NCBI RefSeq assembly: GCF_002072955.1
Contig: NZ_LPUF01000001.1
Coordinates: 2,502,896 to 2,566,895, forward strand
Source of the DNA: Methyloprofundus sedimenti
GTDB lineage: Bacteria > Pseudomonadota > Gammaproteobacteria > Methylococcales > Methylomonadaceae
Length of the DNA stretch: 64,000 nt
Reading direction: 5' to 3'
Shown: positions 1 through 64,000 of the stretch, one piece after another
How the letters are laid out: each line of letters starts with the position of its first letter
How positions within the stretch are numbered: the stretch's first letter is position 1
The notes under the pieces: generated by a model
The model's database searches: none
What the model saw: the letters and a program-made list of their open reading frames with translations, nothing else
What the model was told of the DNA's origin: nothing
Position numbers and translations under genes: made by a program

Positions 1-1899
1 CATCCATTTCAACATGGTAATATTAGAGTTGATATATTCTCGAATGGGCGCTTCGCCCAACCGAATAGTGCAACCTGCTGCAGAACGCTCTGCAGATGCG
101 TCAGATAATTCAAATGCCTGCTCTACTTTTAAATCAGGTAAGCCTTCAATTTCTAATACCCGACCGGAAAAAACATTTTTCTTGCCTTTTTTCTCAACGG
201 TTAACAGGCCTTTTTGAATGGCTGCCAGTGGAATTGCATTGACTAAATCACGTAAAGTAATACCTGGCTGCATCTCGCCTTTAAAACGCACTAATACCGA
301 CTCAGGCATATCCAGTGGCATCACCCCCGTTGCCGCAGCGAAAGCCACTAAGCCAGAACCTGCTGGAAAGGAAATACCAATAGGGAAACGGGTATGCGAA
401 TCACCACCCGTACCAACAGTATCAGGTAATAACATCCGGTTTAACCAGGAATGAATAATGCCATCGCCTGGACGTAAAGACACACCGCCACGGTTCATTA
501 TAAAGTCAGGCAAAGTGTGCTGCATCTCGACATCAATGGGTTTTGGATAGGCCGCCGTATGACAAAAAGACTGCATCACTAAATCAGCAGAAAAACCTAA
601 ACAAGCCAGGTCTTTTAATTCATCACGAGTCATCGGTCCGGTGGTATCCTGTGAGCCCACTGTGGTCATATGTGGCTCACAATAGGTATTTGGTCGCACA
701 CCCGCAACACCACAGGCTTTACCAACAATTTTTTGCGCTAAAGTAAAACCTTTAGTGCTATGCTCAGTATCACCAGGTCTGCGAAAAACTGTAGAAGCCT
801 CAAGATCCAATGCTTTGCGAGCACGATCGGTTAAGCCGCGACCAATAATTAATGGAATACGACCACCAGCACGTACTTCATCTAATATAATATCGGTTTT
901 TAAAGCGAACTCACAGATCACGGCATCCGTTTCATGATTTTTCACCACGCCTTGATACGGATAAATATCAATCACATCACCCATGGCCATATTTTCGACT
1001 TCACATTCAAATGGCAATGCGCCAGAATCTTCCATGGTATTGAAAAAAATCGGGGCAATCTTGCCACCTATACACACGCCACCTGCCCGTTTATTGGGCA
1101 CATATGGGATATCCTCGCCGGTAAACCAAAGTACCGAGTTAGTCGCTGATTTACGTGACGAGCCGGTTCCAACTACATCACCAACATAAGCAACGGGAAA
1201 CCCCTTTTCTTTTAGCGCATTAATTTGTTGTTCAGTATTGGTAATTCCCTCTCTGGGAATTTTTAACATCGCCTGCGCATGCAAGGGAATATCAGGACGA
1301 GACCAGGCATCTGGAGCTGGAGACAAGTCATCGGTGTTGGTTTCACCGGTGACTTTAAAAACCGTGACGGTTAATTTTTCCGGCACTTCTGCTTTACTGG
1401 TAAACCATTCTGCATCCGCCCATGACTGAATAATTTTTTTGGCAAATTCATTACCTGCATCTGCTTTTTCCTGGACATCATGAAAGGCATCAAAAACTAG
1501 TAAAGTATGTGACAAAGCATTTGCTGCAATTGGCGCCAGTGCTTCAACATCCAGTAAATCAACCAATGGCGCGATATTATAGCCACCCAGCATAGTACCT
1601 AGTAATTCAGTTGCACGCGGCGCATCTAAAATAGGTGAAGATATTTCACCTTTAGCCAGTGCCGCTAAAAATCCAGCTTTAACATAAGCGGCTTCATCGA
1701 CACCCGCTGGCACTCGATGCGTTAGTAAATCCAGAATAAAGGCTTCTTCACCTGCTGGTGGCTGTTTAATCAATTCAACAACTGCAGCAACCTGGTCTGC
1801 GTTCAAAGGTTGTGGAACAACACCGTTTTTTGCTCTTTCAGCTGCATGTTGACGATATTGCGCTAATACTTCAATTGCTGTTTCTTTAGTTTCAGACAT
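1..1899 (-). CDS. acnB: Aconitate hydratase B, 3' end beyond the window
   Basis: Bifunctional aconitase / 2-methylisocitrate dehydratase of the TCA cycle, cytoplasmic. The frame is open without interruption from the ATG at 1899 (MSETKET) to the window edge, giving 633 of about 860 residues. Visible are the N-terminal HEAT-like domain (roughly residues 1-155), the swivel domain with [21 protein letters not shown], and then the start of the aconitase core with [16 protein letters not shown] and [13 protein letters not shown]. The cysteines that ligate the 4Fe-4S cluster in this family lie further C-terminal and are not seen. The AcnB rather than AcnA family is clear from the domain order, with swivel before core. 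The gene appears monocistronic here, with a 357-base gap to the next gene upstream. Confidence 0.96.
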
Positions 1900-2049
1900 A
1901 ATATTTACCTTGTTTAAAAATATACTGTTTTGTACTTTATCTAGTAAGGATAAAGTACGAATTGCTTGCCTGGTGATCAATAACTGGATAATTGTGCTTG
2001 TTCTCCAGTGCCAGAGCAGGTGTGATTACAAGAAATCTATTTAACTGGT

Positions 2050-2117
2050 TGTAGGGCGCGGCTTTAGCCCGCTTTTAATAGTTCATTTAAGCATCGGCGG
2101 GCTAAAGCCGCGCTATA
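2050..2117. repeat. Palindromic REP-like repeat, copy 1
   Basis: The left arm TGTAGGGCGCGGCTTTAGCC is followed by a short AT-rich loop and the right arm GCGGGCTAAAGCCGCGC, which would fold into a long hairpin. A second copy with the same arms lies at 12466-12533. It is the only notable structure in the 357-base gap 1900-2256 between acnB and the helicase gene; the rest is AT-rich and non-coding. It looks like a dispersed REP/MITE-type element. No transposase gene accompanies it. Confidence 0.8.
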
Positions 2118-2256
2118 TTTCGGAAACGGGGTGATCACTTAGCTCCTGCTGCTACTACAACATTTAGTAGTAGTAGATATATACCTAAAATATTAAAAAA
2201 CACAATATATAGTTGATAGCGGAGCTCTAAGTACCTACCCCGCTAAAGGAATACGT

Positions 2257-5200
2257 CTAATCTTCAACTTCCCGTATCAACGCCATCATTTCATTGACCG
2301 ACATCTTACCACTAACTTCGCCGCCTTCTAATAAGCTACTCGCTAAATCACGTTTATGCGCGTGTAAATCGACGATTTTATCTTCAATCGTATCTTTTGC
2401 TAGTAGACGATAAATGGTCACTGGACGTTTTTGTCCCATACGATGCGCTCTATCCGAGGCCTGATCTTCTACCGCAGGATTCCACCACGGATCCATATGA
2501 ATTACATAATCTGCAGCCGTTAAATTTAAACCCGAACCACCGGCTTTTAAGCTAATTAAAAAAACATCACCCTCACCTGCCTGAAATGCATTCACTGCTT
2601 TTTTACGCTTGACAACAGGAGTACTACCATCCAGGTATTGATAATGGATGCCTTTTTTATCTAATAACTCTTTAATAATGGATAAGTGTCCAACAAATTG
2701 GCTAAAGATTAAGGCTTTATGTCGATTAGAAATCAACTCATCAACTAATTCTTCAAAGGCTTGTAATTTAGCACTGCTTATTGGACTGTCCTGCATAACC
2801 AGTTTAGGGTGACAACAGGCGCGGCGTAGTTTCATAATCTCTGCTAACACTTTGAGATGCTGCTGACCTGCTTGCTGACCTTCTTCCTGTGCGGCTTGCA
2901 TGGCCTGTACTGCATTACGGCGCATAGCTTCATAGAAAATACGTTCTTCTTTGCTCAGTTCTACATGGATGGTTATTTCTGTTTTTGCCGGTAATTCTTT
3001 TAGCACATCGTTTTTAAGCCGACGGAGAATAAACGGTCTAAGTAACTTTTTTAAGCGTTGCTGAGTACTATGATCCTTATTGTTCTCTATCGCCTGGGCA
3101 TAACGCTCATTAAACTTTTTCAGAGTACCCAGTAAGCCAGGATTAATAAAATGAAATAAATTCCAAAGCTCACCCAGATGGTTTTCAATCGGTGTGCCCG
3201 TAGTAATTAATTTAAAGTCACCTTGCAGCGCCATCGCGGCCTGAGAGCGCTTGGTTAAGCCATTTTTTATCGCCTGCGCTTCATCAGCAACAATAATATT
3301 CCACTGTTTGTTTATCAACAAGTCTGCTTCCGTCTGCAACAAGCCATAACTGCAGACGATAACATCAAATTCCGCCGCATCGGCAATGATCTTTTGTCGA
3401 TTCCCGACACCAAACTGCTGTACATTTAAGGTCGGGGCAAAATGCTGTGCTTCTTCCAACCAGTTCATACATACCGACGTCGGCGCTAATATCAGAGTCG
3501 GTCCCAGAGTTGCACGCGACAGAATTAAACTAAGCGCCTGAATGGTTTTACCTAGCCCCATATCATCTGCTAGGCAGGCGCCGGCACCCCAATGCGCCAA
3601 ACGTGCCATCCATTGATAACCTTCCAGCTGATAGTCACGTAACTCACCTTGCAAGGTAGAAGGTAATTCTGGCTCTAAATCTGCCATAGATTCAAGTTTT
3701 TCAAGCTGTTCCAGCCATTTTTTATCTGCTTTAACATCCATACCCTCCATTGCATCATTTAAGGCTGGTGCGGCTAATGCATGGAAGTGTAATTTATTAC
3801 CTTTTTGTTCGCCTAAACCGGCAACATCATCTAAACGCTGGCGTAGTTCATTGGTAAGTGAAATAAACTGCCCGTCTTCCAGCTTTAAAAAGCGTCCCGA
3901 TGTTGCCTGTAATAAATTAATCAAGCGCTGCATATCATAGACTTGTTCATCATCGATCTGCACTTCGCCTTCCACACTAAACCAGTCTTTTTCTTTACGT
4001 ACTGAAAAATGCGCCTGATTTAAACCCGCCTCACGACTGACATTTATTTTCTGCCCTTTTGGCCACTCCATGACCACAAAATCTTCAATAGCCTGTATTT
4101 GCAGTAAAGCTTCTAATGCCATTTCGGGATCATCTAATAGCCACCTGGCATCTTTACTTTGATAAAGTTCAGGGCATTGCATTTGCAGTTGTTCTAAATA
4201 TCCCGTTTCAATTGCAAAATCACGCGTAGTCTGCATTTGCTTACCTGCAATTTCAGCTAACACTGTCGTACCGCCAACTGCAGGTTTATAGATCGGGCCT
4301 GCATCCGCAAACGGTTGCACAAATACTTCAATTTGTAAACCATCACCCACACGTTGAAGATGCATGTGTAGACGCGAATCCACCTCAACACTTTCTACAT
4401 TCTTTGCAACACCTTCTATATCAGATTGTATCGTCAGCATAGATGCAATGGAAGCGATAGAGTCTATCACTTGCTGCTTGGCTTTATGCGGGACGGATAA
4501 GCCTTTCGCACCCAAAATTCCAGCAACCTGCCGATGTTGCTCATTTATTTGATAAACCAGCACTTGATTATCAGCTGTTCTTGCCACCAGAGTCTGTTCG
4601 TTATTAATAGCCGGGTGCAAGGAAATATGTAAGTTACTCGCTTTACTGGTCACTAATAATTGCGGCTCTGCCTTGTTAATAGCAACTGGCGTATCAAATT
4701 TATCGGCATTAGCCCAATAAACATAGGGATGCCCTATTGCCGAAATAACGCCTTGCCCTGTGACAGAAAAAAACTCTGAATGGCCATAGCCATAGTAGTT
4801 GCTTTCATATTCAACTTCAATTTGATTACAAATCTGCTTATCTTGATCGCTTAGAAAGTCAAAAGTATCCTGTTCGTAGTGTAATCTTTTTAACGCAATC
4901 GGGCGGCCTTTTGTCCATCGCCCCAACTTGCCCATTTTTTGTTCACGCGGTTCTAGTGTTGCATAGTTTCCATCTAGCGTTAACAACCAGACCAGGCGTG
5001 ACTCAGAATGAATGGTATCTGCGCCATCAGTACTAAGTTCATTTAAGTGTGACAGAGCCTGAAGTGCTCTTTCCCATTTTTCGACAGGCGGCACTAAGTC
5101 AACAATATGAATACAGGCTGCATTTTTATACTTAATAGCAAGCCGCCCGATTTTACTATCCTTGACACCCAGTTTTTGTAGCAAGGTTGCACTGACAGCT

Positions 5201-6441
5201 GCGTAGAACAATACGCCCTTTTTTTCCGCCTGATAACACTGTTTGGTTAACTTATTAATAAACTTTTTATCATATTCGTCGCTAAGGGAGAGGCCATCAC
5301 ACCAATAGGATAACAAAGCATAAAATAATATTTCGTAAGGATCAGATAATTGCGACAACAAAACAGGGTTATATTTTAGGCTACGTTGCTGACCTAAAAT
5401 AACATTGGCTCCCTCCTGTAATCGCACATGAAAAGATTTAAAATGATCGCCTTCCTTGGTTTTAACAATCATAGCTAATTGGCTTTTCAAGAAACTTAAC
5501 TGTTCAGGCTGTTTAGATTTTAACAACGCTAAATTAAAAAAATAGCCATGTATGCTGGGCAAAAAGATATTTCGTTTACGTGTTTGTTTTTTGATTTCCT
5601 GAAATGCAGCCTGGTAAAACGCCAGCGCATCATCATTACGGTTTTCTATAAAACACAGGCTGCCTTTAAGAGTTAATCCGCGGATCGATTGATCATCTTT
5701 AAGCAGATTTTCTATGCCCTGTGTATCAGCTCGAACAATTTTATATTCAGCAAGACCCTGAATTAAAATATCCGTATGCGCACTACAAGTATCGATATTT
5801 TCCTGCAACAATTGTATTGCAAAATCATTCTCTTCAAGCGCAAAAAGCTGGTATTCAACATAAGTAGATAAAATAAATTTTTTAATCTGCTCAGTGAGTT
5901 GATCAAACCAGGCTTTATCAAACGGCGAAAAAAACAATAGACTAATAACCGACTCAATATGCGCAGGAAAAGAATTTTCCAAACTATAAAAACAGCTGGC
6001 AAATTTCTCTGCTTCTTCTGCATATAGAAAAAATCGAAGACTCCTGACCTGATATATCAGCTTAAGATGCTGCGGGACGTAGTTTCTATCAGCAAGACAA
6101 AAACGGGCTAACTTAGTAAATAGACCAGGATATTCTCGAAATGCAATTTTTACCAGCACTTCACTGAGACCACCGGTTACGCAGCGCCAGCCATCTGTTG
6201 ATATGACTATGAAACCTTCATTTGCTAGTTTTTCGCGTAGCGGTTTAGCGACTTGTTTATAAACTGAGGGTTCTACACACTTTAATGCGCGTAAAATCTC
6301 TTGCAATCGTGTCTGTCCAACTGGCACAAATAAAACCGCAAGTGATAATAAAATTTGTTGCTCATCTGCAGAAAGTTTATGAAATTTTTTTACTAAGATT
6401 TCTGTGTTTGACATACTTATAAAGGAGTAGTCTTTAGCCAC
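2257..6441 (-). CDS. SNF2-family DEAD/DEAH-box helicase
   Basis: Large (1394 aa) SNF2/Rad54-type ATPase, expected to translocate on double-stranded DNA and remodel protein-DNA complexes. The N-terminal ~850 residues are family-specific and not recognised. The SNF2 ATPase lobe starts near residue 925 (GELRDYQLEGYQWM), with Walker A DDMGLGKT near 955, the Walker B variant VADEAQAIKN near 1050, TGTPIENH near 1090, and the second RecA lobe with DGSTPVVKRKKAV and motif VI DRAHRMGQKRPVTIYRL near 1327. No SWIM zinc finger was noticed. It follows zipA on the same strand after 78 bases. In many gammaproteobacteria ligA follows smc-zipA, so this gene occupies an unusual place. The exact cellular role is unknown. 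Confidence 0.93.
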   Translation of the reverse strand: MAKDYSFISMSNTEILVKKFHKLSADEQQILLSLAVLFVPVGQTRLQEILRALKCVEPSVYKQVAKPLREKLANEGFIVISTDGWRCVTGGLSEVLVKIAFREYPGLFTKLARFCLADRNYVPQHLKLIYQVRSLRFFLYAEEAEKFASCFYSLENSFPAHIESVISLLFFSPFDKAWFDQLTEQIKKFILSTYVEYQLFALEENDFAIQLLQENIDTCSAHTDILIQGLAEYKIVRADTQGIENLLKDDQSIRGLTLKGSLCFIENRNDDALAFYQAAFQEIKKQTRKRNIFLPSIHGYFFNLALLKSKQPEQLSFLKSQLAMIVKTKEGDHFKSFHVRLQEGANVILGQQRSLKYNPVLLSQLSDPYEILFYALLSYWCDGLSLSDEYDKKFINKLTKQCYQAEKKGVLFYAAVSATLLQKLGVKDSKIGRLAIKYKNAACIHIVDLVPPVEKWERALQALSHLNELSTDGADTIHSESRLVWLLTLDGNYATLEPREQKMGKLGRWTKGRPIALKRLHYEQDTFDFLSDQDKQICNQIEVEYESNYYGYGHSEFFSVTGQGVISAIGHPYVYWANADKFDTPVAINKAEPQLLVTSKASNLHISLHPAINNEQTLVARTADNQVLVYQINEQHRQVAGILGAKGLSVPHKAKQQVIDSIASIASMLTIQSDIEGVAKNVESVEVDSRLHMHLQRVGDGLQIEVFVQPFADAGPIYKPAVGGTTVLAEIAGKQMQTTRDFAIETGYLEQLQMQCPELYQSKDARWLLDDPEMALEALLQIQAIEDFVVMEWPKGQKINVSREAGLNQAHFSVRKEKDWFSVEGEVQIDDEQVYDMQRLINLLQATSGRFLKLEDGQFISLTNELRQRLDDVAGLGEQKGNKLHFHALAAPALNDAMEGMDVKADKKWLEQLEKLESMADLEPELPSTLQGELRDYQLEGYQWMARLAHWGAGACLADDMGLGKTIQALSLILSRATLGPTLILAPTSVCMNWLEEAQHFAPTLNVQQFGVGNRQKIIADAAEFDVIVCSYGLLQTEADLLINKQWNIIVADEAQAIKNGLTKRSQAAMALQGDFKLITTGTPIENHLGELWNLFHFINPGLLGTLKKFNERYAQAIENNKDHSTQQRLKKLLRPFILRRLKNDVLKELPAKTEITIHVELSKEERIFYEAMRRNAVQAMQAAQEEGQQAGQQHLKVLAEIMKLRRACCHPKLVMQDSPISSAKLQAFEELVDELISNRHKALIFSQFVGHLSIIKELLDKKGIHYQYLDGSTPVVKRKKAVNAFQAGEGDVFLISLKAGGSGLNLTAADYVIHMDPWWNPAVEDQASDRAHRMGQKRPVTIYRLLAKDTIEDKIVDLHAHKRDLASSLLEGGEVSGKMSVNEMMALIREVED

Positions 6442-6519
6442 GATGGCTAAAGACTACTTAGCTCTGCAGCAGGGTTATCTGTTATTGTGCAGGTAAATAT
6501 TGCCCATCCGGCGTTCTGT

Positions 6520-7257
6520 TTAAACCAGACTTGCCTTAATCTGTTGTATCCCTTTTTCCGTTAAGCGCTGCTGATCCTGATCTAATACATCGCCGTTAAG
6601 AGCAGTCGATAATTGACCCATAGTGGCTATCATTTCATCAAATACCTGTGCAGCATCATCCAGTTCTCTTGGTTGCATAAAAAAAGTGATCCCGGGACAA
6701 ACATAAGTTTCCCAGTTATCACCAGGAAAAATACCAGGACCAGCCATACTGGCTACCGCATAATCAACCTGATTTAAATCATCCAGCTTCTCAAAGACCT
6801 TGACATTGCCATACACTAAACCTACATTTTCACATGCCTCTAACAACTGAATACCAGAAAAGCCATCTGCTTTCTTGGCCACAATACTCAGTTGTATTAG
6901 TGGTGGTAATACTTTTTTTTCAGCAGCAGCAGCCGGTTTACTTTGTTGCGCTACTGTCTTAGCTTGTTGCACATTTTCAGCAACGCCATTTTGCTGAGAT
7001 TCCTGTATATATTCAGTGTTTAAGCGTGTTTTTACTTCTGAATTTTTATCTCTAGTCGTGATCGGGACAATATCAAAATCATCATCTTCAATATGTATTA
7101 TAAGGTCTGGATCTATATTTTCCAGAGGGTCACCATTATCATAAAAATTGATATTCTTACGTTTTGATCCACCACTCAGCAATCCCCATATGATCATTCC
7201 CAAAATAACCACGGCACCGACCGCTATGATAACTATTCTTAATAATTCTTTATCCAT
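6520..7257 (-). CDS. zipA: Cell division protein ZipA
   Basis: Bitopic inner-membrane protein that tethers FtsZ to the membrane at the division septum. There is one N-terminal transmembrane segment (about residues 7-27, IVIIAVGAVVILGMIIWGLL), a charged Gln/Ala-rich linker, and a C-terminal FtsZ-binding domain (about 118-243) with DGFSGIQLLEACENVGLVYG and the GPGIFPGDNWE region. At 245 aa it is shorter than the E. coli protein (about 330), and the difference lies in the linker. It starts one base after the smc stop codon on the same strand, the classic smc-zipA arrangement of gammaproteobacteria with an SMC rather than MukB condensin. Its C-terminal gene neighbour is not ligA. Confidence 0.93.
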   Translation of the reverse strand: MDKELLRIVIIAVGAVVILGMIIWGLLSGGSKRKNINFYDNGDPLENIDPDLIIHIEDDDFDIVPITTRDKNSEVKTRLNTEYIQESQQNGVAENVQQAKTVAQQSKPAAAAEKKVLPPLIQLSIVAKKADGFSGIQLLEACENVGLVYGNVKVFEKLDDLNQVDYAVASMAGPGIFPGDNWETYVCPGITFFMQPRELDDAAQVFDEMIATMGQLSTALNGDVLDQDQQRLTEKGIQQIKASLV

Positions 7258-7258
7258 T

Positions 7259-10200
7259 TTAATTCTCTGCCATTGCTACTGCTTCTTGAATATCCACCGC
7301 TACCATACGTGAAACACCGGGTTCCTTCATGGTAACACCTGCTAACTGCTGCGCAATTTCCATAGTCACTTTATTATGTGAAATATATAAAAATTGTACG
7401 CTTGCTGACATTTCCTCAACCATTTCAGAGAAACGCCTTACATTAGCCTCATCTAAAGGCGCATCGACCTCATCCAGCAGACAAAAAGGCGCTGGATTAA
7501 GATCAAAAATAGAAAAAACCAATGCTACTGCCGTTAATGCTTTTTCCCCTCCCGATAGCAAATGAATAGAGCTGTTACGCTTACCGGGGGGCTGGGCAAT
7601 AATATTTACGCCACTTTCCAGTAGGTCGTCATCTGTTAAAGATAAATACGCCCTGCCACCGCCAAAAAGTTTAGGAAACTTTTCTTGTAAACCGGTATTT
7701 ATTTTATCAAATGTTTGCTTAAATCTCTGCCGACTTTCTTCATCTATTTTTGCAATCGCCTGCTCCAGGATTTGCAATGCATCCAATAAATCAGCATTTT
7801 GTTCATTAAGAAAATTCATACGCTCAGATTGCGCCTTGAATTCTTCTATTGCCGTTAAGTTAATCGTGCCTAACCTGTCAATCTGACGAGTCAAGTCATC
7901 TACCTTTACTTTCCACGCAGACTCATCTGCATGAGCTGCTATTGTTTGTATAATTTGCTCCGCATCGGCTTCTAACTCATCTAATTGTTCGGTCACGGTT
8001 TGCTGACGTACCTGACTTTCCTGTTGCTCGAAGCGGATACTATCCAGCAATTCCTTTTTTTTCTCCAGATGTTGTTGTACTGCTGCATACTGCTCGGCAG
8101 ATTCAGTAATTTCCGCTTCTAATGCTGCTTGTTGTTCGCGAACTCGCTTTAAAGCCTGTTCTAAATTATCTTTATCCTGTTGTAAAGTTTCCAGTTGATA
8201 ACGTTCATCATCCATCGGCTCTAAAGTCTGTTGTAATTTTCTGTCTAATTCAACAATGCGTTCCTGGGCATGCTGATTTTGCTGCTGTAGACGTTCTATT
8301 TGTTTTGTTGTTAACGCATCAGACGATTTTAAACTGGCCATTTTCGCCTGCAACGCATGCACCTGTTGACGGCTTTCATTAACCTGTTTATCGATTTGTT
8401 CACCTTCCGTTTGCAGACTGTCGCTATTTTGTTCTAATTGTAACCTGATTTCCTCAAGAGCTTGCATAGCCTCTTCAGCCTGTGCTTTAATCATCGCAGC
8501 TTCTTCACGTGTAGCAGTATTATCCAGCAACTCCCGATTTATGTCTGTCATTTCATTCACAACCTGTGTCAAGCGCTGCTGCTGCTGCTCCACACGTGCT
8601 GAATGCGCACTGAATTCAGAATTTTTCAGCGAAAGTTCATTACTAATATACTTATATTTTTCCTGACAATCTTCACGCTGCCTTTCACTTTGTTTTAAAA
8701 ATTCCTCTGCAGTTTCCAGTTGCTCTTCCGTAACGACAACACGCGCTTGTAATTGCACCTGTTCCTCTTTTAGTAAACGTAATTCCTTTTCTCTTTGTAA
8801 AACTCCCGATTTTGCATCATGATCGTGAATCACTTTAACCCAGCCATATCCCATCCAGGTGCCCTGGGTGGTTATAACCGATTCATACGGTTTCAACTGC
8901 CCCACTATCTGCCGGGCCTGTTCTGAATTGTCTGCACAGTAAATGCCTGATAATAAACCATGTAAATTCCACGGAGTTTTAATTTTATCTATTAGACGAA
9001 CCAGGTCATTTGCAGATTGCTCCTGTAAAGGGTGCTGAGTTTCAAATAAGGTTAATGATTCATCGCTTAAAGAAGATAACTCAGCAATCACACTATCTGC
9101 ATTATCAATACACACCGCCTCTAAATAAGTTCCTAAAACTATTTCTACCGCTCCATCCCAGCCAGCCTCTACATCAATAAATTCAGCCAGGCGCTGATTA
9201 TCGGTGAGCGCCATCCGATCCAGCCAATGGGTTAATTTCTTATTATCCTTACCCATTGCATGTTGCTGCAGCATTTCTAAAGAAGTGACTTTACCTTTAA
9301 TCGTTTGCAATTCAGAACGATCCCTATGCAACACCTCGTGATATTGTTTAATCTGGTGTCTTAATTCAGTAATGGATAAATGCACCGTATCCAGCAGGAT
9401 TTGCAATTGATCCCGCTGCTCTTCAATCAGCTTAATCGATTGGTCAAGAATCTCTATTTCTTCCTGCAGACCTTTTTCACTCAATTCATCATGCTCGCCC
9501 TGCAAACGCTGTAAACGACTTTGCAGTTGAAAGGTCTGGTTTTCCAGTTGTGCCACTTGCATACGCTTTACTTCAGCCTGCTCGCGGTAATTCGCATATT
9601 GATTTTTATAAGCTTCCCATTCCTGTTGCCAGGCAAGACGTTTTTCTTGTACGGCACGCTGAATTTCCAGCAACTCATCTTCTCTTTCCCGAGCGACCAG
9701 CAAAGATTCCTCGGCTTCAACTAGAGATTCTTTGATCTCATCTAGTTGCATCAGGTCTTCATCTAAATTCTCCTGTAGATGTTCGGCTTGCTCACGCAAA
9801 CGGGCAAGTTCTAATTCAGTTTCTTCATGTGACTGCTCATTATGTTTGATAACCTGATCCAGACGGCTCACCTCAGCAACGACTTGATAATACATACCTT
9901 GTTGCTTATCTACTGCTTGCTGTTGTGTTTTATGCACCAACCGCTTTTGCTCTAGCGTCTGCTCTAGTTCTTTGCGTTCCATAAACAGCTGGTTATGCGT
10001 TGTTGCTGCATCCTGTAATTTAACTTCCAATTGCTCTGCAGTTCTGTGATGAGCACGCCAGCGCATGGCTAGCAACTCCAGTTTTAACTGACGCTCCTGA
10101 GATTTTAGTGTGGTATATTTTTCTGCTTTTTCTGCTTGCTTTTGTAAGTGACTGAGTTGTTTTTCAACTTCTTCACGCACATCATCCAGACGCACCAGAT

Positions 10201-10768
10201 TTTCACGCGAATGGCGTATACGCATTTCAGTTTCATTACGCCGTTCTTTATATTTGGTAACGCCCGCCGCCTCTTCTATATGTAGCCGTAATTCATCAGG
10301 TTTTGCCTCCACCACCCGGGAAATTGTTCCTTGCTCAATAATAGCGTAACTTCGCGCACCCAGGCCCGTGCCTAGAAATAAGTCAGTAATATCTTTACGC
10401 CGACATTTAGTACCATTAAATTGATAAATGGACTGGCCATCTCTGCTAACCTGACGTTTAATAGCGATGGTATTATATTTGGCAAATTCGCCTCCCGCAC
10501 GCCCTTCACTGTTATCAAAAACTAATTCCACAGAAGCGGTACTGACAGGTTTGCGTCCTGAGGAGCCATTGAATATGACATCGGTCATACTACCGCCACG
10601 CAAGTGTTTAGCTGAGCTTTCGCCCATTACCCAACGTACTGCATCGATAATATTTGATTTCCCACACCCATTAGGCCCAACAATACTAATTAAATTCCCT
10701 TTAATTGGAATTGTAGTAGGATCAACAAATGATTTAAAACCTGAAAGTATAATTTTTTCCAGCTTCAT
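7259..10768 (-). CDS. smc: Chromosome segregation protein SMC
   Basis: Structural-maintenance-of-chromosomes ATPase of the SMC-ScpAB condensin, which compacts and helps segregate the chromosome. The 1169-aa protein has Walker A GPNGCGKSNIID at residues 31-42, a long first coiled coil (about 165-495), the hinge (about 500-655), a second coiled coil, the ABC signature LSGGEKALTAVALV near 1070 and Walker B CLLDEVDAPLDEANV just after it. Full family length, no frame problem. It is probably transcribed with zipA, and its promoter must lie in the 95-base divergent gap shared with queF. scpA and scpB are not in the window. Confidence 0.97.
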   Translation of the reverse strand: MKLEKIILSGFKSFVDPTTIPIKGNLISIVGPNGCGKSNIIDAVRWVMGESSAKHLRGGSMTDVIFNGSSGRKPVSTASVELVFDNSEGRAGGEFAKYNTIAIKRQVSRDGQSIYQFNGTKCRRKDITDLFLGTGLGARSYAIIEQGTISRVVEAKPDELRLHIEEAAGVTKYKERRNETEMRIRHSRENLVRLDDVREEVEKQLSHLQKQAEKAEKYTTLKSQERQLKLELLAMRWRAHHRTAEQLEVKLQDAATTHNQLFMERKELEQTLEQKRLVHKTQQQAVDKQQGMYYQVVAEVSRLDQVIKHNEQSHEETELELARLREQAEHLQENLDEDLMQLDEIKESLVEAEESLLVAREREDELLEIQRAVQEKRLAWQQEWEAYKNQYANYREQAEVKRMQVAQLENQTFQLQSRLQRLQGEHDELSEKGLQEEIEILDQSIKLIEEQRDQLQILLDTVHLSITELRHQIKQYHEVLHRDRSELQTIKGKVTSLEMLQQHAMGKDNKKLTHWLDRMALTDNQRLAEFIDVEAGWDGAVEIVLGTYLEAVCIDNADSVIAELSSLSDESLTLFETQHPLQEQSANDLVRLIDKIKTPWNLHGLLSGIYCADNSEQARQIVGQLKPYESVITTQGTWMGYGWVKVIHDHDAKSGVLQREKELRLLKEEQVQLQARVVVTEEQLETAEEFLKQSERQREDCQEKYKYISNELSLKNSEFSAHSARVEQQQQRLTQVVNEMTDINRELLDNTATREEAAMIKAQAEEAMQALEEIRLQLEQNSDSLQTEGEQIDKQVNESRQQVHALQAKMASLKSSDALTTKQIERLQQQNQHAQERIVELDRKLQQTLEPMDDERYQLETLQQDKDNLEQALKRVREQQAALEAEITESAEQYAAVQQHLEKKKELLDSIRFEQQESQVRQQTVTEQLDELEADAEQIIQTIAAHADESAWKVKVDDLTRQIDRLGTINLTAIEEFKAQSERMNFLNEQNADLLDALQILEQAIAKIDEESRQRFKQTFDKINTGLQEKFPKLFGGGRAYLSLTDDDLLESGVNIIAQPPGKRNSSIHLLSGGEKALTAVALVFSIFDLNPAPFCLLDEVDAPLDEANVRRFSEMVEEMSASVQFLYISHNKVTMEIAQQLAGVTMKEPGVSRMVAVDIQEAVAMAEN

Positions 10769-10863
10769 TACTGGTAAAATAGCCTATTTTAAAATAAAAC
10801 GGCCATTATACTTTATGAAACATAATGTATCAGGCTAAATCACTCTTATCAGCACAATTTATT

Positions 10864-11253
10864 ATGGCAACAAAACCTAGCAAAGACTTACAAGCATTCG
10901 ATAACCCCAAACCCGGCCGTGACTTTACTATCCGTATTGATACACCAGAGTTCACTTGCCTTTGTCCATTAACAGGCCAGCCTGATTTTGCCAAAATCAC
11001 GATTGAATATGTGCCTGATCAATTGTGTATAGAATTAAAAGCCTTAAAACTTTATTTTTGGACTTTTCGCGATCGAGGAGCCTTTCATGAAGCAGTCACC
11101 AATGAAATTCTGGACGATATTGTGAAAGTCGTACAACCTAATTTCATGCGGGTCCGGGCAGACTTTAATGTTCGAGGGGGGGTGTATACTTCAGTTATTG
11201 CAGAGCATCGCAACCCTGACTGGCAAGCGCCAGAGTTAGTTCAATTACCATAA
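10864..11253 (+). CDS. queF: NADPH-dependent 7-cyano-7-deazaguanine reductase QueF
   Basis: Reduces preQ0 to preQ1 in queuosine biosynthesis, cytoplasmic. This is the short, unimodular type (129 aa from MATKPSKD). The motif [15 protein letters not shown] contains the nucleophilic cysteine of the family (the second Cys, about residue 34), followed by [29 protein letters not shown], the QueF substrate and NADPH region. I chose the ATG at 10864; an in-frame ATG at 10825 would add 13 residues with no resemblance to the family. The gene diverges from smc. Other que genes are not nearby. Confidence 0.94.
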
Positions 11254-11261
11254 TAATATCC

Positions 11262-11293
11262 GTAGGATGGGTAGAGCCCTGGCGAAACCCATC
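11262..11293. repeat. Short palindromic GTAGGATGGGT...ACCCATC repeat
   Basis: GTAGGATGGGT and ACCCATC flank the unit AGAGCCCTGGCGAA between queF and psd. The arms can pair. Sequences of this shape are common dispersed intergenic repeats in gammaproteobacteria. Only one copy was noticed here. Confidence 0.5.
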
Positions 11294-11322
11294 AGTCGAT
11301 TTTCACCTTAACACCCCTTAAT

Positions 11323-12186
11323 ATGACTTTTAAAGAAAGCCTGACCACACTCCCTCAATACATATTGCCGCATCATCCTTTATCAAGGTTAATGCGTCAA
11401 CTGACGCATAGCAATAACAAAACCTGGAAGAACCTGTTTATCAAACAGATAGCTAGCCATTATGGTGTCAATATGGATGAAGCGATAGATTCAGATATAA
11501 ATGCCTATCGTAGCTTTAACCAGTTTTTTACCCGCGAACTAAAACCCGGCGTGCGTGCCATTGCCAATGAAAAAGGTGATATAGCCAGCCCAGCAGATGG
11601 GACAGTCAGTCAGGCAGGAGATATTACAGAAGGTAATATTATTCAAGCCAAAGGAAAAAGCTATACAGCAACTGATTTATTAGGTGGCGATGAGGAACGC
11701 GCCGCGCCCTTTAAAAATGGTAAATTCACCACAATTTATTTATCGCCTAAAGACTATCACCGCTTGCATATGCCACTAAATGGCACACTACAAGAAATGA
11801 TTCATGTGCCTGGACGCTTATTCAGTGTTAATGCCGCAACAGCAAATTCGGTGCCGCGTTTATTTGCCAGAAATGAGCGTGTTGTCGCTATTTTTGATAC
11901 CGAAATTGGCCCTATGGCGCTTGTTCTAGTCGGTGCCATCTTTGTTGCCAGTATTGAAACGGTTTGGCATGGCGAAGTAACCCCCCCGACTGTAAAAGAT
12001 ATACGCTCATGGCAATATATCAGAAAAAATGCACCAAAACTCAAACGTGGTGAAGAAATGGGACGTTTTAATATGGGCTCAACAATTATTGTTCTGTATG
12101 GTAATGATGTGATGAAATGGGAAGATGGGTTTGTCGCAGGGAAAGAAGTTCAGCTGGGTGAAAAAATGGGTCATACACTGATCTAA
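11323..12186 (+). CDS. psd: Phosphatidylserine decarboxylase proenzyme
   Basis: Converts phosphatidylserine to phosphatidylethanolamine at the inner membrane. The enzyme is pyruvoyl-dependent and is made as a proenzyme that cleaves itself. The 287-aa product has the family motifs ASPADGTVSQ (about 87-96), LSPKDYHRLHMP (about 145), a VGAIFVASIETVWHGEV segment, and the self-cleavage site NMGSTIIVLYG near residue 250, where the Ser of GST becomes the pyruvoyl group. Most family members have LGST; here it is MGST, a conservative change. Length is typical. It is the last housekeeping gene before the accessory stretch. Confidence 0.96.
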   Translation: MTFKESLTTLPQYILPHHPLSRLMRQLTHSNNKTWKNLFIKQIASHYGVNMDEAIDSDINAYRSFNQFFTRELKPGVRAIANEKGDIASPADGTVSQAGDITEGNIIQAKGKSYTATDLLGGDEERAAPFKNGKFTTIYLSPKDYHRLHMPLNGTLQEMIHVPGRLFSVNAATANSVPRLFARNERVVAIFDTEIGPMALVLVGAIFVASIETVWHGEVTPPTVKDIRSWQYIRKNAPKLKRGEEMGRFNMGSTIIVLYGNDVMKWEDGFVAGKEVQLGEKMGHTLI

Positions 12187-12430
12187 GTAATTCAGCGTCT
12201 ATTCTTCCGGCTTCTATGGTCCGGAAGCAGAACTGGAAAAACTCCGTAAACCGCTCGCAGAATTGAATCCTCAGTACTTGTACTTGAGTATGGCTTTCGC
12301 CGCTAAGGAATGCCCATTCAGCCGATCAGCACTGTGCAGGCAAACTATCTGCGCTCACAGAATGAAAAAATCATATAATGCATATTCGTAAACAGATATA
12401 CTCGGTAAAATCTTATTAAGTCTGGAAAAT

Positions 12431-12567
12431 CGGCTACCAACTTAAGACGGGACATTCAATAGACTTGTAGGGCGCGGCTTCAGCCCGCCTTTAAATGATC
12501 TCTGGCATTGGCGGGCTGAAGCCGCGCCCTACAGTTTTCAATATGTCCCGTGTTAAAACGATAGCCG
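12431..12567. repeat. Large palindromic element containing REP-like copy 2
   Basis: The core 12466-12533 repeats the arms seen at 2050-2117 (TGTAGGGCGCGGCTTCAGCC / GGCGGGCTGAAGCCGCGCC). Here the symmetry continues outward: CGGCTACCAACTTAAG and ACGGGACAT on the left pair with ATGTCCCGTGTTAA and the TTAAAACGATAGCCG region on the right, so about 137 bases form one imperfect hairpin. The gap 12187-12601 otherwise holds nothing recognisable. The shape resembles a MITE or a REP pair. Confidence 0.7.
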
Positions 12568-12601
12568 GAAAATTTTAATCTAACTTGCAAGGCAAAAAAA
12601 G

Positions 12602-12730
12602 ATGAAATTATCAAAAAACACAAAGAAAATAGCTCAGATAATTGCTTTAATACTCACCGTTGGCGGGGTTATTTATATAAACTCTACTGCCACAATGAGT
12701 ATGGGTAATTTTTCTGGCAACGGCAGATAG
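12602..12730 (+). CDS. Possible 42-aa membrane or secreted peptide
   Basis: The ATG is preceded by AAGG about 10 bases upstream. The product starts with a lysine-rich n-region (MKLSKNTKK), then has one hydrophobic segment (IAQIIALILTVGGVIYI, residues 10-26) and a short polar tail containing MSMGNFSGNGR. The layout is that of a signal peptide or single-pass micropeptide. I do not recognise a family. It lies in the accessory stretch just after the large palindrome, and nothing downstream shares an operon with it. It could be the truncated start of a longer secreted protein or a chance reading frame. Confidence 0.35.
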   Translation: MKLSKNTKKIAQIIALILTVGGVIYINSTATMSMGNFSGNGR

Positions 12731-12773
12731 ATCAGATGTAACGTCCACAAGCATTGGAGCTAAGTGCAGGTGA

Positions 12774-13172
12774 TTATTTGTTAGTAAAAAATTCAACAGC
12801 GGCAATATAATCAGCGCTGATCTTATCCATCATATAGCTTACTTTAAGAGCCCTACTTTGCTGCATCAAAGTATGTAAGCCGAGTGCTGGCGTACCATTT
12901 GCCTCTGTTTTTGCGCGTAGCGACTTAAAAAAATATAGCGCAAAATTATCGATTATTTCCCTTAATCACCTAAAAACCAGCACTGCTAAAGCCTGCTTGT
13001 ATGGGTCAGCTATTTCCTGTTGTTACCCAAGGTACTGGATAGGCCAGCCTACCCTTTTTGTGACGCATAACATCACTAATACCGAAAGATGCTCCGGATA
13101 AATTTCATTAAAAAGCTGAACTTTGTCCTGCTTTATTAAACCATTACATATATTGGCAAGTTTTGTGTTGCG
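12774..13172 (-). pseudogene. Unrecognised gene remnant with two in-frame stops
   Basis: One reading frame of 133 codons, ending at a TAA at 12776-12774, reads like protein apart from two internal stops (TAA after PIQYLG and TGA after LAVLVFR). Pieces include LANICNGLIKQDKVQLFNEIY, LREIIDNFALYFFKSLRAKT and LKVSYMMDKISADYIAAVEF. The composition is protein-like (alternating hydrophobic and polar, few rare codons) rather than random. No start codon is evident and no family is recognised. It fills most of the gap 12731-13393 and appears to be the 3' part of a decayed gene. Confidence 0.5.
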
Positions 13173-13341
13173 AACATTCGGAAATTAACTGTTGAAAGGT
13201 AGCGTGGTAGTTAACAGTGCTCTCAAATTATGTTAATTACACTTAACCTGAGTCTGCGTAATGAACGTCCACTATTCAAACTTTTAATGTAGAGCGTAAA
13301 CACAGGCATTACCTCATGTAAATAACATAAAAATCATACAG

Positions 13342-13359
13342 TATAATTTGTACGTACAA
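13342..13359 (+). promoter_or_regulatory. Putative promoter and operator of the toxin-antitoxin pair
   Basis: A TATAAT -10-like hexamer (13342-13347) is directly followed by the perfect palindrome TTGTACGTACAA (13348-13359), about 60 bases before the antitoxin start. Ribbon-helix-helix antitoxins of the DUF1778 family autorepress by binding palindromes in their own promoter, so this is the natural operator candidate. No convincing -35 box was seen. Confidence 0.45.
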
Positions 13360-13417
13360 CTGCTGTATCTAAGGTATTATTCAGGAAGAGAATATGACTT
13401 TAAGTAGGGGGAATATA

Positions 13418-13702
13418 ATGAGTTCAATTTCTACACATAGCCATCGCCTGGATATGCGGATTGATTTAGAAACTAAGCAAATGGCTGAAAGAGCATCAGC
13501 TGCATTAGGGTGCTCTTCTTTAACTGAATATATCACGCGCTTAATCCGTGATAATTCACCAGGCATTATTCAGCAACAAACACAAATAACACTCTCTAAT
13601 CAACAGCTTGATCAATTTATTACGCTGTGTGAAGACCAGACAATAAAACCTAGTAAATCACTATTGCAAGCAGCACAGCAATTAGATAAAGAAGGCTACT
13701 AA
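13418..13702 (+). CDS. DUF1778 (TacA-like) antitoxin
   Basis: Antitoxin of a type II toxin-antitoxin pair; the N-terminal ribbon-helix-helix domain binds DNA and the C-terminal tail wraps the GNAT toxin. The product (94 aa from MSSISTHS) shows the family pattern RLDMRIDLETKQMAERASAALGCSSLTEYI, then a tail with LSNQQLDQFITLCED, near the conserved L..D...F tail motif of TacA proteins. I prefer the ATG at 13418, which has AGGGGG seven bases upstream; an earlier ATG at 13394 would add 8 residues. Its stop overlaps the toxin ATG (TAATG), the standard coupling of these operons. Confidence 0.88.
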   Translation: MSSISTHSHRLDMRIDLETKQMAERASAALGCSSLTEYITRLIRDNSPGIIQQQTQITLSNQQLDQFITLCEDQTIKPSKSLLQAAQQLDKEGY

Positions 13703-14208
13703 TGGCCCTTGCTGCACAATTTTAATTACTTGATTCTAAACTTCATGCGAATAAAGTATTAGATTGCGGCCATGATGAGATGAATCAGTTTTTGAAGCGG
13801 TATGCCGATAAAAATAGAAAACCAGGTTTAAGCTCTACCTGGGTGCTGCCTGAACAGATTGAAGCTAAAGGCGAACATAAAATGAAGCTAGGCGCTTATT
13901 ACACCTTAGCTTCATCAACGGTTAAGCAAGAGGATATTCCTTATGATAAAAAATTACCTGCTTATCCTGTACCCGTTGTACTGTTGGCGAGAATTGCAGT
14001 TGACAGACATTACCAAAAGCAAGGGCTTGGTCAAAAAACTTTAATTACTGCATTACGTAAAGCACTCGAATTAACTGAGAAAGGTTTACCGGCCTTAGGC
14101 GTGGTACGTGATGTACTTGATGATAATGCGTTATCTTTTTATCAAAAGTTCGATGATTTCCAGCCCTTGGATAATAATACTATGCGGCTGTTTATTTCAT
14201 TAAGGTGA
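13702..14208 (+). pseudogene. GNAT toxin (TacT-like) with an in-frame stop at codon 8
   Basis: TacT-like toxins acetylate aminoacyl-tRNAs and stop translation. The frame starting at the coupled ATG (13702) reads MALAAQF, then TAA at 13723-13725, then LLDSKLHANKVLDCGHDEMNQFLKRYADKNRKP and a complete acetyltransferase domain. Acetyl-CoA loop residues are visible in ARIAVDRHYQKQGLGQKTL, and the C-terminal part has VRDVLDDNALSFYQKF. Apart from the stop the gene is undamaged. The next in-frame ATG (13780) would give 142 aa lacking the first strand of the fold. Either the toxin is inactive and the antitoxin is what remains useful, or translation begins internally. Confidence 0.82.
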
Positions 14209-14299
14209 TAAAGCAGTTAGGTTAGTTATTTTTATAAAAATAATGGCAGTTAGCCTTTAACTAAATCAAATTGCACTTACGAGATCAACTGGGTAAGGC

Positions 14300-14592
14300 C
14301 CTGAGGTATCACCACAAATAAATCAAATTAAAGGGTTCAGACAACTGTAGCCCTCGAAGCAGCCCTATGATACTTGTCATGCGCGTTATACAATGGGGAC
14401 TTCCAGAAGGGATACTCTGTCGTCCTGCTTAAATAAAAAATAATTTCGAGGCTAAATCACTTCAACTTGCGCCCATCGTACTTAACATTTGGAGTTACCT
14501 CCGCCTGCCCGATGTTTACTAACTGGTGGTTGACCTACCTTGCCAGAGCGGGACTTTCACCCGCTGGAATCATCAACCTTGCTCGGCCGCAC
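14300..14592 (-). ncRNA. Possible 5' fragment of a group II intron
   Basis: Read on the minus strand, the sequence starting at 14592 begins GTGCGGCCGAGCAAGG and contains CAGCGGGTGAAAGTCCCGC, which resembles the 5' end and the domain I hairpin of bacterial group II introns, and then GGAGGTAACTCC. No reverse transcriptase reading frame and no domain V hairpin were found, so it would be a truncated remnant. Its 3' limit is approximate. This occupies most of the gap 14209-14643. The call rests on recall of motif shapes only. Confidence 0.35.
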
Positions 14593-14643
14593 AGTCTATT
14601 GATTCAGTGCTATTAGTTGTTTAATGCTTCAAGATAATTTTTC

Positions 14644-15497
14644 CTAAAACTCACCTTTATCTCGGTGTGCTGCCAGATTAATCTTATTCGGCAAATATTT
14701 AACTGGCAAACAAATCTTCACACCTTCTTTATTCTTAAAATAAGCCCTAACACTTTCGTTTGTGTAATAGTCCTTAATACCTTTTGAAATTATTACTCGG
14801 TAATCATCATCAAGACTTATTAAGTGCTCATCGAAAGCGGCGTCATAAGTTGCAGACAGGCACAAACCATTTCGCGGATCTAAGCGAATGGTTTTATCTT
14901 CAGCCCAGGGAATAATATGACTTGCACGATTTACTGTTTGAATATTTAAACCGGTAATACAACACGACTGGTTGTAAATTTTTAAAATAATTTTTCTAAA
15001 AACATACTGATTAGAGCGAGTTTTGACAGAACGAATAACATCCAACCCTTGCGTCCGATCTAAGCCTTCTACTAAAAATTCTGGGGGGGTTAAACTCTAC
15101 ATCAAGTTTATTAGGGAGTTCATCTTCACTTCCTTTATAGTCATCAAAAATATTGAACAAACGCTGTTCATAACTATTTTCAATAAGAAATGATTCGTAA
15201 CTTTTAAGCGCAGCAGAGCAATAACCATTCTGCAAATAACTTTTAGGAATACCGTGAATATTCCATGCACTGGCATCTTTCTTTTTTGCCTCGTCGAGTA
15301 CAAATAAATACAACTCATGGACACGATCAACCGAATCAATCGCCCATATGTTTTTTACAATCAGTGAAATTGAAAGGTCTTCTTTCGAGCATCTCACATA
15401 ACAAGTCTAAAGCTCGTATATAAGATATGGCTTTACCACTACCCGTTATATTATTGGATTGGATGAATTGGGTAAAATCTGATTTATAATTTGGCAT
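14644..15497 (-). pseudogene. HNH endonuclease gene broken by two homopolymer frameshifts
   Basis: The start is ATG at 15497 (MPNYKSDFTQF) and the end at 14644. Removing one base from each of two homopolymers gives one frame of 283 residues: the run of six T at 15351-15356 (joining FNFTDCK to NIWAIDSVDRVHEL) and the run of seven G at 15083-15089 (joining EFNPP to EFLVEGLDRTQGLDVIRSVK). The C-terminal third is an HNH nuclease domain: CCITGL, RASHIIPWAE, DPRNGLCLSATYDAAFDEHL, with the His, Asn and His in place. The fold is typical of restriction-like HNH endonucleases. No methylase or partner gene is next to it. As sequenced it cannot make the full protein, unless the runs are assembly errors or slip in vivo. 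Confidence 0.8.
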
Positions 15498-15635
15498 TAA
15501 AAATAATTGTTAAGGAACAATGAACGTAGATCAAAGACCTAATGGAATGAATGGTCCGCCTCACTTTATAAAAGGCTTCAAATGAGCCATGATGTTAGTA
15601 ACAAACAAAACATCAAAATAAAAGAGAGGCAGGCC

Positions 15636-15731
15636 ATGGATAATCATAACTCAGAAAACAACATAACTGTATTAGGAATTGATTTGGCAAAGAGTAGCTT
15701 CCAGCTACATGATGTTGATGATCCCCCGTAG
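15636..15731 (+). pseudogene. IS110-family transposase, N-terminal fragment
   Basis: The short frame MDNHNSENNITVLGIDLAKSSFQLHDVD matches the start of IS110-type (DEDD) transposases, whose first catalytic Asp lies in the GIDLAK motif. It ends at a stop after 31 codons, and the remainder of the transposase is missing. A purine-rich site (AGAGAGGCAGG) precedes the ATG. The rest of the 15498-16022 gap shows no further gene, only AT-rich sequence and the pnp terminator. Confidence 0.75.
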
Positions 15732-15972
15732 GCGTAGGTATCTTTTACTTAAAAATCTTCCTTTTTTATCAATTATAATATTTTTCATTAACGTCCAATC
15801 TCAACAGACTGACCTTCTCTATCTGTGCGTCACTCAAAATTTCAATCAAATGGTTCACGATAAAAGGGGCAGACTCGATTGAATGGATAGTTAGCATATA
15901 ATATTATGGAATGGTCGGTCCCATTTCCTGATACGTTCAGTGATTATAAATCAGCTCATCATAAAAAAACCA

Positions 15973-16000
15973 TAAAAAAAGGGCCTTACGGCCCTTTCTC
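15973..16000 (-). terminator. Rho-independent terminator of pnp
   Basis: On the minus strand, AGGGCC-GTAA-GGCCCT (15980-15995) is followed by a run of seven T, 27 bases past the pnp stop. It closes the rimP-pnp operon. Confidence 0.9.
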
Positions 16001-16022
16001 TATCGATAATCAAAAAAAGCGC

Positions 16023-18113
16023 TTAGCTTTCTTCTTTCTCTACTTCTTTCATGCTCAGTCTAACGCGGCCCTGACGATCAATTTCCAGTACTTTAACTTT
16101 TACCACATCCCCTTCAGTCAACTTGTCGCTAACTTTATCGACATGTTCACTAGTGATTTGGGAAATATGCACCAGACCATCTTTACCTGGCAAAATGGTA
16201 ACAAACGCACCGAAATCCATTAAACGTGCAACTTTACCTTCGTAAATTTTTCCTACTTCAACTTCAGCAGTAATTTCTTCTATGATTTTCTTGGCTGCTT
16301 CACCGGCTGCTTTATCGACAGAGGATACATTAACAGTACCATCATCGGTTAAATCAACGTTCGCACCGGTTTGCTCAGTAATACCACGAATAGTCGCACC
16401 GCCTTTACCAATGACTTCGCGAATTTTGCTTGGATCAATTTTAAAGGTAATAATTCTTGGTGCATAATCAGACATTTCTTCACGGGTTGAAGATAATGCT
16501 TTATTCATTTCACCTAAAATATGTAAGCGTCCGGCTTTTGCCTGATCTAAAGCAGCGCTCATGATCTCGGAAGTAATACCATCAATTTTGATATCCATTT
16601 GCAAAGCAGTAATTCCTTGTTCAGAACCTGCTACTTTGAAATCCATATCACCTAAATGATCTTCATCACCAACTATATCGGACAATACAGCAAATGCATC
16701 GCCTTCTTTAATCAAGCCCATTGCGATACCCGCAACCGGTGCTTTTAATGGTACACCTGCATCCATTAGTGCCAGGCTGGTACCACAAACAGAAGCCATA
16801 GAACTGGAACCATTTGACTCAGTAATTTCAGATACGACACGAATGGTATAAGGAAACACTGTCATATCCGGCATAACAGCAGCAACACCCCGTTTTGCTA
16901 AACGACCATGACCAATTTCACGACGTTTTGGTGAACCAACGAAGCCTGTTTCCCCGACACTGTAAGGAGGAAAATTGTAATGCAACATAAATGGCTCTTT
17001 ATATTCGCCAGCCAGTGCATCAATAATTTGTGCGTCACGTTCAGTTCCCAGCGTTGCAACAACCAAGGCTTGTGTTTCGCCACGTGTAAATAATGCCGAC
17101 CCATGAGCACGCGCTAAAACACCTGTACGTACAGCAATCGGTCTGACTACATCTAAATCACGGCCATCAATACGCTTTCTATCGCTTAAAATTGCCGAAC
17201 GTACAACTCTTTTTTCGATTTCTTCAATAATGTCACGTATCGCTGATTCCTGGTATTGATCATCTGCTGTCAACTTTGCTACAACAGACGCCCTTATATC
17301 ACTTAGCGTATCTTGACGCGCTAATTTTTCAGCAATTTGATAAGCAGAGGCAATGGATGCTTCTACTTCAGTAGTAACAAGTGCTTCTAATTCTATATCG
17401 GCTACAGGCGCAACCCAGTTATATAAAGGTGTATTTACTTCAGCGGCAAATTCATTAATCGCCGTAATCGCAACCTGCATATGTTCATGGCCAAATAGCA
17501 CAGAACCCAGCATAATTTCTTCGCTTAAATTATCTGCTTCAGATTCCACCATTAACACAGCATGTTCTGTTCCAGCAACCACTAAATCCAATAATGAATC
17601 TGCTAATTGCTCTTTATTTGGATTTAATGCATATTCACCGTTTATATAGCCTACTCGTGCTGCACCAATAGGGCCATTAAAAGGTAAGCCTGATACTGCT
17701 AAAGCAGCCGAAGCGCCTAATAATGCCGGAATTTCAGGATCAACATCAGGATTCAATGAAACAACGGTGATGATAATTTGAACTTCGTTAGTATATCCAT
17801 TTGGAAATAACGGACGAATAGGTCTATCAATTAGACGACACGTTAAAGTTTCCGTTTCCGTTGGACGGCCTTCTCGTTTAAAAAATCCACCCGGGATTTT
17901 TCCTGCCGCATACGCTTTTTCTTGATAGTTCACTGTTAATGGAAAAAAATCACCGCCATTGGCTTCTTTTTTACCGACTACTGAGACTAAAAGCGATGTA
18001 CCTTCGACATCAATCATGACTGCGCCGCTAGTTTGACGGGCAATTTCACCTGTTTCAATACTGACTAATTGTTGGCCATATTGAAATTCTTTTCTGATCG
18101 GTTTCAGATTCAC
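16023..18113 (-). CDS. pnp: Polyribonucleotide nucleotidyltransferase (PNPase)
   Basis: Phosphorolytic 3'-5' exoribonuclease, a trimeric core of the RNA degradosome. The 696-aa protein has two RNase PH domains (about 10-225 and 320-545) separated by the helical PNPase linker, a KH domain with [14 protein letters not shown] (about 555-610) and a C-terminal S1 domain with [30 protein letters not shown]. The length is typical (E. coli 711). It is the last gene of the operon, 101 bases after rpsO and separated from it by a hairpin, as in E. coli, where the intergenic RNA is the target of RNase III autoregulation. A ribosomal-site candidate GAAGGAAAAA precedes the ATG. Confidence 0.98.
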
Positions 18114-18173
18114 TATTGTTTTTCCTTCGTATTATAAATTGGATTTGTAGCGTTATAACTCAAGAACGAGGCA

Positions 18174-18200
18174 ATAAAAAAGCGGTACAGAGTACCGCTT
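18174..18200 (-). terminator. Terminator/attenuator between rpsO and pnp
   Basis: On the minus strand, AGCGGTACTCTGTACCGCT (18181-18199) is followed by six T. It would end part of the rpsO transcripts while allowing some readthrough into pnp. Confidence 0.85.
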
Positions 18201-18214
18201 CAATTATTTAAGCT

Positions 18215-18484
18215 TTATTTACGTAAGCCTAAACGTGCAATTAGAGATTTATAACGTTCTACATCTTTTCTTTTCAGATAATCCAATAGTTTACGACGCT
18301 GATTAACCATTCTTAATAGTCCACGGCGAGAGTGATTATCTTTTTTATGTGCCGCAAAATGCGGTGTTAAATGATTAATATGAGCGGTTAATAACGCAAC
18401 TTGTACTTCTGATGAACCTGTATCTGTATCAGATAAACGGTATTCTTCAACAACTGCTTTTTTTTGTTCTGCTGTAAATGGCAT
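18215..18484 (-). CDS. rpsO: 30S ribosomal protein S15
   Basis: Primary 16S rRNA-binding protein of the small subunit platform. The product from MPFTAEQKK is 89 aa, the standard length, and carries [27 protein letters not shown] and the [22 protein letters not shown] segment. An upstream in-frame ATG (18559) would add 25 residues foreign to the family; the ATG at 18484 has GGGAT just upstream and is the real start. The gene lies between truB (83 bases upstream) and pnp. Confidence 0.98.
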
Positions 18485-18567
18485 TTTAATCCCTATGATT
18501 AGTGTGTTATTAGAGCTTATGCTCTGGTTATATGTTTCCACGATAGGGTGTAGAAACACGAAAAAAA

Positions 18568-19476
18568 TTAATTAAGGTTAAATAATTTTCTTGGCTGTAT
18601 TTTAGCATTCATTAACATTTCACCCAAGCCTAAAAATTGTCCCTCATGATATAAGCGTCGCAGGCCCTCATTAGAGTCTTCATTCGATACAGAAATTTGT
18701 TGGCCGTGTAATATCAGATCAGCATCTGAATGCGATATATTTATTGCCGGAATAGCCTGCAATGGCTTGTCAACCGCTATTAATATTGTCAGCAATTCAT
18801 TATCTGAAGGTACCGCCTGTAATTGTTCGATAGTTAAAGCATCTTCCAGTTTGAACTGGCCTGCAACAGTACGCCGCAATTCCTTTACCGTTGCGCCGCA
18901 CTTGAGAGCGTGCCCTATATCTTCTGCCAAAGTTCTGATATACGTGCCTTTTGAACATTGCACATCCAGAGTCAATAAGCCATCTGCATAGCCCAGACAT
19001 TGAATAGCATAGATTGTAATTTTTCTTGCCTTACGCTCAACAGTGATGCCTTCACGTGCCAATTCATAAAGTTTTTTACCATGATGTTTTAATGCTGAAT
19101 ACATCGGTGGCACTTGTTCTATCTGGCCGATAAATGAAGCCAGACAAGCTGCAAGCTGTTGCTCGGATATTTCTGGAACGTCTTTAACAGCTAATACTGT
19201 TCCATCTACATCACCTGTATCGGTCATGACACCCAGCTGTATGACTGTCTGATAGCGCTTATCATCAGCAAGCATAAAACCCGATACCTTAGTTGCTTCT
19301 CCTAAACATATAGGCAGCAAGCCTGTTGCTAAAGGATCCAGACTTCCCGTGTGCCCCGCTTTATTGGCATTATAAAGACGTTTTACTTCTTGCAATGCTT
19401 TATTCGAGCTGATGCCCTGGCGTTTATCTAACAGGACAATACCATGAATATCACGCCCCTTTTTATGTCTTGCCAT
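18568..19476 (-). CDS. truB: tRNA pseudouridine(55) synthase
   Basis: Makes pseudouridine at position 55 of the T arm of tRNAs. The 302-aa product has [23 protein letters not shown] at the N-terminus, the catalytic motif [22 protein letters not shown] with the nucleophilic Asp near residue 47, then [18 protein letters not shown] and [15 protein letters not shown], followed by a short PUA-like C-terminal domain. Length is typical. The gene follows rbfA by three bases in the translation operon. Confidence 0.97.
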
Positions 19477-19479
19477 GCC

Positions 19480-19857
19480 TTAGCCATCACCTTCAGGTAC
19501 ATCTTCTGAAGGCTTGGGTTCGACTAATAGCTCTGAGACGCGCATTCCTTTTTCAAAGGAATCATCATAATAAAACTTTACATAAGGCACACTTCTTAGG
19601 CGCATGCGTTTGCCCATTTCCGAGCGAATAAAAGGTGCAGCATCATTAAGCCATTTAATATTATCTTTCTGGCCCTGCTCATCCGCACCTAAAGCGGTAA
19701 TATATATTTTTGCAGACGTTAGATCCTTACTCAGCTCAACTTCGTTAACGGTAATAAAACCAATGCGCGGATCTTTAATGTCCTGTTGCACAATAACCGC
19801 TAATTCTTTTTGCATTTGCGAGGCCACACGTGCACTGCGTTTAAACTCTCTAGCCAT
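19480..19857 (-). CDS. rbfA: 30S ribosome-binding factor RbfA
   Basis: KH-fold assembly factor for 16S rRNA 5' end maturation and cold adaptation. The 125-aa product has the family hallmarks RVASQMQKELAVIVQQDIKDPRIGFITVNEVELSKDLTSAKIYI and the C-terminal RSEMGKRMRLRSVPYVKFYYDDSFEKGMRVSELL. Its ATG overlaps the infB stop (TAATG), suggesting translational coupling, and truB follows after three bases. Confidence 0.97.
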   Translation of the reverse strand: MAREFKRSARVASQMQKELAVIVQQDIKDPRIGFITVNEVELSKDLTSAKIYITALGADEQGQKDNIKWLNDAAPFIRSEMGKRMRLRSVPYVKFYYDDSFEKGMRVSELLVEPKPSEDVPEGDG

Positions 19858-22481
19858 TATAATTCACGCTGCACTTCAAAACGCTCAAAGACCTCGATCT
19901 GATCACCGATTTTGACATCGTTGTAATTTTTGACACCGATACCACATTCCATGCCCATCTTAACTTCAGTTGCATCATCTTTAAAGCGACGTAATGATTC
20001 CAATTGACCTTCATAAATCACCACGTTTTCGCGCAATACACGAATCGGTAAATTACGTTTAACAAAGCCATCTATAACCATACATCCGGCAATCGAACCA
20101 AATTTTGGTGAACGAAAGACATCTCGTACTTCTGCCAGACCAACAATTTTTTCTTTGATCTCCGGTGATAACATGCCACTCAGTGATTTCTTCACTTCGT
20201 CAATGGCATCATAAATAACACTGTAATAATGCAAATCAATATCTTTTTCGATAATTAACTTTCTAGCTGTTGCATCAGCACGAACATTAAATCCCATTAA
20301 GATAGCGCCTGAAGCTAATGCCAGGTTGGCATCTCCTTCATTAATACCTCCAACTCCGCCATATACAACTTTAACGGATACTTCATCAGTTGATAGTTTA
20401 TTCAGCGATTCACGTAAAGCTTCAAGACTTCCCTGAACATCGGTTTTTATAATAATATTTAAATTGGATGTTTCTCCGGCTGCCATTTTAGAAAATACTT
20501 CTTCTAATTTTGAAGCTTGCTGTGCGGCATTGCGTGACAATTTACTTCTATCTTCTCTATGCTCAGCCAGGTCTCTTGCAGCTCGCTCACTGGTAACAAC
20601 AACAAAATCATCACCTGCATTCGGCGTACCGGATAGGCCTAGAATTTCTACTGGAGTAGAAGGTCCTGCTACTTTAACATTGGCACCATTTTCATCGAAC
20701 ATGGCTCTAACGCGACCATATTCATGTCCACACAATACGATTTGGCCTTGTTCCAGCGTTCCTTTCTGAACCATAACTGTTGCTACAGCACCGCGCCCTT
20801 TATCAAGTCTTGATTCAATTACCAGACCCGATGCTTTACCTTCATTGGGTGCTTTTAATTCAAGAATTTCAGATTGCAAAATAAGCGATTCAATCAGGTC
20901 ATTAACCCCTTCACCTGTTTTTGCAGAAACCTTGATAAATTGCACATCACCGCCCCATTCTTCAGGCATAACCCCAATGGCTGAAAGCTCCTGCATTACT
21001 TTGTCAGGATTCGCTTCAGGTTTATCCATTTTGTTCATCGCAACAATCATCGGTACGCTCGCGGCGCGTGCATGCTCAACCGCTTCTTTGGTTTGTGGCA
21101 TAACCCCATCATCAGCAGCGACAACAACGATAACAACATCGGTAACATCAGCACCACGTGCACGCATTGCTGTAAAGGCGGCGTGACCTGGTGTATCCAG
21201 AAAAGTTACAGCGCCATGATCTGTTTTAACCTGATAGGCACCTATATGCTGGGTAATTCCGCCTGCTTCACCTGAAGCAACCCGCGTTTCACGAATATAA
21301 TCTAATAACGAGGTTTTACCGTGATCAACATGCCCCATAATGGTGACAATAGGTGCTCTAGGAAACTCCTTGCGTTCATCAGCTTCTGTGTGCTCTGCAA
21401 GCATATCAGTTTCATGATCTTCTTCGCTGGTCATAATAGGATTATGTCCCATCTCTTCAACTAAGATAACCGCCGTTTCCTGATCGATGCTTTGGTTAAT
21501 CGTTGACATGATGCCAAGCTTCATTAAATGCTTGATCACTTCAGCAGCTTTGACACTCATTTTCTGGGCTAATTCAGAAACAATAATATTTTCCGGAATA
21601 CTGATATCTTTAGCAGCAATTTCCGTTGGCATTGCAAAAGTATGCTTGGCATTGGGATCAACAATAAATTGTTGCTCATTTCTACCCTTCCCGCCTTTTT
21701 TACGCCCTTTTTTGCCATAAGATGGCTTTGCACCACCCGCTGGTTTATCTGCCCTTCTATGCACCGTTGCCGCTTTATCGGCTGGTTTTCCGGTGGCTGC
21801 AACTGCTGGTTTTCTGGCAACTGTTTTTTTCGCCGCGCCTCCTCCTGCTTTCCTTTCGGCAGCCACTTTTTTAGCTGCCGCCTGTCTCCTTACTTTTTCA
21901 GCATTGCGTTCAACAGATGCTTCCAGTCGTTGTGCTTTTTCTGCCTTATGACGCTCAGCCTCAGTTTCCTTCTCTTTCTTAGCGCGTTCTGCACGAGCAT
22001 CTTCTTCCTGCTTTCTCACTGCAGCCTGCTTTGCTTCCAGCTCAGCTTTTTCTCTTGCAGCCTTATCTCTATGCAACTGTTCTTCAACTTCCTGTTTTTG
22101 AGCACGCTCTTCCAGGTCTTTTTTAACGCGCTCCAACTCTTCACGTTCTGCATCTGACATAGCATCTTCACGCTTAATATAGGTTTTTTGTTTATTTACC
22201 TGAATATTAATTGTTTTAGTATTTTTCCCGGGTACTGTGCCCTGCTTTAAAGAGGTGACAGTGCGTCGCTTTAAAGTCACTTTTTTTGCTGTACTTGCTT
22301 CAGTTTCCTCATCCTTACCATGGCGTTTACGTAAATGACCTAAAAGCGCCATTTTTTCATCGTCGTTAATCGTATCCTCAGCAGAATGCGCAACAATGCC
22401 CGCCTCTTTCATTTGCTCTAATAGGCGTTCCAGAGGTATCCCAACTATACCAGCTAATTCTTGTACTGTTTTATCACTCAT
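19857..22481 (-). CDS. infB: Translation initiation factor IF-2
   Basis: GTPase that brings initiator fMet-tRNA to the 30S subunit. The 874-aa protein has an N-terminal IF2_N domain (about 1-50), a long Lys/Arg/Glu/Ala-rich linker, a second IF2_N-like domain with [18 protein letters not shown] (about 285), and the G domain with G1 GHVDHGKT near residue 382, G3 DTPGH and G4 NKMDK. The C-terminal domains II-IV follow and include the fMet-tRNA-binding C2 domain. No internal-start evidence was examined. It follows nusA by two bases. Confidence 0.98.
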
Positions 22482-22483
22482 AT

Positions 22484-24001
22484 TTAACCCTCGCTGTTTT
22501 CATTGGCAAACCAAGGTTCGCGCGCTTTCATAATCAATTTAGCGGCTATTTCCTCATTCATACCTGAGATTTCAAGTAAATCATCTACCGCTTGTTCAGC
22601 TAAATCATCCATCGTTATAATGCCATGGCTGGCTAACTCGTAGGCTAACTCTTCCGACATACCTTCCATAGTCAGTAAATCTTCAGCTGGTTTTGCTGTT
22701 TCAATCTTTTCTTCGGATGCAATGGCGTTAATAAGTAAAAAATCTTTCGCACGTGATCTTAGCGTCTCCACTAACTCGGCATCAAAGCCATCAATTTCCA
22801 GCATCTCACTACTAGGAACGTAAGCAATTTCTTCAACTGAATTAAAGCCTACCTCAACCAGAACTGTTGCAATATCCTGATCGACGTTCAACTGCTGTGT
22901 AAACTCTTCAACTAACTTGAGTAAAATTGCTTCCGAATCTTTATTAACTTCATCGGCATCTTTAACATTAAGTTCCCAGCCTGTTAGCTCGGTAGCTAAA
23001 CGCACATTCTGACCACCACGGCCTATCGCCTGAGACAAGCTGTCAGAAGACACCGCCACATCCATAGTATGCTTGTCTTCATCAACGACAATAGATTCAA
23101 TTTCAGCGGGAGCCATCGCATTAATAACAAACTGCGCGTCATTGTCATTCCATAGAATAACATCAATACGTTCGCCATTTAATTCATTAGAAATCGTCTG
23201 CACTCTCGAACCGCGCATCCCGACACAAGCACCAACTGGGTCTATACGCAGATCATTACTGCGCACCGCTATTTTTGCTCTTGAGCCGGGGTCACGTGCT
23301 GCACCTAATACATTGATTAAGCCTTCACCCACTTCAGGTACTTCCAGACGAAATAAAGCCAATAATAATTCTGGAGCGGTACGACTAACAAATAATTGCG
23401 GACCACGCACCTCAGTACGCACCTCTTTTAAATATCCTCTTATGCGATCACCGACTCTTACCGACTCTCTTGGAATCATATGTTCACGTGGAATATAAGC
23501 ATCTGCATTTCCACCTAAATCCATGTAAACGCTGCCTTTTTCAATACGCTTAATGACTCCTGTGACCAATTCACCAACCCTGTCCATATAGGCATCTGCT
23601 ACTTTTTTACGTTCAGCTTCACGAACTTTATGGATAATAACCTGCTTGGCAGCTTGTGCTGAAATTCGCCCAAATTCTACAGGCTCAATTTCATCTTCGA
23701 TAAAATCGCCTACCTCTATCTCCGGGTTATCTATTTGCGCAATTTTCAATGAAATTTGTGTGGTCGGGAATTCAACGCCTCCAGAAAATTCAGAACTTTC
23801 CTCTACCACTTGCCAACGTCTAAATGTCGTATTAGCACCCGTAATCCGATTTATGGAAACTCGTGCTTTAATAGGGAACTCATAACGCGATACAGTTGCA
23901 CTTTCCAGTGCAGACTCGATTGCCTGAAATATTACTTCTTTTTCTATATCTTTTTCATTGGAAAAAACATCTACAACCAATAAAACATCTTTATCTGCCA
24001 T
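22484..24001 (-). CDS. nusA: Transcription termination/antitermination protein NusA
   Basis: RNA polymerase-binding factor that modulates pausing, termination and antitermination. The 505-aa protein has the N-terminal RNAP-binding domain (about 1-125), an S1 domain (about 135-200, [32 protein letters not shown]), two KH domains (about 230-345) with [15 protein letters not shown] and [14 protein letters not shown], and two C-terminal acidic repeats (about 365-495) like those of E. coli NusA. It starts 10 bases after rimP. Confidence 0.98.
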
Positions 24002-24011
24002 CTAGACCTCC

Positions 24012-24473
24012 TTAAATTGAATAGTCTGGCTCAAGCCGTGCTTTTGACATCGCTTGAAATGGAACTTTATAAACCTGACCATCCTGCTGCAGATAAACAT
24101 TATTATCTTCAACCCTTTCGATCAACCCTGTTATCTTGCGTCTACCACCTACAGGCTTAAATAAACTTACCTGTGCAGTATGACCAATAAATTGTTCAAA
24201 TTGTTTTAAATTAAATAGCGGCCTGTCCATGCCTGGTGATGAAACTTCCAAATTATATTCCCCTGAAATGGGGTCTTCGACATCCAGCACGCCACTTACT
24301 TGATGACTCACCTTAGTGCAATCTTCCATACCTACACCCTGCTCACTATCAATATAAATACGTAAAAACCCATGTTTAGGATGAGAATTATATTCAATTC
24401 CCACGCACTCATAGCCCAGGCCTTCGACCACAGGTTTTATTAATTCAAGTAAATGTTCAGGAGCTTGTTTCAT
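24012..24473 (-). CDS. rimP: Ribosome maturation factor RimP
   Basis: Needed for 30S subunit maturation, cytoplasmic. The 153-aa product has the family motifs GYECVGIEY, LRIYIDSEQGVGMEDCTKVSHQVSGVLDVEDPI and YNLEVSSPGMDRPLF, followed by the small C-terminal SH3-like barrel. It is the first gene of the rimP-nusA-infB-rbfA-truB-rpsO-pnp operon. Two minus-strand terminators lie just upstream, so the operon needs its own promoter very close to the start codon or depends on readthrough. Confidence 0.97.
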   Translation of the reverse strand: MKQAPEHLLELIKPVVEGLGYECVGIEYNSHPKHGFLRIYIDSEQGVGMEDCTKVSHQVSGVLDVEDPISGEYNLEVSSPGMDRPLFNLKQFEQFIGHTAQVSLFKPVGGRRKITGLIERVEDNNVYLQQDGQVYKVPFQAMSKARLEPDYSI

Positions 24474-24496
24474 TTCGTCTCACTTTCTTGCACACA

Positions 24497-24520
24497 TAAA
24501 AAAAGAGGCTAAAGCCCCTT
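24497..24520 (-). terminator. Rho-independent terminator upstream of rimP
   Basis: On the minus strand, AGGGGCTTTAGCCTCT is followed by seven T. It would stop a transcript arriving from higher coordinates only about 25 bases before the rimP start. Confidence 0.7.
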
Positions 24521-24562
24521 CCATACACTACCTTAATCACTTTTTTCTAGTGCCTAGAAACA

Positions 24563-24583
24563 GAAAAACCCCAAAAAGGGGTC
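24563..24583 (-). terminator. Second terminator-like hairpin upstream of rimP
   Basis: On the minus strand, ACCCCTTTTTGGGG is followed by TTTTTC. It lies about 12 bases beyond a CTACCA sequence that may be a tRNA 3' end, as expected for a tRNA terminator. Confidence 0.6.
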
Positions 24584-24594
24584 TTTCAAAAATC

Positions 24595-24611
24595 TGGTAG
24601 CGGGACTGGCT
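24595..24611 (-). pseudogene. Possible 3' remnant of an initiator tRNA gene
   Basis: On the minus strand CCAGTCCCGCTACCA resembles the acceptor-stem 3' strand plus CCA of tRNA-fMet and is followed at once by a terminator hairpin. In E. coli the tRNA-fMet gene metY sits directly upstream of rimP. The other ~60 bases of a tRNA are absent here, replaced by an unrelated coding fragment. The match is short, so this is a suggestion. Confidence 0.3.
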
Positions 24612-24899
24612 ATCCACTGTACCTGCTTGGCATTGCCAAAGACATTACAGCGCCACAAACCACCACTTTAGATACGCTACTTTCAAATATCGAGGGAGTC
24701 AGTATCTATCAATCACATCATTCTAACACTAACCTATCCATTTTAACAACCATAGGAAGTAAAAAGAGATAAAAATAATAAGACTTCTGAAAAAAATACC
24801 TTAACCCATTTTCTATGCACTTTACAGAAAAAGAGCGTAAAACGTTAGTAATAACAGCCTAGTGCCGGCAACCTCAAACAATTAAAACACGCTATTTGC

Positions 24900-25131
24900 G
24901 TACATTGGCCAGTATAAATCAATTTACACCGAGTGTGCCTGATTGGATTTTGATAAACACAGTAATCGTACACACCAAGGCTTATAGTGCATCTAACCTT
25001 GCTATTCTCAGACATATTGCACTTAACCTGACAAAAAAGAAAAATCATCCAAAGTAGGTGGTGTAAAAGCTAAACGATTGCAAACAGGCTGGAGCAATGA
25101 TTATTTACTAAAAATTATTGGCATTATTTAA
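24900..25131 (+). pseudogene. ISAs1-family transposase, C-terminal remnant
   Basis: SNLAILRHIALNLTKKK (from about 24989), then after a one-base frame change GVKAKRLQTGWSNDYLLKII before TAA at 25131, is the typical end of ISAs1/H-repeat transposases (AENLAILRHIALNLLK...KAKRLKAGWDEDYLLKIL). Upstream, PSVPDWILINTVIVHTKAYS is less clear. It is frameshifted and lacks the catalytic domain, so non-functional. The stretch 24772-24899 shows nothing else. Confidence 0.7.
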
Positions 25132-25248
25132 GCCCGATTAACTTGAATTTTGCCCTGTAATATATATTAGTGTATTCTCAATTTATTTAAGTTTATAAGG
25201 CATTTAACCTGTTTTTACATCAACTATCAACATACATAAGGAATCAAT

Positions 25249-25401
25249 ATGAATAAAATAAGTGACGCAGAACGGCAAAAAATACTTGAAAGCCCCCCTG
25301 TTGGGACCTGGGTACTGATGCTATCAGTTGCTGGCGGTATGGTTGCCGCCTGGCTATTTCTTTATTACGGGGTATTTCTCTCTCGTGGCATTATTAATTA
25401 A
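25249..25401 (+). CDS. ba3-type cytochrome oxidase subunit IIa-like small membrane protein
   Basis: A 50-aa protein with one transmembrane helix (about residues 21-43) ending LYYGVFLSRGIIN. The helix and its SRG end resemble the tiny subunit IIa of ba3-type oxidases, which sits beside subunits I and II and fills the place of a second subunit II helix. The start has AAGGAATC upstream, and it lies 9 bases before the CuA subunit II gene in the same operon. The assignment rests on context and general resemblance. Confidence 0.7.
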   Translation: MNKISDAERQKILESPPVGTWVLMLSVAGGMVAAWLFLYYGVFLSRGIIN

Positions 25402-25410
25402 GGTGGCAAG

Positions 25411-25965
25411 ATGCATATAGATCCCTTAGAAAGAAAATGGGTGCAGGTATCCTTGGGCATGTGCGCCCTGTTTGTTTCAATTATAATGTTAGATGCCCTG
25501 TTTCATGGTGTGAACGCGCCTAGTAATGTCGAAACGATAGACTCACGAAAAATTCATCTCAGCGAAGAATTTGGCGAAGATAATTTAGGTGTTCAGGTAG
25601 CAGAAAACGGTGAAATTACCGTCCGACTGGTGGCAGGTCGTTATGCTTTCTTCCCTAAAGAAATTACGATTCCTGCGGAAACAAAAATCACTTTTCGCTG
25701 GGTCAGCATGGATGTCTTGCATGGCGTACATATGCCGATGACCAATATGAGTACGATGATTGTTCCTGGCTATGTTTCTCAGGTTGAAAGTTCTTTTCCT
25801 CGTCCTGGTGAGTATCCTATGCTGTGCAATGAATATTGTGGCTTAGGTCATGACCATATGTGGAGTAAGGTTTCAGTCATTGACAGGGAAGAATGGGACG
25901 CCAGCAGAGCGACACCAGACGCAGCAACCAATGATACTACTGATGAGGAACAAAATAATGAATGA
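25411..25965 (+). CDS. Cytochrome c oxidase subunit II (CuA), ba3-type
   Basis: Accepts electrons from cytochrome c through the binuclear CuA centre on the periplasmic side. The 184-aa protein has a single N-terminal transmembrane helix (about 12-32) and a cupredoxin domain. The CuA ligands are visible: His104 in LHGVH, then C139-x3-C143-x3-H147-x2-M150 in LCNEYCGLGHDHM. One helix instead of two and the short length fit the B-family (ba3) enzymes rather than the aa3 type. Its 3' end overlaps the subunit I start by 8 bases. Confidence 0.93.
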   Translation: MHIDPLERKWVQVSLGMCALFVSIIMLDALFHGVNAPSNVETIDSRKIHLSEEFGEDNLGVQVAENGEITVRLVAGRYAFFPKEITIPAETKITFRWVSMDVLHGVHMPMTNMSTMIVPGYVSQVESSFPRPGEYPMLCNEYCGLGHDHMWSKVSVIDREEWDASRATPDAATNDTTDEEQNNE

Positions 25966-27583
25966 TTCTACTGCTAAAAATTTAGCCCTGAGTCACATGT
26001 GGGTAGCGTTTTCGGCGTTTATCCTTGCTTGTTTTATGGGGGAATATCAGGTACTAGAACGTAGTGGCCTTTTTGATTCACTGAGTTCGCCTAGTGTATA
26101 TTTTGCCTCTGTCAGTACCCACGGGGTGTTGATGGCTTTCGTATTGACGACTTTTTTTATTATGGGTTTTGGTTATTATACTGCCAGTCACTCTTTAAAA
26201 GTCCCGGTATGGAACCCTAAGCTGGCCTGGACGGGGTTTGCAATTGCTCTATCAGGTGTGGTTATGGCCGCTATACCCTTGCTTTCTGGCTTAGCTTCGG
26301 TGCTATACACTTTTTATCCACCCGTTCAGGCTCATGTTGCTTTTTATATGGGTGCAACCCTGCTGGTCATTGGTTCATGGGTCTGGTGTGTCATTATGGT
26401 AGTGATGTTTTACCAGTGGAAAAAAGCCAATCCTGGTCAAACAGTACCTTTAGTGATGTTTGCCACCACAGCCAATGCACTTTTATGGTTATGGACCAGT
26501 GTCGGCGTGGCTTTAGAAGTTTTATTCCAGTTAATTCCCTGGGCCCTGGGCTGGATGGATACCCTAGACCCTGGCTTGGCAAGAACTTTATTCGCCTGGA
26601 CTTTGCATCCTATTGTTTATTTTTGGTTAATTCCTGCCTATACCGCATTTTATGTATTTGCACCCAAACAAGCCGGTGCTTATTTGTTTAGTGAAGAGGC
26701 GGCACGTATGGCTCTTATCGTCTTAGTCGTGTTTTCTTTACCTATAGGTTTTCATCATTTATATATGGATCCCGAACAAGCAAAAGGCTGGAAATTACTT
26801 CATGGTTTAGGTACTTTTATCGTTACTTTACCAACGTTAGTTACCGGTTTTACTGTCATTGCTTCTTTGGAAATTGCCGGACGTTTACGCGGAGGAAAGG
26901 GGTTATTTGGCTGGATTGGAACCTTACCCTGGGGAAACTCGATGGTACTATCCGTTATCCTGTCTTTACTGATGCTGATTTTTGGTGGCTTCGGCGGTAT
27001 TGTTAATGCCAGTTATGCGATGAATACCATGATCCATAATACTGCCTGGGTCCCAGGACATTTTCATCTGATCTTTGCCGGTACCACAATCATTATGTAT
27101 TTTGCGATAGCCTATTACTTATGGCCTATTCTGGTGAAAAAACCATTATTCTCAAAATCATTGGCCCTGGTACAACTTTGGACCTGGTTTATTGGTATGA
27201 GCATCATGACAACACCCTGGCATGTTTTAGGTTTATTAGGCCAGCCTAGACGAATCTCCAGTGTGCAATATAACAACTTACTGACCCTCTCTTGGGAGCC
27301 TTATGAGTTGTTAATGATTTTAGGTGGTTTAGTGTTATTAGGTTCAGCGTGTTTATTCTTTTATCTATTAGTAAAAACACAGTTCGGCGCAAGTACGGAA
27401 GTTTTTGAGGGTGAAGTAGAATATGCTGAACCATTACATGCCGTTAAGGATTTACCTGAATATTTAAATGATTTCAAATTGTGGAATAAAGCCATTGCAG
27501 TATTAATGACCATCAGCTTTGGTATACCAATTTTACAATTCTTTTTTATGGACACCTATGGTTCAAGCGGATGGGGATATTAA
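25958..27583 (+). CDS. Cytochrome c oxidase subunit I, ba3-type (B-family heme-copper oxidase)
   Basis: Catalytic, proton-pumping subunit reducing O2 to water in the inner membrane. The 541-aa protein has about 13 transmembrane segments. Heme and copper ligands are visible: His55 (STHGVLMAF), CuB His217 with Tyr221 in HPIVYFWLIPAY, the His266-His267 pair, and His368/His370 in NTAWVPGHFHLIFAG. The His-to-Tyr spacing in HPxVYFW is as in ba3-type enzymes. I start at ATG 25958, inside the end of subunit II; longer in-frame starts upstream would overlap the CuA domain. B-family oxidases usually have high oxygen affinity, which would suit a methanotroph at oxic-anoxic interfaces (inference). Confidence 0.94.
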   Translation: MNDSTAKNLALSHMWVAFSAFILACFMGEYQVLERSGLFDSLSSPSVYFASVSTHGVLMAFVLTTFFIMGFGYYTASHSLKVPVWNPKLAWTGFAIALSGVVMAAIPLLSGLASVLYTFYPPVQAHVAFYMGATLLVIGSWVWCVIMVVMFYQWKKANPGQTVPLVMFATTANALLWLWTSVGVALEVLFQLIPWALGWMDTLDPGLARTLFAWTLHPIVYFWLIPAYTAFYVFAPKQAGAYLFSEEAARMALIVLVVFSLPIGFHHLYMDPEQAKGWKLLHGLGTFIVTLPTLVTGFTVIASLEIAGRLRGGKGLFGWIGTLPWGNSMVLSVILSLLMLIFGGFGGIVNASYAMNTMIHNTAWVPGHFHLIFAGTTIIMYFAIAYYLWPILVKKPLFSKSLALVQLWTWFIGMSIMTTPWHVLGLLGQPRRISSVQYNNLLTLSWEPYELLMILGGLVLLGSACLFFYLLVKTQFGASTEVFEGEVEYAEPLHAVKDLPEYLNDFKLWNKAIAVLMTISFGIPILQFFFMDTYGSSGWGY

Positions 27584-27585
27584 AT

Positions 27586-28230
27586 ATGAAACATCTTTTA
27601 TTATTAACAGTTTTAATAATGCCCTCTTTTGTATCAGCTGAACCTGCTTCTAATATGGTCTGGATGCCTGAAACACTGGATTTTGTCAAAAATGGCAATG
27701 TACAAAAGGGTGAGCAATTAGCCCTATCTTGTGCAAGCTGTCATGGTGAAAAAGGGATTAGTGCCATGGGTATGTTTCCTTCCCTAGCAGGCCAGACTGC
27801 TAATTATACCTATAAGCAATTACGTGATTATGCCGATGGCAAGCGTGATAATCCGATGATGAATTCGGTTGCCCAAGGCCTTAGCGAGCAGGATAGTGCT
27901 GATTTAGCAGCCTGGTTTCAATCTTTACCAGCCGCGCAAAACAAAACGTCTAATCAAGACTTGAGTAAGGCACAAGTATTAGTTGATCAAGGTAACGGTA
28001 AAAAAATCTTACCCCCTTGTTTTACCTGTCACGGCACTTCAGGCAAAGGCAAGCGCATGGACATCCCTGCTTTAGCCGGTCAACAGGCTGAATATACTGT
28101 AAAAACATTGATGGAATATAAAAAGGGTACCCGCCACAATGATATTTATAGCCGTATGCGAGTGATTTCTAAACAGCTGAGTGATGTTGAAATTAAACAG
28201 CTGGGCGAGCTATATCAGCAAATGAAGTAA
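27586..28230 (+). CDS. Diheme cytochrome c (c4-like)
   Basis: Periplasmic electron carrier, probably the donor to the oxidase encoded just upstream. MKHLLLLTVLIMPSFVSA is a signal peptide with cleavage before EPAS. Two class I heme sites follow: CASCHGEKG near residue 50 and CFTCHGTSGKG near residue 145, each with a distal Met (MGMFPSLAG and MDIPALAG regions). The two-domain layout matches cytochrome c4. The ATG at 27586 is two bases after the subunit I stop, so the genes are co-transcribed, and a terminator follows. Confidence 0.92.
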   Translation: MKHLLLLTVLIMPSFVSAEPASNMVWMPETLDFVKNGNVQKGEQLALSCASCHGEKGISAMGMFPSLAGQTANYTYKQLRDYADGKRDNPMMNSVAQGLSEQDSADLAAWFQSLPAAQNKTSNQDLSKAQVLVDQGNGKKILPPCFTCHGTSGKGKRMDIPALAGQQAEYTVKTLMEYKKGTRHNDIYSRMRVISKQLSDVEIKQLGELYQQMK

Positions 28231-28237
28231 ATGAAAA

Positions 28238-28270
28238 AGCCAGCCCGTTATTCATCGGGCTGGCTTTATT
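28238..28270 (+). terminator. Terminator after the oxidase operon
   Basis: AGCCAGCCCG-TTATTCAT-CGGGCTGGCT is followed by TTATT on the plus strand and preceded by five A, so it may serve both the oxidase operon and the convergent osmC-like gene. Confidence 0.85.
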
Positions 28271-28324
28271 CTATACAACAATCCCTGTAGAGCAAACTTC
28301 AATCCACTCTATATCTAAAACTTC

Positions 28325-28741
28325 CTAAGCCTCAACGATTTCAAAATCATGGCTAATTTCGACCGCTTTTTCTAGCATAATAGAAGCTGAACAATATTTT
28401 TCTGCCGAAAGCTTAACAGCACGAGCAACGACAGCTTCTTTTAAGCCTTTTCCTGTGATCACAAAATGCACATGAATTTTGCTAAACACTTTAGGAATCG
28501 TTTCTACTCGTTCAGCTGAAATCTCAGCGACACAATCAGTAATATCTTGACGGCCTTTTTGCAGAATCAGCATAACGTCAACTGAAGTACATCCGCCCAT
28601 ACCCAGTAACAGCATTTCCATCGGGCGAACGCCCATATTCTTACCACCTATTTCAGGCGGTCCATCCAGTACAACAGCATGACCACTTTCTGATTCTCCC
28701 AGAAACATCATCCCCTCTACCCATTTAATACGTACATCCAT
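28325..28741 (-). CDS. OsmC family protein (YhfA-like)
   Basis: Small two-layer peroxiredoxin-like protein. The 138-aa product has VRPMEMLLLGMGGCTSVDVMLIL with one Cys and, later, LSAEKYCSASIMLEKAVEI with the second conserved Cys, the residues that reduce organic hydroperoxides in active family members. The full-length pattern is closest to the YhfA subgroup, for which function is poorly defined. It is transcribed alone towards the oxidase operon. Confidence 0.88.
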   Translation of the reverse strand: MDVRIKWVEGMMFLGESESGHAVVLDGPPEIGGKNMGVRPMEMLLLGMGGCTSVDVMLILQKGRQDITDCVAEISAERVETIPKVFSKIHVHFVITGKGLKEAVVARAVKLSAEKYCSASIMLEKAVEISHDFEIVEA

Positions 28742-28833
28742 TAAAATAACCTTCTGATTGAAAAAAAAGCTAGATTAGCATACATTAGATCGGACTAGAT
28801 ACAAACCTAAGATAATCCATCCAGAAGCAAATC

Positions 28834-29361
28834 ATGTTTATTAATTCTTTAGCCGCTTTTTTTGCCTTTACATCATTTATCAGCCCTATAGAAACAGGCC
28901 TGATCTTACTGGTAACAGCTTATAGCATTTATATATTAACGCCTGCAAAAACAAAAAATTACCCTGATTTCAATAGCTTAACAAAAAATGACAGCAGCTC
29001 TATATACATGTATATACAGTCAGCCTGGCTAGGAAGGCAGTCACTGACAAGCGCATTTTTCCCCTTTTTTATTATTTTTAATAGCGCCTTATTGTATGCT
29101 GATTATCGTTCGAGCAATGGAACCTACTCTATTGCGAGTTGGCTTACGATACTAGTTATCCTCGCTTTACCAGTTTTCTGGTGGACAATCTCAGTCTGGC
29201 GCTGCTCTATACATGCCAATCGTCTTTGGGCAAGTGCGGCACGTTTTTTTACCGTTGCCGTGTATTATGAATATATATTGCGCCTTATTATTGGCTATTA
29301 TTACCCGCAAATATGGTTTAATTGCCAACAGCTAATTATGGAAATTGGCGATTGCATTTAA
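28834..29361 (+). CDS. Hypothetical membrane protein
   Basis: 175 aa with four likely transmembrane segments: about residues 18-36 (IETGLILLVTAYSIYILT), 75-92 (FFPFFIIFNSALLYADY), 103-122 (WLTILVILALPVFWWTISVW) and 135-155. Between the first two is a polar, soluble-looking stretch with YIQSAWLGRQSLTSAFF. I do not recognise the family. It stands alone between osmC and grxD. Codon use looks like the neighbours, so a native gene is likely. Confidence 0.65.
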   Translation: MFINSLAAFFAFTSFISPIETGLILLVTAYSIYILTPAKTKNYPDFNSLTKNDSSSIYMYIQSAWLGRQSLTSAFFPFFIIFNSALLYADYRSSNGTYSIASWLTILVILALPVFWWTISVWRCSIHANRLWASAARFFTVAVYYEYILRLIIGYYYPQIWFNCQQLIMEIGDCI

Positions 29362-29461
29362 AGAACTCCGCACGGACATTACCGCACGGAGCACTTATAA
29401 AGAAATATATACTATGCTTTATATAACCTCAGCCTATCACTTTCGCTGCAAAACTGCATAA

Positions 29462-29785
29462 TTACTCAGCGACACAATCAACATTGGCAATCATTGTCTG
29501 TAACTCACCCTTATTATATAAATCCATAATAATATCGCAGCCACCGACCAGTTCACCACTAATGTAAAGCTGCGGATACGTTGGCCATTGCGAATACTCT
29601 TTTAAGGCTTCACGGACTTCCAGATCTTCAAAAATATTGATATACATAAATTTTGCACGACAAGCCTGCATTACCTGAACTACTTGCCCTGAAAACCCGC
29701 ACTGAGGAAAATCAGGTGTTCCTTTCATGTATAAAACAACGGAATGACTGCCTAATTGATCTTTAATTCTATCGATTACTTCCAT
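29462..29785 (-). CDS. grxD: Monothiol glutaredoxin Grx4
   Basis: CGFS-type glutaredoxin that carries and transfers 2Fe-2S clusters, cytoplasmic. The 107-aa product from MEVIDRIKDQL has LYMKGTPDFPQCGFSGQVVQ with the active CGFS, WPTYPQLYISGELVGGCDI with the cis-Pro and the glutathione-binding GGCD motif. An upstream in-frame ATG at 29836 would add 17 unrelated residues. E. coli GrxD has 115 aa, so the length agrees. Confidence 0.95.
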   Translation of the reverse strand: MEVIDRIKDQLGSHSVVLYMKGTPDFPQCGFSGQVVQVMQACRAKFMYINIFEDLEVREALKEYSQWPTYPQLYISGELVGGCDIIMDLYNKGELQTMIANVDCVAE

Positions 29786-29957
29786 AACATTTATCCAAAT
29801 AAATAAAAACCTACTGATTTTATCAGGATTTATCACACAAAAAAAGTACCTCAGCTAAACAATTATTCCTTGCTCATTAAAATTAACAAATCTATAATCA
29901 GCGCTTTTTTTAAAAAGATAGTGAGAGCCTAATGCTAGTTTTATATAAAAGACCATT

Positions 29958-31133
29958 ATGACAAGTCATATTATGCCCACATATGGGCGGCTAAACGTCG
30001 CTTTCACGAAGGGAGAAGGCGTATGGTTGTGGGATGAGGACAATAAACGCTATTTAGATGCGTTATCCGGTATTGCGGTCTGTAGCTTAGGACACGCACA
30101 CCCCGCTGTACATGACGCTATCTGTGCGCAAAGCAAGCTGCTACTGCATACTTCAAATATATACAATATTCCTAAACAGGAACAGCTAGCGACCAGGCTA
30201 TGTCAACTTAGCGGAATGGATAATGTTTTTTTTAGCAACTCTGGTGCTGAAGCGAATGAAGCCGCAATTAAAATAGCGCGCATATATGGACATGAAAAAA
30301 ATATAGCGAATCCGGCTATTATCGTCATGGAACGAAGTTTTCATGGGCGTACTATGGGCACCTTATCCGCAACAGGAAACCCCAAGGTACAAAATGGTTT
30401 TGCACCATTATTAGATGGTTTTGTACGCGTACCCTTTAATAATATTGAAGCTATTGAAACGGCTTTAATCGAGCATAACAATATCGTCGCTATCCTGGTT
30501 GAACCTATACAAGGTGAAGGTGGTGTCAATATTCCTGCACTGGACTATCTCAACAATATTCGTAGCATATGTGATCAGCATGATTTATTAATGATGTTAG
30601 ATGAAGTGCAAACGGGTATTGCAAGAACTGGCGCATGGTTTGCATTTCAGCATAACAATATCATTCCCGATGTCTGTACTCTAGCGAAAGCATTAGGCAA
30701 TGGTGTGCCTATTGGTGCTTGTATGGCTAAAGGAAAAGCAAGCAAATTATTAACAGCAGGCAAACACGGTTCAACTTTTGGCGGCAATCCCTTAGTTTGT
30801 GCAGTAGCACTTGCTGTACTGGAAACCATAGAAAATGACAATCTTTGTCAGCAGGCAAGTGATAAAGGCGAGGCTATTAACCAGGCTTTTCGCGAACGAC
30901 TTAACAATAACCGACATATTATAGGTGTACGCAATAAAGGCCTGATGATCGGTATAGAGCTGGATAAGCCTTGCACGGAATTAGTGGGTATTGCCTTGGA
31001 TTCTGGCTTATTAATAAACGTAACGGGGGATAGAAGCATACGCCTACTACCACCTCTTATCATTAGCAAAGAACAGATAGAGCTGCTGGTAGATACCTTA
31101 TCCAGCTTGATTGACAGCTATACGAAAAAATAA
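29958..31133 (+). CDS. argD: Acetylornithine aminotransferase
   Basis: PLP enzyme converting N-acetylglutamate semialdehyde to N-acetylornithine in arginine synthesis. The 391-aa protein has the class III aminotransferase motifs [31 protein letters not shown], the PLP-binding Asp in [16 protein letters not shown], and the Schiff-base lysine in [14 protein letters not shown]. It is followed by argF after 8 bases, so the pair is one operon. Confidence 0.96.
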
Positions 31134-31141
31134 TAAACCCT

Positions 31142-32044
31142 ATGAATAAACCCAGACACTTTATCAGTTTACTTGATCTATCGAGCGAAGAATTTCGCAC
31201 TTTAATCCAGCGTGCTATAGAATTAAAGAATACACGGAACCCTGACTTTCAGCCTTTAAAGGGTCAGGTATTAGCCATGATTTTTGAAAAGTCATCGACG
31301 CGCACGAGAATTTCTTTTGAAACTGGTATGGCTAACTTTGGTGGCAGCGCGATATTCTTATCTCCGCGAGATACTCAGTTGGGTCGAGGCGAGCCTATTA
31401 GAGACAGTGCCAAGGTTATTTCAAGCATGGTGGATGCCATTATGTTACGTACCAATGACCATGCAACCGTTACCGAATTTGCAGAGCATTCCAGTGTCCC
31501 GGTCATCAATGGACTAACAGACCTATTACATCCCTGCCAGTTATTGGCTGATATGCAAACCTACTTTGAGCATCGTGGTGATATTAAAGGCAAAACAGTG
31601 GCCTGGATAGGTGATGGTAATAATATGTGCCACTCTTATATTAATGCTGCAATCCGCCTCGGTTTTAACTTACGTATTGCAAGCCCTGAAGACTATCTAC
31701 CTGATACAGATATTGTTAAATCAGCAGGCAATCTTGTGCAGTTATCTAACTCCACAATGGAAGCGACCAAAGATGCCAGTTTAATTGTTACCGATGTCTG
31801 GGCTAGTATGGGACAAGAAGAAGAGCAACAACTACGCATACGTGCTTTTAAAGATTTTCAGGTCACTCAGGCGATTATGGATAATGCTAATTCTGATGCA
31901 TTATTTATGCATTGTTTGCCTGCACATCGCGGAGAAGAAGTTGCAACAGAAGTCATTGATGGGGTACAAAGTGTTATTTATGATGAAGCAGAAAATCGCT
32001 TGCATGCACAAAAAGCCCTATTAGAATTGCTAATGTGCACATAA
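31142..32044 (+). CDS. argF: Ornithine carbamoyltransferase
   Basis: Makes citrulline from ornithine and carbamoyl phosphate. The 300-aa product shows the carbamoyl-phosphate motif [11 protein letters not shown] near residue 49, [11 protein letters not shown] near 127, and the ornithine-loop [11 protein letters not shown] near 260. Length and motifs are those of the anabolic enzyme. It is the second gene of the argD-argF operon, and an SH3-domain protein gene follows after 69 bases. Confidence 0.97.
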
Positions 32045-32113
32045 ATTCGTAAACTAACATGTTACTCTGAAAAGACAGAGTATAATTGCTGCTTTAAATA
32101 TCAGGACCTATTT

Positions 32114-32785
32114 GTGAAATATTTTTTTTATATTATTTTAACTGCGTTTAGTTGCACTAACGCCTTTGCAGAAACTGTTTATGTGTCTGACAACATGAAA
32201 CTCACATTGCGTAGTGGTGAAAGCAATAAACATAAAATCGTCAAAATGATTTCCAGTGGCACCAAACTGGAATTGCTAAATAATAATAAAGACACTGGTT
32301 ACAGTAAGGTTAAAACCAGTCAAGGGTTAGTCGGTTACCTGCCTACTCGTTTTATTCAAAACAAACCGATTAACAGTTGGTATTTAACAAAAGCGAACCA
32401 GGAACTCGAATTGTTAAAATCAGAAAACGATCAACTAAAAGCATCTTTAGCAGAAATACAACAAAACAATAGCGGCTCAAACACAAGTGATACCGAACTG
32501 ATTAAAGAACGCGATCAACTCAGTACTGATCTGAATGATATACGCCAAACTGCTTCAAATGCCATACAACTAAAACAACAACGCAATGAATTACAAGAAC
32601 GGGTGGTCAATGTTGAGCGTGAATTACAACAATTGAAACGCGAAAAACAGGCTTTAGAAGATAGCACCAGTCAGGACTGGTTCTTATATGGTGGCATATT
32701 ATCTTTTATAGGCATATTTTTGGGATTATTGATCCCCAAAATCAGCTGGCAACGTAAATCGCATGGTAGTTGGGATACTTTATAA
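32114..32785 (+). CDS. TIGR04211-type SH3 domain protein
   Basis: Envelope protein of unknown function, 223 aa. It has a signal peptide (MKYFFYIILTAFSCTNAFA), a bacterial SH3 domain (about 20-88, VYVSDNMKLTLRSGESNKHKIV to GLVGYLPTRF), a coiled coil (about 98-185) and a C-terminal transmembrane helix (about 192-212), the layout of the YgiM/TIGR04211 family. The start is GTG with AGGACC upstream. Both ends could be membrane-anchored if the signal is uncleaved. Confidence 0.88.
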   Translation: MKYFFYIILTAFSCTNAFAETVYVSDNMKLTLRSGESNKHKIVKMISSGTKLELLNNNKDTGYSKVKTSQGLVGYLPTRFIQNKPINSWYLTKANQELELLKSENDQLKASLAEIQQNNSGSNTSDTELIKERDQLSTDLNDIRQTASNAIQLKQQRNELQERVVNVERELQQLKREKQALEDSTSQDWFLYGGILSFIGIFLGLLIPKISWQRKSHGSWDTL

Positions 32786-32894
32786 CCCATTACTGCATTC
32801 TCTTTGTCGTGTAATCTTGATTAATAGGTAATGTGCATTGCACTGTATCAACTACACACTCTAATTAACTCTCCAAACATACGGCTAAAATCAG

Positions 32895-34580
32895 ATGGCT
32901 AATGATAACAACACTCGCACCTTTTCATCCAAAGTAGTAGATGGTATGGAACGCGCGCCAAGTCGCGCCATGCTACATGCAGTAGGTTTTAAGGACGTAG
33001 ATTTCCAGAAACCACAAATAGGTATTGCTTCAACCTGGAGCATGGTCACGCCTTGTAACATGCATATTAATAAACTTGCTGATGATGCAGCTCGCGGTGT
33101 TGACGATGCAAACGGCAAAGCCATTATTTTCAATACCATTACTATTTCTGACGGTATCTCGATGGGTACTGAAGGCATGAAATATTCACTGGTTTCGCGT
33201 GAAGTCATTGCCGATTCTATTGAAACTGTTACTGGTTGCCAGGGCTTTGATGGACTTGTTGCAATTGGCGGTTGTGATAAAAATATGCCAGGGTGCATGA
33301 TTGCCATCTCGCGCTTGAATCGTCCTGCTATCTTTGTTTATGGCGGTACGATTTTACCAGGCTGTCATAAAGATAAAAAACTCGATGTAGTTTCAGTGTT
33401 TGAAGCTGTCGGTGCACGGGCAAATAACCAGATTGATGATGCAGAACTTGCTGCCATTGAAGCAAAAGCCATACCCGGCGCAGGTTCATGTGGAGGTATG
33501 TACACAGCCAATACTATGGCTTCAGCAATTGAAGCCCTGGGTATGAGTTTACCGGGCAGTTCAGCACAAGCCGCTATTTCAGAAGAAAAACGTGAAGATT
33601 GTGAACGCGCCGGTGCGGCAGTATTAGAACTACTAAAAAAAGATATTAAACCTAGCGATATCATGACCAAAAAGGCTTTTGAAAACGCCATTACCGTTAT
33701 TATTGCTTTAGGTGGTTCAACCAATGCCGTGTTACATATTTTAGCCATGGCAAACTCGGCAAATGTTGATATCCAGCTGGATGACTTTACCCGTATTGGA
33801 GCAAATGTGCCTATGGTTGCCGACTTAAAACCAAGCGGCCGCTACCAGATGGCAGAGTTAATTGAAATTGGCGGTATTCAACCATTGATGAAAATTTTAC
33901 TTGATCGCGGACTACTGCATGGAGATTGTTTAACCGTTACCGGAAAAACTCTAGCTGAAAATCTGGCGGATGTCACACCTTATCCTATCGATCAGGATAT
34001 GATTTTACCTTTAGATCATCCGATCAAAAAAGATAGTCATTTAGTGATCTTATACGGTAATTTAGCCTCAGAAGGCTCAGTTGCCAAAATTACCGGTAAA
34101 GAAGGCTTGCATTTTACCGGCACAGCAAAAGTCTATGATGCCGAAGAACAAGCTTTACAAGGTATTCTAAACGGCGATATTGTTAAAGGTGACGTCATCG
34201 TTATTCGCTACGAAGGTCCGAAAGGCGGCCCGGGCATGCGGGAAATGCTATCACCAACTTCTGCAATTATGGGAAAAGGCCTGGGTAAAGAAGTTGCATT
34301 AATTACAGACGGGCGTTTTTCAGGCGGTACACATGGTTTTGTAGTGGGTCATATTACTCCCGAAGCCTATGTTGGTGGCCCATTAGCAATTGTTGAAAAT
34401 GGCGACAAAATTACCATTGATGCCGAAAGTAAAAACCTGACTTTACACCTAGAACAGGCTGAAATCGCAGCTCGCCTGCAAAAATGGCAGCAGCCGGCGC
34501 CAAAATATACTCGAGGTGTGTTAGCAAAATACGCTAAATTAGTTAGTTCTGCTTCTCAAGGCGCGGTAACTGATAACTAG
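32895..34580 (+). CDS. ilvD: Dihydroxy-acid dehydratase
   Basis: Fe-S enzyme of isoleucine, valine and pantothenate synthesis that makes the 2-keto acids. The 561-aa product has the cluster cysteines in [20 protein letters not shown] and [14 protein letters not shown], and the C-terminal motif [23 protein letters not shown]. Length is typical. It separates argA from argDF and is transcribed in the same direction; a 109-base gap lies upstream. Confidence 0.97.
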
Positions 34581-34617
34581 GTAAACGCACAGTGTCAATA
34601 AAAAATAGTATACCGTC

Positions 34618-34643
34618 ATTCCCAAAAGCGGTTTATCGGGAAT
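34618..34643. repeat. ATTCCC...GGGAAT inverted repeat
   Basis: ATTCCC and GGGAAT flank 14 bases in the gap after ilvD, within GTCATTCCC...GGGAATCTAG. This is the shape of the GTCATTCCCGC-type dispersed repeats found in many proteobacteria. One degenerate copy. Confidence 0.4.
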
Positions 34644-34686
34644 CTAGTCACCGCCTACATTTCTGCTAAAACTTGTGCCCTGTCTA

Positions 34687-34730
34687 GTCGGGTTATATTT
34701 TTTGCTGAGCAAAAAAAAATATAACCCGAC
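34687..34730. terminator. Long perfect hairpin between ilvD and argA
   Basis: GTCGGGTTATATTTTTT pairs with AAAAAAATATAACCCGAC around GCTGAGC. It is symmetrical with internal T and A runs, so it could terminate on either strand; most likely it ends the ilvD transcript. Confidence 0.55.
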
Positions 34731-34767
34731 CTATATTAGATTTTTTAAATTGTTATAAAACGCCTAG

Positions 34768-36075
34768 ATGCATAATTTTGACTCATTTGTTAACTGGTTT
34801 CGGGACTTCTCTCCCTATATCCATGCTCATCGAAATAGTACCTTTGTTATCTATTTTGGTGGTGAGGCTGTTTTAGATACAAGCTTTGATAAGCTGATCC
34901 ATGACTTTGCTTTATTAAATAGTCTCGGCATACGTCTGGTTTTGGTGCATGGTATACGCCCGCAAATTGATCAACGCTTACAAAAACAAAATCAACAATC
35001 CCAATTTCATCAGCAATTACGCATCACTGACGAAAACGCACTACAATGCGCTAAAGAATCAGCCGGACTGGTTCGAGTAGAAATTGAATCTTTACTTTCT
35101 TTGGGTGTAGCGAATTCACCGATGTCTGGAGCCAGAATCAAAGTTATCTCTGGTAATTTTGTGACGGCTCAACCCATAGGTGTACTCGAAGGCATAGATT
35201 ATCAATATACCGGTAAAGTACGCCGCATAGATAGCGCAGCAATAAATCAGCAACTTGATTTTGGCCACATGGTACTGATTTCCCCCGTTGGCTATTCACC
35301 CAGCGGTGAACTGTTTAATTTATCTGCCGAACAAGTCGCCACCGAAATAGCCATATCATTACACGCTGACAAACTGATTCTGATGACTGAACAAGGTTGT
35401 CAATCGTCAAAAACAGGTCATATTGCTCAAATGACATCAGCTGAAACACGCATTTTTATTGAACATGAAGCCCGACTCGCAATCAGTACCAAATGCGCCT
35501 TACAGTCTGCTATACATGGCTGTCAATCGGGGGTTAATCGGGTACATATTTTAAATAGACATATTGATGGCGCATTATTAATCGAACTCTTCAGTCGTGA
35601 TGGCATTGGCACACTGATCAGTTCAACTGAATTTGAAACCATCCGCCCGGCTTTACTAAGTGATATTCCTGGTATTCTCGAGTTAATCAACCCGCTTGAA
35701 CAACAAGGCTTATTAATAGCGCGTTCACTGGAACATCTGGAATTAAATATTAACGATTATATTGTCATAGATCGTGATGGTCTGATTATTGGCTGTACAG
35801 CTTTACATCAAATTGAGCGATATGCGGGCTTAATCGCTTGTCTGGCGGTACATCCGGATTACAGAAAAGCAGCACGGGGTAATCAATTACTGGAACAGAT
35901 ATATAGCAAAGCCAGGAAAAACTCCTTAAAGCAGTTGTTTGCCCTGTCAACTCAAACTATGCACTGGTTTAAAGAACGAGGGTTTCAAGATAAATCGTTT
36001 CAAGACCTGCCCCCAGCCTTACAAAAAAATTATAACCACCTGCGTAATGCTAAAGTGTTAAACAAAGTCATTTAG
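34768..36075 (+). CDS. argA: N-acetylglutamate synthase (classical ArgA)
   Basis: First enzyme of arginine synthesis, feedback-inhibited by arginine in characterised members. The 435-aa protein fuses an amino acid kinase-like regulatory domain (about 20-285, LRLVLVHGIRPQID-like region and SPMSGARIKVISGNFVTAQPIG) to a C-terminal GNAT acetyltransferase domain (about 290-430, ACLAVHPDYRKAARGNQLLEQI). This is the classical bifunctional architecture of E. coli ArgA. It has its own intergenic region. Confidence 0.96.
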   Translation: MHNFDSFVNWFRDFSPYIHAHRNSTFVIYFGGEAVLDTSFDKLIHDFALLNSLGIRLVLVHGIRPQIDQRLQKQNQQSQFHQQLRITDENALQCAKESAGLVRVEIESLLSLGVANSPMSGARIKVISGNFVTAQPIGVLEGIDYQYTGKVRRIDSAAINQQLDFGHMVLISPVGYSPSGELFNLSAEQVATEIAISLHADKLILMTEQGCQSSKTGHIAQMTSAETRIFIEHEARLAISTKCALQSAIHGCQSGVNRVHILNRHIDGALLIELFSRDGIGTLISSTEFETIRPALLSDIPGILELINPLEQQGLLIARSLEHLELNINDYIVIDRDGLIIGCTALHQIERYAGLIACLAVHPDYRKAARGNQLLEQIYSKARKNSLKQLFALSTQTMHWFKERGFQDKSFQDLPPALQKNYNHLRNAKVLNKVI

Positions 36076-36295
36076 AGTACTGGAGCTAATCAATTTGAGA
36101 CTTAGATTACCGTATAATATCAGCGCCATACTTAATACCCTTATCAGTTGTATAAGGATAAAACACGAAACACGCAAGCTGCAGTCGTTAGCGTATCGTA
36201 TATTTACTTAATAACTTATACACATAAGAGCAATTGTTCATTGCCGTGCATTCGCGTAAAATTAACCTACTCTACACATTACATACTCGCACCTT

Positions 36296-36757
36296 ATGAA
36301 AAAATTAATAATTCTTATTTTCAGTGCCTTGTTTATCGAGGCGTGTACCGATGAAAACAAGACAAGCACCACGACTCCGGCAACAATCACAAAAGATGTA
36401 CAGTCAACAGAAAGTACAGCAAAACCAGAATCGACAACAGCAGCATGGAATGGCTCAGACCTTTCTGACGCAACGATAAAACAAGTACAGGAAGATAAAT
36501 ACATCTATACCCAGTGCGTTTATAAAGAAGCCCAGAAGCAAGGTTATCAAAAAATTGATTCACGTGTTGCGACTGATGCTGTCATCAAACAATGCGAATC
36601 TGATCTAACAAAAATTCGAACAACGTTTATCAACGCAGGAGTGCCTAAAATTATCGCTGACCGTTATCTGAGAAAAACACGTATTGAAGTAACACGTAAA
36701 ATTTTGCATTCATTAATGTTTGCTGAAGCTGCCCGTAAAGCAGGGGCGACTCAATAG
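36296..36757 (+). CDS. Putative lipoprotein
   Basis: 153 aa. The N-terminus MKKLIILIFSALFIEAC is a lipoprotein signal with a lipobox (IEAC), followed by a Thr/Ser-rich linker (about 18-52) and a helical, Lys-rich domain (about 55-150) with two Cys. No family is recognised. It lies 53 bases before the DUF2760 gene on the same strand and could belong to the same unit; the lipid anchor would put it at the inner or outer membrane facing the periplasm. Confidence 0.75.
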   Translation: MKKLIILIFSALFIEACTDENKTSTTTPATITKDVQSTESTAKPESTTAAWNGSDLSDATIKQVQEDKYIYTQCVYKEAQKQGYQKIDSRVATDAVIKQCESDLTKIRTTFINAGVPKIIADRYLRKTRIEVTRKILHSLMFAEAARKAGATQ

Positions 36758-36810
36758 CACTATTCAATACACACAGCTCCAGCTTATCCTTATAAAACCT
36801 TAAAACACTT

Positions 36811-37512
36811 ATGAATCCCAGCCAATATAAAATCGATCTAGAACTTATTCCCAGCACTTTTGATGCCATTCATGCCTATTTAGCAGCGACTGTATTTGGT
36901 TTGGCACTCACCATAATTATCCTTTTATTTGCCATGTTGATCGGCTTGATGCGCAGAAGTAAACAAGCAACTCAAGCGCTAAAAAATACTACAGAACAGA
37001 CAATTTCTACCCAAATTCCTAAACTTCAACCAGAAGTAAAAGTTGTCGAAAAAATAGTTGAAGTTGAGAAAATTGTAGAAGTTGAGAAAATCATTGAACT
37101 GCCTGCGCCAGAGCCTATCGTATTAAAAGAAACAACCCCGGATGCAGCATTACAATTATTAAATTTATTGCAAAAAGAAGCCCGCTTTATTGATTTTATT
37201 AAAGAAGATGTCAATGCTTATAGCGATGCAGATATTGGTGCTGCGGCTCGGGTTGTACATACGGGATGCAATAAAGTAATCAATGAGCATTTCAAATTAG
37301 CGGCAGTACGCCCTGAATCAGAAGGCAGTAAAATCACATTAAACAAAGGCTTTAATGCAGCAGAAGTTCGCTTAACGGGAAATATCATTGGTCAACCTCC
37401 TTTTACGGGTACTTTAGTCCATAAAGGCTGGCAGGTGTCAGATATTAAACTGCCCAAACTAACAGACGGTCATAATGCTAATATCATCGCAGCTGCGGAG
37501 GTTGAACTATAA
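36811..37512 (+). CDS. DUF2760 domain membrane protein
   Basis: 233 aa with one transmembrane helix (about 29-48, ATVFGLALTIIILLFAMLIG), a linker containing a near-perfect tandem repeat of VEKIVE-type hexapeptides (about residues 72-90, encoded by three repeats of an 18-base unit), and a C-terminal DUF2760 domain (about 108-233; LLNLLQKEARFIDFIKEDVNAYSDADIGAAARVVHTGC is its conserved core). The C-terminus ends AAAEVEL and its stop overlaps the Hsp70 start (TAATG). DUF2760 genes commonly precede divergent Hsp70 genes; its function is unknown. Confidence 0.88.
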   Translation: MNPSQYKIDLELIPSTFDAIHAYLAATVFGLALTIIILLFAMLIGLMRRSKQATQALKNTTEQTISTQIPKLQPEVKVVEKIVEVEKIVEVEKIIELPAPEPIVLKETTPDAALQLLNLLQKEARFIDFIKEDVNAYSDADIGAAARVVHTGCNKVINEHFKLAAVRPESEGSKITLNKGFNAAEVRLTGNIIGQPPFTGTLVHKGWQVSDIKLPKLTDGHNANIIAAAEVEL

Positions 37513-39533
37513 TGGGTTTTTTTGACATGAACAAACTAGTGAATGATTCAGAGCAAACAACTGAGCACGACGCATCACAAAACGAAGAGGTTACATCTAC
37601 AGACCAAGAGTCGGATCTTCAGGCAGATAACGCTAATAACGAAATAGAGGAGGACGCAACAGAGCACTCTTCAGACTCTGCCTTTAATAAGCCTGAAGGC
37701 ACTCATTACTCCATAGGAATCGATTTAGGAACAACACATTGTGTACTTTCCTATGCTGACATATCCGATCCTGATGCCGATGAAATAGTTCAACATGTTC
37801 TACAAATTCCTCAGCTGACAGCTCCAGGCGTAATCGAAGAAAAGGAACAGTTACCCTCTTTTTTATATCAGGCACATGAAGCTGAAATTAATGAAGGAGA
37901 AACAGCCCTGCCCTGGACTGCAAAACCTGATTATTTAGTCGGTGAAATTGCTCGTAATTTAGGCACTAAAACCCCTATTCGTTTAGTGTCTAGCGCAAAA
38001 AGCTGGCTATGTCATGCTGGTGTAGATTGTAAATCAGCGATATTGCCTAATGACGCTCCTGAAGATGTCGAACGTGTTTCACCTTTTCAAGCCAGCTCAG
38101 CCTATTTAGAACACCTTTGCGCTGCCTGGAATAAACAACACCCTGACGCACTGATACAAGATCAGGAAATAACGCTGACTGTTCCCGCTTCTTTTGACCC
38201 GGCTGCTCGGGAATTAACCGCAGAAGCCGCGCAAAATGCGGGCTTAAAAAATGTTATTTTGCTGGAAGAACCGCAGGCAGCATTGTATAGCTGGATCGAG
38301 AAAAGTGAAGGCGATTGGCGTAATCACGTCAATGTAGGCGATATTATTTTAGTTATTGATGTCGGTGGTGGTACTACCGATTTATCACTGATTGCTGTCA
38401 CAGAAGAAAATGGCTCTCTCGGCTTGACTCGTATTGCTGTCGGTGACCACATATTATTAGGTGGTGATAATATGGACCTGGCTTTGGCCTACACGCTAAA
38501 AGCCAAACTGGAACAGAATGGAGGCAAACGCCTGGAAGGATGGCAAATACAGGCATTAACTCATGCTTGCCGCGCAGCTAAAGAAAAAATTCTCAGTGAT
38601 GATGAAGCGGATAATATTCCTATCGTTGTTCCGAATCGTGGATCATCTTTAATTGGCGGTACGCTACGCACAGAGCTTAATCGCGATGAAGTGAATACGG
38701 TTTTACTGCAAGGCTTTCTACCTGAGGTTGCCAGTAATGAACAAGCTGTTAGTCGAGCACGTTCTGGTTTACGTACTGCAGGTTTACCTTATGCACAAGA
38801 TGCCGGAATCACACGACATCTAGCTAGTTTTTTATCACGACAATTAAATGCTGTTGATGAATTAAATGATATTACCCTATCGGAAAATGCCACGTTCATT
38901 CACCCGACTGCAGTATTATTTAATGGCGGTGTTTTAAAAGCCGCACGTTTTGCAGATCGTTTGATGGATGTCATCAACTCATGGTTACAAAATGAACAGG
39001 CACCTGATGCTCGTTTATTAACCGGAGTAGATTTAGATTTAGCTGTTGCGCGTGGAGCTTCTTATTATGGCTATGTGCGTAAAGGAAAAGGAGTCCGTAT
39101 TAAAGGCGGAACAGCTGCCTCTTATTATGTAGGAGTGGAAAGCGCTATGCCGGCTGTTCCTGGCATGCCTCCCGAGATTCAGGCCTTGTGTATTGCTCCC
39201 TTTGGCATGGAAGAAGGCACCGAAGTTGAGTTACCTAATGATGAGTTTGGTGTCATTGTTGGTGAACCAGTTCGTTTCCGTTTTTTTGGCTCTAAAACAC
39301 GCAGAGAAGACAATGTGGGGACCCGTTTAGATTATTGGTCAGATGAAGAGCTAGAAGAACTAGATGAAATAGAAATCACCTTACCTCAAGAAAATCGTAA
39401 AGCAGGTGAAGTAATCCCCGTACATCTTTCGGTCGCCGTCACTGAAATAGGAACATTAGCATTACAAGCTATTTCCAACCAGGATGATAACCGCTGGAAA
39501 ATTGAGTTTGATGTACGTTCCGGTGATGAGTAA
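37512..39533 (+). CDS. Divergent Hsp70-family protein A
   Basis: 673 aa. A very acidic N-terminal extension (about 1-62, Glu/Asp-rich) precedes an Hsp70 ATPase domain: phosphate-1 IGIDLGTTHCVLSYAD (about 67), phosphate-2 ILVIDVGGGTTDLSL, GGDNMDLALA and the adenosine loop LFNGGVLKAARF. The rest (about 540-673) resembles a short beta-type substrate domain and ends without the helical lid of DnaK or an EEVD-type tail. The start overlaps the DUF2760 stop. No dnaJ or grpE is nearby, so nucleotide exchange or a client-delivery partner would have to come from elsewhere or from its neighbours. Confidence 0.9.
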   Translation: MGFFDMNKLVNDSEQTTEHDASQNEEVTSTDQESDLQADNANNEIEEDATEHSSDSAFNKPEGTHYSIGIDLGTTHCVLSYADISDPDADEIVQHVLQIPQLTAPGVIEEKEQLPSFLYQAHEAEINEGETALPWTAKPDYLVGEIARNLGTKTPIRLVSSAKSWLCHAGVDCKSAILPNDAPEDVERVSPFQASSAYLEHLCAAWNKQHPDALIQDQEITLTVPASFDPAARELTAEAAQNAGLKNVILLEEPQAALYSWIEKSEGDWRNHVNVGDIILVIDVGGGTTDLSLIAVTEENGSLGLTRIAVGDHILLGGDNMDLALAYTLKAKLEQNGGKRLEGWQIQALTHACRAAKEKILSDDEADNIPIVVPNRGSSLIGGTLRTELNRDEVNTVLLQGFLPEVASNEQAVSRARSGLRTAGLPYAQDAGITRHLASFLSRQLNAVDELNDITLSENATFIHPTAVLFNGGVLKAARFADRLMDVINSWLQNEQAPDARLLTGVDLDLAVARGASYYGYVRKGKGVRIKGGTAASYYVGVESAMPAVPGMPPEIQALCIAPFGMEEGTEVELPNDEFGVIVGEPVRFRFFGSKTRREDNVGTRLDYWSDEELEELDEIEITLPQENRKAGEVIPVHLSVAVTEIGTLALQAISNQDDNRWKIEFDVRSGDE

Positions 39534-39547
39534 GTAATCCAAACCTA

Positions 39548-39575
39548 CCGTTCCCACACAATGTTGTGGGAACGG
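39548..39575. promoter_or_regulatory. Perfect hairpin between the two Hsp70 genes
   Basis: CCGTTCCCACA (39548-39558) and TGTGGGAACGG (39565-39575) form an 11-bp stem with a six-base loop. It has no T run, so it is more likely an RNA processing or stabilising structure than a terminator. It covers the first possible GTG start (39566) of the downstream gene. Confidence 0.6.
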
Positions 39576-39589
39576 GAAATAATATTATT

Positions 39590-42331
39590 GTGAATAATAA
39601 ATCAGCTCAGTATCATATAGGCATAGACTTAGGCACTACACATACCGTAGTTGCCTATGCTAAAACCCGGCAAAAAAACGCCACTATTCAAATTTTTGAA
39701 ATACAACAGCTGGTTGCGCCTGGTGAAGTATCTACACAAAATTTATTACCCTCAGTTCGCTACCATCCGGCTGAAGGTGAGTTATCTGCCGCAGACATGG
39801 CCTACTCACCCTCCGGTGAAAAAGCAATAATTGGTACTGCCGCCCGGGTTTTAAGTGCAAAAACCCGGGGACGTTTTGTTAGCAGTGCAAAAAGCTGGTT
39901 ATCTCACCCTTCTATTGATCATACCGCTGCCATTTTACCCTGGGGCAGTTCTGAAGATGTATTCAAAATTTCCCCGCTTGATGCCAGTGCCAGTTATTTA
40001 AAACATGTGCGTCAAGTCTGGAATCATCAGTTTCCGGACCAGCTCTTTGAACAACAAAATATCGTTATTACTGTTCCCGCTTCATTTGATGAAGCCGCTC
40101 GTTCATTAACATTAGAAGCTGCAAAGATAGCAGGCCTGCATCACATTCGACTGCTAGAGGAGCCTCAAGCTGTTTGTTACGACTGGTTACGCCGACATAA
40201 CGACAATCTCAAAAATACACTGGATAACATTAAACTCCTGTTAGTATGCGATGTTGGCGGTGGTACCACTGATTTGACCCTGATCAAAATCGATCATGGT
40301 TTGGATGAGCCTCAATTATCACGTATAGGCGTGGGTGATCATCTAATGCTTGGTGGCGATAATATTGACTTGGCTCTTGCTCATCTGGTTGAATCACGTT
40401 TGACGACAGAGAATAAAAAACTATCGGCAGCTGATTTATCTCATTTACTCGAACAATGCCGTATAGTCAAAGAACGCTTGTTAGCGGACGATGCGCCTGA
40501 ACAATTAAATGTCACTTTACTAGGCGGCGGGTCTAAATTAATCGGCGGTACACGTTCGGTAAATTTACACCGCGATGAAGTACAGAAAATCGCTTTAGAT
40601 GGTTTTTTTCCGCTATCAAAACTTACTGATCTACCAGACAAAAAACGCAGTGGCGTCGTTGAATTTGGCCTGCCCTATGCTGCCGAACCAGCTATAAGCA
40701 AACATATTGCCGCTTTTTTAAATACCCATCGGCAAGCTACGCAAAGTGCATTAGCTAATGAAACTATTGTTCCAGATGCTCTGCTATTGAATGGTGGTGT
40801 ATTTCGTAGCCAGCCAATTACGCAGCGCACGATTGACTTAATCAGCTCATGGCGTGGTGCACCGCCAGTACTGTTGGATAACCAGCATCCCGAACTGTCA
40901 GTTGCCTATGGTGCCGTAAGCTATAGTATTGCCCGTGAACATAAAAAAATCAAAATTGGAGGCGGTGCATCACGCAGTTACTTCTTGTTAATAGCTTCTG
41001 AACAAGAACAACAAGGCGTTTGCATCTTACCGCGTGGCAGTGAGGAAGGTAATGAAATTATTTTAACCGATCGCCAATTCTCTCTACGTCTGGGACAGCC
41101 CGTCAGTTTTCATTTAGTCTCATTAACAGGGGGACAGCAGTATAAAGCCGGAGATATTGTCACAATTAATGAAGACTTTCATCCCCTGCCCCCACTAGCA
41201 GTGGCATTTAACCAGCAAAACAGTGATAACAGCTCAGAAGTCACTGTACAATTATCAGTCACCTTATCCGAAGTAGGCACCCTACAAATCCAATGTGTTG
41301 CTATGCAAGATACTTTGCAACGCTGGGATGTACAATTTCAAATCAGAAAAAGCAAGGCCACTCTGCTCGCGAAAGAATTACCTGCCGGCTTTAGCAAAGC
41401 TGTCGAATTAATCGAAAGCATTTTCGGTTCAAAATCTAAAAATATTAACCCGAAATCAGTCAAAAGTTTACGTGCTGATTTAGAAAAATGCTTGGGCCTG
41501 CGTAGCGACTGGTCTAGTCATTTATTGCGTGAATTGTTTTCTGTGTTACTGGAAGCGCGTAAAAATCATCGCCGCTCAGCCAACCATGAGCGAGTCTGGC
41601 TAAGTTTAATCGGTTATTGTTTACGCCCTGGTTTTGGTTACCAATTGGATAATTGGCGTGTCGAGCAACTCTGGAAAAGCTATAGCAATCAAATTCAGTT
41701 TGTAAATGAAACCCAAAACTGGAGCGAATGGTGGACTTTATGGCGTCGTATTTCTGGAGGCTTAGATACAGAGGCACAAGAACTTATTTTTAACGACCTG
41801 GCTAAATATTTAAACCCCGCCTCGGCACGCCTGGGCAATACAGCCAAGCAAAGCAAACAACGGGGCTATGATGACATGGTGCGTCTTGCTGCAGTACTAG
41901 AGCGCTTACCCATAGAACAAAAAACACAATTAGGTGGGTGGTTATTAACACGCCTGCAAAAAGCCAGTGAACCAGCACAAACCTGGTGGGCTGTTGGTCG
42001 CATCGGTGCACGGGTACCTTTTCACGCAAGCATGCATTTTGTCGTGCCTAACGATACAGCATCAAAATGGCTAAAACAAATACTTGAAGTAGACTGGAAA
42101 AAAATACCGCAGGCAGGATTTGCTGCAACCTTAATTGCTCGTATGAGCGGCGATAGAACACGCGACATAGACGATGAACTTCGTGCAAAGGTCATTGAAC
42201 AATTAAAAGCCAGTAAAGCCCCTGTTTCATGGATAGAAATGCTTGAATCAGTTAAGCAACTGGATGCTAGTGAGGAAAAACAGATATTTGGTGAGTCTTT
42301 GCCCCCGGGATTAACCTTAATTAGGAATTAA
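39590..42331 (+). CDS. Divergent Hsp70-family protein B with C-terminal DUF3731-type domain
   Basis: About 913 aa from the GTG at 39590 (VNNKSAQYHIGIDLGTTH); an earlier GTG at 39566 lies inside a hairpin and would add 8 residues. The N-terminal ~390 residues are an Hsp70 ATPase domain (IGIDLGTTHTVVAYAK, LLVCDVGGGTTDLTLI, GGDNIDLALAHL, LLNGGVFRSQP). A beta-rich region follows to about 600, and then about 300 residues of helical sequence with many Trp (WLSLIGYCLRPGFGYQLD, WSEWWTLWRRISGGL), matching the DUF3731 extension of this Hsp70 subfamily. It is paralogous to protein A, and the two are adjacent and co-oriented. Confidence 0.9.
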   Translation: MNNKSAQYHIGIDLGTTHTVVAYAKTRQKNATIQIFEIQQLVAPGEVSTQNLLPSVRYHPAEGELSAADMAYSPSGEKAIIGTAARVLSAKTRGRFVSSAKSWLSHPSIDHTAAILPWGSSEDVFKISPLDASASYLKHVRQVWNHQFPDQLFEQQNIVITVPASFDEAARSLTLEAAKIAGLHHIRLLEEPQAVCYDWLRRHNDNLKNTLDNIKLLLVCDVGGGTTDLTLIKIDHGLDEPQLSRIGVGDHLMLGGDNIDLALAHLVESRLTTENKKLSAADLSHLLEQCRIVKERLLADDAPEQLNVTLLGGGSKLIGGTRSVNLHRDEVQKIALDGFFPLSKLTDLPDKKRSGVVEFGLPYAAEPAISKHIAAFLNTHRQATQSALANETIVPDALLLNGGVFRSQPITQRTIDLISSWRGAPPVLLDNQHPELSVAYGAVSYSIAREHKKIKIGGGASRSYFLLIASEQEQQGVCILPRGSEEGNEIILTDRQFSLRLGQPVSFHLVSLTGGQQYKAGDIVTINEDFHPLPPLAVAFNQQNSDNSSEVTVQLSVTLSEVGTLQIQCVAMQDTLQRWDVQFQIRKSKATLLAKELPAGFSKAVELIESIFGSKSKNINPKSVKSLRADLEKCLGLRSDWSSHLLRELFSVLLEARKNHRRSANHERVWLSLIGYCLRPGFGYQLDNWRVEQLWKSYSNQIQFVNETQNWSEWWTLWRRISGGLDTEAQELIFNDLAKYLNPASARLGNTAKQSKQRGYDDMVRLAAVLERLPIEQKTQLGGWLLTRLQKASEPAQTWWAVGRIGARVPFHASMHFVVPNDTASKWLKQILEVDWKKIPQAGFAATLIARMSGDRTRDIDDELRAKVIEQLKASKAPVSWIEMLESVKQLDASEEKQIFGESLPPGLTLIRN

Positions 42332-42492
42332 AAAAGGTCCTGCTGCAGCCATGTGTATGCATTTAGGCTCATTAGGCTATGAGCAGAAATTATCAAATCC
42401 AAAAACGTCTACATCACTGACAAGAAAAGTAATGAATTAGAAGTCATCATCAATAGCGTTTGCATATAATCTACAATAAACCCTCGCCTTCA

Positions 42493-43107
42493 TCAAAGCC
42501 TGTTCTTTCTAAGCAATACAGGTGTAAAGCGCACAATAAAAGATTGATAAAATACTACCCAGATAATAACTGGAGTAACTGCTGGCAGTATCAATACACC
42601 GAACTGGTAACCCAGAGCAATGCAGTCCATTTGCCATGATGGCAATCTGATATTACCTATCAATTCCGGTGACATTTGTAAAAATAGCACTTTTGTCGAT
42701 TCAAAACCAATCCCCCAGACTTGAATCAGCAGAAACAAAAACAGATTAATAAAGATAACACCCAAAGTCCTAAAAAAACTAAACGGTGAAGCCAAAGTAA
42801 GTGCCAATCCTAGAGGCAAACCATAGCTATATATTAACGGATTAACAGGAATCGGTAATTCTGCAACCATCCCTCTGGGTGTATTCTGTGCGGGTACTGT
42901 CACTTCAGCAATAACCTCTACCAAAGAACCGCTTTGCTCGATCCCGATTATCAGTTTTGGAAATACAGACTGTAACAAAGGTTCAGCTACGCTGATCACT
43001 ATCCATGTTGTTAGATCGGCAAAATAATACCACCCCCAGTAGCACAAAGGTAAACATAGGAAAACCTTAATAATAAAAGCAGTCAAGGGATTAATTTGCA
43101 TGGTCAT
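42493..43107 (-). CDS. Exosortase-associated membrane protein (putative XrtH partner)
   Basis: 204 aa with about five hydrophobic segments and a periplasmic-looking stretch (about 55-90) containing VTVPAQNTPRGMVAELPIPVNP. It overlaps the end of the xrtH-like gene by 17 bases, and such an accessory membrane protein regularly follows exosortase H genes. No catalytic motif is visible. Function beyond this association is unknown. Confidence 0.65.
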   Translation of the reverse strand: MTMQINPLTAFIIKVFLCLPLCYWGWYYFADLTTWIVISVAEPLLQSVFPKLIIGIEQSGSLVEVIAEVTVPAQNTPRGMVAELPIPVNPLIYSYGLPLGLALTLASPFSFFRTLGVIFINLFLFLLIQVWGIGFESTKVLFLQMSPELIGNIRLPSWQMDCIALGYQFGVLILPAVTPVIIWVVFYQSFIVRFTPVLLRKNRL

Positions 43108-43600
43108 TAGCCTCTACTTCCTGGGCAACCGGTAATAGCTTGAGCCACAATAAAAATATAATTAATACATCTAACATGATGAGTGCTTGCCAGATATACA
43201 AATGGGCCCATTCAAAAACATCTTTATTCCATTGACCAAGATAAAACAAAGAAATTATACGCACAATATTAAGCAGCTCCACAGCAAAAAAACCTGTTAT
43301 TATTCCCCAGATTTTATATTTCCAGGGCGACGGGAATGCTAAGATAGCTGCGATTAACACTAAAATAGCTTCAACGCCATTACAGCCTGACTGTATAGAC
43401 ACTGAAAATCCTGAACCAACTTGCTGTAAGATAACGCCGTGTGAAATAACCTGGCCATCAAAAAACTTTACTATCCAAACACTAATATAAGCAATTATTT
43501 CAGTAAACGGAATAATGATATTCTGGTGCACCTTGTTAGATTGTACTATCCAGAACAGACAAATTTGTATGCCCAGAAAATATAAAAAAAACTTATACAC
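43091..43600 (-). CDS. xrtH: Exosortase H (XrtH)
   Basis: Inner-membrane cysteine transpeptidase-like enzyme expected to process proteins bearing a C-terminal sorting signal. The 169-aa, multi-helix protein has the exosortase catalytic triad in order: Cys73 in IQSGCNGVEA, Arg114 in LLNIVRIISLFYLG and His133 in EWAHLYIWQ. XrtH recognises IPTLxxWG-CTERM signals in known genomes. It starts at GTG 43600 with GGGG upstream; no ATG gives the frame. No protein with an IPTLxxWG tail was found in the window, so the substrates must be encoded elsewhere. Confidence 0.82.
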   Translation of the reverse strand: MYKFFLYFLGIQICLFWIVQSNKVHQNIIIPFTEIIAYISVWIVKFFDGQVISHGVILQQVGSGFSVSIQSGCNGVEAILVLIAAILAFPSPWKYKIWGIITGFFAVELLNIVRIISLFYLGQWNKDVFEWAHLYIWQALIMLDVLIIFLLWLKLLPVAQEVEANDHAN

Positions 43601-44186
43601 GCATATAACCCCAAATAATTATTAAGAGAGAGTTGAAAATTTAAAGCCTGCTCTAAAGCAAAAAACTAAAGTATTTTTCTCGTCTGCTCCGGAGAGGGAA
43701 AATAGTTTGTGACGCTTTACGCCAAGTCGTGCAAAACTTTCCCAAATGAATTCCCGGATAGGAGCGTGGGAATTAGCAAATTTTAGTATCACCAGGATTA
43801 TTTCACCCGATAGCGAAACTTTCAGCAATTGACAACATCAGTTTTTCCAACAATATCACAGGCAGTGTTGAAAAACGAGTCGATATTATCATGTTCGTAT
43901 TCACCACCGCTGTTTGTAATACAACTCTAGTCTATATTTCGCATACGGAGATCGTTTAAGTTAGCCGTTAAAAAAAGCTGGTTAAACGGCTACTTCCAGG
44001 ATCGGTTTGTTAAACTAACCGTGCCTATGCAAAAAAATAAAGATATGCTTTAAAGCGAAGATTTCAGAGACTATAACAGCGGACAGAAGCGCCTCTATTC
44101 TGTGAATTAGTGTCCATTCATAGGCCCAAGCTTAATAAATTTATGATTGCAAAAACTACAAAAGTACAGTTAATTAGTGAACATAA
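43601..44186. other. Gene-free stretch upstream of xrtH
   Basis: 586 bases without a convincing gene. A 68-codon minus-strand frame (43622-43828) has no recognisable motif or ribosome site. Short inverted segments are present (AGTTAGCCGTT and TTAAACGGCTA near 43960-43997). It must contain the promoter of xrtH, but I could not place it. Confidence 0.5.
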
Positions 44187-44765
44187 TTAACTAGATTTCT
44201 GTGAATCCTTAGCCGTAAGTGCCAAAGCGACATATCCCCAGCCATGAAAAATCATATCGATAGCTATTAACAACCCGATAATCCACGTACCTGACATTGG
44301 CCACGCCGTCATAATCATACCGCCAAAAATTAAAGATAATAAACCACTGATTAATGAAATCCACCAGCCCTTTACCACCTTAAGCTGGAAAGCCATAGTA
44401 ATCCGCATGATACCCACAGCCATAAAAACTGCAGCGATCATCATAGTAATAATTTCCGAGGCAACTAACGGATTACTTATGATAATGACACCGCCAATCA
44501 CATAAGCAACAGCAACCAAGACATGCAGAATGATACTTTTCCATCCCCTGCACCCCAACGCTTGAATTAACTGGAATGCACCTCCAAATAGCATCAGAAA
44601 ACCAAAAAACATCATACTGACCATAGTTAAGGCAAAGGTCATGCCTAAACCAATCGTCCCTAAAAGTATAAATGAAATTCCCAGCGCAAGCAGCCAACCC
44701 CATTTATCATGTAGCTCACCAAGTAGATTGCCAAAAATCAAGTCTTCCTGTGTCTGTGTATTCAT
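44187..44765 (-). CDS. HdeD family membrane protein
   Basis: 192 aa with six predicted transmembrane helices in three hairpin pairs and the DUF308/HdeD patterns FFGFLMLFGGAFQLIQAL, LVASEIITMMIAAVFMAVGIMRI and LLSLIFGGMIM. E. coli HdeD is an acid-resistance membrane protein; the role here may be general stress. It stands alone and is transcribed towards xrtH. Confidence 0.9.
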   Translation of the reverse strand: MNTQTQEDLIFGNLLGELHDKWGWLLALGISFILLGTIGLGMTFALTMVSMMFFGFLMLFGGAFQLIQALGCRGWKSIILHVLVAVAYVIGGVIIISNPLVASEIITMMIAAVFMAVGIMRITMAFQLKVVKGWWISLISGLLSLIFGGMIMTAWPMSGTWIIGLLIAIDMIFHGWGYVALALTAKDSQKSS

Positions 44766-44924
44766 AGTTTATTCCTCGTTATTATTATTTATAAAATTAG
44801 ATCTTACACCACTCATAGCATACTCAAAAAAATATTTTACTTTGTTTTTCATTCAATGAAAGCAAAAAAAACACAAGTATAAAACTTCAAAACAATCACT
44901 TTTATTTCTTAGCCGGAAATAGTG

Positions 44925-45395
44925 CACCAAAATATCGATTAATGCGCTTAAAATCACCTAAATGCTATTAAGTAACTTCACAATGTTATCTATCACACTT
45001 ATTCTTTTATTCAAATCTTGTTTTATAAAACCCAAAATCTGGGCATTCAACCCTTCTGGTAATTTATATCATTGACTTTATTGATAAATTTTCAAATTGA
45101 TTTGCTGAGCTTGCTGAAACTGTTCAATTGCTATACTTCTATGGAGCAGTTGCTATTGGATAGAAAATTATTGATGCTACTCATTGCAATATAATCTGTA
45201 AAAATAAATAGTTGATTGAATCTGAAAAATCAGTTGTTCATGTTATCTAACTTAAGTCGATTGTTTTTCCAGGTTAAAATAACAGGCTAATAAGTGAGCC
45301 CTTTAGTCTTAATAGGCTGCGCATAAAAAAAGCGGGCTAAAAACCCGCTTTTCACAAATTACCTAAGTTAAGCAAGCCAGTTCAATAACTAAATT
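44925..45395 (-). repeat. Degenerate partial copy of the ung locus (delta-ung)
   Basis: This stretch repeats the surroundings of ung (46616-47716) with about 85-90% identity in its core: the ung 3' flank, the last ~25 ung codons (CTGAGCTTGCTGAAACTG at 45102), then directly the first five ung codons (ATGAGTAGCATCAAT on the minus strand, about 45170-45184), the ung upstream region (CAATATAATCTGTAAAAATA) and the ftsH terminator. About 620 bases of the ung body are missing. The remaining frame reads MSSINNFLSN and soon stops. It is therefore a duplicated and internally deleted ung, accounting for most of the 44766-45678 gap. Confidence 0.85.
45324..45352 (-). terminator. Duplicated ftsH-type terminator
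   Basis: AAGCGGG-TTTTTAG-CCCGCTT followed by T7 on the minus strand, a copy of the one at 47648-47676. It would now end transcripts of the secreted-protein gene upstream of it on the minus strand. Confidence 0.8.
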
Positions 45396-45448
45396 TCTCA
45401 GATAAATAAATTTCAAACGGTCAAGCTTAAATTTAGACGGCGATATTG

Positions 45449-45480
45449 GGTAAGAGAGAGCTACGCAACTCCCTCTTACC
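45449..45480. repeat. Hairpin downstream of the secreted-protein gene
   Basis: GGTAAGAGAGAG and CTCCCTCTTACC pair around TACGCAA. The neighbouring 45530-45660 is more GC-rich than its surroundings and has repeated GCAAGC/GGCATGGC motifs; no gene is visible in it. Confidence 0.45.
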
Positions 45481-45678
45481 TGATAGGGTGTAGATAAAAT
45501 ACAAGTCATTCCGAAACAGCGTCAAGTGTTTTGTAATAGTACTGCGAAGCCAATACCGAGCTTGCGATGGCATGGCGAAGCGGTAAGGCGCAGGCCACCG
45601 CAAGCATGGCATCACGCAACTTTTCGCTACGGATACCGGACGGTCCCCGTCGCAGCTTTCACGAAAAATAGTGGCACG

Positions 45679-46506
45679 CTATTCAGGTATTTGTAGTTGT
45701 TCATACCATGCATCCATAGTGCCGGCATCCAGTAATCCTCCAAATCGTCCGCCGTAACCATAAAGGTGACCATTTAGAGTACCCATATATAGTCCAGTTT
45801 CTGGATAATAACGCGCATAATATCCTAGTATGCAGAAAGACTCTTCAGGACCAGGAAATAAGTCATAGTATTTAGTTTCTATCGCATCAAAAAGCGCATC
45901 AGTTCGCGCATCATATGCAAAATCAACATGCAACTTAATTTGATTATTATAGCCAGTTGTTAGATTATCTGGGTTAGTACAATCTGGTTTACCTGGCATT
46001 GCAATATAAAGACACATAGAACCATTTAAATTAACATAGATATTGTCTTTATCAAATGTCACTAATTTTGGATCCAGTCCATAAGGTGCAAAACTAGTTT
46101 CGACAGTAACATTAATTATATCAGGTAAGTTATCTTCGCTATCCTGAAAATGAAAGCCTTGTGGAGAGTCATATATATACTGATATGAAGAGTCACCAAT
46201 TTCAGCAAGTTCGATAGAAAAATATGTCAATTCTATCGTTTGCTGGTTAAAATCTATATTCCAGTTGAAATAATCAACATCCTCAGTAGATACAAAAAAA
46301 TCCAGTTCATCAGGGTAATAATAATCACTTGCGAAAACATCTTGTTCATTTCTGATTTCCTTCAATGAAGTAACATCATCAGAATTCCACAATTCAAATT
46401 TCACATTGACGTAATGTTCATCAAATGATCCATGCGCCAATGCAAATGGGGATGTTGCTATCCCTGCAAGCAATAATGAAGAAACTGTTAATGGCTTAAA
46501 GTTCAT
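45679..46506 (-). CDS. Putative secreted protein of unknown function
   Basis: 275 aa with a clear signal peptide (MNFKPLTVSSLLLAGIATSPFALA, cleavage before HGSF). The mature part is acidic, rich in Asp, Tyr and Phe, and looks beta-rich (ELTYFSIELAEIGDSSYQYI, NITVETSF-like strands); three or four Cys could form disulfides. No transmembrane anchor and no C-terminal IPTLxxWG or LPxTG signal was found. I do not recognise the family. It lies between the degenerate and the intact ung copies and probably entered together with the duplication. Confidence 0.7.
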   Translation of the reverse strand: MNFKPLTVSSLLLAGIATSPFALAHGSFDEHYVNVKFELWNSDDVTSLKEIRNEQDVFASDYYYPDELDFFVSTEDVDYFNWNIDFNQQTIELTYFSIELAEIGDSSYQYIYDSPQGFHFQDSEDNLPDIINVTVETSFAPYGLDPKLVTFDKDNIYVNLNGSMCLYIAMPGKPDCTNPDNLTTGYNNQIKLHVDFAYDARTDALFDAIETKYYDLFPGPEESFCILGYYARYYPETGLYMGTLNGHLYGYGGRFGGLLDAGTMDAWYEQLQIPE

Positions 46507-46743
46507 ATTTTAATCCCCCTAAATAAATTATAACGTGGAGCTGTATTACCAAATTCTAAAAGGTTAATACTAAGTAAATACAATATGTTTCACTAATATA
46601 CCGATTAGAGTATATAAAACCACCTAACTGCGATCAATAAACTAAACAATGTTATTTAACACACTCGTTATTTTGTTCGAATATTGTTGCTGAAACCCCA
46701 GGATATGTAGATTGAATCTCCCTGACTATTCAGATAATATACC

Positions 46744-47508
46744 TTATTTATAAATTTTCAAATTAATTTGCTGAGCTTGCTGAAACTGTTCAATTGCTAT
46801 ATTTCTAGGGGGCAGTTGCCACTGGATAGGAGATTTTTGATTATTCAGTAAATATTCATTCGCTCGGGAAAAAGGTTTCTGATCAAAAAAGCCTCGGTAA
46901 ACAGAGAGAGGCGAAGGGTGAGGAGCTTTTATAACCAGATGTTTACTGGAATCAATAAAGCCTCCTTTTTTCTGTGCATAACTCCCCCAGAGCATAAACA
47001 CGATATGTTCTGCATGTTCATTGAGCTTAGCTATCACTTTATCCGTAAACTGCTCCCACCCTTTTCCCTGGTGCGATGCCGCCTGGTTTTTTTCAACACT
47101 CAATACACTGTTTAACAACAATACACCTTGAAGGGCCCAGCTAACTAAACAGCCGTGCTCGGGGGCTGAAATGGATAGATCCGTACTTAATTCTTTAAAT
47201 ATATTGACCAGTGAAGGAGGTGGAGAAATTTCAGGCGCAACTGAAAAACAGAGTCCATGCGCTTGCCCGGGACCATGATATGGGTCTTGTCCTAGTATGA
47301 CGACTTTAACATTAGCAAAGGGGGTTAAATTCAAGGCACTGAAATATTGGCTAGCTCGCGGATAAATAATTTTACCCTGGCGTTTTTCTTGTCTTAAAAA
47401 TTCACCTAAGTCCTGCATATAATTCTCTGAGAATTCGTTTTGCAATAATTCCTTCCAGGATGCTTCCATCTTTACCTGGCTAGTGATTTCTGAATTGATA
47501 CTACTCAT
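46744..47508 (-). CDS. ung: Uracil-DNA glycosylase
   Basis: Family 1 UDG that removes uracil from DNA at the start of base excision repair. The 254-aa product has the catalytic water-activating motif GQDPYHGPGQAHGLCFSV (Asp75), LLLNSVLSVEK, and HPSPLSVYRGFF with the catalytic His near residue 198. An N-terminal extension of about 25 residues precedes the fold. It is followed on the same strand by the secreted-protein gene, and lies downstream of ftsH behind that gene's terminator. A deleted duplicate lies at 44925-45395. Confidence 0.97.
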   Translation of the reverse strand: MSSINSEITSQVKMEASWKELLQNEFSENYMQDLGEFLRQEKRQGKIIYPRASQYFSALNLTPFANVKVVILGQDPYHGPGQAHGLCFSVAPEISPPPSLVNIFKELSTDLSISAPEHGCLVSWALQGVLLLNSVLSVEKNQAASHQGKGWEQFTDKVIAKLNEHAEHIVFMLWGSYAQKKGGFIDSSKHLVIKAPHPSPLSVYRGFFDQKPFSRANEYLLNNQKSPIQWQLPPRNIAIEQFQQAQQINLKIYK

Positions 47509-47647
47509 TGCAATATAATCTGTAAAAATAAATAGTTGATTGAATCTGAAAAATCAGTTGTTCACGACATCTAACTTAAGTCGACTGTTTTTCCAGGTTA
47601 AAATGACAGGCTAATAAGTGAGCCCTTTTGTCTTAATAGGCTGCGCA

Positions 47648-47676
47648 TAAAAAAAGCGGGCTAAAAACCCGCTTTT
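47648..47676 (-). terminator. Rho-independent terminator of ftsH
   Basis: AAGCGGG-TTTTTAG-CCCGCTT followed by T7 on the minus strand, about 65 bases past the ftsH stop. Confidence 0.9.
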
Positions 47677-47741
47677 CATAAATCCTCTAAGTTAGTAAGC
47701 GAGTTCAATAAATCGTTACTTGCTGTTCTCGCTTAATTTTA

Positions 47742-49685
47742 TTACATTTCCTGATGACCTTGCACTCCGGCATTGCCACTTAATTGTGTATCATCAGCAT
47801 GTGCTTTAATTTCAGTTTCTGCATCAGGATCAGCTTTAATTGGTTCTTGCGGTTCTTCTTCTGGCTCATCTACAGGAGGAGCTATTTTTTCACCACTTAA
47901 AAGCTTATCAATCTGGAGTTTGTCGATTGTTTCCCAATCCATCAAAGCCTGAGCCATATTATGCAATACATCAATGTTATTATTTATAATGTCTTCAGCA
48001 CGCTGATAGTTTCTATCGATAATGATTCGGATTTCATCATCGATAGTTTTTGCCATTTGTTCAGACATAGGCTTACTTTGCGCTCCCATATAGCCCTCAC
48101 TGTCACCATAGTCCATAGGTCCCAGCTTGTCCGATAAACCCCATTTGGTGACCATATTTCGTGCAAGCTGTGTTGCACGTTCAATATCATTTGAAGCTCC
48201 AGTAGTTACTTTATTTTTACCATAGATTATTGCCTCGGCAATACGTCCACCGAACAGCCCTGAAATCTGGCTTTCGAGTTTATCTTTGCTGGCACTATAT
48301 TGATCGCGCTCAGGTAAAAACATAGTAATACCTAAAGCACCACCACGCGGCATGATACTGACTTTATACACAGGATCATGTTCAGGTACATGCTGTCCAA
48401 CAATCGCATGCCCCGCCTCATGATATGCAGTCATTAGAAGATCTTCTTTACGCATGACCATGGAGCGTTTTTCAGCGCCCATCAGTAATTTATCACGTGC
48501 TCGGTCTAAATCATTCATGGTAACCACACGCTTATTATTCCGTGCCGCTAACAAGGCTCCTTCATTAACCAGATTAGCTAATTCGGCGCCTGAAAAACCT
48601 GGTGTACCACGTGCTAAATCCTTGATATTGACATCTTCAGCCTGAGGCACTTTCTTGATGTGAACTTTTAAAATCTGCTCACGCCCTTTAATATCAGGCA
48701 AGCCTACATGAACTTCTCTATCAAAACGCCCTGGTCTTAATAAAGCCTTATCAAGGACATCAGCACGGTTAGTTGCAGCAATAACTATAATGCCTTCATT
48801 ACCACTAAAACCATCCATTTCGACCAGCAGTTGATTTAAGGTTTGTTCTCGTTCATCATTACCGCCACCACCAGGCCCTGAACCACCCCGCTGACGACCC
48901 ACTGCATCAATTTCATCAATAAAAATAATACAAGGTGCGCGCTTTTTAGCTTGTTCAAACATATCACGCACTCGTGATGCTCCAACCCCAACGAACATTT
49001 CTACAAAATCAGAACCCGAGATTGAGAAAAAAGGCACACCGGCTTCGCCAGCGATTGCTCTGGCTAATAATGTTTTACCTGTTCCAGGAGGTCCAACCAA
49101 TAGCACGCCATGAGGAATTTTTCCCCCGACAAATTCATATTTCGATGGATCTTTCAGGAAATCAACCATTTCCACAACATCTTCTTTTGCTTCTTCTACA
49201 CCGGCAACATCAGCAAAGCCGACTTTAATTTGATCTTCTTCTAATAATTTAGCACGACTTTTGCCCATACCCATCTGTCCACCACCACCGCCGCCAGCGC
49301 TTCCTCCCTGTTGTTTGCGGAAGAAATAAACCCAAACGGCAATCAATAACAACATAGGAGCCCAGGAAATAAAAATCTGCGTGAGCATAGATTGCTTTTC
49401 AGGTGTTACTACTTTAATTTTAACTCCGTACTCAATCAAGTCATCTATCAAGTGATTATCACCCGGATTATAAGTAACAAAAGGCTCACCGCTACGCAGT
49501 TTACCTTTTACCATTTCACCATTAATAGTCACTTCAGATACCGAACCATTACGTATGTTATCGATAAAATCTGAATATAAAATTGTATAATTTTTTTCAT
49601 AACCAGGCTGCATTCTGCCCATTATGGTAAAAAAAATAGTACCGATCACAACAAACATTGCGACCCTCATAAGAATTTTCATCAT
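47742..49685 (-). CDS. ftsH: ATP-dependent zinc metalloprotease FtsH
   Basis: Membrane-anchored AAA+ protease that degrades misfolded membrane proteins and regulators such as LpxC in E. coli. The 647-aa protein has two transmembrane helices (about 5-22 and 105-123) flanking a periplasmic domain, a Gly-rich linker, the AAA+ domain with Walker A GPPGTGKT (about 198), [11 protein letters not shown] and the [23 protein letters not shown], and the zinc site HEAGH near 420. The C-terminal tail is acidic. No hflB-partner genes are adjacent; the upstream gap is divergent to a TIGR02647 gene. Confidence 0.98.
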
Positions 49686-49812
49686 TTTATTTCTCTATAT
49701 TATAGCTATTATTTTTATTCTTAGATTTTGCTGTATTTTGCCTGCCTCTTAATGGTATAAAATAACACAAAGATAACAATCCATCATTTTTTATTAATTA
49801 AGGAATTATACT

Positions 49813-50049
49813 ATGCCCATTTCATCCGACCTTGCTGAAGAACTTAATATTTTGGCACATTACAAGTTAACATCGATACAGGAAGGTATTAAAGTTCATC
49901 ATACTGCCGCACCTGAGACTATTGCAGCAATAAACCGTCTACACGAAAAAAATTTAGTCACTCGGGATGATGGTGGCTATTTAACTGATTTAGGTATTGA
50001 AACCGCTGAACACGTACAAAAAGCATTAACTATCTTAACATCTAAATAA
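49813..50049 (+). CDS. TIGR02647 family small protein
   Basis: 78 aa, predicted helical with a winged-helix-like layout: SSDLAEELNILAHYKLTSIQEGIKVHHTAAPE then AAINRLHEKNLVTRDDGGYLTDLGIETAEH. This conserved pattern, with RLHEKGLIT..DGGYLT, defines the uncharacterised TIGR02647 family found in gammaproteobacteria; it may bind DNA. It has AAGGAAT upstream and diverges from ftsH. Confidence 0.85.
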   Translation: MPISSDLAEELNILAHYKLTSIQEGIKVHHTAAPETIAAINRLHEKNLVTRDDGGYLTDLGIETAEHVQKALTILTSK

Positions 50050-50127
50050 AATTAGCTTAATACTAATCATAGACTATATTAGCATATTGTTAATTAACAA
50101 TTTAACATTTCCAGGAGGATATCTAAA

Positions 50128-50748
50128 TTGAAATTTACTCCCAGCGCAATTAGAAAAAAAATGAAATACTCCATATTGGTTTTTTTCTGTACTTTTTTTA
50201 TGGGCGGTTGCTCCTCCCTTTCACTGAGTACCGATTACGATAATTCAATTGATTTTTCAACTTTTAAAACCTACCGTTGGCATACGGAAAATGAACACAA
50301 TACTGCCAGCTTAAAATATTTAAACAATATATTGGATCAACGAATCCGGTCAACTATAGATCAGGAACTGCAAATAAATCATTTCATTAAAAAAGAAGAT
50401 GGGGCGGTTGATTTCTGGGTTAACTACAGTGTCGTTATTGAAGATAAAACAGATATCCGTACCTATAATAACTATAACGGTTTATACCCAGGATACAGCT
50501 ATAGAGCAGGCTATGGATACTATGGCAGAGGAATTGGCGCTGCATATGGCGTTGGCTCTGAAACTCAGATTACTCAATATAAACAAGGTACACTTATCAT
50601 CGATATTATTAGCCCAAAAACAGATCAGCTAATTTGGCGCGGCGCTGCCGACGGCCGATTACCTAAAAATGCCAATAGAGAAGAAAGTGACAAACTTGTT
50701 CATCAATATGTAACTAAAATTCTATCTAATTTCCCACCAAAGGAATAA
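50128..50748 (+). CDS. DUF4136 family lipoprotein
   Basis: 206 aa. The strong site AGGAGG (50113-50118) is nine bases before the TTG at 50128, so I take that start; an ATG at 50161 would also give a signal peptide. The signal ends FMGGC, a lipobox, and the mature part starts SSLSLSTDYDNSIDFSTFKTYRW, the DUF4136 beginning. A Gly/Tyr-rich loop (GYSYRAGYGYYGRGIGAAYG) lies in the middle, and LIIDIISPKTDQLIWRGAADG near the end is conserved in the family. Probably outer-membrane-associated; function unknown. Confidence 0.88.
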   Translation: MKFTPSAIRKKMKYSILVFFCTFFMGGCSSLSLSTDYDNSIDFSTFKTYRWHTENEHNTASLKYLNNILDQRIRSTIDQELQINHFIKKEDGAVDFWVNYSVVIEDKTDIRTYNNYNGLYPGYSYRAGYGYYGRGIGAAYGVGSETQITQYKQGTLIIDIISPKTDQLIWRGAADGRLPKNANREESDKLVHQYVTKILSNFPPKE

Positions 50749-50760
50749 TAACTGTTTGCT

Positions 50761-50790
50761 TGAGTGCCGCTACGCTAGCTGCGGCACTCA
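50761..50790. terminator. Hairpin between convergent genes
   Basis: TGAGTGCCGC-TACGCTAGCT-GCGGCACTCA is a perfect 10-bp stem between the DUF4136 and rhodanese genes, which converge. No long T run follows on either strand (AAAA on plus), so termination may be weak. Confidence 0.6.
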
Positions 50791-50796
50791 AAACGG

Positions 50797-51210
50797 CTAT
50801 TTCAATGGTAAACCCGCTTTTTTCCAATCAGGAAAACCACCCCGATAATAATATACTTTTGTCCACCCCCATGCTACGGCCTTTTCACTGGCCACCGCGC
50901 TACGCTGGCACATATCACCATTACAATAAAAAACTACCGGTTGATTTTTTTTGACCACAGCCAGCAAAGAATCTTCTGTTAAATCCAGTTCTAAATCAAG
51001 AAGTACTGCCCCCTGAATATGACTGCTTTGATAGTCTGTTACTCTACGTACATCAATAAAAGTGACTCCCTGTTTCATCAGTTTTTTTGCACGTTCAGTG
51101 CTAATAGTTATAGCTCCTTCAACTTGTTTGGGCGCCGGTGCTTTAGCTGCAACACTCTCGGCCATAAACAATACTGCCAACAACATAAATAATGAATGTA
51201 ATTTCATCAA
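50797..51210 (-). CDS. Periplasmic rhodanese-like protein
   Basis: 137 aa with a signal peptide (LFMLLAVLFMAESVAA, cleavage near residue 22) and one rhodanese domain: GVTFIDVRRVTDYQSSHIQGAVLLDLELD, and the active-site loop VVFYCNGDMCQRSAVASEKA with Cys96. The loop has six residues as in thiosulfate sulfurtransferases. A sulfur-transfer or redox role in the periplasm is likely; the substrate is unknown. It borders the nested IS region. Confidence 0.88.
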   Translation of the reverse strand: MMKLHSLFMLLAVLFMAESVAAKAPAPKQVEGAITISTERAKKLMKQGVTFIDVRRVTDYQSSHIQGAVLLDLELDLTEDSLLAVVKKNQPVVFYCNGDMCQRSAVASEKAVAWGWTKVYYYRGGFPDWKKAGLPLK

Positions 51211-51420
51211 TAACTCCTATAACGAATGATTTTGTATTTATTGTTTTAACATACAAAACGCTACTATAAAATAATTATTCGCAATAGCAGCAATTCTCAG
51301 TTTGGTTTTTTCATATTTCTGGCACCGGAATGTCTAGCTCTCCCAGCATAAATTCCATTAATTACTGCCAACTATCAAAAACCATGTAACGGGTGAGAGC
51401 TCTTAAATCATCAAAAAATG

Positions 51421-52822
51421 GGCTCTTCCCGATTTCGCGGGGTGACCACAACATATAGTGTTAAGCATATCCGAATAAACGTCGGCCTTCGACATCAAGC
51501 CAAATATGCTGAAATAAACGCCCTATATCATAAATGCCATAGCAACGTCTTTTGATCACCTTAATTTTGTTATTCAGTCCTTCTACAAAACCACTGGTTT
51601 CACGGCGAAGAAAATAATTAGTGATTTCATGCTGCCAGTTTTGTAAGGTCACTATAAATGAGTTGAAACAGTCCAACTTCAGATTTCTAACCTGCTCGAC
51701 CCATGAATTTAGCTCAGCTTCTGCCTGACTTTTACTTAAAGGTCGGTTAAAAATACCCGTCAATGCTTCCCGATAAATATAAATTTGCTTAAGCTCTGGC
51801 GCATAATTAAAGAGTTGTATTAATTTAATTTGTTGCTCTTCATTCAAGTCCCAGAGTGATTTTCGGAATAACCACATCACGCCTTTCAGTTGGGCATAAT
51901 CCTCACTAGAAAGCGTCTTTTTCAGTGTTTTCATCTCTTTTATTCTTGCGTTGTCTGCACAGGCTCGATAGCTTTTGGTCACATGGAATCGATCAACCAC
52001 AACCTCAACGCCATGAAGTTCCTCATACACTGCATTACTGTAGCCGTCATACATATCAACGCAGGCACGTTGTATTGTTCTTTTAATTTCCACGGGAATG
52101 CTTTGTAGAAATATTTTTACTGTTTCCTTTTTGCGATTTGGCAATACGGCCAAAATGCATTTTTCTCCGCCTTCATTGATCCCTGAAATGATAACAACAA
52201 AATCTTTATGTCCTTTTTTTAACGCAATCTCATCAAGTCCAAGTAATGGCAGGCTTTTTATTGTCTCCCAATCCACTTCTTGACGAATATAACGATTAAT
52301 AATGCCTTCAACAGCCGCTTCATTAATGCCACGTTTGATACTGATGTCGGTTATTGTGCTATTGATTAGGTCGCGCAATATCCACTGTTCATAGGCTTTA
52401 GTATGTGGGCTTTTTTGATCATACCAACTACAGCGCTGAGTGGTTGTCGGGCCTTGATCACAATAAGGGCATTGGTAACGCTTCGGTTTGATCTTAATCC
52501 AGACGGACTGTTCAAAGATCGGTAAATGGCGTAACGTAATTTCTTTGCCATAGCCATAAAACTTATCGATAGGCTGATGGCATTGCCGACAAGTTGTGCC
52601 TTTGCATGTACTTTGGACTTTAATAATAATTCCTTTTTTAGACTCAGTATCAAATGCCTCTATTTGCACATCGGGTAAATCCAAAGGAATTTGTAACAAT
52701 ATCGGGTTCATTTATTTAAAGTTTGCCGTCTAAAAAGATGGCTATCATACCCAGCCTGCACCTAAATAATCAAATAGCAATATACTACATATAGTGACTA
52801 CCCCGCGAAGTCGGGAAGAGCC
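51421..52822 (-). mobile_element. Intact ISL3-family insertion sequence
   Basis: 1402 bp with terminal inverted repeats GGCTCTTCCCGATTTCGCGG (left) and GGCTCTTCCCGACTTCGCGG (right, reverse complement). It is flanked by the perfect 8-bp direct repeat AAAAAATG (51413-51420 and 52823-52830), the target duplication size usual for ISL3. Removing the element and one repeat restores the ISNCY transposase frame, so it is the youngest insertion in the cluster. Confidence 0.95.
51461..52711 (-). CDS. ISL3-family transposase
   Basis: 416-aa transposase. The N-terminal zinc-binding part has CKGTTCRQCHQPIDKFYGYG and RYQCPYCDQGPTT; a helix-turn-helix region with YEQWILRDLINSTITDISIKRGI follows; the DDE domain has LLGLDEIALKKGHKDFVVIISG, VCVDMYDGYSNAVYEELHG-type second Asp region with VVVDRFHV, and the C-terminal glutamate in ETSGFVEGLNNKIKVIKRRCYGI. 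Length and order are those of the family, with no stop or shift, so it is probably active. Confidence 0.95.
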   Translation of the reverse strand: MNPILLQIPLDLPDVQIEAFDTESKKGIIIKVQSTCKGTTCRQCHQPIDKFYGYGKEITLRHLPIFEQSVWIKIKPKRYQCPYCDQGPTTTQRCSWYDQKSPHTKAYEQWILRDLINSTITDISIKRGINEAAVEGIINRYIRQEVDWETIKSLPLLGLDEIALKKGHKDFVVIISGINEGGEKCILAVLPNRKKETVKIFLQSIPVEIKRTIQRACVDMYDGYSNAVYEELHGVEVVVDRFHVTKSYRACADNARIKEMKTLKKTLSSEDYAQLKGVMWLFRKSLWDLNEEQQIKLIQLFNYAPELKQIYIYREALTGIFNRPLSKSQAEAELNSWVEQVRNLKLDCFNSFIVTLQNWQHEITNYFLRRETSGFVEGLNNKIKVIKRRCYGIYDIGRLFQHIWLDVEGRRLFGYA

Positions 52823-53637
52823 AAAAAATGTTTTCCTGCTCGCCAAGCTATCTCGTATTAGCGCGTAACATTGATCAAACCACTCAAGCACCGTATGAAC
52901 TAAAAAGGCAAGAATATTCAGGCTTGCCAATAATGAGGATAGATGTTTTTTGCCATGCCCAAAGTTATGTTTGAAATTATAATCTTTTGTTTTTAATGTG
53001 TTATTGTTTTCATTTTCGATTTTCCATCTGGTACGGCCAGCTTCAATAATCTATTTGATATTTTTTCTATCCAGCAGGTAATCTGTTGCAAAAGAATTAC
53101 GGTAAATGACGTTGTTCTCTTTATCCGTGATCGTTAACTCACACCAAGTAACTAATAAGGCATCATCCGTATTACGTAAAGGAACTTGATTGACAAATCG
53201 GTACTGCTTTCTGAGTTTTTTCTTTCTTGTCCATTCATTGATAATCACTGACCCAACTTCACCGAGTCGACCGAAATCATCAACCCACTCGTAAAGCGTC
53301 TTATGCGAGTCTGGCTTGCAAACCAGGATAAAGTGCTTGTTCATTTGAATGAGTTGTTCACAGAAAGGTTGCTTGCAATATAAATCATCCCCTAAAAATG
53401 TCGTATTATCAGGCAATCCATCAGCCTCTTTTTTTAGCCAGCGCTTTGAAGCAGCCAATTCATAATCCTGTTTTTCACTGCCGTCTTGTGGCGTGACAAA
53501 TTCAGGGTCCAAGGGAATAACAGAGGATTGCTTGGGCGAAACGATAACGGGAGTCACGGCAACATGCGAGTAATGTGTTTTCCCATTTTTTAGATCTTTG
53601 TAGTGGTCAAGTAAATTCGTACATAACGATCGGTTTT

Positions 53638-54477
53638 TTAAGCGGCTTCTTTCTCCGCTTGGATTGGGGTTAAATAATTGTTATAACTATGTACACGGAA
53701 ACTATTGTAATACTTGATGTATTGCATAATATCTTTCTCTGCCTGTTCATAAGATGAATAAAAAGTCTTAGGCATCCATTCAGATTTAAAGCTTCTAAAA
53801 CAACGCTCCATCGGTGCATTATCCCAACAGTTACCACGCCGACTCATGCTTTGCTTGATCTCATATTCCGACAATTGCTGCTGGAATACCTTACTGGTGT
53901 AATGGCACCCCTGATCAGAATGAAACATCAAGTTCTTGGGCTCTCCTCTAGCCGCATAAGCTAATTTTAACGCTCGTGTAGTCAATACTGAGTCAGGACT
54001 AGTTGAGCAAGCCCACCCCACGATACGGCGCGCATTTAAATCAATCACCAATGCTAAATATATCCAGCCTGTACCCGACCAAATATAGGTGACATCACCA
54101 CACCAAACTTGATTAGCCAGTTCGGTAGAAAATTCACGGTTTAAGTGGTTATCCGCTATGTTTGATGGCTTTTCAGCCACCTTGTAACGATGTGCGCCTG
54201 GCTGTTTACTTGTCAGCTCCGCTTCTTGCATTAAACTCCGTGTTTTGAAGCGTCCAACAGATTCACCTTGCTGTTTTAATTGAGCAGAAAGGGTACGACT
54301 CCCCGCTGAACTGCGGCTCGCTTCATGTAACGCAATAACCTTGGATTTTAACCTGTCTCGCTCAGGATCTGCCTTGTTTGCATGCTTACGGTGGTAGTTG
54401 TAACTACTACGACTCATCTCAAATGTTTGCAATAATTCGCATTGTTTGTATTGCTCTCTTAACTCATCAATTAGCAT
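53638..54477 (-). CDS. IS3-family transposase OrfB
   Basis: 279-aa catalytic part with an integrase-type DDE domain: WCGDVTYIWSGTGWIYLALVIDL (first Asp), LMFHSDQGCHYTSKVF (second Asp), and QSMSRRGNCWDNAPMERCFRSFKSEWM with the final Glu. The N-terminal HTH_21-like region RSSYNYHRKHANKADPERDRLK is present. Its ATG overlaps the orfA stop (TAATG). It can also be made as an OrfAB fusion by a -1 frameshift within orfA. Confidence 0.95.
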   Translation of the reverse strand: MLIDELREQYKQCELLQTFEMSRSSYNYHRKHANKADPERDRLKSKVIALHEASRSSAGSRTLSAQLKQQGESVGRFKTRSLMQEAELTSKQPGAHRYKVAEKPSNIADNHLNREFSTELANQVWCGDVTYIWSGTGWIYLALVIDLNARRIVGWACSTSPDSVLTTRALKLAYAARGEPKNLMFHSDQGCHYTSKVFQQQLSEYEIKQSMSRRGNCWDNAPMERCFRSFKSEWMPKTFYSSYEQAEKDIMQYIKYYNSFRVHSYNNYLTPIQAEKEAA

Positions 54478-54779
54478 TAAAATTGATACACGTCCGATAT
54501 TAAGAGAGCTGAAGCCTTTTTTAAAATCTCTTTCTCCCTCTTTAGTTTCTTTATCTGACTTTCCAAATCTTGAATCTTTTGCTGATCAGAAGTAATCGCT
54601 CGGCTTCCTTTTGGCGTAACACCATGACGCTCTTCTTTTAATTGAGTGACCCAACGGCGCATTGCTGTAGTACCAACGCCCATAGCTTCGCAAGCATCAT
54701 TTATGGAATATGCCTGATCTAATACCAGACTGGCCGCTTCATGTTTAAATTCTGTTGTATAACTTTTTCGTTTACTCAT
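54477..54779 (-). CDS. IS3-family transposase OrfA
   Basis: 100-aa DNA-binding part with a helix-turn-helix (TTEFKHEAASLVLDQAYSINDACEAMGVGTTAMRRWV) and a leucine-zipper-like coiled coil (KIQDLESQIKKLKREKEILKKA). The slippery heptamer A AAA AAG lies at 54522-54516 on the minus strand in the zero frame; after a -1 slip the frame stays open into orfB, the standard way IS3 elements make the active fusion. Confidence 0.93.
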   Translation of the reverse strand: MSKRKSYTTEFKHEAASLVLDQAYSINDACEAMGVGTTAMRRWVTQLKEERHGVTPKGSRAITSDQQKIQDLESQIKKLKREKEILKKASALLISDVYQF

Positions 54780-54850
54780 TGGTCTGCATCTTTGATTAAG
54801 GGGTTATTATAAACTCCTATCGTTTAGTACAGGATTATTAGACCACTACA

Positions 54851-56004
54851 AAGACATTCAGGGAGGTAGCTTTGGTAAAAGCCTTATTGCCTTTATTCTC
54901 TATCAATACCATCACCAACATGTCACACAGCCATTACTACTGGAACAAATTCGTGATTTAGGCGTCGATATTTCGAGCGGTAAGCTCAGTTATATACTAA
55001 CAGAAGATCTGGACGATTTTCATGCCGAAAAAGATGAATTACTGAAGACGGGATTATCCGTTTCTAAATATATTCATACAGATGATACTGGCGCACGGCA
55101 TAAAGGGCAAAATGGCTATTGCACACATATTGGCAATGATTTTTTTGCCTGGTTCAGTAGTACAGAAAGTAAAAGCAGAATCAATTTTTTAAACTGTCTA
55201 TCACAAGGCAAAACAACGCTTTATACATTGAACACAGGTGCCATTGAATACATGGCACAAAATAAGCTGTCTGTTGTAATCTTGGCGACACTGGAAAATA
55301 TCAGTGTCTGCATTAACACGGCACCTGACTGGTGCGAATGGCTGGATCAGCAAGGCATCGTTAAACCTCGGCACAGAAAAATAGTCACGGAAGGTGCTTT
55401 GATGGGAGGGCTGCTAGACCAAGGCATTTCCTCTGACTTTTCAATTATCAGTGATGATGCAGGGCAGTTTAACGTCTTTGATCATGCCTTGTGCTGGATC
55501 CATGCCGAACGAGTGATTAATCGCCTGATTCCTTTAAATGACAGCCATACCAAGGCAGTAGATGACGCACGCGACCAGCTTTGGTCGATTTACCATGACC
55601 TGAAAGCTTATAAACTTAATCCTGTTACCGAACAGGCGAGCAGTATCAGGCAGCGCTTTCAAATCCTATGCAGTACCAAAACCTGTTACGAAACGCTTAA
55701 CCAGGCCCTCGGGCGAATGGGGAAAAATCAACATGAACTCCTCCGTGTACTCGACAAACCCTACCTCCCACTTCATAACAATTTAAGCGAACGGGATATA
55801 AGGGATTACGTCAAGAAACGAAAAATCAGCGGGAGTACACGAAGTGATGCAGGGCGGAAAGCCCGTGATACTTTTGCCAGTCTCAAGAAGACCTGCCGAA
55901 AGCACGGCATGTCATTTTGGGGTTATTTAAAAAGTCGCTTACTGAAGTTAGAAGGGATTCCTCCGTTATCGGAAGTCATTCGTGCGGCCGCTGCCAGTGG
56001 ATAA
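54851..56004 (+). pseudogene. IS66-family transposase, 5'-truncated by IS3
   Basis: The frame is open from the IS3 end to TAA at 56004, about 384 codons. It has the IS66 features YIHTDDTGARHKGQNGYCTHIGNDFFAWF (first Asp), IISDDAGQFNVFDHALCWIHAERVI (second Asp) and LPLHNNLSERDIRDYVKKRKISGSTRSDAGRKARDTFASL near the end with the Glu. The N-terminus is missing. Without its start and the accessory tnpA/tnpB genes it should be inactive, though a TTG at 55228 could begin a shorter product. Confidence 0.88.
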
Positions 56005-56200
56005 TGAGAAGTTACGCGCATTACTTTTACCGCGTTCTTTTTCCATCATTTTTTGGTACTCTAAAAAGGATGGAGATTGCATAAAGAAGACTGAAAATGC
56101 ACTGAGAGCAGCATCTGACATGTCGTATTTCTGATAAACTCCATCACCACTTCGCGCATCGGGAAAAGTCGTAAAGGTTTATTTGATCTGGTCAATTAAA
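56005..56200 (-). pseudogene. ISNCY-type transposase, N-terminal part
   Basis: On the minus strand the frame reads SLIDQIK, a stop, then TFTTFPDARSGDGVYQKYD, MSDAALSAFSVFFMQSPSFLEYQK and MMEKERGKSNARN, the typical beginning of ISNCY-type transposases. It stops abruptly at the IS66 fragment. Together with 51311-53598 it frames the nested region. The rest of the gap (56201-56342) holds nothing recognisable. Confidence 0.7.
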
Positions 56201-56342
56201 CTTTTTTGCGTGAATATTGAAATTTCTGTTGTTGTCACTTATCAGTGCATTTTAAGGTAATAGTTTTTATCAATTTTACCACTTAGGAACGCGGATTAAA
56301 TAATACCCGAAACCAACCTCTAATAAATTTTGGCAATAACCA

Positions 56343-57603
56343 ATGGACCGGGTATCCTATTTAGCCATGATGATACAAGCTTACTCCCCAAAAATAGAAT
56401 CCCAAATACTCAATTTTTATAATAGCCTATCAGAAAAAGATCGTCGCCGTTTTGCAGCAATTGAGGCAATATTGTGGGGTATGGTGGGGTCACTTATATC
56501 CGTTCTATTTTGCAATGTGGCGACCGAACAATTACACGAGGATTACAGGAGTTAAATGCAGAACTTTCTAATGACAGTACACGCATTCGCCAATCAGGCG
56601 CAGGTCGTAAACTTATTCTGGACACAACAAAAGGATTGGAGGATGCATTTTTAGAGGTCATAAAAGAGCATACGGCAGGCTCTCCCATGAATGAAACAAT
56701 CAAATGGACAAATTTGTCACGTCCCGAAATTTCTGAAAATATCATGCAAAAAGGGTATGCAGTGAGCGTTACAGTCGTTGATCAACTCCTTAAAAAACAT
56801 AATTTTCAGCCTCGCCAAGCCTTTAAGGTCGAAGCCGGAAAAAAAATATTCCTCACCGTGACGAGCAATTTAAAAATATTACTCAACTTAAACAAGATTA
56901 CACAGAAAAAGGATTACCTGTATTAAGCATGGACGTAAAAAAAGAATTGATAGGTAATTTTTATCGTGCAGGGCAGCTATATACTCAAGATGTGATTCGC
57001 GTAAACGATCATGATTTTCCATCACTGGCAGAAGGTAAAGTCACTCCGCATGACCTATATGACATCAATCAAAACATTGGATATATCAGGCTCGGGACCA
57101 GCCATGATACATCTGAGTTTGCGGCAGAATGTATTCTTCGCCTATGGTGGTTGGAATATGGAAGATATGAATACCTTGGAGTAAAGTCGCTATTATTGTT
57201 GTGTGATTGTGGAGGGAGCAACAATGCACGTTATTACTTGTTTAAAGAATAGCTACAAAAATTATCCGATGAACTTAATCTTGAGATTCGTATTGCACAT
57301 TACCCACCGTATACATCCAAGTACAATCCAATTGAACACCTCTTGTTTCCTCCTATTACAAGAGCATGCCAGGGTGTCATTTTTAAAAGTGTCGAAATAG
57401 TCAACGACTTGATTGCTAAAACCAAGACCTCTACGGGACTAAAAGTGGTAACCAATATCCTTAATAAAATTTTTTAAACGGGTCGTAAAGTAGCCAATGA
57501 TTTCAAGGATAATATGCGGATTCAATTTAATGAGCTCCTGCCTCAGTGGAACTATACAGCCGTTCCTGCCAGCTCGGTAGTTTCGGGTTTAATTAAATCC
57601 TGA
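56343..57603 (+). pseudogene. ISAzo13-family transposase, decayed
   Basis: Consecutive pieces in shifting frames match an ISAzo13 transposase: YNSLSEKDRRRFAAIEAILWG, then (one base lost in a G run near 56476) GYGGVTYIRSILQC to LLKKHNFQPRQAFKVEAGKK, then (shift in the run of eight A near 56840) QLKQDYTEKGLPVLSMD, KKELIGNFYRAGQLYTQDVI, SLLLLCDCGGSNNARYYLFKE, TAG at 57250, then IRIAHYPPYTSKYNPIEHLLFP, a further TAA, and LLPQWNYTAVPASS. At least two shifts and two stops make it non-functional. Confidence 0.85.
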
Positions 57604-57659
57604 GTCCTTAATCCTAAATTGAGAATTGCTGCCGTTTTAAATCATGGCTAGACCGCTTA

Positions 57660-57791
57660 CATGGAGTAGCTACCAAGTATTTACCTAATTATTTGGCTTG
57701 GTGCAGAATTATGGATCGGAACCACAATCTAACCCCTGAGCAATTGTTACATTCTGCTCTGGGTGACTTTCAATATTTAACGGTGACATAG
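57660..57791 (+). pseudogene. Transposase C-terminal fragment, IS1595-like
   Basis: 44 codons ending at a TAG: HGVATKYLPNYLAWCRIMDRN then LTPEQLLHSALGDFQYLTVT. The HGV.TKYL.NYL.W pattern near a C-terminus is that of IS1595-like transposases. It lies outside the ISNCY right repeat, so it marks yet another element at this locus. Confidence 0.5.
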
Positions 57792-57824
57792 CCTTACATA
57801 ATGTCAAAAAAAGTTCAGAAATCA

Positions 57825-59075
57825 CTAATCGACAAACTCAGTCCAGCGACAACGCTCTTTCACTAGTTCTGACATATTTTTTGTTCCAATTCCTTTAGCA
57901 ATCAACGCAACAACTCGATCATCACTGTCATAGCCTGTATGTGCCGTTAAAGGGTTAGCAAAGCTTCCCATACCAAACATATCAATGACAGGAGCGACAT
58001 TAATATTAATATTGGTGACTTCCGCACATAAGCGTGAATCCAAATGACTTTGCACAAATTGCTGGGGAATAGCGTAGCTTAATAAATCATTAGGATCACT
58101 AAAAGCCATAATAGAGGTTTTATCAACCAACCTTTGTTCATAATGCTCACTGCCCGGGATACAGTACTGATCTTTTTGATTAATTACTTCTGGCGGCTTT
58201 TGCCCCATCTCTAACAAAGGTAGTTGATTTGACATCAAATAAAAAGGAATCTGTTTCCGCTGGAAACCTTTAATAAATTGAGACTCTATACTCGTAGGAT
58301 CACCATTGGCTACTTTAGAAACGCGATTTGCAATACTTTGCATACCATCCATAACAATACGACTGCCTAAACTATGTGAGACAATTGCATATTCATCATC
58401 AGGCAGATACTTAATGGCTTGTTTATTAATGACGCAGTTATCATTACTGGTTTCTGGTAAATCCCCCCAATTCCGTCCAACCATCCAACAAAATGCCTTT
58501 CTGAATGAAGCCAGCATTTCATCATGACTTTTACCTTGATAAATCATTGGGTCAGGACTGGTATCATTGGAAAACTGTTTTAACATTTGATTCACTTCAG
58601 CACGATCATAGGAATATTCGCCTGAGGTATCATATTTAATCTTTTCTTTTTCTGGATTAGTGATCGCTGACCAAGTCAATTCATAAAAAAGCATTTCCTG
58701 ACTTTGGTCCTCATTCAATAAGCGTCTTACTCTTAATATTCCTAATTTTGTATCTGGAAACTCAGTATCCACTAAATTAATTTCCTTATAACGGCTACTT
58801 TTTACCGTTAAATTTAATTCAGCCGCTAATTTTTCCTGAAATTGCGTACTATAGCCTGGTACATGCGTTCCGACACCATGTACCATCAATACTTTCACCG
58901 TATCTCCCGGCATCTCAAGACTATTTTGCATACCCGGAAAACTTTTTCCATTAATTTTACAGGCCCGCACATCCTCTTGCTCTTGCTTCTTTAAAACAGC
59001 TGTAGCAATCCCCTCACCAAAACTTGCGCAGCCTGAAATAGTCAGGCTTATTGAAAATAAGATTAGTTTTTTCAT
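57825..59075 (-). CDS. Lipoprotein with alpha/beta-hydrolase fold
   Basis: 416 aa. MKKLILFSISLTISGC is a lipoprotein signal (Cys16 acylated). The body has an oxyanion-hole-type VLMVHGVGTHVPGYS near residue 66 and a nucleophile elbow YAIVSHSLGSRIV (Ser-x-Gly in SHSLG) near 237, typical of lipases and esterases of the alpha/beta hydrolase superfamily. Several Cys suggest periplasmic disulfides. The substrate is unknown. It is 3 bases downstream of truA, but a role in the same pathway is not implied. Confidence 0.8.
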   Translation of the reverse strand: MKKLILFSISLTISGCASFGEGIATAVLKKQEQEDVRACKINGKSFPGMQNSLEMPGDTVKVLMVHGVGTHVPGYSTQFQEKLAAELNLTVKSSRYKEINLVDTEFPDTKLGILRVRRLLNEDQSQEMLFYELTWSAITNPEKEKIKYDTSGEYSYDRAEVNQMLKQFSNDTSPDPMIYQGKSHDEMLASFRKAFCWMVGRNWGDLPETSNDNCVINKQAIKYLPDDEYAIVSHSLGSRIVMDGMQSIANRVSKVANGDPTSIESQFIKGFQRKQIPFYLMSNQLPLLEMGQKPPEVINQKDQYCIPGSEHYEQRLVDKTSIMAFSDPNDLLSYAIPQQFVQSHLDSRLCAEVTNININVAPVIDMFGMGSFANPLTAHTGYDSDDRVVALIAKGIGTKNMSELVKERCRWTEFVD

Positions 59076-59078
59076 TGT

Positions 59079-59894
59079 TTAGGTCTCATGTTGGAAGCGC
59101 TGCGCATTGGCAGGTAATTTATTAAAAATTATGTGTTTAGGCAGGCAGTATTTTTCCGGATAATATACACCGCCTAAATACAAGCCATGTGGAGGTGCAG
59201 TGACCCCTCCGATCTGTCTATTTTTACATGTTAGTAATTCTTGTGTCCATTGTATAGGCTTATCACCGGAACCTATGGACATTAAAACACCGGCAATATT
59301 ACGTACCATATGATGTAAAAATGCATTAGCGGATATATCCATAATCACTTGCTCATCCTGTCGATAAACTTCAACAAAATGCATCAGGCGCATAGGACTC
59401 ACTGATTGACACTTAAGGGCTCTAAATGAAGTGAAATCATGGGTTCCTACTAATGCCTGAGCCGCTTGATGCATTCGCTCTGCATCGAGGTGGTGCTGAC
59501 ACCAGGTGACGCGATCGCGTTGCAAGGCTGACCTAGTCGGTCGATTAAGAATAATATAACGGTAAAATCTTGCTATAGCACTGTAACGTGCATGAAAATC
59601 GTCCACTGCTGCTCGCACCCAGATCACACGTACATCATCTGGCAAGTTGGCATTAATCCCTAATAACCAGGAACGATGACTGCGTTCTGCATGGGTATCA
59701 AAATGCACTACCTGCTCTAAAGCATGTACGCCTGTGTCGGTACGGCCCGTACAAATTATTGTTACTGCATGATCGGCAACTTTGGATGCGGCATGCTGCA
59801 CAGCATCCTGCACTGTCCGCAAACCGCCTTCCTGCCATTGCCAGCCAAAAAAGGCACTGCCATCATACTCCACCCCTAAAACAATACGCTGCAT
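59079..59894 (-). CDS. truA: tRNA pseudouridine(38-40) synthase
   Basis: Modifies positions 38-40 of the anticodon arm. The 271-aa protein begins MQRIVLGVEYDGSAFFGWQWQ and has the catalytic TGRTDTGVHALEQVVHFDT with Asp53, LRDDVRVIW-type and ARYSAIARFYRYIILNRP strands, and the C-terminal FLHHMVRNIAGVLMSIGSG. Length is normal. It follows the DUF2959 gene by 12 bases on the same strand. Confidence 0.97.
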   Translation of the reverse strand: MQRIVLGVEYDGSAFFGWQWQEGGLRTVQDAVQHAASKVADHAVTIICTGRTDTGVHALEQVVHFDTHAERSHRSWLLGINANLPDDVRVIWVRAAVDDFHARYSAIARFYRYIILNRPTRSALQRDRVTWCQHHLDAERMHQAAQALVGTHDFTSFRALKCQSVSPMRLMHFVEVYRQDEQVIMDISANAFLHHMVRNIAGVLMSIGSGDKPIQWTQELLTCKNRQIGGVTAPPHGLYLGGVYYPEKYCLPKHIIFNKLPANAQRFQHET

Positions 59895-59906
59895 CTTGAT
59901 CTGGTA

Positions 59907-60623
59907 TTATTTTGCAGCGGGTAAGCTTGGTTGATTCTTGTGTTCAACAAGCACATGTACATAGTGGTTTGCTTCCGCTATGGATCTTTCCATGGCCTGT
60001 ATTAATTGAGAAATATCAAAACAAATTTCTGAAAATTCCTGCTGCAAGGCGGCAATAGCATTAGCGTTAAGATTGTGCTTTAAAAACAGTACCTGATCTC
60101 TGAAAGCACCTAAGACAGGCTGTATTTTTTGTTCAGCTTTTAACATTGCTTTGATTAATCGTGAGTAATGTTGTTTGGATAATTTTAATTGCTGCCTGCT
60201 CTGTCCGCGTAAAGATCGATTAGTATATAAATTTAATTCTGCTTCCCATTCCTTGAATAATGCATCACTTACTTCCTCAATAGCTTGAATTTTGTTGTTT
60301 ACAATTTCCGAGCGCATATTACAAAAATCAAATTGTTGCTTTAATAGTTTATATTTATCTTCCAGACTACCTGACTTAACATTAACCACTGATTTAAAAC
60401 GCTCTAAGGCATCTAAAAATTGTACTTTTGTTTCTTGCAGACTTTCACTGGCATCTTCTACGCGTATTACGACAAGATCACGTTTATGCTGACCAAAAGA
60501 TTCCTTGGTACGGTAATAAACATGCTGAAAATTATAGGCCACAAAACGCGAGAGTAATTTAACAGATCGCTCCGTTAAGCCTCTAAATGAAAATAAAGAA
60601 CGGGAATGAGTATATTTAGACAT
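59907..60623 (-). CDS. DUF2959 family protein
   Basis: 238 aa, almost entirely alpha-helical with coiled-coil character. The pattern RTKESFGQHKRDLVVIRVEDASESLQETKVQFLDALERFKSVV and GGSLEDKYKLLKQQFD-like start is that of DUF2959, a proteobacterial family of unknown function. The N-terminus lacks a clear signal peptide. It overlaps the mfnE-like gene by 8 bases, so it is in that operon. Confidence 0.85.
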   Translation of the reverse strand: MSKYTHSRSLFSFRGLTERSVKLLSRFVAYNFQHVYYRTKESFGQHKRDLVVIRVEDASESLQETKVQFLDALERFKSVVNVKSGSLEDKYKLLKQQFDFCNMRSEIVNNKIQAIEEVSDALFKEWEAELNLYTNRSLRGQSRQQLKLSKQHYSRLIKAMLKAEQKIQPVLGAFRDQVLFLKHNLNANAIAALQQEFSEICFDISQLIQAMERSIAEANHYVHVLVEHKNQPSLPAAK

Positions 60624-61197
60624 GCTTTTTTAAGCTAGCGGAAAAATTAGATATTTGGTGATACGAAATACATTCTATAGTTAGAGTATGCTTGCGCACG
60701 AAGTCGACAAACGCATCATCGATTATACCGAAAGTAGATAAATGTTGTAACGTACTATTAGCTGAAAAGTCAGCCGATTTAACCAAAATTAAATGATCTA
60801 TAGCTAACTGTACGGCTAACCAGGCTGCAAGGGTGTCAGAAGTGATATCCCAGTTTGCTGGAATACCTGCAGCATCTAATTCACTGCTCAAAGGTGACCA
60901 GATTACCACATTCTGCTGCATGCTAGATCGAATCATTTCAACATTGTTTACAATAACTAAATCAGCACATAATCCTTGAAACAATAAAGCCATTTGCTGC
61001 ATCGCCAGGATTGCCATATAGTGTGCAGTCCTGTCATTATACTGCCATTGTTGTTGCGTTATGCGCACTTGATCAGCAAATACCCCCCCACCAGGAACAA
61101 TAACAACCTGCCCTTTACCATGTTGTTTCGCTAGTTGCAGAAATTGAGCAAGTTCTGTATGCGACAATAAACTGCCGCCTAATTTTACCACGATCAT
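60616..61197 (-). CDS. mfnE: Amino acid kinase family protein, MfnE-like
   Basis: 193 aa. MIVVKLGGSLLSHTELAQFLQL is the amino acid kinase start with the phosphate-binding Lys/Gly motif, followed by VVIVPGGGVFADQVR and LAAWLAVQLAIDHLILVKSADF. Small kinases of this type phosphorylate a furan intermediate (MfnE) in methanofuran synthesis in archaea, and homologues sit in the C1-transfer gene clusters of methylotrophs. The assignment here depends on the mfnF and mfnD neighbours. It overlaps pabB by 4 bases. Confidence 0.7.
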   Translation of the reverse strand: MIVVKLGGSLLSHTELAQFLQLAKQHGKGQVVIVPGGGVFADQVRITQQQWQYNDRTAHYMAILAMQQMALLFQGLCADLVIVNNVEMIRSSMQQNVVIWSPLSSELDAAGIPANWDITSDTLAAWLAVQLAIDHLILVKSADFSANSTLQHLSTFGIIDDAFVDFVRKHTLTIECISYHQISNFSASLKKHV

Positions 61198-62573
61198 GAG
61201 ACTTGCATTTGTTGCAGCAGATTTAATAAGACAGCGGCTTTATCAAAACTTTCCTGATATTCTGCTTCAACTTCTGAATCATTCACGATGCCGCCACCAG
61301 CCCAAAAGCGTATAGTATTGTCTGAGTGCACTAAAGTACGGATAGTGATATTGCTATCCATATTGCCATCAAATCCAATATAAGCAATAGAGCCACAATA
61401 AATACCACGCCGATGCGGCTCTAGCTCCTCAATAATTTCCATAGCTCGAATTTTCGGCGCTCCAGTGATAGACCCACCCGGAAAACAGCTGCGTAATAAA
61501 TCCAGTGCATGGCTATTTGCGGCTAACTGGCCAGAAATAGTACTCACTAAATGATGCACTGTCGCATAACTTTCCAGAGCAAATAATTTAGGTACTTTAA
61601 CTGAACCAGGTAGGCAGTTTTTGCTGATATCATTGCGTAATAAGTCAACAATCATGACATTCTCGGCACGATCTTTAGGACTGATTAGCAAATCTTCAAT
61701 TTGCTGTTGATTGGCTAATACATTTTCTTTTCGCGGGCGGGTGCCTTTAATAGGCTTTGTCTCTACCTTGCCAGCGGAAACTTTTAAAAATCGTTCCGGA
61801 GATGAACTCAATAGCTGCACACCAGGGACATTTAAATAAGCACTAAAAGGAGCCGAGTTTATTTGTCGTAATTGGCAATAAGCATCCCATGGGTCGCCCT
61901 GGCATGTAGTTACAAACCGTTGTGCCAAATTTACCTGATAACAATCCCCTTCTTTTAAATAATTTTTAATTTTAGCAAATGCCTGCTTATAACTTTCCAT
62001 AGTCATATTCGATTGAATCTCGCCAGTGACCTGAAAATTCAGTATAGTTCGTTCTTCAGGGTACTGGCTAAACTGCTGTATTAAGGCTTGCCAATGCTCT
62101 GTACTATCAGCGCTTCCAACTAAATAACTTCGTTTTTGCCGGTGATCAACCACTACGGCCCATTGGTAGATTCCAATAGCCATATCCGGCGTATGTTCGG
62201 CATCTTGTGCAATTTCAGGTAGTGTTTCTAAATTCCTTGCTAAATCATAGGCAAAGTAGCCGATTGCCCCACCATTGAAAGGAACTTCGGGAAATGCTTG
62301 CTGCAAAGGTAATTGTTGCTTAACCAGGGTAAAAGGGTCTAGTTTCGATATACTGCTTTTCCCTGCTTTGGTTATCAGGGTTTGTTTGCCTTTTGTAAGT
62401 AAGGTGCAGACAGGCTGGGTTGCAAAAATATCATAACGCCCCTGGCGTTTTTCTGCTGAACCGCTATCTAAAAAAACAGCCCATTCTTGATCTGCTACAC
62501 TGGAAAATAATCGTGTACTATCTGATAAATAAGGTAAAGCATAAAGCTGGGAATTTGAACAGGGCGTAGACAT
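61194..62573 (-). CDS. pabB: Aminodeoxychorismate synthase component I
   Basis: Makes 4-amino-4-deoxychorismate for p-aminobenzoate, the precursor of folate and of tetrahydromethanopterin. The 459-aa chorismate-binding protein has GEIQSNMTMESYKQAFAKIKNYLKEGDCYQVNLAQRF, PIKGTRPRKE, RAENVMIVDLLRNDISKNC and CFPGGSITGAPKIRAMEIIEELEPHRRGIYCGSIAYIG. PIKGT is typical of PabB (TrpE has PIAGT). The pabA gene is not here. Its placement between methanofuran-type genes suggests co-regulation with C1 cofactor synthesis. Confidence 0.93.
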   Translation of the reverse strand: MSTPCSNSQLYALPYLSDSTRLFSSVADQEWAVFLDSGSAEKRQGRYDIFATQPVCTLLTKGKQTLITKAGKSSISKLDPFTLVKQQLPLQQAFPEVPFNGGAIGYFAYDLARNLETLPEIAQDAEHTPDMAIGIYQWAVVVDHRQKRSYLVGSADSTEHWQALIQQFSQYPEERTILNFQVTGEIQSNMTMESYKQAFAKIKNYLKEGDCYQVNLAQRFVTTCQGDPWDAYCQLRQINSAPFSAYLNVPGVQLLSSSPERFLKVSAGKVETKPIKGTRPRKENVLANQQQIEDLLISPKDRAENVMIVDLLRNDISKNCLPGSVKVPKLFALESYATVHHLVSTISGQLAANSHALDLLRSCFPGGSITGAPKIRAMEIIEELEPHRRGIYCGSIAYIGFDGNMDSNITIRTLVHSDNTIRFWAGGGIVNDSEVEAEYQESFDKAAVLLNLLQQMQVS

Positions 62574-62689
62574 TAATTGAATTAGACAGATTTCATAGGA
62601 GTGACTGAGCGATAAACCATGGTTTGATCGTTACATCATAAGCTACAGAGCATTACGTATAGCTAATATTTTGATTAATATTGCCAATC

Positions 62690-63787
62690 TTAACAAATAT
62701 TACTTTTACAAGCACCCTCTATAGCTAAATAAGCTACCGCAACTGCCGGAGCACAATCGGCAATCTGCATGGCTGTTTTTTGTGCAGTGGTAAGAAATAG
62801 TGTATTAAAGTCGCGGTATTCAATACCCAGTCTAGACGCAATTTCCCGGGCTAAAAAACGCCCAACGCCGGCGCCAATAATCCGTTTGTTAATAGTATGA
62901 TCTGTACGTAGTAATTGTTGTTCACAGGCTGACTGTATTCTGCAAAGCTGTTGCTCTCGAATAGCATAAGCCAGTTGCAGCCATTGCGCTGCTGGAAAAT
63001 CTTCTACATCACAGCCAACCATACGCGCTAAACGCCGAGTACTAGCCTGCACTGTTTTAGCATGACCATCAGCAGTATCACTTTGGTCATGTCGCTCATC
63101 AAGTTCATTTGTCAGCCTGTATACATCAGCCATGGTTGCAAAATATTCACTCATGACGCCGACTTCTTTGCCCGCAAAATAAACTGATTGGGTAACAGCC
63201 ATTACTGCAGTTCTTACAATTCCTGTATAGACTAACTCACCAGAACTTAAACGTTGAAAATCTGTATAGCCTAAAACATCAAGCTGCTTGTTATGAAATA
63301 ACAATATATCTGTCGTGGTACTCCCAATATCGACCAAGAGCCCCTGCTCTTGTTGCCGGGCCGCATAGGTAGCACTCGCTAGCCAGTTAGCAGAAGCTAT
63401 CTTATCAATGTATTCTGGTGTGACTTGTTGTGCAGAAATAAAACCCAACTGTCCTGCATAAACTAGCAGTGTTTGCTGTTTCAATACCTGCTGAGTAAGG
63501 TCGATTATTTTAGCAACACCCTCTGCTCTATTGGAAAATAAATCAACTAATTCCCCGGACATTGTGATTACATGCAGGGTTAGTTGATGCGGTACTCTAG
63601 CAAGAATATTTGTCAGTGCATATTCTAATTTTTCCAGACCCTGCCACAAAGGACATGGCTCCTGATAAACGGCCATTACCTGACCCTCCGCGCTGAGCCA
63701 GGAGGCCTTCAGGTGGGCACCACCTATATCCCAACCGACAATATCGGTTGGTGCTATATCAGCTTGCATCTGCATTTCCTTGATCAA
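62690..63787 (-). CDS. mfnF: Hydantoinase/oxoprolinase family protein, MfnF-like
   Basis: 365 aa of the actin-like ATPase fold: VGWDIGGAHLKASWLSAEGQV near the start (phosphate-1 type), GLLVDIGSTTTDILLFHN in the middle (phosphate-2 type) and a C-terminal IGAGVGRFLAREIASRLG. MfnF-type proteins condense the furan and the gamma-glutamyltyramine parts of methanofuran in archaea. The start overlaps the upstream mfnD-like gene by 29 bases, strong evidence for one operon; 116 bases separate it from pabB. Confidence 0.8.
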   Translation of the reverse strand: MIKEMQMQADIAPTDIVGWDIGGAHLKASWLSAEGQVMAVYQEPCPLWQGLEKLEYALTNILARVPHQLTLHVITMSGELVDLFSNRAEGVAKIIDLTQQVLKQQTLLVYAGQLGFISAQQVTPEYIDKIASANWLASATYAARQQEQGLLVDIGSTTTDILLFHNKQLDVLGYTDFQRLSSGELVYTGIVRTAVMAVTQSVYFAGKEVGVMSEYFATMADVYRLTNELDERHDQSDTADGHAKTVQASTRRLARMVGCDVEDFPAAQWLQLAYAIREQQLCRIQSACEQQLLRTDHTINKRIIGAGVGRFLAREIASRLGIEYRDFNTLFLTTAQKTAMQIADCAPAVAVAYLAIEGACKSNIC

Positions 63788-64000
63788 TACTCACTAGCAC
63801 TTGCTGGCTTCTAATTTTATTCAGTAGCGGGGGCTTGCCAGATAAATTTAAAACCAGTTCTGCGACATTAACCCCTAAAGCTTCATTAATGCCCGCATAA
63901 GAAGTGGTTAAGCGTGGGTTTATTTCTAAAATCAAGTTTTCGCCTGTTTCCGTTTCTATAAAATCTATACCCACATAGCCAAATAATTGTGGAATTGCTG
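63759..64000 (-). CDS. mfnD: ATP-grasp protein, MfnD-like, 5' part beyond the window
   Basis: The last 80 codons are visible: FGYVGIDFIETETGENLILEINPRLTTSYAGINEALGVN, the metal-binding end of an ATP-grasp fold (E-x-NPR), then a short tail. MfnD is tyramine-glutamate ligase, the ATP-grasp enzyme of methanofuran synthesis, and this gene directly overlaps the mfnF-like gene. The rest lies outside, so the specific function is from context. Confidence 0.75.
   Translation of the reverse strand, partial: AIPQLFGYVGIDFIETETGENLILEINPRLTTSYAGINEALGVNVAELVLNLSGKPPLLNKIRSQQVLVSIDQGNADAS

Follow-up and report, generated by a model that had tools for sequence, protein, structure and literature searches.

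DUF2760 and two divergent Hsp70 proteins form a conserved gene set that may encode a J-protein-independent, membrane-associated ATPase system

Introduction

In the window, a stretch of 64,000 nucleotides of Methyloprofundus sedimenti DNA, a gene for a DUF2760 protein is followed by two adjacent genes for divergent Hsp70 proteins, hereafter A and B, raising the question of whether the three products work together and, if so, as what kind of machine. Roles in allostery or J-domain contact have been assigned to R167, D393, and the interdomain linker of Hsp70s (PMC7289447, PMC6843406). The proteins of the module are members of the Pfam families DUF2760 (PF10816) and DUF3731 (PF12531), which are listed without function, and an open-access literature search returned no paper naming either family or its Pfam number. 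An earlier note on this locus knew of no defined function for the gene set. The same note proposed that the genes encode a membrane-tethered two-Hsp70 machine.

Organization of the locus

The four ORFs described in the earlier note were all confirmed, and the observation as a whole is real (Table 1). The DUF2760 ORF and A are directly joined, as had been claimed, the final base of the stop codon of DUF2760 doubling as the first base of the A start codon (TAATG; 1-nt overlap). The start of B had been placed at GTG 39566, but GTG 39590 is likelier, because the former falls within the perfect palindrome between the two genes and because members of the B family begin about 8 residues ahead of the GIDLGTT motif. 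The arms of this palindrome have one further copy elsewhere in the genome. Also as proposed, no partner of the J-domain or GrpE type is encoded at the locus, with zero Pfam matches in the flanking ORFs tested (nine ORFs for DnaJ).

Table 1. Features of the locus, in positions of the window
Feature	Position	Strand	Basis
Small secreted (lipo)protein, two conserved Cys; accessory, confined to the window's order	36296..36757	+	ORF; 26 orthologues
DUF2760 protein, core part 1	36811..37512	+	ORF; PF10816 match; predicted model
Hsp70 A, core part 2: nucleotide-binding domain and beta substrate domain, no lid, acidic N-terminal extension	37512..39533	+	ORF; Pfam HSP70; alignment
Perfect 11-bp palindrome between A and B, outside the conserved module	39548..39575	.	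Sequence
Hsp70 B, core part 3: nucleotide-binding domain, beta substrate domain, and C-terminal DUF3731 helical domain	39590..42331	+	ORF; HSP70 and PF12531; model; revised start

The first gene was originally counted in the set as a lipoprotein gene. It does precede DUF2760 in the window, but its orthologues all come from the window's own order, and several have an ordinary signal peptide with no lipobox, so that it is better described as an order-restricted secreted protein.

Distribution and evolution of the module

In a survey of Pseudomonadota (n = 299 genomes), A was found in 26 genomes, DUF2760 in the same 26, and DUF3731 in 25 of these, the 26th carrying A at a contig end; the remaining genomes have none of the three. 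Among 140 Myxococcota genomes, DUF2760 is present in 22, each of which also has DUF3731 (22/22). Fisher tests of co-occurrence gave p values of 5e-38, 1e-35, and 9e-25, which show only the strength of the association because the genomes are not independent. DUF2760 adjoins A in all loci read, 105 of 126 pairs overlapping by 1 or 4 nt, and the order and strand of the module are kept across dozens of genera and at least two phyla. Altogether, DUF2760 and A are an obligate gene pair that co-occurs with B, and the near-perfect co-occurrence, in a mostly single order, bears out the idea of a dedicated set. The earlier note had named two arrangements that would speak against it. The first, an Hsp70 pair lacking DUF2760, was not encountered, save for a single draft assembly from Myxococcota in which a fragment of DUF3731 lies at the end of a contig; the second, A and B lying apart, is seen in 5 of the 22 Myxococcota genomes, although both genes are nonetheless retained there.

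A and B arose by one ancient duplication. In the tree, B forms one group (SH-aLRT 99), and the A proteins of a Chromatiaceae group that has DUF2760 and A without B are nested within A, so that B was lost in that group. Distances between the proteins were also correlated (r = 0.96 for A and B, 0.91 for A and DUF2760), but this single test, made with no control gene, carries no weight. Beyond the three core genes, conserved neighbors are lineage-specific ones only. The minus-strand ORFs that cluster over DUF2760 in GC-rich genomes were rejected as a shadow-ORF artefact. GroEL is encoded near the module on a Bradyrhizobium plasmid, and in no other fetched locus tested.

Architecture of Hsp70 A and Hsp70 B

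Pfam HSP70 is matched by A (4.7e-17; 39 of 39 A members) and by B (6e-20), and both proteins can be aligned to DnaK up to and including the beta substrate domain, as expected of the Hsp70 superfamily. Hsp70 A terminates with this domain. In B, the lid position is occupied by DUF3731 (residues 671–918, 5.2e-107), which is rich in conserved Trp, upholding the claim of a Trp-rich C-terminal domain in place of a lid; the alpha-helical lid of canonical DnaK-type Hsp70s is thus lacking in A and replaced in B. The other architectural claim, that A combines an acidic N-terminal extension with the lack of a lid, is true of the window protein (18 D/E and 2 K/R in the first 63 residues), but the extension reaches such a length only within the genus of the window. 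Residues 13–593 of the B model superpose on DnaK/BiP with Z scores of 33–37. The fold search with this model was filled by Hsp70 matches and says nothing on the fold of DUF3731, for which a PDB sequence search gave no match. Rows from plasmid loci were left out of the structure-prediction input.

Functional residues were checked by DnaK numbering in 32 A and 20 B sequences. The ATPase residues T11, K70, E171, D194, T199, and D201 are invariant in all of them, as in an Hsp70 nucleotide-binding domain. The VLLLD linker of DnaK is replaced by I-x-[GAS]-G-x, L390–L392 becoming x-[GAS]-G, and D393 is substituted by T, S, A, I, L, V, or M in 52/52, so that neither family has the hydrophobic, Asp-ended linker. 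Among the J-domain contact residues of canonical DnaK, N170 is E and T173 is replaced (Q/L/K) in every one of the 52 sequences, and R167 is retained in 2/32 A and 14/20 B. Hydrophobic interdomain linker and J-domain contact residues are therefore lost in A and B, while the genome's DnaK and second canonical Hsp70 retain R167, N170, T173, and D393 as well as the hydrophobic linker. Because R167 is kept in most B sequences, B may retain part of canonical allostery, and a J-partner could use new contacts. With ATPase parts kept and helper-contact parts lost, the sequences suggest that A and B probably form a separate chaperone-like machine, apart from DnaK/DnaJ/GrpE.

The DUF2760 protein

The DUF2760 protein consists of an N-terminal membrane helix, a Val/Glu/Lys-rich linker, and a C-terminal DUF2760 domain that places it firmly in the family (PF10816, residues 110–232, 5.7e-55, 184.9 bits against a Pfam cut-off of 25). 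The predicted model has a helix at 19–58, containing a strongly hydrophobic stretch, and a confident domain at 111–212. Residues R125, D128, F129, G143, H204, G206, and W207 are invariant among DUF2760 proteins. The earlier note described the protein as membrane-anchored, which fits the helix in the window, but a single membrane helix is local to some lineages: DUF2760 proteins of Burkholderiales, Myxococcota, and Chromatiaceae carry an amphipathic N-terminal segment instead, and a transmembrane tether is consequently not universal. These amphipathic segments exceed shuffles at p <= 0.05 in 37 of 68 proteins, and could dock to a protein rather than to the membrane. DUF2760 thus has a hydrophobic or amphipathic N-terminal segment, and its membrane location is a prediction.

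No Pfam DnaJ match was obtained for DUF2760 at E <= 1, and the letters HPD are present in 1 of 134 DUF2760 proteins. Likewise, there was no Pfam GrpE match and no informative structural match to the model, for which Foldseek and VIA-align gave nothing above Z 4.7, and a PDB search using the aligned DUF2760 sequences found no match. Since the fold resembles nothing informative, a co-factor role for DUF2760 is deduced from the gene pairing alone.

Proposed mechanism and alternatives

Our tentative preference, judged from sequence and held at somewhat less than even confidence, is for a J-protein-independent, membrane-associated Hsp70-type ATPase system in which DUF2760 is the dedicated anchor and co-factor. 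DUF2760 would be located at the inner surface of the cytoplasmic membrane, where it would bind A via its conserved domain, keep A at the membrane, and take over part of the job of a J-protein or exchange factor. A and B would act as a pair, the DUF3731 domain of B serving as a lid, client-capture, or exchange element, and through ATP cycling membrane or exported proteins would be bound and let go by the pair at the membrane surface. DUF2760 and A of the Chromatiaceae group may operate without B. Of the membrane-tethered two-Hsp70 machine first proposed, the dedicated set of DUF2760, A, and B stands, but the pair is not obligatory, since this group keeps DUF2760 and A alone, and the tether is not universal.

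The strongest competitor, which we regard as unlikely though well worth weighing, is that A and B, rather than folding proteins, act at the membrane as a switch or scaffold dependent on ATP, with DUF2760 as anchor. The Hsp70 fold would then serve as a nucleotide-controlled regulator of some membrane process, comparable to actin-like FtsA/MreB or to StkA of Myxococcus, a known case of an Hsp70-like regulator (PMC4319316). The missing lid, canonical linker, and J-domain contacts weaken a classical client cycle, and the amphipathic segment on DUF2760 is FtsA/MinD-like, but the beta substrate domain is kept and well aligned in both A and B, and no conserved signaling or cell-shape gene adjoins the module across lineages.

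It is improbable that A and B assist the ordinary DnaK system of the cell in the manner of Hsp110 or Ssz1, as exchange or substrate-delivery factors that DUF2760 recruits to the membrane. The genome does encode DnaK, a second Hsp70, four J-domain proteins, and two GrpE genes elsewhere, but ordinary DnaK is near-universal whereas the module is sporadic (26/299) and always comes as its own set. Sse1 (Hsp110) and a RAC chain are also among the Foldseek matches of B, but these rank under DnaK/BiP and reflect the shared Hsp70 fold only.

Slightly less probable still is a mobile stress or defense cassette whose benefit would be ecological (phage defense, or stress linked to plasmids or symbiosis) and not a housekeeping one. 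Its sporadic distribution would suit such a role, as would plasmid-borne copies, among them those on Bradyrhizobium plasmids typed as conjugative and one on a Thiodictyon plasmid, where the module lies beside anti-phage genes. However, the module is chromosomal in most genomes, and the A tree is mostly vertical, keeping Vibrio, Burkholderiales, and the window's order as groups. The PADLOC defense library gave only weak nucleotide-binding-domain matches and one weak membrane-protein match, none of them real, and phage records held no module match; a single viral-contig match was rejected as spanning just the low-complexity VEK linker. A chance neighborhood of unrelated genes, for which no supporting point was found, has a negligible probability and is already refuted by the conserved order, strand, and co-occurrence in the survey.

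Comparison with known systems

Like the DnaK/DnaJ/GrpE system, A and B have the nucleotide-binding fold, all checked ATPase residues, and the beta substrate domain. As the earlier note held, both are otherwise strongly unlike DnaK, with about 20% identity and with the VLLLD linker, the lid, and the J-contact residues lost or replaced, and the module has no J or GrpE gene. HscA gives the best-scoring named Hsp70 models (NCBIfam; 7e-22 for A and 2e-31 for B), but scores fall far below membership (77.6 and 109.6 bits for A and B against 620; 76.7 and 106.6 against 708.55), and iron-sulphur genes are absent from the module. Ssz1/RAC and Hsp110 of yeast are divergent Hsp70s that each function as a member of a stable pair; these are eukaryotic, with different C-terminal regions, and resemble A and B only in the shared fold.

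HscC of E. coli is a specialized Hsp70 whose presumed site of action is the plasma membrane, via the tail-anchored, nearby-encoded J-proteins DjlB/DjlC (PMC8215388). The module resembles it in joining a specialized bacterial Hsp70 to a dedicated, here predicted, membrane-anchored partner encoded nearby, but the partner of HscC is a J-protein, whereas DUF2760 has no J-domain Pfam match and the nine ORFs around the module include no DnaJ match. A 2021 review names only DnaK, HscA, and HscC. That the module represents a further class of bacterial Hsp70 machine beside these three, a J-protein-free pair with a membrane-bound DUF2760 in the J or exchange role and DUF3731 in place of the lid, is possible but rather doubtful. 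Canonical Hsp70 allostery uses the hydrophobic linker and J-domain contacts, which this duplicated pair, tied to one non-J partner, has lost in every member examined. If active, the pair would show that an Hsp70 can be driven differently and would serve as a natural experiment on which elements of Hsp70 allostery can be dispensed with, and the presence of its genes in the culturable genera Vibrio, Massilia, and Duganella makes deletion and biochemistry straightforward.

Three-gene core and its distribution

The genome that carries the module is gammaproteobacterial (order Methylococcales) and 4.29 Mb in size; in it, ilvD and argA precede the module, whose genes all lie on the + strand. Its core is three genes, encoding a DUF2760 protein (PF10816) and two divergent Hsp70 proteins, A and B, the latter carrying DUF3731 (PF12531). 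Among 299 Pseudomonadota genomes, each at least 90% complete, DUF2760 was detected in 26, a profile of A matched the same 26, and DUF3731 was found in 25 of these; searches of the remaining 273 found none of the three. In the genome lacking DUF3731 (G056), A is only 85 bases from the contig end, so B may be off the contig. Among 140 Myxococcota genomes (the phylum of locus L192), 22 carry DUF2760; all of these also have DUF3731, which turns up in one further genome, on a contig fragment. In the Pseudomonadota genomes, gene order and strand are DUF2760-A-B wherever contigs permit reading, and in all loci read A directly adjoins DUF2760. The adjacency of A and B proved less strict: in five Myxococcota genomes B lies about 5 kb (G440) or 16 kb (G423) downstream of A, or on a different contig (G389, G418, G365). 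B is kept even where detached, and the link therefore exceeds operon inertia.

DUF2760 and A occur without an adjacent B in 10 of 80 scanned loci (L117-L124, L138, L184), from Thiodictyon, Halochromatium, Thiohalocapsa, Rhabdochromatium, Lamprobacter and relatives, and whole-genome searches of nine of these genomes did not find DUF3731. In a quick tree with SH-aLRT support, the A proteins of these loci nest inside A and B forms one group, which argues that the A/B duplication is older and that B was secondarily lost. The minimal unit is therefore DUF2760 plus A.

Other copies have varied settings. On the Bradyrhizobium sp. CB82 plasmid pCB82_1, typed as conjugative, the module precedes groES-groEL by about 1 kb (L198:10502-19013), and on a Thiodictyon plasmid a DUF2760-A pair sits beside anti-phage-annotated genes (L061:1-14255). 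By reading of the sequence, a small retropepsin-like protein gene separates DUF2760 from A in one genome (L109:7472-7885). A draft genome of the window's order (G027) seems to hold two diverged copies (L085, L086) but may be a mixed bin, because it shows 4% contamination.

Features of the locus and other Hsp70 systems of the same genome (G000; C1, contig)
Feature	Position	Strand	Basis or remark
Small secreted-protein gene	36296-36757	+	ORF
DUF2760 gene	36811-37512	+	ORF + Pfam
Hsp70 A gene	37512-39533	+	ORF + Pfam
Perfect 11-bp palindrome, CCGTTCCCACA-6 nt-TGTGGGAACGG	39548-39575		between A and B
Hsp70 B gene	start 39590 (likelier) or 39566; end 42331	+	ORF + Pfam
Exosortase-like gene (PF09721) + unassigned partner ORF	42493-43600	-	faces B from downstream; some congeners have it too
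dnaK-dnaJ-grpE	C1:1635900-1638887		
Second Hsp70 system with own J-domain gene + GrpE	G000:C1:2204210-2206932		L201, L232, L004, L002

Gene starts and accessory parts

The DUF2760 stop overlaps the ATG of A by one base. GTG 39566, previously taken as the start of B, falls inside the palindrome; the next GTG (39590) is the likelier start because the resulting N-terminus fits the family. The palindrome is REP-like, and its arms recur in the genome as one further exact copy (G000:C2:273315-273340).

The upstream secreted protein and the acidic extension of A are accessory parts. The former, regarded earlier as a lipoprotein member of the set, does precede DUF2760, but its 26 orthologues all belong to the window's order, and in several of them the signal peptide is a plain one with no lipobox; two cysteines are conserved. 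The extension is present (18 D/E in 63 residues) but long only in the window's genus, the leader elsewhere being mostly 6-40 residues.

The N-terminus of DUF2760, its proposed membrane anchor, varies among lineages: Vibrio and the window's order have a single hydrophobic helix there, and group f48/Bradyrhizobium has two. Burkholderiales, Nitrosomonas, Myxococcota and others instead have an amphipathic FFxRLSLAFGxFFxxLxD segment, for which membrane association is tentative, only 37 of 68 segments exceeding shuffled controls at p<=0.05. All forms are compatible with membrane association. The model of DUF2760 is confident for residues 111-212, where helices precede a small beta portion; comparison with solved structures gave no informative match. 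In L068:6300-7402, the secreted-protein ORF runs in frame, stop-free, into DUF2760 (384-aa open frame) and may represent a natural cross-membrane fusion; the two could also be translated separately, since AGAAGGGAAAG, which resembles a ribosome-binding site, precedes the DUF2760 ATG.

Architecture and proposed function of A and B

A and B are 39% identical, and each is about 20% identical to the genome's DnaK. Alignment to DnaK bears out the described architecture: both have the nucleotide-binding and beta substrate domains, after which A stops, lidless, and B runs on into DUF3731. The B model (residues 13-593) superposes on DnaK/BiP with Z 33-37. The ATP binding and hydrolysis residues that were checked do not vary among 32 A and 20 B sequences, whereas the canonical linker VLLLD is replaced in both proteins. 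N170 and T173 of DnaK, which are part of the J-domain/linker interface, are replaced in 52 of 52 sequences, N170 by E. R167, retained in 2/32 A versus 14/20 B, and D393 belong to this interface (PMC7289447, PMC6843406). As an internal control, the genome's DnaK and a second canonical Hsp70, which J-domain and GrpE genes adjoin, both keep R167, N170, T173 and D393.

Three prokaryotic Hsp70 types, DnaK, HscA and HscC, were listed in a 2021 review (PMC8215388); judged by the features examined, A and B fit neither the DnaK nor the HscA type. The domains are already known, being listed by Pfam and automatic annotation. The open-access literature, to which our search was confined, yielded no paper naming DUF2760 or DUF3731, and as far as can be told from it the DUF2760-A-B system is not yet described. 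We propose that DUF2760 would physically bind A, that A may pair with B, and that the module would act at the membrane surface and handle clients. In functional terms, HscC together with tail-anchored DjlB/DjlC (PMC8215388) comes closest, although the partner here is a non-J protein.
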